IMG/VR virus record: IMGVR_UViG_3300045144_000057
Coordinates: 1 to 20,208 of that record
DNA length: 20,208 nt
Origin: a virus
Direction: 5' to 3' (one strand)
Part shown: piece by piece, positions 1 to 20,208 of the stretch
How positions within the stretch are numbered: the stretch's first letter is position 1
How the letters are laid out: the number at the start of each line of letters is the position of its first letter
The notes under the pieces: model-generated
Databases searched by the model: none
What the model was told of the DNA's origin: nothing
The model's input: the letters and a program-made list of their open reading frames with translations, nothing else
Made by a program: the position numbers and the translations under genes

Positions 1-296
1 GAACCATATTTATTTGATATTATTTTTATTAAAAATAAATCATTTAATCTTCTCAAATTGTTAATAACACTATTTTGACATATTCCACAACCTCTTTGTC
101 TGTGGGTTTTTTCAAGCATAGATTTTGTTAATCCTGGATAATTTGCCAAAGAAGCATTAAAAAAGAATTTTAATGTTTCCCAAATACTATCTCCCTGATC
201 CCACATTATTGCCAATTCACAGACTGGTATAGCAACTGGTGGTATGGTCCCCCTTTTCGTCTTTTGACCATCCAATGTTAATTGTTCTTTATCCAT
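1..296 (-). CDS. Hypothetical protein, partial (3' end beyond the window)
   Basis: An open frame runs from ATG at 296 to the window edge without a stop, giving 98 residues of a longer protein. The start is supported by an AAAGGAG Shine-Dalgarno sequence, although the spacing to the ATG is long and A-rich. The N-terminus is MDKEQLTLDGQKTKRG. A CGIC motif follows at about residues 72-75 (context RGCGICQNSV), after which the chain is rich in Leu, Ile and Asn. The CxxC could bind zinc or be part of a helix-turn-helix DNA-binding protein, but I do not recognise the family. A TATA-like box (minus strand TTTTATAA, 336-343) lies 39 nt upstream, so the gene may be transcribed separately from the accessory operon behind it. 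Confidence 0.6.
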   Translation of the reverse strand, partial: MDKEQLTLDGQKTKRGTIPPVAIPVCELAIMWDQGDSIWETLKFFFNASLANYPGLTKSMLEKTHRQRGCGICQNSVINNLRRLNDLFLIKIISNKYG

Positions 297-335
297 CTTT
301 TTTTTCGCTCTCCTTTAATCTATTGCTTATCCAAG

Positions 336-343
336 TTATAAAA
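336..343 (-). promoter_or_regulatory. TATA-like box upstream of the partial left-edge gene
   Basis: The minus strand reads TTTTATAA, with 39 nt to the ATG at 296. The implied leader would contain the AAAGGAG ribosome binding site. The call rests on position and resemblance to archaeal TATA boxes in an AT-rich gap, so it is weak. Confidence 0.25.
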
Positions 344-534
344 TCTTCAAAATAATATCAAGATCTTAAAACTTGAATATTATTTTTGACTTATTCCTTG
401 GAGAACCACCATACCACCAGTCAAATAAATTCTATTCGTGTAATTAATTTGCTGTTTTTTGTGTGTACAATCCTCCATAAAATATCTAAGATTGCCCCAT
501 TTTTAAAAGTTTCTATTTTATAGTTATCATTAAA

Positions 535-593
535 AAGTAGTTGGGGGGTATGGGTTTGATACACACCAATAAGAATTGGTCCCCCCCAAACTT
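535..593. other. Long-range stem with inner hairpin (possible structured RNA or DNA site)
   Basis: TTGGGGGG (541-548) pairs perfectly with CCCCCCAA (582-589). The stem extends outward by AAGT/ACTT (535-538 with 590-593) across a small AG bulge. Inside sits a perfect 6-bp hairpin, ACCAAT-AAGA-ATTGGT (565-580), stacked directly against the C tract. The remaining single-stranded part (549-564) reads tatgggtttgatacac. G and C tracts of this length stand out in an AT-rich gap. The element could act as RNA or as a DNA site such as an origin or packaging signal. Its function is unknown. Confidence 0.45.
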
Positions 594-745
594 CAAAAAT
601 CAAAGTAATTCAAACTTAATAAATATTTGCTTTTTGACTTAAGACCAATTTATATTAAGATCATTTTTAATGAACCCATCGGGTTTTTTCTTATTAAACA
701 TATTGGCTTTTTTATTTAATAAAGATATTGCTTGTTAAAAATATG

Positions 746-773
746 ACAGGCATTAGCTCGTCAGCCGGCCTGT
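746..773 (-). terminator. Hairpin with T-run behind the accessory operon
   Basis: On the minus strand ACAGGC pairs with GCCTGT, and an inner GGCT/AGCT stem (one G-T pair) closes a GACG tetraloop. A 1x3 internal loop separates the two stems. CATATTTTT follows. The hairpin lies about 30 nt after the stop of the 803-1153 gene, the position expected of a factor-independent terminator. The T-run is short, so it could instead be an operator or a processed RNA. Confidence 0.4.
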
Positions 774-802
774 GTTGAGTATAAATATATACATTATTAA
801 CT

Positions 803-1153
803 TTATAAACTTTTCTTATTTTTGCCACTATACTTTCTTTCGATATGTTTCTTAATTTCATCATCTGGTAAACAAACAAATTCAAGTTTAATATTCGGGT
901 AGTCTCTAAATATAGTGTATATTTCATTCATTGCCATTCTTCTGTTTTCCAGTAATAACCTTTGGTATCTTTCTTCGTGTCGCCGTATTTCTAAAAAATC
1001 AGCTTCAATACAACTTGCTTTCCAGATTGCATAAACATAATTAAAAAATTGTTCGCATCCAACAATACGATATACTTGAACTTCGACATTATCGGGATTA
1101 TATCCTAATAATTTCATTTCCTCTTTTATTTGATAATCTGAACGGCTATCCAT
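803..1153 (-). CDS. Hypothetical protein, last gene of the accessory operon
   Basis: A 116-residue protein of unknown function. The sequence is mostly helical in character and rich in Glu, Arg and Tyr. A charged segment around residues 53-72 (LEIRRHEERYQRLLLENRRM) could form an amphipathic or coiled-coil helix, and the C-terminus is strongly basic (RKYSGKNKKSL). There is no signal peptide or membrane segment. The start is set by the junction with the metallopeptidase gene: one base separates its TAA from this ATG (TAAAATG), which points to translation by reinitiation. The hairpin at 746-773 probably ends the transcript. No family is recognised. Confidence 0.65.
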   Translation of the reverse strand: MDSRSDYQIKEEMKLLGYNPDNVEVQVYRIVGCEQFFNYVYAIWKASCIEADFLEIRRHEERYQRLLLENRRMAMNEIYTIFRDYPNIKLEFVCLPDDEIKKHIERKYSGKNKKSL

Positions 1154-1154
1154 T

Positions 1155-1445
1155 TTAAATGAATTTATGTTTATATATCCTCCGATAATTCATTTTTGTG
1201 CGCTCATCGGTTTCTTTTTCTGTTGTTTTATATCCCCTATTTGTATCGCTTGCGTGAAGCAATTCGTGAATTAATGTGTGTTTTTTATAGGCATCAAATA
1301 AATCTTCTGCTATTTGGATTGTTCTATCTTCTGTTATTGTAACCCCTGCAGTTCTACCGCCATCTATTTGATGAACGTGTCTAATATTCCAATTTGAAAG
1401 GACATTAAGTATTTCTTCTACAGTTAATACTTTTATTGTGCTCAT
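1155..1445 (-). CDS. Small HExxH zinc metallopeptidase-like protein
   Basis: A 96-residue protein with the zinc-protease signature HELLH (H60, E61, H64) in the context KKHTLIHELLHASD. An acidic stretch (TTEKETDERT, about residues 74-83) follows and could supply a third zinc ligand, as in gluzincins and ImmA/IrrE-like (M78) peptidases. The protein is short for the family, so it is essentially a minimal catalytic domain. There is no signal peptide, so it probably acts inside the cell. The start overlaps the stop of the nuclease gene (ATGA), and a strong AGAGGAG ribosome binding site precedes it. Possible roles are cleavage of a host regulator or defence protein, or a part in exit from the cell. 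The fold call is fairly safe, the role is not. Confidence 0.7.
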   Translation of the reverse strand: MSTIKVLTVEEILNVLSNWNIRHVHQIDGGRTAGVTITEDRTIQIAEDLFDAYKKHTLIHELLHASDTNRGYKTTEKETDERTKMNYRRIYKHKFI

Positions 1446-1753
1446 AATTTTCTCCTCTGTAAATAATCACCAGAAACTATATACCCGTCTGCTTCATCTC
1501 TTGTATATCCTGCTGCATTTAACCACCTTTCGTATTGTTCTTCTGCTTTTTCCCATCCGTTATTAACTTTTACTTCAAAAAAAGTATATCTTGGCACTCT
1601 GCCCTTGCTTGCCAGAACATCTATTTCCCCATTCATATTTCTTGTAGAATATTGAACGTTAGTATAAACTACATCGAATTCTCTATTTTCAATTAATTGT
1701 TTTGCTAACAGAACAACCAGTCTGTCGTGTTGAATTTCTTTAGGTGACATCAT
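1442..1753 (-). CDS. PD-(D/E)XK-type nuclease-like protein
   Basis: A 103-residue protein carrying the core of the restriction-endonuclease-like fold. GEIDVLA (D45) is followed by a short loop and FFEVKV, giving the E60-x-K62 pair. An acidic/basic helix follows (EKAEEQYERW). Spacing and length match single-domain nucleases such as VRR-NUC or Holliday-junction-resolvase-like proteins. A role in resolving replication or packaging intermediates, or in degrading host DNA, is plausible. The ATG at 1753 was chosen because a GGAGGT sequence lies about 10 nt upstream. The start overlaps the phosphoesterase stop. The next codon is also ATG (1750), so the true start is uncertain by one residue. Confidence 0.7.
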   Translation of the reverse strand: MMSPKEIQHDRLVVLLAKQLIENREFDVVYTNVQYSTRNMNGEIDVLASKGRVPRYTFFEVKVNNGWEKAEEQYERWLNAAGYTRDEADGYIVSGDYLQRRKL

Positions 1754-2559
1754 ACAAAACTAACCTCCAAATGCCTTTTGTTGCCATAAAAATTTATTTT
1801 GGCATTGCCTTTCCTTCCCGGAGAATATGCTTTAATCTGCCCATAAGAACCCCACCAATTAAGATATGCCCCGTTTGCGACAATATATTGGGTTCTTTTG
1901 GTTACTTGCCCTCGTTCATCTGTTTTGAATATGTCTCTTGCGTGATAGATTGGTTCGTGCATATGCCCGCAAATTACTACATCTGCTTCTACATTGTCTG
2001 CTATTCTTTTAAGAGCATTAAATTTTCCCCCTGTCGTTGTTGCTGAAGAACCGCCGTGAGAAGCATAAACCTTGTAAATTTGATTTCCTACTTTTATAAT
2101 TTGAAACGAACCGTATCCTCCATATTTGGTTCCAAGTCTTTTTGCCATTTGCTTGGTTATATTTACCCCGCTTTCTTTGAATGTTCTTAAATCGTGATTC
2201 CCAATTAACATAACCTGAATTAAATCTTTTAATGGTTCATATAATTTTAAAGCCATTTCTATCTGCGCATCGGCTATTTGTTCCTGTTCGTATACTCCTG
2301 CGCCTATTGAATTTCTTGTAGCATTTTCAACCAAATCTCCTAAATCTACAAAAACTATTTCATTGTCTTTAATAAATTTCAAATTTTTTAAAAATAAATC
2401 TGTATCGCAACAACGATGACCTATATGAACATCAGAAATCCAAAATGTTTCGAGAAAATCTCTTTCCCTAAAATCCCATATAAATGACTTTTTTGCTTCT
2501 TCTTGATTGAGCAATGTTTCCCAGTTTAGTTTTTGCTCAACATTCTCTTTCAGTGTCAT
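1750..2559 (-). CDS. Calcineurin-like metallophosphoesterase
   Basis: A 269-residue protein with the full two-metal phosphoesterase motif series: DVH (D43, H45), GDLVEN (D75), GNHD (N121, H122, D123), a lone His in YASHGG (H168), and GHMHEP (H199, H201). These are the expected metal ligands, so the enzyme should be active on phosphomonoesters, phosphodiesters or nucleotides. About 40 residues without a motif precede the domain. It heads a four-gene operon with a nuclease, a metallopeptidase and an unknown protein. It lies just after an oligo-T terminator and has its own TATA-like box. The substrate cannot be read from sequence. Viral relatives are proposed to act on DNA ends or nucleotides. 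Confidence 0.88.
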   Translation of the reverse strand: MTLKENVEQKLNWETLLNQEEAKKSFIWDFRERDFLETFWISDVHIGHRCCDTDLFLKNLKFIKDNEIVFVDLGDLVENATRNSIGAGVYEQEQIADAQIEMALKLYEPLKDLIQVMLIGNHDLRTFKESGVNITKQMAKRLGTKYGGYGSFQIIKVGNQIYKVYASHGGSSATTTGGKFNALKRIADNVEADVVICGHMHEPIYHARDIFKTDERGQVTKRTQYIVANGAYLNWWGSYGQIKAYSPGRKGNAKINFYGNKRHLEVSFV

Positions 2560-2587
2560 CTTCTTTGTTATTTTTTATTATCTATTA

Positions 2588-2595
2588 TTTATATA
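2588..2595 (-). promoter_or_regulatory. TATA-like box of the accessory operon
   Basis: The minus strand reads TATATAAA, with 28 nt to the ATG at 2559. Archaeal initiation would then fall a few bases before the start codon. The box follows directly behind the T-tract terminator at 2616-2640, so an operon boundary is likely here. Confidence 0.4.
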
Positions 2596-2615
2596 TTTTA
2601 TTTACTACTATACAA

Positions 2616-2640
2616 TAAAAAAAGAAAAAAAGAAAAAAAA
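2616..2640 (-). terminator. Oligo-T terminator without hairpin
   Basis: On the minus strand three T-runs of 8, 7 and 7 are separated by single C residues, about 10 nt past the stop of the 2650-3135 gene. No GC-rich hairpin precedes them. Repeated T-runs alone are the typical intrinsic terminator of archaeal RNA polymerase. Confidence 0.6.
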
Positions 2641-2649
2641 TTTGTTTAT

Positions 2650-3135
2650 TTAAGCAAAAGAAAATTCAACTTCTTCTACTTCGCCATCAACTATGTCGTA
2701 TTCTGCATTTATGTAAACTTTCTTATTATCTCCTTCAGTATTTTCATAATAAACTCGCAATTCGAGTTCTACTGTTGCTTCTTCATCGTCAGCATTTATG
2801 TCAGAAACTTCACTATCCTTTATAACAACTTTTGAGATGTCTGCTTTTTCTTCAATTGAAACATTGTTATCCTTCATCCAATTGAAAAGTTCTTTATATT
2901 CTTTTTTCTCTAATTCAGCAACTGCCAAATTATAAGCAACAACTTCATATTTGTCGTCTTTAAGGATTTTATTTGCGGCTTCGTCTTGTAATGTTGAATT
3001 GCCTTCAACTACAACCAACTTATCTACTGGAACTTCTTTGACAACTTCCTTTGTTGGCGCAACGCCTAACCCTATACAAAGTCCAATAATAAGTGCCGCA
3101 ATAGCTACTATACTCATCAATAACCCTTTATCCAT
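2650..3135 (-). CDS. Membrane-anchored acidic protein of unknown function
   Basis: A 161-residue protein with one hydrophobic segment at about residues 5-25 (LLMSIVAIAALIIGLCIGLG), serving as a signal anchor or uncleaved signal peptide. A highly acidic soluble domain follows, with a mixed helical part (about 50-95) and a strand-rich, Asp/Glu-dense C-terminal half. It would sit in the membrane with the soluble part probably outside. The start has a GGAGG ribosome binding site. It follows the holin-like gene directly and is the last gene before the oligo-T terminator, a position often used by lysis or exit accessory proteins. No family is recognised. Confidence 0.7.
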   Translation of the reverse strand: MDKGLLMSIVAIAALIIGLCIGLGVAPTKEVVKEVPVDKLVVVEGNSTLQDEAANKILKDDKYEVVAYNLAVAELEKKEYKELFNWMKDNNVSIEEKADISKVVIKDSEVSDINADDEEATVELELRVYYENTEGDNKKVYINAEYDIVDGEVEEVEFSFA

Positions 3136-3145
3136 TTTCGTCCCT

Positions 3146-3162
3146 CCAAACTTTTAATTTTA
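3146..3162 (-). repeat. 17-bp repeat, copy 1 (spans a stop codon and leads to an RBS)
   Basis: The plus-strand sequence ccaaacttttaatttta is identical to 4020-4036. In both copies the minus strand reads the TAA stop of one gene and then AAGTTTGG leading into the G-rich ribosome binding site of the next (here GGAGGG before the ATG at 3135). Confidence 0.6.
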
Positions 3163-3372
3163 ATTTGAACGTATCCATTTCCACCCAGCATTAACTAAAA
3201 TAGACCAAACAGCTGTTACTATGGCTGTCTTATTACCCAAATCCAAATTAAGAATTACTTCCGACCCGTATGTTAAAACGGCTCCGAGAACGGCAATTAT
3301 TCCGCCTTTCCCTATCTTTTTTAGGTCTTCTTTATTTAGTTTAAAGCGTGGCGAACCTTTGAGATTTACCAT
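3160..3372 (-). CDS. Holin-like small membrane protein
   Basis: A 70-residue protein with a basic, soluble N-terminus (about residues 1-24, rich in Lys) and two hydrophobic segments, GGIIAVLGAVLTYGSEVIL and TAIVTAVWSILVNAGW. It ends in a short charged tail (KWIRSN). Size, topology and position beside the fibre genes fit a phage holin or a related pore-forming protein. The start ATG has no Shine-Dalgarno sequence, but TTTAAATA lies exactly 21 nt upstream, consistent with a leaderless transcript. Holins are recognised by topology rather than sequence, so the functional label is an inference. Confidence 0.65.
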   Translation of the reverse strand: MVNLKGSPRFKLNKEDLKKIGKGGIIAVLGAVLTYGSEVILNLDLGNKTAIVTAVWSILVNAGWKWIRSN

Positions 3373-3393
3373 ATAATATGACAGTATCCACTA

Positions 3394-3401
3394 TATTTAA
3401 A
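3394..3401 (-). promoter_or_regulatory. Archaeal-type TATA box for the holin-like gene
   Basis: The minus strand reads TTTAAATA, with 21 nt to the ATG at 3372. It is preceded by the purine-rich GAAACA, which resembles a TFB recognition element (BRE). Initiation at the usual archaeal distance would fall on the start codon. A short palindrome, GATAA-ATAC-TTATC (3417-3430), lies just upstream and could be an operator. Confidence 0.5.
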
Positions 3402-3425
3402 TGTTTCTGTTTGTTGGATAAATAC

Positions 3426-3761
3426 TTATCTATAGTATATATTTATCGGACCAAATGTGTTTTCTGTACCAGAAACTAAACTGCCAACACTAATTTTAAC
3501 AATATTATTTATTACAAAACTGCCTGTTCCTGTTGAAAAATTAAGATTTGACCAACTATTTGTTCCAGATGTGACACTGTAATTGCACAATTGAAGATTT
3601 GTACCTGACTCTGTAACTATAACAGACCCTGTAAAATTGGCAAAGGCATTGATTCTTAATATTTCTCCATTAAGTGGCCATTTGCTATATTGTGTTATTG
3701 TAGTCGCATTTCCATCAGTTACGTCAAATTCATAATTCTTTATTCTATTTTCTCTTGTCAT
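3426..3761 (-). CDS. Small beta-rich protein, likely fibre or tail accessory
   Basis: A 111-residue protein with a charged N-terminus (MTRENRIKNYEFDV) followed by alternating polar and hydrophobic strands rich in Ser, Thr, Gly and Asn. It ends in INIYYR. The composition suggests a compact beta-sandwich of the kind found in receptor-binding or particle-surface proteins. It lies among the fibre genes. No Shine-Dalgarno sequence is seen. Instead a small hairpin, ACGC-GAAA-GCGT, ends about 11 nt before the ATG. The family is not recognised. Confidence 0.6.
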   Translation of the reverse strand: MTRENRIKNYEFDVTDGNATTITQYSKWPLNGEILRINAFANFTGSVIVTESGTNLQLCNYSVTSGTNSWSNLNFSTGTGSFVINNIVKISVGSLVSGTENTFGPINIYYR

Positions 3762-3793
3762 TTTTGGCTACGCTTTCGCGTTTTATGTTTTCA

Positions 3794-4009
3794 CTACCCT
3801 CCTTTCAAGAATGCTACACTTAATCCAACTACTGCCGAACTAAGTATAGTGATTATGATAGTAATTCCTATAGGCAATCTGTTTGATTGATGATTAAATA
3901 ATTCTTGTATTTTATTTTCTAAACGTCCTATGCCTTCTTTAATTTCTATAATATCTTCTTTTAATGCTTGTATCATTACTCTATTCTCTTTTCCAAATAC
4001 GCATACCAT
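3794..4009 (-). CDS. XhlA-like coiled-coil membrane protein
   Basis: A 71-residue protein with an N-terminal coiled coil (IQALKEDIIEIKEGIGRLEN, about residues 13-32) and one C-terminal membrane segment (IGITIIITILSSAVVGLSVA). This layout matches the small XhlA/haemolysin-type proteins that accompany holins in phage lysis cassettes. The ATG at 4009 is preceded by a G tract that can serve as an RBS. An internal ATG at 3976, beginning MIQALKED, is an equally reasonable start because relatives usually begin close to the coiled coil. It lies two genes before the holin-like gene. Confidence 0.65.
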   Translation of the reverse strand: MVCVFGKENRVMIQALKEDIIEIKEGIGRLENKIQELFNHQSNRLPIGITIIITILSSAVVGLSVAFLKGG

Positions 4010-4019
4010 TTATTTTCCC

Positions 4020-4036
4020 CCAAACTTTTAATTTTA
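4020..4036 (-). repeat. 17-bp repeat, copy 2
   Basis: Identical to 3146-3162. It spans the TAA stop of the glycine-rich adhesin gene and runs into the G tract before the next start (4009). Confidence 0.6.
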
Positions 4037-5317
4037 AAATATTGTTTTCCAAACATCACCTATATTTATTTTAATTCCTGCAATATCCTTCCAAGAATCT
4101 CCTATATTTATTTTATTTGAAGTGGCATCTTTCCAAACATCTCCAATATTTATTTTTACTAAAATTACCTGTAGAGTTGAAAATGAACCACCATCTCCAT
4201 TAGATCCTGCATTACCATTTTCTCCATCGTCTGCTTCTGATAATGTATACCAATGACTGCCCCCGGTGCCATAACTTCCCCCTGTTCCTGCACTATAATA
4301 TACATCTCCAGAATTCGTAATTATTGTATACCTGAAATATATATCTCCTCCATGGCCTCCACCGCCACCACCTCCGCCACCGCCTCCTGCCCCTGCTCCT
4401 GCTGTAGACTCGTGATAAGCTATCCCGTTTCCCCCGTTTCCCCCGTTTCCCCCATTTGTTCCTCCCGTATCTATTGATCCAGTAAAATTAATAATTCTTC
4501 CATTTAAATAGAAATTGACACCAGAATATCCTGCTAATCCTCCTCCGCCACCACCACCTCCGCCACCCAGGTGGGCAGAACCACTACCACTTCTTGTTGC
4601 GTCTCCTCCATTTGAACCATGGGTTTCTGCTCCTCCACCAGAAGTAACAGATGCCCCCGAACCATCATATTTAAGCGATACTGCTCCAGATCCTCCACCA
4701 CTATTCGATCCATTGTTCCCGTTATTTGCTGTGTCTTCTGTATCTAAATAAACGGCATTTCCACCATCAATATTTAATCCTCCGCCGCCTCCCCATCCGC
4801 CAGAACCTGCGACCCAGTCTCCTCCAAAAAACGAGACTGCAGCACCTCCGCCGCCGCCACCACCATAACCGCTTCCTTGATTTCCACCAGATCCTCCCAC
4901 GTTTCCACCATATGGCACATCTCCGCCACTTCCACCAGATCCCCCATTTGCAACACCCGGTGTAGAAATGGTGCCATCATCTGTTCCACTATTCCACGTT
5001 GTTTCAAAATCCTGGACCCTAATAACTCCCCCAAGTAAATTAATTGCGTCTCCAGCATTACAGATAACATCCCCATCAATTGTTGCTGTTCCTGTACATT
5101 TAATATATATTGCTGTTCCAGTATTAGAATAAAGTGATTTTAATGTTGTGCCAGAACCAAGAGTGAAATTTGTAAAATTAAAAACTTTATCAACTTTTAA
5201 AAATAAATCATTGTCAATTACCTTATAATCAACATTTTCTACTAAATTTCCATAAGTTTTTGTTGTTGTAGTAAAATTAACTTCGCCATCGGCACCAGTC
5301 CCAAAATTATGACCCAT
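4034..5317 (-). CDS. Glycine-rich tail adhesin
   Basis: A 427-residue protein in three parts. The N-terminal 110 residues are beta-rich (MGHNFGTGADGEVNFTTTTK). Residues from about 130 to 335 are dominated by GG, GGS and GGN runs, including stretches of 11 or more glycines. The C-terminus carries three tandem copies of a motif like KINIGDVWKD (KINIGDVWKDA, KINIGDSWKDI, KINIGDVWKTI). Glycine-rich sandwich folds are known from T-even gp38-type adhesins that bind host receptors, and a receptor-binding role fits the position among the fibre genes. The start directly follows the previous stop (TAAATG), so translation is coupled. Long in-frame glycine repeats make it prone to length variation. Confidence 0.75.
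   Translation of the reverse strand: MGHNFGTGADGEVNFTTTTKTYGNLVENVDYKVIDNDLFLKVDKVFNFTNFTLGSGTTLKSLYSNTGTAIYIKCTGTATIDGDVICNAGDAINLLGGVIRVQDFETTWNSGTDDGTISTPGVANGGSGGSGGDVPYGGNVGGSGGNQGSGYGGGGGGGAAVSFFGGDWVAGSGGWGGGGGLNIDGGNAVYLDTEDTANNGNNGSNSGGGSGAVSLKYDGSGASVTSGGGAETHGSNGGDATRSGSGSAHLGGGGGGGGGGLAGYSGVNFYLNGRIINFTGSIDTGGTNGGNGGNGGNGIAYHESTAGAGAGGGGGGGGGGGHGGDIYFRYTIITNSGDVYYSAGTGGSYGTGGSHWYTLSEADDGENGNAGSNGDGGSFSTLQVILVKINIGDVWKDATSNKINIGDSWKDIAGIKINIGDVWKTIF
4424..4453 (-). repeat. 9-bp tandem repeat with G-quadruplex potential
   Basis: The coding strand has three GGGGG tracts and a final GGG, separated by four-base AAAC loops, in a 9-bp period. It encodes consecutive Gly-Gly-Asn triplets. 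Four closely spaced G tracts can fold into a quadruplex in mRNA or single-stranded DNA, and 9-bp slippage would change fibre length while keeping the frame. Confidence 0.65.
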
Positions 5318-5743
5318 TTATGCAATGTACTGAATGAAAAGAGTACCCTCCGTAGTATTGCTTGCTGTTGGCGGACTCCCAGTTCCATATACTACATTTA
5401 CGGCCATTGGAATCCATGAGCCAAGATGATCTCCCAGAAAATTTTGCATAGTTGCTCCACTTATTACAGACCCTATAATTAAATTATTTGTCTGATATTT
5501 TGTATAAAAGTTAGATGTTCCAGAAAATATCCCTGTATAAATACTTCCGTTTTGTGATAAATTATCATAAATATTTGTTGCAGTCCCAGATATAATAGAA
5601 CCAGTAATTAAACAATTATCAGTAGATATGGAATTAAGTCTATCTACAATGGGATTAATTCCACTTGTCCCAAGAATACTTCCATTAATCGCTCCGGCAG
5701 AGAATTCTGTACCAGATGTATATCTTGAATAAAGTTGCGCCAT
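5318..5743 (-). CDS. Fibre-associated hypothetical protein
   Basis: A 141-residue protein beginning MAQLYSRYTSGTEFSAGAI. It is rich in Ser, Thr, Gly, Ile and Asn and has no membrane segment. GSI(I/L)SGT-like phrases recur (NGSILGTSG, TGSIISGTA, TGIFSGTSN, IGSVISGAT), suggesting a repetitive beta structure. The C-terminus TEGTLFIQYIA is typical of small tail-fibre tips or chaperone-like domains. It lies between a baseplate-side protein and the glycine-rich adhesin, with which it is probably co-translated. No Shine-Dalgarno sequence precedes the start, and a TATA-like box lies 21 nt upstream. A fibre-base role is inferred from context only. Confidence 0.65.
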   Translation of the reverse strand: MAQLYSRYTSGTEFSAGAINGSILGTSGINPIVDRLNSISTDNCLITGSIISGTATNIYDNLSQNGSIYTGIFSGTSNFYTKYQTNNLIIGSVISGATMQNFLGDHLGSWIPMAVNVVYGTGSPPTASNTTEGTLFIQYIA

Positions 5744-5764
5744 ATTATTTTATCTATTTTTTAT

Positions 5765-5772
5765 TTTAAATA
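5765..5772 (-). promoter_or_regulatory. TATA-like box for the adhesin operon
   Basis: The minus strand reads TATTTAAA, with 21 nt to the ATG at 5743, the same spacing as at 3394 and 17929. The flanking DNA is very AT-rich, so a chance match is possible. Confidence 0.35.
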
Positions 5773-5795
5773 TATTAATTAAAGCAGTATATACT

Positions 5796-6149
5796 TTATG
5801 GTCTGACATATTTATGTGTCATTTGGATTTGCAATTCTAAACTTCCATCAAATTGAACACTACCAATTACTTCCCTTTGAAATAATATTCCTCCGCTGGA
5901 TAAATCAAATAATCCAAATTCTTTTAACAATATTCCAGATAATTCTGTTGAACTGAAATCTGTAATATATGTTATTTCTTTTGATACGGATGGATCATAA
6001 GTTGTAATTGTGTTTCTATCTATTTCAGTTAATAGTGCAGTATTTCCACTTGTAACCGTAGAACTCCCAATTCCTATGGCTATAAATGCTGGCAAACTCC
6101 CCCCTCCCATTGCTATAGATATTCCATTTAATCCGTTATCTGTTATCAT
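5796..6149 (-). CDS. Tail-fibre/baseplate wedge-like protein
   Basis: A 117-residue protein with the pattern AIGIGSSTVTSGNTALLTEIDRNTI, followed by a strand-rich middle and KEFGLFDLSSGGILFQREVIG. This layout is seen in small phage tail proteins related to fibre N-terminal (collar or adapter) domains, where the E-x-GLF segment forms part of a beta-sandwich. It starts after a near-perfect ribosome binding site, AAAGGAGGT, 4 nt from the ATG at 6149, which implies high expression. It follows the hub gene and precedes the fibre genes, so an adapter between baseplate and fibre is the likely role. Family assignment is by remembered pattern, not by search. Confidence 0.6.
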   Translation of the reverse strand: MITDNGLNGISIAMGGGSLPAFIAIGIGSSTVTSGNTALLTEIDRNTITTYDPSVSKEITYITDFSSTELSGILLKEFGLFDLSSGGILFQREVIGSVQFDGSLELQIQMTHKYVRP

Positions 6150-6161
6150 CTTGACCTCCTT

Positions 6162-7664
6162 TCAATATACTCCTCCCGAAATTAATAAATTGCTTCCAAC
6201 AAGCCACGGACCAAGAACCGCCTTTTGGCTATTAAATTTGTTCCTTCCTTCCACATGAAATTTAAATGCCGTTTTTGTTGCATTAGATGTCCATAATTCA
6301 TAATGTGTTTGTACTCCTATACTGCCGATGGACGATTGAAAATTTGTTAAATATCCTTGTAATTCACTTGTTTCCAATGCTTTTTGATTTAATATTATTT
6401 CTTTAATTGTATCTTCAAATTTATCTACTTTTTTATTTAATCTAACAGAGAGAATATCTTCTTGGTATGTTGATGATGGACTAAATTGATATGATGATTC
6501 TATAATTGTATATTCTTGATTGTTTATTCCAAAATTAGGCAAATTAACAGTAACTCCTTCTCCGGGATTTAGATTAACTATTTTATTTAATTTTAAATTC
6601 CCTTCTATAATGGGATCTTTATTTTCTGTCAAAAAGGTGTTTGCTTTTTGACTTGCTTCCTCAAATGATTGAATATTTTTATCTACAATCAATTTTGTTT
6701 TCAATCCATAATTTTGAATGCTTGTATTATCTTGTCTATATTTTAATATTGGAGTTCCACGATCATAAGTTATAATAATACTTCCATTATTTGGAGGAAT
6801 ATTGTTTCCCGCCGATATACCTGAAGTAAAAATAATTTGTTTTTTATCAAAATCTACCAAATATTTAATATCGTCATATTGAGGATTATCCATTCCTTCA
6901 ATTCCGCCTGGCTGAATTTGTGATCCATTTATTGTAACATTTGTATTATGCGGTTTATCTGTTAACGTAAATACACTTCCTGTTCCATTCCCAATAAAAT
7001 TATCTTTATAACCTGTCAATATTCTGCGTCCATATACCCAAACAGAATTATATATATCATGGTCGTTATTTCTAAAACTTCCCTCTATTATATTTGTATT
7101 GTCTAATGTTTCTTCAGAAGGATTTAGCCCTCTTTGTTCAAAATATAATTCTTTATTTGGGCTGACAAAAAAATAAAATCCTGCAGTTTCTGCCAGACTC
7201 TTTATAGCATCAAATACATTTAGATGATTAAAAGTTATTCTGTCTATATTTGTATCCGTCGTTTTTACATTGTCTGTGCTTATTTCTGGTACATTGTTGT
7301 GCATTATATCTATAACTATTTGACTAATTTCTGTATCTCGATAAGCTATCGGTTGAATTAATCTATCTTGCATTATAGCCGAATAGTCTCTCCCGCTAAT
7401 TTCTAAATCCTCTTTTGTTCCTTCTCCCCCAAAATCTATATTTTCCAATACTCCTCCAAACAATAAATAATTTCCTTCTCCTTCATCTATATATATTTTT
7501 ATATCGTCATTTAAATTAAAACTATCTTTATGTTGTCCAAATTTATTATTAAGACTCATAGTAAAATTAGATGCTCCATTATTTTCTGATAGAGATCTAT
7601 TTACTCGAATATCTTTTATATCACTGATAATTTGACTATTTATATATACTTCTGTCTTAATCAT
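6162..7664 (-). CDS. Baseplate hub / tail-tip protein (gp27/gpD-like)
   Basis: A 500-residue protein. The first 120 residues (VYINSQIISDIKDIRVNRSL, then a Phe/Gly-rich barrel segment and ISGRDYSAIMQDRL) resemble the beta-barrel and helix of phage late-control D or gp27-like hub proteins. A segment LNVFDAIKSLAETAGFYFFVSPNKEL is the hallmark helix-strand of that family. An inserted domain (about 215-310) interrupts it, and a C-terminal part (after about 445) reads like a fibre-attachment domain. The start overlaps the tape-measure stop by 4 bases (ATGA). It should form the trimeric tail tip that closes the tube and docks the fibres. No separate distal tail protein was recognised, so this protein may cover that role too. 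Confidence 0.8.
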   Translation of the reverse strand: MIKTEVYINSQIISDIKDIRVNRSLSENNGASNFTMSLNNKFGQHKDSFNLNDDIKIYIDEGEGNYLLFGGVLENIDFGGEGTKEDLEISGRDYSAIMQDRLIQPIAYRDTEISQIVIDIMHNNVPEISTDNVKTTDTNIDRITFNHLNVFDAIKSLAETAGFYFFVSPNKELYFEQRGLNPSEETLDNTNIIEGSFRNNDHDIYNSVWVYGRRILTGYKDNFIGNGTGSVFTLTDKPHNTNVTINGSQIQPGGIEGMDNPQYDDIKYLVDFDKKQIIFTSGISAGNNIPPNNGSIIITYDRGTPILKYRQDNTSIQNYGLKTKLIVDKNIQSFEEASQKANTFLTENKDPIIEGNLKLNKIVNLNPGEGVTVNLPNFGINNQEYTIIESSYQFSPSSTYQEDILSVRLNKKVDKFEDTIKEIILNQKALETSELQGYLTNFQSSIGSIGVQTHYELWTSNATKTAFKFHVEGRNKFNSQKAVLGPWLVGSNLLISGGVY

Positions 7665-9376
7665 CTTCTAATTAGAACATTTAATTTTCTTTGCAATGCG
7701 TTAGAAATATCGTCTGCATCAATTCCATATATTCTATCTATATTTATTATTATGTTAATGCCATTTTCATCTAATTCATTAGGTTGTTTATCCATTTGCG
7801 CAACATTTACTGGTAATTGCATTATTTCTGGTCTTATTAATTTATTCAAATCTTTCACCCCAATCAAATTATCTAATTGATTAGTTTTAATTATTTCTCC
7901 CCTTTTTGTTATAATAAAATCATTTAAACTTATAACAGGATTTACTGTATGTGTTGGTTCTTCTTTGTTATCTTGATTTAGATTTGAAATATTTTGTTGT
8001 TCTGGCCGTTTATCTGGCTTTGAACTTTGAGATCCCCCATCAGAATTCTTTTTTGATGGTATTTCAAATCCCAATAAATCACTCAATTTTCCAAGAAGTC
8101 CTCCGCTCAATGCATTTGCTAAATCATAAATCCACCCCACCAAAGTTGATACTGCGTTTATAATTATATTTAATACTTCCCCCATTATTCTAAAAGTTGG
8201 AGTAAGATATTCTATTGCGGGCCCTAAAACAGTAAATATTGCATTTAGTCCAAGTTCTAATATAAGAGAAGTTATTTCTATAATAGGTTTCAATAACGGC
8301 ATTAATGCATTTAATAATTCTCCAAGCAATTCTGTCAACATTACTAATGCCGGCATTAAAGGTTCCAATGCATTTAACATTGCATCAAGTATAATGAATG
8401 ACAAATCCAATAAAGGATCTATTATTGGTATCAATGCATCAAAAATCTGTATAAATATATCAGCCAATCTAATGAGTAAAGGAGTTACTTCTGGCAAGAT
8501 TTCTCCAAGTTTATTTAATAATTTTGTTGCTAATTCAGTAAATGGCGGAATAAGTGGTTTAATTGCTGGCAAAACATCATTTAGAAAACTATCTGCCAGA
8601 CTTGATATCATTGGTAATAGGGCTGTTCCAACCTCCCGAGCCAGAAGTGTTATTGTATCTTGTAAATTTGAAAATTTCCCCTTAACTGTTTCTGCTTGTT
8701 TTGCCATAAGATTTTCAAATTTTCCCCCTTCTCCAGTCATATTATTAAATGCCGTTATAACCATATCAGAAGATATTTCTCCAGCAGAAACCATCTCTTC
8801 TATAGCCGTTACTGTTACTCCCAATTGGTTTGCTAATTGATCAAGCAATGGAACACCCGCAACAGCAAAGTCTCTTAATTCCCTGCCAGTTAATTTTCCT
8901 TGATTTCTAACCTGTCCAAGATTTAAAATAAGTCTTTGTAATCCTTCTTCTCCTAAACTAAGTCCTGATGCTACATCTCCTACACTTTTTAATGTTGGTA
9001 TAACATCATTTGCTTCAAACCCTACGGCCATTAATTGCTTTGCTGCTTTTTCTACTCCAACGAGAGTAAATGGAGTTTTTTTTGCAAAATCTGCTAATTG
9101 TGCCAAGAATACTTGTGCTTCCTCGGCAGATCCCAACATGGTAGTAAATGCTACTTTTGTTTGTTCAAAATCTGCTGCCACTTTTACAGAAGAAACCCCC
9201 AATGCGGCCATTGCTGTACCTACCCCCAAAATTGCAGAAGTGCTTATCTTCATAACGTTTGTTAATTTGTCTGTTGACCCCTCTACCTTGCCAAAAACAT
9301 TACTAAATTCATCAATAGCTTTTATTGTTATTGCTATAACTGCCCCTTCTGCAATTGCATTACCTATATTTACCAT
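7661..9376 (-). CDS. Tail tape-measure protein
   Basis: A 571-residue protein that sets tail length and is ejected with the DNA. The N-terminal third carries the conserved tape-measure core: VAADFEQTKVAFTTMLGSAE, AKKTPFTLVGVEKAAKQL and GQVRNQGKLTGRELRDFAVA, including the typical KLTGRELR motif. The middle (about 250-420) is a long run of hydrophobic helices with recurring Leu-x-Pro and Pro-Leu motifs, including likely membrane-active segments. A charged linker (about 430-470, SKKNSDGGSQSSKPDKRPEQ) leads to a conserved-looking tail ending in NALQRKLNVLIRR. It is short for the family, implying a tail of roughly 85 nm at about 1.5 angstrom per residue (inference). The start has no Shine-Dalgarno sequence and lies inside the chaperone -1 extension. 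Confidence 0.92.
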   Translation of the reverse strand: MVNIGNAIAEGAVIAITIKAIDEFSNVFGKVEGSTDKLTNVMKISTSAILGVGTAMAALGVSSVKVAADFEQTKVAFTTMLGSAEEAQVFLAQLADFAKKTPFTLVGVEKAAKQLMAVGFEANDVIPTLKSVGDVASGLSLGEEGLQRLILNLGQVRNQGKLTGRELRDFAVAGVPLLDQLANQLGVTVTAIEEMVSAGEISSDMVITAFNNMTGEGGKFENLMAKQAETVKGKFSNLQDTITLLAREVGTALLPMISSLADSFLNDVLPAIKPLIPPFTELATKLLNKLGEILPEVTPLLIRLADIFIQIFDALIPIIDPLLDLSFIILDAMLNALEPLMPALVMLTELLGELLNALMPLLKPIIEITSLILELGLNAIFTVLGPAIEYLTPTFRIMGEVLNIIINAVSTLVGWIYDLANALSGGLLGKLSDLLGFEIPSKKNSDGGSQSSKPDKRPEQQNISNLNQDNKEEPTHTVNPVISLNDFIITKRGEIIKTNQLDNLIGVKDLNKLIRPEIMQLPVNVAQMDKQPNELDENGINIIINIDRIYGIDADDISNALQRKLNVLIRR

Positions 9377-9757
9377 TTTTTCTGTTTGCTTTTCTTTTTT
9401 CTCTATTAAATTTATTCATCAACATTGTTGCCTGATTAAAATCTTTAAGAGACATATTTCTAACGTATTCTAATGTCCAACCATTAAAGAATTTACAGAG
9501 ACTCAATTCTGTTTCTGTTCTTCGGTTGGTTGGGGCAAAGGGTCGTGTTTTATAAGATCCATGATGGCTTTATTAAGTTCTATTCCTGTCTTAACATCTA
9601 TTTTGGATATTTCTTCTTGTTTTAGTCCTGTTGCAAAACCCAAAATTTTTTTAGCTGCTTCTGCCTTTGTTAGTCCATCTAACTCTAATGCTTCTATATA
9701 AGATATTTCTCTTAATTCGTATGTCTTTCCCTCTATATCTACTTTTTGTGTTTTCAT
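9360..9757 (-). CDS. Tail-assembly chaperone fusion by -1 frameshift (gpG-T type)
   Basis: The frame-0 gene reads to CCT TTG, slips back one base on CCCTTTG (9536-9542), and continues for 58 residues to a TAA at 9362-9360. The product is 132 residues: 74 from frame 0 and 58 from the -1 frame. The extension is protein-like (CKFFNGWTLEYVRNMSLKDF) with a basic, Lys/Arg/Asn-rich tail. In lambda gpG-T and many siphoviruses the frameshifted chaperone links the tape measure to tail-tube subunits. Gene order (tube, chaperone, tape measure) is exactly as expected. The extension overlaps the tape-measure start by 17 bases. I translated it by hand. The slip site is canonical but unproven. Confidence 0.82.
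9503..9757 (-). CDS. Tail-assembly chaperone, short form (gpG-like)
   Basis: An 84-residue acidic/helical protein (MKTQKVDIEGKTYELREISY, then EALELDGLTKAEAAKKILGF). The N-terminal strand pair followed by helices, and the position between tail tube and tape measure, match gpG-type chaperones. Translation without slippage ends at the TGA in 9505-9503, ten codons after the slip site. A good ribosome binding site, GGAGGAAAG, precedes the ATG. The tail after the slip site is QPTEEQKQN-like and probably unstructured. The short form should be the more abundant product. Confidence 0.85.
   Translation of the reverse strand: MKTQKVDIEGKTYELREISYIEALELDGLTKAEAAKKILGFATGLKQEEISKIDVKTGIELNKAIMDLIKHDPLPQPTEEQKQN
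9536..9542 (-). promoter_or_regulatory. Programmed -1 frameshift slippery site CCCTTTG
   Basis: The minus-strand heptamer C CCT TTG fits X-XXY-YYZ in the chaperone frame. After slippage the codons are CCC TTT and then GCC. The -1 frame is open from 9580 on the upstream side to 9360 downstream, so the heptamer lies inside the only window where a shift gives the long product. Confidence 0.78.
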
Positions 9758-9790
9758 CTTTCCTCCACTAATTTAGTTAATAATATCTTT

Positions 9791-9816
9791 AAAAATAAAA
9801 AGATAAAAATAAAAAA
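9791..9816 (-). terminator. T-rich terminator-like tract after the tail tube gene
   Basis: A few bases past the tail-tube stop (9822) the minus strand has four T-runs of 5-6 interrupted by A or ATC, without a hairpin. As an archaeal-type terminator it would partly uncouple the abundant tail-tube transcript from the chaperone and tape-measure genes. Confidence 0.45.
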
Positions 9817-9821
9817 TTTAT

Positions 9822-10829
9822 TTAATATGGATTATACGAACCGATTACAGTTGGATTGACCCAATCTAATAAGTTCATACTTCCCGCGTTAACAACGAAA
9901 GTAGTTTCATTTATACCTTCTGATACGCTTGGCAATTCCATAGACGTTATTCTTGCTCCACTAACAGTTATAGTTACATGCTGGGATCCTGTTGTATCCG
10001 CATTCATATCTAACTTCCAATTTAATGTGCTGCCGCCCTTATAATACTGATTATAAAGCATAGCTCCAATATCTGTATCCAAATCTGCTGTTACATTGAG
10101 AGCATATTCTCTGTTTCCAAAGAAAGGTTCTCCGATAACTCTTGAACCATTTAGATAGTGTGGCCCAGTTATATTCTGATTTATTTCTATAGATAGTTCT
10201 TTTGTTGTATCTATAGAACTTCCAGCCATTGTAAGTGCGCAATCGCTCCATAAATATGGTCTTTGATCCGCTACAGTGACATTTGTCGTATTGCCAGAAC
10301 TAAAATCTACTCCTTGTCCAATATAGTTTGCCTCTACAACAACTTTTTCACCCTGTGCAGCTGTCAATGTTAAACTATCTATAACACATCCTTTTACTGT
10401 TCTAACGAAATTTTTGCCTGTTCCTGCCGCTGTTTTTGAATCCTCTATTGTGAAACTATATGGCGTATTTGCGTCTCTGGTTGTTCCACTAATGAATGGA
10501 TTTTGTATAACATCTGTGCCTATTTCACTTGTAACGTGTCTAAATGTTGTTCCAGAAGCCTCATAAACAGACCCAATTGCATGCGCAATTAAATTCATAT
10601 CTACAGGATGATATGTTATTGTTCCTGTAGCGTCGCTTGGTCCTCTTTCGTATCTACCAACACTTCTTGAATTATCTCCCAAGAAATAATCTGTTAGATA
10701 TCCTTCTGAATCATCCAAACTATGATCAGTAACTTCTCCAACCCATTTGCCTGTCGCCAAAGGAACCGCATATGTTCCACTTTCATAACGCATAACTACT
10801 TTGTTTTGATCACTAATGAATCTTGTCAT
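9822..10829 (-). CDS. Major tail tube protein
   Basis: A 335-residue beta-rich protein. It opens MTRFISDQNKVVMRYESGTY, with a segment SVGRYERGPSDATGTITYHP and a C-terminal strand set ending SMNLLDWVNPTVIGSYNPY. The sequence fits phage tail tube proteins of the duplicated-domain type, with inserted Thr/Gly/Asn-rich loops. It precedes the chaperone and tape measure, the standard place for the tube gene. Its ribosome binding site (AAAGGAGGT, 4 nt from the ATG) is among the strongest in the window, as expected for a protein needed in many copies. Tube identity rests mainly on gene order and composition. Confidence 0.8.
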   Translation of the reverse strand: MTRFISDQNKVVMRYESGTYAVPLATGKWVGEVTDHSLDDSEGYLTDYFLGDNSRSVGRYERGPSDATGTITYHPVDMNLIAHAIGSVYEASGTTFRHVTSEIGTDVIQNPFISGTTRDANTPYSFTIEDSKTAAGTGKNFVRTVKGCVIDSLTLTAAQGEKVVVEANYIGQGVDFSSGNTTNVTVADQRPYLWSDCALTMAGSSIDTTKELSIEINQNITGPHYLNGSRVIGEPFFGNREYALNVTADLDTDIGAMLYNQYYKGGSTLNWKLDMNADTTGSQHVTITVSGARITSMELPSVSEGINETTFVVNAGSMNLLDWVNPTVIGSYNPY

Positions 10830-10832
10830 TTT

Positions 10833-10841
10833 ACCTCCTTT
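10833..10841 (-). promoter_or_regulatory. Near-perfect Shine-Dalgarno site for the tail tube gene
   Basis: The minus strand reads AAAGGAGGT, spaced 3 nt from the ATG at 10829. The 5' region also carries AT-rich sequence but no clear TATA-type box. Confidence 0.6.
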
Positions 10842-10865
10842 CTAATTGAATTAATTTAATTATAA

Positions 10866-11318
10866 TCATATGTTGTAAAATTTATAGACTACTTCCATAA
10901 CTTTTGATTTTATTCCTGCATCTCCTTCTTCTTGTATTTCTACTGCACTTGGCATATTAAAATCATGTAATTCATATTCTACACTTCCGTTTATAGTAAA
11001 TTGAATATTTTTTAATCTATTAATTACTTGTGTAAATAAGTTATCTTTTTCTTTTTCATTTGTAGCCCAAATTCTAATCTCCAATGTTACTATTCCATCC
11101 ATATTTGTTGTTTGCATGCCTGCGCGCGAGAATGAATAATTTATTCCTTTAATCGTAATTAATGGATACAATGTTTCTCTTTGGGGATAACTTGTCATAA
11201 TAAATTTAGAACTTTTGTTTATTCTTTTTGCTTCAATTGGATCGGTTATATTCTTGATTAGATCTTCCTTGATAAACTGTAAAATATCCCTTACAAATGT
11301 ATCTGAATTAATTGCCAT
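10866..11318 (-). CDS. Tail terminator/completion protein
   Basis: A 150-residue protein with an N-terminal helix (DTFVRDILQFIKEDLIKNIT) followed by the strand pattern SSKFIMTSYPQRETLYPLIT and later IWATNEKEKDNLFTQVINRL. The motif of a basic SYPQRETLYPLI segment, a long strand and a helix that faces the tube matches the gpU-like tail terminator group that caps the tube below the neck. Position fits: after the gp10-like neck protein and before the tube gene. No Shine-Dalgarno sequence is present, and a TATA-like box lies 44 nt upstream. Family is inferred from pattern and order. Confidence 0.7.
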   Translation of the reverse strand: MAINSDTFVRDILQFIKEDLIKNITDPIEAKRINKSSKFIMTSYPQRETLYPLITIKGINYSFSRAGMQTTNMDGIVTLEIRIWATNEKEKDNLFTQVINRLKNIQFTINGSVEYELHDFNMPSAVEIQEEGDAGIKSKVMEVVYKFYNI

Positions 11319-11362
11319 GTGCTTCGCTTAGCGTTTTTGAGCTCGCTTGCTCATTATTTTAA

Positions 11363-11370
11363 TATATAAA
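11363..11370 (-). promoter_or_regulatory. TATA-like box upstream of the tail terminator gene
   Basis: The minus strand reads TTTATATA, with 44 nt to the ATG at 11318. A second box, TATTTAAATA (11374-11383), lies just upstream. The expected leader of about 20 nt carries a GC-rich palindromic stretch (11322-11354) instead of a Shine-Dalgarno sequence. Confidence 0.4.
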
Positions 11371-11403
11371 TTGTATTTAAATATTCATTATTTCTGTATA
11401 TAA

Positions 11404-11772
11404 TTAAATTCCTTTTATTGATTCGTTAATTATCTTTTGGATATTTCCCTGATTTCTACTTTTTGTGTTCCTGAAATGCATACGTGGAATCATCCTGCTT
11501 GTCCCATATTCCAAAAATTTGCTATATTCTATGTCTGTAAATACAATAGCATCGGAATCTCCAACATTAAAATCAATACTATTTAGAAATCTTCCAGTAT
11601 CTACACTCGTTGGTTCTGCCCTGTGACCAGCAATACTTAATTTGACTTCTCCTTGTAAAAATATTGTTGCATTATTTAATCCTGTTTTTTCTTGTGATTT
11701 TATATTGTTCATTTTTGATTTTAAATATTTTTTTGTTCCTTCTATACCTGTGATATCTATTTTAACCACCAT
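11404..11772 (-). CDS. Neck/tail-completion protein (HK97 gp10-like)
   Basis: A 122-residue protein with the family signature: AEPTSVDTGRFLNSI (DTGRL-type turn), a strand, then YSKFLEYGTSRMIPRMHFRN (the EYGT-x-x-x-PR pattern). These features define HK97 gp10-like proteins, which sit in the head-tail neck. It overlaps the previous gene by 11 bases, and a GGAGAGGT sequence lies a short distance before the ATG at 11772. It is one of several connector proteins in a row that join portal to tail. Confidence 0.85.
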   Translation of the reverse strand: MVVKIDITGIEGTKKYLKSKMNNIKSQEKTGLNNATIFLQGEVKLSIAGHRAEPTSVDTGRFLNSIDFNVGDSDAIVFTDIEYSKFLEYGTSRMIPRMHFRNTKSRNQGNIQKIINESIKGI

Positions 11773-12208
11773 ATGCTACCTCTCCAGTAAAACTTCCAGT
11801 TGGTAATTTTCTGATATATGCTTTTTTAAAAATGCTTATATTTCTAACATTATATTCTTGAATTCCTGTATTGATTGTTGTAAATGCTTCCGAATTTGTT
11901 TCTGGACTTCCAGCCTGTATTTTTATTGGTGTCCCAGATGCTCCCAAACTGATATTTCCAGAAATAAATAAATGCAAATCATTATCCTGTAATCTGCCCT
12001 GTTGTTGCAAAATATAATCTTTTGTTCCTTCTAATCTATTTATTGGCAATATTATCCCGCTTGTCCAAATAGCTCCAGAATATGTTAAAAATTCTGGTTC
12101 ATCATATACATCGTCATATGACTGAGTATAATAAGTTATTTTTATGATCTTTCCAAAATTATCATTTATCTTTTTAAATCCCTTATTTAATATATCTTCT
12201 GTTGTCAT
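11762..12208 (-). CDS. Head-tail joining (closure) protein
   Basis: A 148-residue protein with a short N-terminal helix (EDILNKGFKKINDNFGK) followed by strand-rich sequence (ITYYTQSYDDVYDEPEFLTY) and a Gly/Ser-rich middle. Proteins of this size between the portal-side connector and the gp10-like neck protein usually form the head-closure ring (SPP1 gp16-type). The sequence has the small beta-barrel character but no motif that settles it. An AGAGGA ribosome binding site lies just upstream. The assignment is by order and size. Confidence 0.6.
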   Translation of the reverse strand: MTTEDILNKGFKKINDNFGKIIKITYYTQSYDDVYDEPEFLTYSGAIWTSGIILPINRLEGTKDYILQQQGRLQDNDLHLFISGNISLGASGTPIKIQAGSPETNSEAFTTINTGIQEYNVRNISIFKKAYIRKLPTGSFTGEVAYGG

Positions 12209-12219
12209 ATTTTTTTCCT

Positions 12220-12393
12220 CTATATTTCATTCTGCAACTCAACCCAAGTTTTCCCGTCTGACCATTCCTCATTTGTTAGCTTATTGATAATTTCGTCATC
12301 AGTTAAACCTTTTTCTATAACTGGATGATTTCGAAATTCATCTAAAAAAATAATTTCTTTTTCCATCCAATCTGTTCTTTTTATTATTTTCAT
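12220..12393 (-). CDS. Small hypothetical protein (57 residues)
   Basis: An ORF of 57 codons plus stop, beginning MKIIKRTDWMEKEIIF and continuing with acidic sequence (GLTDDEIINKLTNEEWSDGK) to VELQNEI. The start lies one base after the stop of the fibre gene (TAATATG), and the stop is 11 bases before the next start, so it fits the operon exactly. The DD(E/D)II-x-KL pattern is helix-forming. No membrane segment or recognised motif. It could be a fibre-assembly or joining factor. Confidence 0.65.
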   Translation of the reverse strand: MKIIKRTDWMEKEIIFLDEFRNHPVIEKGLTDDEIINKLTNEEWSDGKTWVELQNEI

Positions 12394-12394
12394 A

Positions 12395-14329
12395 TTAAGC
12401 TACCTTCAAAATCGTAAAAATGCAACAACCTTCGCTGCCCATTATACTTTCATTTCCCCCGCTATTTTGATAAACTTTAATATATAATGTGTCTGATGTT
12501 GTTAAACTTACAAGACCTGAAACAGCCATCGGTGTATAAGTGCCAGCCGCCGCACTTTGATAAAAAGTTGCCACTCCCTGTTCGGTATTTTTATAAATTC
12601 TTACAACATAAAGCTTATTAGCATCAGTATTTTTCCAAGTAATAGTTGAAGTTATAAAATAATTCCCATTAGTAAGTGGAGTAAAACCGCCTGTTGAGGT
12701 ATTAAACTCGCCCAAAACATCATATTCCGAATTAAACACCACTGTTGTATAGGTTGAATGTGAAATTGTTTGGTCGCCAGAAAGTGAACCTTGGGCTTGG
12801 CTTTGTCTTGGAAAGCTCACCGCACCCTCGCTTCCGTGGATTTGTATTGCTGTTCTTGTTGTTCCGCCATCATTAATTCTTACAAGAATATCGCTATTTT
12901 GTGTTCCTAAATTATCTATATATGCCGTAGTTCCATCAAAATAGACCTCCAAATCCTGCCCTGTTCCAAAACGAATTTTTTCACTATCCAACATTTGGAT
13001 TTCATCAATATATCCTATGCCATCAATATACAAATCTTTCCATTCTTTTGCACTTGAACCTAAATCGTCGGTATTATCTGTGTCTGAAATTAATGTCGTA
13101 TTTATTGCTACACTGCTTAAATTATCAAGTTGTTGTGTTGCACCTGTCCCGCCTCCAGAAGACCATACCAGCGCACCCTCACTATCGTCCCACATTAAAA
13201 ACCTATCCGCATTAGGGTCTGCTGGAAATACACTATCACTTCCAGTTACTCCGTGGGTTGTATTATGAGATGGAACAGAGGTTAAATAACTATTTGTATC
13301 TAATCCGAGTGTTCCAGAAGTTACTTTTAAAATACCATTTCCTGTTACAGCTCCACCAGTGAATGTTTGTGGGGTGGTCTGGTCAAGATGTAGAGATACT
13401 GGGTCTGTTTCAGAAGTTAAATAACTATTTGTATCAATAGCCAACGTTCCATTGCTTCCAGAGGTTTTAACAAATCCGTCTATAGTGTGTGAATTTAATT
13501 TTAATGCGCCATTTACTTGTAGTTGGTTAGTGGCTGGATTATAAATAAAACCGCCATTATTACTTGAACCAGCAAAGGTTAAATAGGAAAGGTAATTGGT
13601 TGTAATACCGCCAAAAATTAAGTTATTCATTTCGTTATAACTTCCAATATGGACGGGTCTATAAAATACATTTTGATTTGATGCTAATTCATAATAAACA
13701 GTCCCATCAATCCCCAAATCAACACCAGTTTCACCCTCTATTGAATAGGCGTTTAATCCTCCCAAAGTAATTTCTCTTATGATAACACTGTTATCTGTTG
13801 AATTTCCAACATCTGTTACTGCCTGCAATGAAGCCACTGGAACACTTCCAGCAGTAATATTTCCATCAGCATCTGTTTGCAAATATCCTGCCCCATATCC
13901 AGAAAAGACAATCGTCCCGTCTGTATTTATCGTAACAAAATTGTGGTTATTAGACCTCAAATTGAGTGGATGATTTGAAACTGCCCCAACAATTGCGCTA
14001 TATGGTTCATTAATAATATCACAACCATTTATAATTTCTAAATTATTTTCAGTTTCTCTAACTACAAAATAAGGATTTAATTCGTCTGTATTAGCAATAG
14101 ATAAAACGGGATTTATAGAAATAGTGCTTTCAACGTTTCCAATTGTTGCCCCCTTTACAAACGGAATTTTTGCAGATGTAGTTGAACTTCCGTCTTTATG
14201 AATTGAAAGGGGATCGGTTTCAGAATATACGCTTGCTGTCCCAATTATAGATATGTCTATTGGCTGTGATGTTCCTACATTTACATCTATGTTTTCTTTT
14301 TCAGATATTTCTACTTCTATATCGGCCAT
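12395..14329 (-). CDS. Long head fibre with C1q-like tip
   Basis: A 644-residue protein. The N-terminus (ADIEVEISEKENIDVNVGTS) is a short anchoring region. The shaft is rich in Thr, Ser, Asn and Gly, with repeated phrases such as SETDP (three copies) and DTNSYLTS (two copies). The last ~130 residues (from about 511) show the C1q/TNF-like pattern: TVVFNSEYDVLGEFNTSTGG, FTPLTNGNYFITSTITWKN, VRIYKNTEQG and LTTSDTLYIKVYQNSGG. Such trimeric tips bind receptors or surface sugars. The gene lies among head and connector genes, not tail-tip genes, so it may be a fibre on the capsid or neck. It starts one base after the previous stop. Confidence 0.75.
   Translation of the reverse strand: MADIEVEISEKENIDVNVGTSQPIDISIIGTASVYSETDPLSIHKDGSSTTSAKIPFVKGATIGNVESTISINPVLSIANTDELNPYFVVRETENNLEIINGCDIINEPYSAIVGAVSNHPLNLRSNNHNFVTINTDGTIVFSGYGAGYLQTDADGNITAGSVPVASLQAVTDVGNSTDNSVIIREITLGGLNAYSIEGETGVDLGIDGTVYYELASNQNVFYRPVHIGSYNEMNNLIFGGITTNYLSYLTFAGSSNNGGFIYNPATNQLQVNGALKLNSHTIDGFVKTSGSNGTLAIDTNSYLTSETDPVSLHLDQTTPQTFTGGAVTGNGILKVTSGTLGLDTNSYLTSVPSHNTTHGVTGSDSVFPADPNADRFLMWDDSEGALVWSSGGGTGATQQLDNLSSVAINTTLISDTDNTDDLGSSAKEWKDLYIDGIGYIDEIQMLDSEKIRFGTGQDLEVYFDGTTAYIDNLGTQNSDILVRINDGGTTRTAIQIHGSEGAVSFPRQSQAQGSLSGDQTISHSTYTTVVFNSEYDVLGEFNTSTGGFTPLTNGNYFITSTITWKNTDANKLYVVRIYKNTEQGVATFYQSAAAGTYTPMAVSGLVSLTTSDTLYIKVYQNSGGNESIMGSEGCCIFTILKVA
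13281..13300 (-). repeat. 20-bp direct repeat in the fibre shaft, copy 1
   Basis: Identical to 13416-13435 on the plus strand. It encodes part of the DTNSYLTS phrase. Exact nucleotide identity indicates recent duplication or recombination within the shaft. Confidence 0.6.
13416..13435 (-). repeat. 20-bp direct repeat in the fibre shaft, copy 2
   Basis: Identical to 13281-13300, 135 bp apart and in the same frame. Unequal recombination between copies would remove 45 residues. Confidence 0.6.
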
Positions 14330-14330
14330 T

Positions 14331-14678
14331 TTAACTTAAAGTTACATCGTTTGTTATTACAAAATTTCCACGCGTAACTGTAGTTCTTTGACCACTCGTA
14401 TTCTTAAACTGAATATCATAAAAATATGTTTTTTCACTAAGTCCAGAAGTATCTGAATTATTTAATATAAAATTACTTGAACCGTTAATTGGACTTGTGT
14501 GTGTAGTTACTATCTTTTGAATAATAGCGCTTCCATCCAAATCGGATATACTATTTTTAACTGTAAAATAAACAGAAAAACCCGTAATATTTAAAGGACT
14601 TCCTGTTCCAGAATAAGCAAAATGTAAATCAAATTGTTTGTCATCTCCCCTGAACATAGATATTGTATTTCCTGCCAT
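14331..14678 (-). CDS. BppU-N-like structural protein
   Basis: A 115-residue protein whose pattern matches the N-terminal domain of baseplate upper proteins: MFRGDDKQFDLHFAYS, LNITGFSVYFTVKNSI, a Ser/Asn-rich turn, then KTYFYDIQFKNTSG and GNFVITNDVT. That domain is a beta-sandwich which attaches a fibre to the particle. Here it lies immediately before the long fibre gene, so it may be the base that mounts this fibre. The start overlaps the previous stop by one base (TAATG), indicating translational coupling. Confidence 0.68.
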   Translation of the reverse strand: MAGNTISMFRGDDKQFDLHFAYSGTGSPLNITGFSVYFTVKNSISDLDGSAIIQKIVTTHTSPINGSSNFILNNSDTSGLSEKTYFYDIQFKNTSGQRTTVTRGNFVITNDVTLS

Positions 14679-15139
14679 TATACCATCGTTTTTCCGAATC
14701 TAATCTTTCTCCCAATTAATTTCATTGATCGTTCTGCCATTTCTCTAAATTGCTGGGCTGCAGATTTATTTAATCCTCCAAGGGCCTGAATTGCTGAAAC
14801 TGTTGCTCCGCCCGTTCCTTCATCTATTCTTAATCCTTCTAATGAAACTGATTGTGCCCCTGTAGTAATTGCTGTTTGTGTTCCAGAAACGGCATATTGG
14901 CCTGCATACATATATGTCTGATCTATTAAATCTGCCTTGGCTAAATTAACAATTGAAGATTGATATTTATCATCTATGGAATTTGAACCAATTGTTTGGC
15001 CCGTAAAGTTTTCTACTTCTACACGGGCCATATTAACAATTTCTATTAAATTTCCAGAAACCCCTGCAGGGATATTTGGAAAGTTTTCAATTAAATGCGT
15101 TGCTATATCCCCAATAGTATTTAATGCGATTTCCTCCAC
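14678..15139 (-). CDS. Head-tail connector protein (gp6-like)
   Basis: A 153-residue protein, largely helical: IGDIATHLIENFPN and LIEIVNMARVEVENFTGQTI, then VNLAKADLIDQTYMYAGQYA, a Gly/Thr-rich loop and a final helix (AAQQFREMAERSMKLIGRKI) with a basic end. The helix-rich, ~150-residue layout and position downstream of the major capsid gene fit the connector (adaptor) ring that binds below the portal. The predicted start is GTG at 15139, inside the last codons of the small ORF at 15121-15225. No clear ribosome binding site supports it, so the true N-terminus may be a little shorter. Confidence 0.7.
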   Translation of the reverse strand: MEEIALNTIGDIATHLIENFPNIPAGVSGNLIEIVNMARVEVENFTGQTIGSNSIDDKYQSSIVNLAKADLIDQTYMYAGQYAVSGTQTAITTGAQSVSLEGLRIDEGTGGATVSAIQALGGLNKSAAQQFREMAERSMKLIGRKIRFGKTMV

Positions 15140-15225
15140 CTCTCTTGCAATTTAATTTTCTCTATTGTCTCAATACTATTGGTTTTTCCAATATTCCAAG
15201 ACACTTTACCTTTTTTAAATGCCAT
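15121..15225 (-). CDS. Small basic peptide (34 residues), possible homing-endonuclease remnant
   Basis: An ORF of 34 codons starting at ATG 15225: MAFKKGKVSWNIGKTNSIET, then EKIKLQERWRKSH. The FKKGKVSWNIGKT phrase resembles the basic Trp-Asn-x-Gly motif (NUMOD3-like) found near the DNA-binding part of HNH homing endonucleases. It may be a remnant of such a gene or a small basic structural peptide. It overlaps the connector start by 19 bases. A TTTATAAA box lies 20 nt upstream and there is no Shine-Dalgarno sequence, so a leaderless transcript is possible. Confidence 0.45.
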   Translation of the reverse strand: MAFKKGKVSWNIGKTNSIETIEKIKLQERWRKSH

Positions 15226-15245
15226 GATTATAAATATATATTAAA

Positions 15246-15253
15246 TTTATAAA
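15246..15253 (-). promoter_or_regulatory. TATA-like box before the connector operon
   Basis: The minus strand reads TTTATAAA, with 20 nt to the ATG at 15225. It directly follows the stop of the 15254-15484 gene. It could start a transcript for the connector, BppU-like and fibre genes. Confidence 0.4.
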
Positions 15254-15484
15254 TTACGTTCCACTAATTAAATGTACCCAGGTACTTCCGCCTGCTGATT
15301 TAATCATATAGAATTCTCCATTAACTACATCCAAAGCTATAGAACTTCCTACTCCGGTGGTTATTATGTTATTTGGAGCGCCCATATTGATTATAATGCT
15401 GTTTGGAACAGTTAATCCACTAACACCAATACCTTGTTTTAGTCCATCAACTAATCCGACTACGCTTCCATTCATTGTTGTCAT
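15254..15484 (-). CDS. Small structural protein
   Basis: A 76-residue protein: MTTMNGSVVGLVDGLKQGIG, then SIALDVVNGEFYMIKSAGGS and a short WVHLISGT end. The last half has the strand pattern seen in small phage surface or fibre-tip modules (a D-x-x-N-G-x-x-Y-x-x-x-x-x-G-G-x-x-W phrase). It directly follows the major capsid gene after a 131-base gap and has a strong AAAGGAG ribosome binding site, so it could be a minor capsid or decoration protein. Start could also be the second Met (15475). Function not recognised. Confidence 0.6.
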   Translation of the reverse strand: MTTMNGSVVGLVDGLKQGIGVSGLTVPNSIIINMGAPNNIITTGVGSSIALDVVNGEFYMIKSAGGSTWVHLISGT

Positions 15485-15535
15485 TTATTTTTTCTCCTTT
15501 TATTTAGTTATCTCGTCTATCCGATTGTCTTTAAT

Positions 15536-15544
15536 TATAAATAG
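15536..15544 (-). promoter_or_regulatory. TATA-like box in the gap after the capsid gene
   Basis: The minus strand reads TATTTATAA, about 50 nt before the ATG at 15484. It predicts a short leader that includes the AAAGGAG ribosome binding site. It follows a GC-richer stretch (about 15545-15605), the only such patch in this gap. Confidence 0.35.
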
Positions 15545-15615
15545 GGGATTTACCTTCTACCAGTTCCTCCTTTCGGGTGTGTCTGGGCTACCCCTTCACT
15601 TAAATCACTTCAGAT

Positions 15616-16479
15616 TTAGGTTGTGGTGATCTTTGCTACTGCATTTGATCTAAGTAGTTGAACATCAAATCTCCAAGTTAAACATGCTCCTTGCATATCA
15701 TAAGTTGGCAAATCAAAGTTCTCTACAGTTAAATCTCTTTTAACAGCCAAGCCATATGCCTGTGATCTGTCAATAATGTATGCGTATTTCTTGTAGGTTC
15801 CAGCTGTTGGACTTGCTTTATCATCAAATCGTACAACATTCATTCCATAGATGTTTCCCAAGAATCCTTTATTCAACATTTCTGTATTACCAGCTTTGCT
15901 GGCCTCTACAAATGTGTCGATATTTCTAAGGTCTTGAAGAACTTCGTTTCCGATAATCATATCGGTTGCGCTATAGCTGTTGTTTTCTAATGCTGCCATT
16001 GCTTCGGTGATATTCGACAAAGTTATTGCCGCTCCGCCCGCTACAGTTGTTCCTGCACCGTCAAGTGCTGTCAGTATCAATTCGTTTTCTTTTTCAGCGA
16101 ATCTTTTACCTGCTACTCTTAATTGCGCTTCAAGTATTGGAAATTGAGAGTCTTCGATCATTTCTCTGGTAATTCTAACAGCTACACCATATTTCTTTGG
16201 TGTATATGTAACTGATGAATATTCACCAGCATCCATCGAAACTTCTGCTCCTTCTCCTACTTGCCTCACATCCATTGTGTCTGGTGATTCAAGATTTACT
16301 GAAAATGAAGAACCTTGAATTTGTGCTGGTCCCCAAAATTGTGCTGCGAGTTCTCTTGGGATTAGAGCTTTCTCTATTTCCTCAATAAGAATCGGCAGGA
16401 TTAATTTAGGAATTAATAATGTTCCAGCTGTTCCGTCTTCAGTACCAATATATTCTTGAATGTGTTTTAATTCTGCCAT
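15616..16479 (-). CDS. Major capsid protein (HK97 fold)
   Basis: A 287-residue protein when started at the ATG 16479. The upstream in-frame TTG at 16497 would place the start inside the preceding gene, so the ATG one base after its stop (TAAAATG) is preferred. It has an N-arm helix (LKHIQEYIGTEDGTAGTLLI), a strand-rich E-loop region (SSFSVNLESPDTMDVRQVGE), a long spine helix (FPILEAQLRVAGKRFAEKEN) and an A-domain with a compact alpha/beta pattern (SATDMIIGNEVLQDLR). It has no N-terminal delta domain, which fits the separate scaffold product encoded upstream. Order (portal, protease/scaffold, cement, capsid) is standard. Confidence 0.9.
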   Translation of the reverse strand: MAELKHIQEYIGTEDGTAGTLLIPKLILPILIEEIEKALIPRELAAQFWGPAQIQGSSFSVNLESPDTMDVRQVGEGAEVSMDAGEYSSVTYTPKKYGVAVRITREMIEDSQFPILEAQLRVAGKRFAEKENELILTALDGAGTTVAGGAAITLSNITEAMAALENNSYSATDMIIGNEVLQDLRNIDTFVEASKAGNTEMLNKGFLGNIYGMNVVRFDDKASPTAGTYKKYAYIIDRSQAYGLAVKRDLTVENFDLPTYDMQGACLTWRFDVQLLRSNAVAKITTT

Positions 16480-16480
16480 T

Positions 16481-16936
16481 TTATGGATGTATATCAATTA
16501 AAGCATATTGATTAGAACCTGCTGCTGTTAATGCTCTCCCGAATGATTTACTTGCCATTATTCCAGCATATAAAGCACTTGGAATTGCTCCAGAAGATAT
16601 AGATTGAACTCCTTCATGTGATACTGCTTCTACAGCATTACCTTGAAGTACTGAACCTAATGTCTTAAGAATAACTGCTCCACGTGTTGCAAATGTTATT
16701 GCGTTCCCAGATGTTGCATTATTTAATGCTACACCATTAACTTTTTCAGGATCGATTACAAGTGCTACTTTAATATCACTTGTGTCGAAACTTGCTGCTT
16801 GTGAACCAACTGCATTAAATGCACCAGATGCTACTACACATTGACCCCCAGATATTGTTTCTAATGCAATACCTGTTAATGTTCTTGGGTTTCCACCATC
16901 TGCAATTATTACTGCGCCTAATGGGTTACTTGCCAT
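16481..16936 (-). CDS. Capsid cement/decoration protein (DUF2190-like)
   Basis: A 151-residue beta-rich protein: MASNPLGAVIIADGGNPRTL, then a run of Ala/Gly/Val/Thr strands, GNAITFATRGAVILKTLGSV and GNAVEAVSHEG. The phrase pattern of a Gly-Asn turn, Ala/Val strands and an EAV segment is that of DUF2190 capsid-cement proteins, which bind the outside of the capsid and stabilise it. It lies between protease/scaffold and the major capsid gene. The start overlaps the protease stop by one base (TAATG), so it is coupled to that gene and should be expressed at high level. Confidence 0.68.
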   Translation of the reverse strand: MASNPLGAVIIADGGNPRTLTGIALETISGGQCVVASGAFNAVGSQAASFDTSDIKVALVIDPEKVNGVALNNATSGNAITFATRGAVILKTLGSVLQGNAVEAVSHEGVQSISSGAIPSALYAGIMASKSFGRALTAAGSNQYALIDIHP

Positions 16937-17238
16937 TATCTAAGTTTTCGTTGAACAGTGATGGCTCCGCCCTTCAAACTTCCACAAGTCTCTATAAAAG
17001 ACATCTCTGAAGCTTCTTCGGTTTTAACCTCTTGAACAACTTCTTTAACTTCTACCTTTGCTTCTTCGTTGAATTCTTTATTAAGTTTTGCTAAAATTTC
17101 TTTTAGTAATTTATCTGTTTCAGATTCATTAACTTCTGCAATTGGTGTCTTTTCTTCTACTTTCTCTGCAGCAGATTCTATTTTTTCTGCAACAGAAACA
17201 GTTTTATTGACTTCTGTTTTTTGGTCTGCGTCTGCCAT
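16936..17238 (-). CDS. Nested scaffold-like protein (internal start of the protease gene)
   Basis: An internal ATG at 17238 (residue 224 of the protease) starts a 100-residue in-frame product: MADADQKTEVNKTVSVAEKI, continuing as an acidic, Glu/Lys/Val-rich helical chain to ITVQRKLR. The start has a strong ribosome binding site, GGGAGGAG, 5 nt upstream. The larger gene itself has no Shine-Dalgarno site. This is the lambda C/Nu3 layout, where the C-terminal part of the protease is also made alone as scaffold. The major capsid protein has no delta domain, so a separate scaffold is expected. Two products from one frame are an inference from the RBS, not shown. Confidence 0.72.
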   Translation of the reverse strand: MADADQKTEVNKTVSVAEKIESAAEKVEEKTPIAEVNESETDKLLKEILAKLNKEFNEEAKVEVKEVVQEVKTEEASEMSFIETCGSLKGGAITVQRKLR

Positions 17239-17907
17239 TGTTTCTCCTCCCTTTTCATTTGTTGTATTATTTATTTGAATATGTTTATCCCATGCTTCTT
17301 TTAATGCTACATTAAATGTAGCACTTTGATCTGCAGAGACTGCGACAAGACTTAATTCCCTAAATATAATTCCTCTTGGAATAAGTTCTCCATTTTTTTC
17401 TTCTATATCCCTAACTATTGCCCCTACACTTACAGAATTAATCCTTCCGTCTTTTATCATTTTTTTCATTGTTTCGTCCATAACATTTGCTCTAAATAGA
17501 ATATTATTTTGCATTTCATTAAATTCAGAATAAGTTACTCTTCCCATTATTGCATCTACAGAATTATTGTGATCTTTGAGCAAAGGAACACCCCCTAATG
17601 TTGGAGCAGCCAATCTTAATTCTTCTGCTAAAAATTTATGTCCGTTTGATGTAGTAGTTTCATTTATAGCAATTCCTTGTATTGAGAAATCTTCATTTTC
17701 TTTTAATTGTCCTGAAAATTCTGCAATTGGCACGAAATATTCGAGTATCATTTCTTTATTTGATTCTTGGTGTTTTCTCCATTCACTATATGCTATTGCC
17801 AATCTTTGTTTTTCGTCTGGATATTCTTTTTTCATTATTTCACTGCTCATAAATCTTGAAATATAGTTGTCTTTTGATTCTCCCTTGTTTGGTTTTGGAA
17901 TAGGCAT
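16936..17907 (-). CDS. Prohead protease with C-terminal scaffold domain
   Basis: A 323-residue protein. The first 50 residues (PIPKPNKGESKDNYISRFMS, then YPDEKQRLAIAYSEWRKHQE) form a domain often seen on phage head proteins. Residues about 52-200 are the protease: GVPLLKDHNNSVDAIMGRV (H113), GRINSVSVGAI (S158, S160) and FRELSLVAVS (E184). These fit the His/Ser catalytic arrangement of HK97-type (S78/U35) proteases. Residues 224-323 are an acidic helical scaffold region. The gene starts at a leaderless-looking ATG with TTTAAATA exactly 21 nt upstream. The enzyme cleaves scaffold and capsid N-termini during maturation. Confidence 0.85.
   Translation of the reverse strand: MPIPKPNKGESKDNYISRFMSSEIMKKEYPDEKQRLAIAYSEWRKHQESNKEMILEYFVPIAEFSGQLKENEDFSIQGIAINETTTSNGHKFLAEELRLAAPTLGGVPLLKDHNNSVDAIMGRVTYSEFNEMQNNILFRANVMDETMKKMIKDGRINSVSVGAIVRDIEEKNGELIPRGIIFRELSLVAVSADQSATFNVALKEAWDKHIQINNTTNEKGGETMADADQKTEVNKTVSVAEKIESAAEKVEEKTPIAEVNESETDKLLKEILAKLNKEFNEEAKVEVKEVVQEVKTEEASEMSFIETCGSLKGGAITVQRKLR
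17244..17251 (-). promoter_or_regulatory. Internal Shine-Dalgarno site for the nested scaffold
   Basis: The minus strand reads GGGAGGAG with a 5-nt spacer to the internal ATG at 17238. It is stronger than the signal of the full-length gene and is the main evidence for the nested product. Confidence 0.7.
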
Positions 17908-17928
17908 AATTTTATTTAATAAATTATG

Positions 17929-17938
17929 TATTTAAATA
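17929..17938 (-). promoter_or_regulatory. Archaeal-type TATA box for the protease operon
   Basis: The minus strand reads TATTTAAATA. From the TTTAAATA core there are 21 nt to the ATG at 17907, so an archaeal transcript would begin at the start codon. No -35-like TTGACA is seen at the usual bacterial distance. Confidence 0.5.
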
Positions 17939-17959
17939 TTAAGAAATTCGATATATACA

Positions 17960-18298
17960 TTATATATTTCCTTCTGTGCTATCTGTAATGAGAACTTTCT
18001 TTCTGCGCCGGGTTGTATCTGCATTTTCTCCAACTTCATTTAAATTAGGCAATCGTATTCCATGTAATTGCGCATCCGTACCCCATAATCTATTAACATG
18101 CCCGCCCCACATTAGTTGTGCTCTGCTTGGTGGTCCCCCTGAATTTGTTTCTCCATGTAACAATTGATCTTTCCATTCACCGATTACTGGAACACTTTCT
18201 TTATCTATAGCACTTTCTCCTATATCCGAGAATACTTCTATATCCCCTATATTTCTCATGGAAACTATTCTTTGTTTTCCATTAATTATCTTAACCAT
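17960..18298 (-). CDS. Unknown protein between portal and protease
   Basis: A 112-residue soluble protein: MVKIINGKQRIVSMRNIGDI, then ESVPVIGEWKDQLLHGETNS, a Gly/Pro turn (SGGPPSRAQLMWGGHVNRLW) and a basic end (TTRRRKKVLITDSTEGN). There is no membrane segment, signal or recognised catalytic motif. It overlaps the previous gene by 8 bases, and an AGAGGA sequence sits about 12 nt upstream of the ATG. The conserved-looking Trp/His/Gly turn and the place between portal and protease suggest a head-assembly or DNA-packaging accessory, but I cannot name the family. Confidence 0.7.
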   Translation of the reverse strand: MVKIINGKQRIVSMRNIGDIEVFSDIGESAIDKESVPVIGEWKDQLLHGETNSGGPPSRAQLMWGGHVNRLWGTDAQLHGIRLPNLNEVGENADTTRRRKKVLITDSTEGNI

Positions 18299-18446
18299 AA
18301 ATTAGCATTTCCTCTTTAAATTTCTCTATTTTATCTTGCATCCTCTTGACACATTCACCACATGCCCAATGATTTCCTATTAAACATATTGCTTCTCTAC
18401 CACATTTCTCATAATTTACACATTTTGGACGTTCTTTTATATTCAT
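18291..18446 (-). CDS. Small cysteine-rich (zinc-binding) protein
   Basis: A 51-residue protein when started at ATG 18446. The earlier in-frame ATG at 18479 would lie inside the portal gene. A GGATAAGG sequence a few bases upstream supports the later start. It has the cysteine pattern C-x5-C-x5-C, then C-x2-C: CVNYEKC-GREAI-C and HWACGECVKRM. This is a likely zinc ribbon or treble-clef knuckle, often DNA- or protein-binding. A helical, charged end follows (QDKIEKFKEEMLI). It lies directly after the portal gene, so a role in portal or packaging assembly is possible. Confidence 0.65.
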   Translation of the reverse strand: MNIKERPKCVNYEKCGREAICLIGNHWACGECVKRMQDKIEKFKEEMLIYG

Positions 18447-18451
18447 TTGCC

Positions 18452-20208
18452 TTATCCTATAATTCCTACCCAAGTACACCTACAATTTGAATGAACGGGT
18501 ATAATATTCTGGACCTCATTTATTTCATAAACTTTACCATTTAATGATTCGCATTCGGCACATGTTCTTTCTGATAGTGCTGATAAAAATCTTACTTGTT
18601 TAATTTGATTATCTTTATATGTTTCTATTAATCCTCTATTTGCTAATCTTACTGTTTCTGTTCTTGCTATGGCATTTGCACGAGCCAATGCATTTGATTT
18701 TAAAACCTTTTCTCCAGTTTCGTTGATTATATATCTATCTTTTAATTTGATAAATCTGTTTATATCTTTTTCTATTTGCCGAATGGTTTTGTTCTTTTTA
18801 AAGCCATCATTAAGAATAATTCTTAATTTTTCGATTTCTTTTTCATTTAGCAATCCCAATTGCATATCTAATTCTGTTAATGCCTTTAAATCTTTAAAAT
18901 CATCTTTTGCCAAAATCTTTAATATATTAACCAAATAATCAGAATAATTAAATCCTGCCATTTCTTTCAAATCCACCCATTCTTTTATTGAATAATTTTC
19001 AACAATTTCTTCTAAGCAACATTCATCCAACCTTGCACTTTCTTGTGCAGCAGGTTTTTCTCCTGGAACTTCTGGCTGTTTAATTTTTGATTCTTCTTCT
19101 GCTTCTGTCGATTTCATTTCCGTATTTGTTTTTTCATCGTCTAAACTCATTAATTTTGGATCTGGTTTATTCAAATATTTTTCTGCATCTTTAATTTTTA
19201 ATGCGTCTGCCAATTCTATTTCTAATATTCTGCGCATATTCTCTGAAATATTTATCGTCCCCCCAAGTAGCCCAGTAATTTGTATAATTCTATTATTTAT
19301 TTCTAATTCTCCTGGCAAATTCCATGTTATCTCAATATTTGCTTGAAGTCCTTGTTCAAGCAATATTGATTTGAATATTTTTTCTTCAATAACCTGTTCT
19401 GTTATTTCTTGATAACTTTCTATTCTTCTTTGAAATGTTTCCGTTTGAACCTTTGCTATTCCTTCATTTACATTTGATACTCCCATCAAAACAAGCGGTA
19501 TTTGAAATCCAAATATTAACTGATCTACGTCATGGTCTAATACAGATTTGAAATTCTGACCCAAATCTCCAAAATCTAAAAATTTTATATCTGTATTGGC
19601 ATCTGTAACCCATTCTGTCCTATTATTTATATATTGTAAACTTTCATTAGCTTGGTCTATATCTTCCTTAATTGCCGCTTCACCAGGAATTCCTACTTTA
19701 ACATGATATGGTGCTCCTGCTTTTCTACCTATTAATTTATGCATATCAATTTGATTTTTAGCCAATAAATCCAATGCAACCCTGTTTGGCCAAATCAATC
19801 CAAGGGCATATGCATCTCCATTCAAATCTCCATATTTTAGGTGAGCTATTTGAGATGTTTTAAATGGAATAACCTTTTTTTTATTTTTTGAAAATAATTT
19901 TACTTCGCCAAGATATTGATTATATCCCACTACATTCCCATTCTCATCTCTTACAACATACATTGTTTTTGGATCGAGTATTCTAACTTGCTGCGATTTG
20001 GCATCTATTTCGGCAAATCCATTTCCATAAACTAATGCACTTGTTACAAATTGTTTTAAAAACACTAAGAAATTTGTATTGTTTAAAAAATTCTGAATTA
20101 TCTTTAAAGATTTGTTTTCATTTGAATCTACATTGAAATCGGAAACAATTAAATCTGCATGCTTATCTATGGCCCCCTTTACAAATGGGTGCCCATTGTA
20201 CCATTTTT
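18452..20208 (-). CDS. Portal protein fused to a MuF-like domain (partial at the window end)
   Basis: The frame stays open to the window edge, so the 5' end is missing. It begins KWYNGHPFVKGAIDKHADLI, a typical portal opening, and the GTG at 20065 is internal. The portal body includes LDLLAKNQIDMHKLIGRKAG, and LIFGFQIPLVLMGVSNVNEG followed by a long helix. An acidic linker (EEESKIKQPEVPGEKPAAQE) leads to the MuF part: ARANAIARTETVRLANRG and TCAECESLNGKVYEINEVQN, ending in a C-x2-C...H-x2-C-x-C metal-like cluster. A portal and a head-morphogenesis MuF domain in one chain is known from other phages and places DNA entry and capsid assembly functions together. Confidence 0.88.
   Translation of the reverse strand, partial: KWYNGHPFVKGAIDKHADLIVSDFNVDSNENKSLKIIQNFLNNTNFLVFLKQFVTSALVYGNGFAEIDAKSQQVRILDPKTMYVVRDENGNVVGYNQYLGEVKLFSKNKKKVIPFKTSQIAHLKYGDLNGDAYALGLIWPNRVALDLLAKNQIDMHKLIGRKAGAPYHVKVGIPGEAAIKEDIDQANESLQYINNRTEWVTDANTDIKFLDFGDLGQNFKSVLDHDVDQLIFGFQIPLVLMGVSNVNEGIAKVQTETFQRRIESYQEITEQVIEEKIFKSILLEQGLQANIEITWNLPGELEINNRIIQITGLLGGTINISENMRRILEIELADALKIKDAEKYLNKPDPKLMSLDDEKTNTEMKSTEAEEESKIKQPEVPGEKPAAQESARLDECCLEEIVENYSIKEWVDLKEMAGFNYSDYLVNILKILAKDDFKDLKALTELDMQLGLLNEKEIEKLRIILNDGFKKNKTIRQIEKDINRFIKLKDRYIINETGEKVLKSNALARANAIARTETVRLANRGLIETYKDNQIKQVRFLSALSERTCAECESLNGKVYEINEVQNIIPVHSNCRCTWVGIIG

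Follow-up and report, generated by a model that had tools for sequence, protein, structure and literature searches.

Does the short open reading frame between the tail tube and tape-measure genes of this virus continue, by programmed -1 ribosomal frameshifting, into the frame that overlaps its end, and if so, on which sequence would the ribosome slip? The locus lies in an IMG/VR record of an uncultivated siphovirus, and the whole stretch analysed, 20,208 bases, is called the window in the following. An original prediction, made from the letters of the window, had proposed a -1 frameshift on the heptamer CCCTTTG in a tail chaperone gene, comparable to lambda gpG-T. In lambda, gpG and gpGT are produced at a ratio of about 30:1 due to low-level -1 frameshifting; G binds the tape measure and T binds the tail tube subunit (PMC5009743). 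This G/GT arrangement occurs widely among long-tailed phages and also in some haloviruses (PMC5009743).

Reading frames and proteins of the chaperone locus

The gene order in the window, as read from open reading frames and Pfam and PHROG families, is tail tube, G, extension and tape measure (Table 1). The chaperone ORF thereby occupies the position of lambda genes G and T, with the tail tube upstream and the tape measure downstream. The heptamer CCCTTTG was found at 9542-9536 of the minus strand and is read in the chaperone frame as GAC CCT TTG, as predicted. The prediction that only the -1 frame continues, for 58 residues, agrees with the reading frames as well: read on the minus strand, the -1 frame runs without a stop from 9569 to a TAA at 9362-9360, 17 bases inside the tape-measure gene (ATG at 9376), and the third frame is full of stops. 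The extension is indeed overlooked by ORF calling. A shift at the heptamer would yield a product of 74 + 58 = 132 amino acids.

Table 1. Positions of the window features discussed in the text
Feature	Position	Length	Strand	Remarks
IMG/VR record window		20,208 bases		virus, uncultivated siphovirus
Tail tube protein	9822..10829	335 aa	-	Pfam Phage_tube_2 PF18906, 69.7 bits; query for collecting relatives
Short tail-assembly chaperone ORF (gpG-like)	9503..9757	84 aa	-	stop TGA 9505-9503; AlphaFold model pLDDT 85; PDB match 2OB9
Slip site C_CCT_TTG (putative)	9536..9542		-	P codon CCT, A codon TTG; from the sequence; same site in locus L008
Spacer, slip site to stem, conserved register	9530..9535	6 nt	-	
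5' arm of stem, CCAACCGAA	9521..9529		-	13-locus alignment A2
3' arm of stem, AATGGTTGG	9477..9485		-	over Asn-Gly-Trp codons of the extension
-1-frame extension (T-like domain)	9360..9536	58 residues + stop	-	sole open alternative frame; PHROG 166; 44-member alignment A5; three-helix model pLDDT 88
Tape-measure protein	7661..9376	571 aa	-	Pfam TMP_3 PF20155, 108 bits; PHROG tape-measure families

To judge what chance would produce, the sequence was shuffled. An open frame of 59 codons appeared in 0.4% of mononucleotide shuffles, whereas an in-frame X_XXY_YYZ heptamer fell into the overlap in 26% of codon shuffles. We therefore rejected the heptamer alone as proof; by itself it is weak evidence, and the case rests on conservation in relatives. 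Further heptamers stand in frame earlier in the chaperone ORF of the window, among them G_GGA_AAG (codons 10-11; 9731-9725, minus strand), which is identical to the lambda motif, and G_GGT_TTT (9641-9635, minus strand). These two are probably there by chance, and a slip at either would run into -1-frame stops. Elsewhere in the window, the minus strand encodes at 4034-5317 a glycine-rich protein, perhaps a tail fibre or adhesin, with three INIGDxWK repeats at its end.

The assignment of the short ORF to the tail chaperones, also part of the original prediction, is supported by its predicted fold and by its tube and tape-measure neighbours. The best PDB match of its model was the HK97 tail assembly chaperone 2OB9, with a TM-score of 0.64 and a probability of 0.99, at 20% sequence identity and a Foldseek E-value of 0.13. 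Matches in BFVD include several named tail assembly chaperones. The short ORF is thus predicted to adopt the HK97 tail-assembly chaperone fold. The two halves of the 132-residue product were modelled separately; the extension is predicted to form three helices, and a fold search with this model gave no informative match.

A search of the extension against chaperone families, suggested together with the prediction, had a divided outcome. The extension matches positions 160-200 of PHROG 166 (201 positions, tail protein), with an E-value of 3.7e-3 alone and 3.5e-4 as part of the fused product, but the short ORF of the window alone has no PHROG match. In relatives, the G of 19 out of 42 aligned loci matches this family, and in the fused products of two of them, in which the positions were read, the G part covers 34-93 and 34-103. 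Since G and the extension of the relatives both fall into PHROG 166, with one profile spanning G (34-103) and the extension (160-200), the two halves correspond to one protein family. The E-values are modest, about 1e-6 to 1e-3, and the window's own short form lies outside the profile; family support for it comes via the relatives, the model and the extension. Using the short ORF, or a relative's fused product, as a direct query of the phage collection returned nothing, and no family match to lambda's own proteins was seen.

Conservation of the extension and the putative slip site

The tube and tape-measure proteins, followed by a tube alignment, served as queries for relatives and gave some 80 loci on viral contigs. 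Wherever tube, chaperone and extension were readable, all of them in uncultivated viruses, the extension was found in the -1 frame (63 of 63 distinct loci) and never in the other frame. Relatives without the -1 frame, which would have spoken against the prediction, were thus not encountered. The 63 loci comprise 44, the window included, with an extension homologous to that of the window and 19 with a second extension type. For the part beyond the G stop, dN/dS was 0.07-0.30 in measurable pairs, with synonymous change saturated in several pairs, window versus L008 among them. Judged from these sequence comparisons, the extension in the 44 loci is homologous to that of the window and under purifying selection.

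The second type belongs to a different chaperone module at the same place (loci L006, L010, L013, L018, L026, L037, L046, L047, L051, L058, L061, L063, L078, L082, L084, L085, L096, L101 and L102). Its G is longer, its extension carries FLHxxGYxFFxIPxLTYPEI, and its putative slip sequences are A runs, or T6G in L102. The tube protein of L006 is 73% identical to that of the window despite the other chaperone module, so the modules seem to have been swapped between close relatives. With regard to hosts, scans of genome contigs with the tube alignment and the major capsid protein found no prophage. The MCM, PCNA and DnaB families are absent from ten long relatives and thus do not discriminate between bacterial and archaeal hosts; phages of bacteria as well as of archaea turn up among the distant matches of the portal and the tube.

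At the position homologous to CCT TTG of the window, 42 of the 44 loci carry NNT_TTT_C. The codon before TTT is most commonly GAT (36 loci) and otherwise GTT, TCT, AGT, AAT, ACT or GGT, while T_TTT_C is invariant in the 42. With each locus's own codon usage, the probability that all 42 P codons end in T is about 1e-8 and that all 42 Phe codons are TTT about 1e-9, both under an assumption of independence that the loci do not satisfy. A protein constraint may account for the invariant C, as this base gives Ser or Ala as the second residue of the extension. Two loci narrow the position down: in L071 the overlap is only about 12 nt, so that the shift has to fall within GAG_GAT_TTT_CAG, and in L088 TTT is immediately preceded by a stop of the -1 frame. 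The slip-prone in-frame sequence of the overlap is C_CCT_TTG in the window and in L008 (with the near-identical copies of L008), which are the only two such loci among the 44, and T_TTT_C, an A run or T6G in the others.

CCCTTTG thus stands as the putative slip site of the window, but in its own lineage it is the exception to a U_UUU_C site used at the same position with the same extension. Absence of the heptamer from related viruses had been named as evidence against the frameshift. Taken literally, this absence is found in 42 of 44 loci, yet in these loci the -1 frame persists and a slip-prone tetramer stands at that very spot, and the frameshift is not refuted. In a tree of the fused proteins, for which only a midpoint root is available, the window and L008 form a clade (support 99/85) nested among the TTTTC loci, so that one change suffices. 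Apparently, the slip site switched type in place, from U_UUU_C to CCCTTTG, in this two-virus clade.

A covarying stem downstream of the putative slip site

A search for a pseudoknot or hairpin 5-9 nt behind the heptamer had been suggested as a check of the original prediction. We scanned 65-nt stretches of all 37 loci, unselected, and obtained a mean folding z-score of -1.90 directly after the slip site, compared to +0.34 to -0.64 at other offsets; taken singly, about half of the loci show no significant structure there. Thirteen loci, including the window, show a stem CCA[AG]CC.../...GG[TC]TGG about 6 nt after the slip codon, with the 3' arm over Gly-Trp codons. In the alignment of these loci (A2), 93.2% of the cells are paired and 10 cells are changed on both sides. 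The covariation score was 0.400 versus 0.225 for shuffled alignments, none of 500 shuffles scored as high, and slid controls of the stem reached at most 50% pairing. Two features of A2 favour pairing: the 13 loci were chosen for showing the stem, and the arms were put in register by hand, with one spacer base dropped in L067. RNAalifold applied to a MAFFT alignment of the full stretches recovered the same stem.

A hairpin is thus present as a covarying stem with a 6-nt spacer, but the RNA of the window itself folds most stably in a competing register, with the 5' arm at 9533-9527 and a 2-nt spacer, which is 2.2 kcal/mol better than the conserved one. Loci L014, L056, L069, L071 and L073 have a stem that differs from that of the FGW group, with the 5' arm nearer to the slip codon and the 3' arm over Glu-Leu-Ala codons, so that the stimulator of these loci seems to have been formed anew at another place.

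Proposed mechanism and alternatives

From the conserved frame, the purifying selection, the shared PHROG 166, the predicted HK97 fold and the covarying stem, we confidently infer that the window carries a programmed -1 ribosomal frameshift of the lambda G/GT type in its tail-assembly chaperone gene. Most ribosomes would end at the 84-residue G form, which, by analogy to lambda, would coat the tape-measure protein. A minority would pause at the stem about 6 nt after the heptamer with tRNA-Pro (CCU) in the P site and tRNA-Leu (UUG) in the A site. After a backward slip of both tRNAs by one base, onto CCC and UUU, translation would resume in the -1 frame. The three-helix C-terminal domain of the resulting 132-residue GT form would then recruit the tail tube protein, again assuming that the roles are those known from lambda. 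In the relatives with NNT_TTT_C, the Phe tRNA could re-pair perfectly from UUU to UUU in a single-tRNA tetramer slip, which in the window's clade would have been replaced by the two-tRNA heptamer.

Other explanations of the broken frame have to be weighed against ribosomal slippage. Metagenome contigs often contain frame breaks of a single base, and an error of sequencing or assembly, or decay of the gene, could leave the same picture. However, the stretch recurs at 99.98-100% identity in two other metagenome records and the same -1 arrangement is present in every one of the 63 distinct loci, so this explanation is already contradicted and carries practically no weight. Slippage of the RNA polymerase instead of the ribosome could occur in the second extension type, where A runs reach 8-9 bases, but neither the window nor the 42 TTTTC loci have a long homopolymer at the site, which makes it highly improbable. 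We also consider it very unlikely that translation of the extension begins at a start codon of its own, by re-initiation or coupling behind the G stop, as in a separate small gene. In 13 of the 44 loci an ATG, GTG or TTG does lie behind the slip site and ahead of the conserved domain, with some of the ATGs adjoining the G stop, and the window has a TTG 11 codons into the extension. The other 31 loci, however, lack such a start, a Shine-Dalgarno-like sequence precedes a start in none, and the invariant TTTTC, the spaced stem and a PHROG 166 profile that spans both halves would stay unexplained.

Within ribosomal frameshifting, the type of slip in the TTTTC relatives can be read in two ways. A tandem slip on N_GAU_UUU, rather than a single-tRNA slip on U_UUU, would fit the GAT found before TTT in 36 of the 44 loci. 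In 19 of them the sequence is G_GAT_TTT, and G_GAU_UUU is a described site of pea enation mosaic virus (PMC5009743). On the other hand, the base before GAT can be A, G, C or T, and the codon itself can be replaced by any of the six others, while T_TTT_C never varies; a tandem slip therefore seems less likely. We lean towards a lineage-wide single-tRNA tetramer, U_UUU followed by C, with a stem about 6 nt downstream, of which the same two codons were converted into a two-tRNA heptamer in the clade of the window and L008.

IS elements use U_UU.U and U_UU.C tetramers. When tetramers are ranked in E. coli in the presence of a strong stimulator, U_UU.C takes second and U_UU.U third place, whereas U_UUG is weak (PMC4066793). 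The 42 relatives share the slip motif of these U_UU.N sites, which need a strong downstream stimulator in E. coli; unlike in IS elements, the gene concerned here is a tail chaperone, and the window itself has a heptamer. Mixed-type ZZN codons such as UUG shift less well in E. coli than UUU or UUC (PMC4066793), so the site of the window may be weak.

Compared to lambda, the locus agrees in its place between tail tube and tape measure, in its short and -1-extended forms, in a slip near the end of G and in an extension that reaches the tape-measure gene. It differs in the slip site, C_CCU_UUG instead of G_GGA_AAG, and in the long covarying stem after the site. The likeness to gpG-T claimed at the outset thus stands as to type, but the proper comparison is the whole G/GT class, where it is normal to find a heptamer different from GGGAAAG. 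In tail chaperones of actinobacteriophages, slippage on motifs outside X_XXY_YYZ has been proposed before (PRFect, PMC10885494), and tetramers are described for IS elements (PMC4066793), so neither half is a new kind. The window is one more tail-chaperone frameshift, ordinary in kind; the addition is that a U_UUU_C site runs through the family and has given way to a heptamer in the clade of the window. If the conversion is true, nature would have exchanged one slip mechanism for another while leaving product and stimulator as they were. In a family of this kind, most members escape a search restricted to X_XXY_YYZ heptamers. Homologous sites by the dozen, giving the same product from U_UUU_C, C_CCU_UUG and, in the swapped module, A runs, provide a series in which to study how the ratio of GT to G is held by balancing slip motif, spacer and stem against one another.
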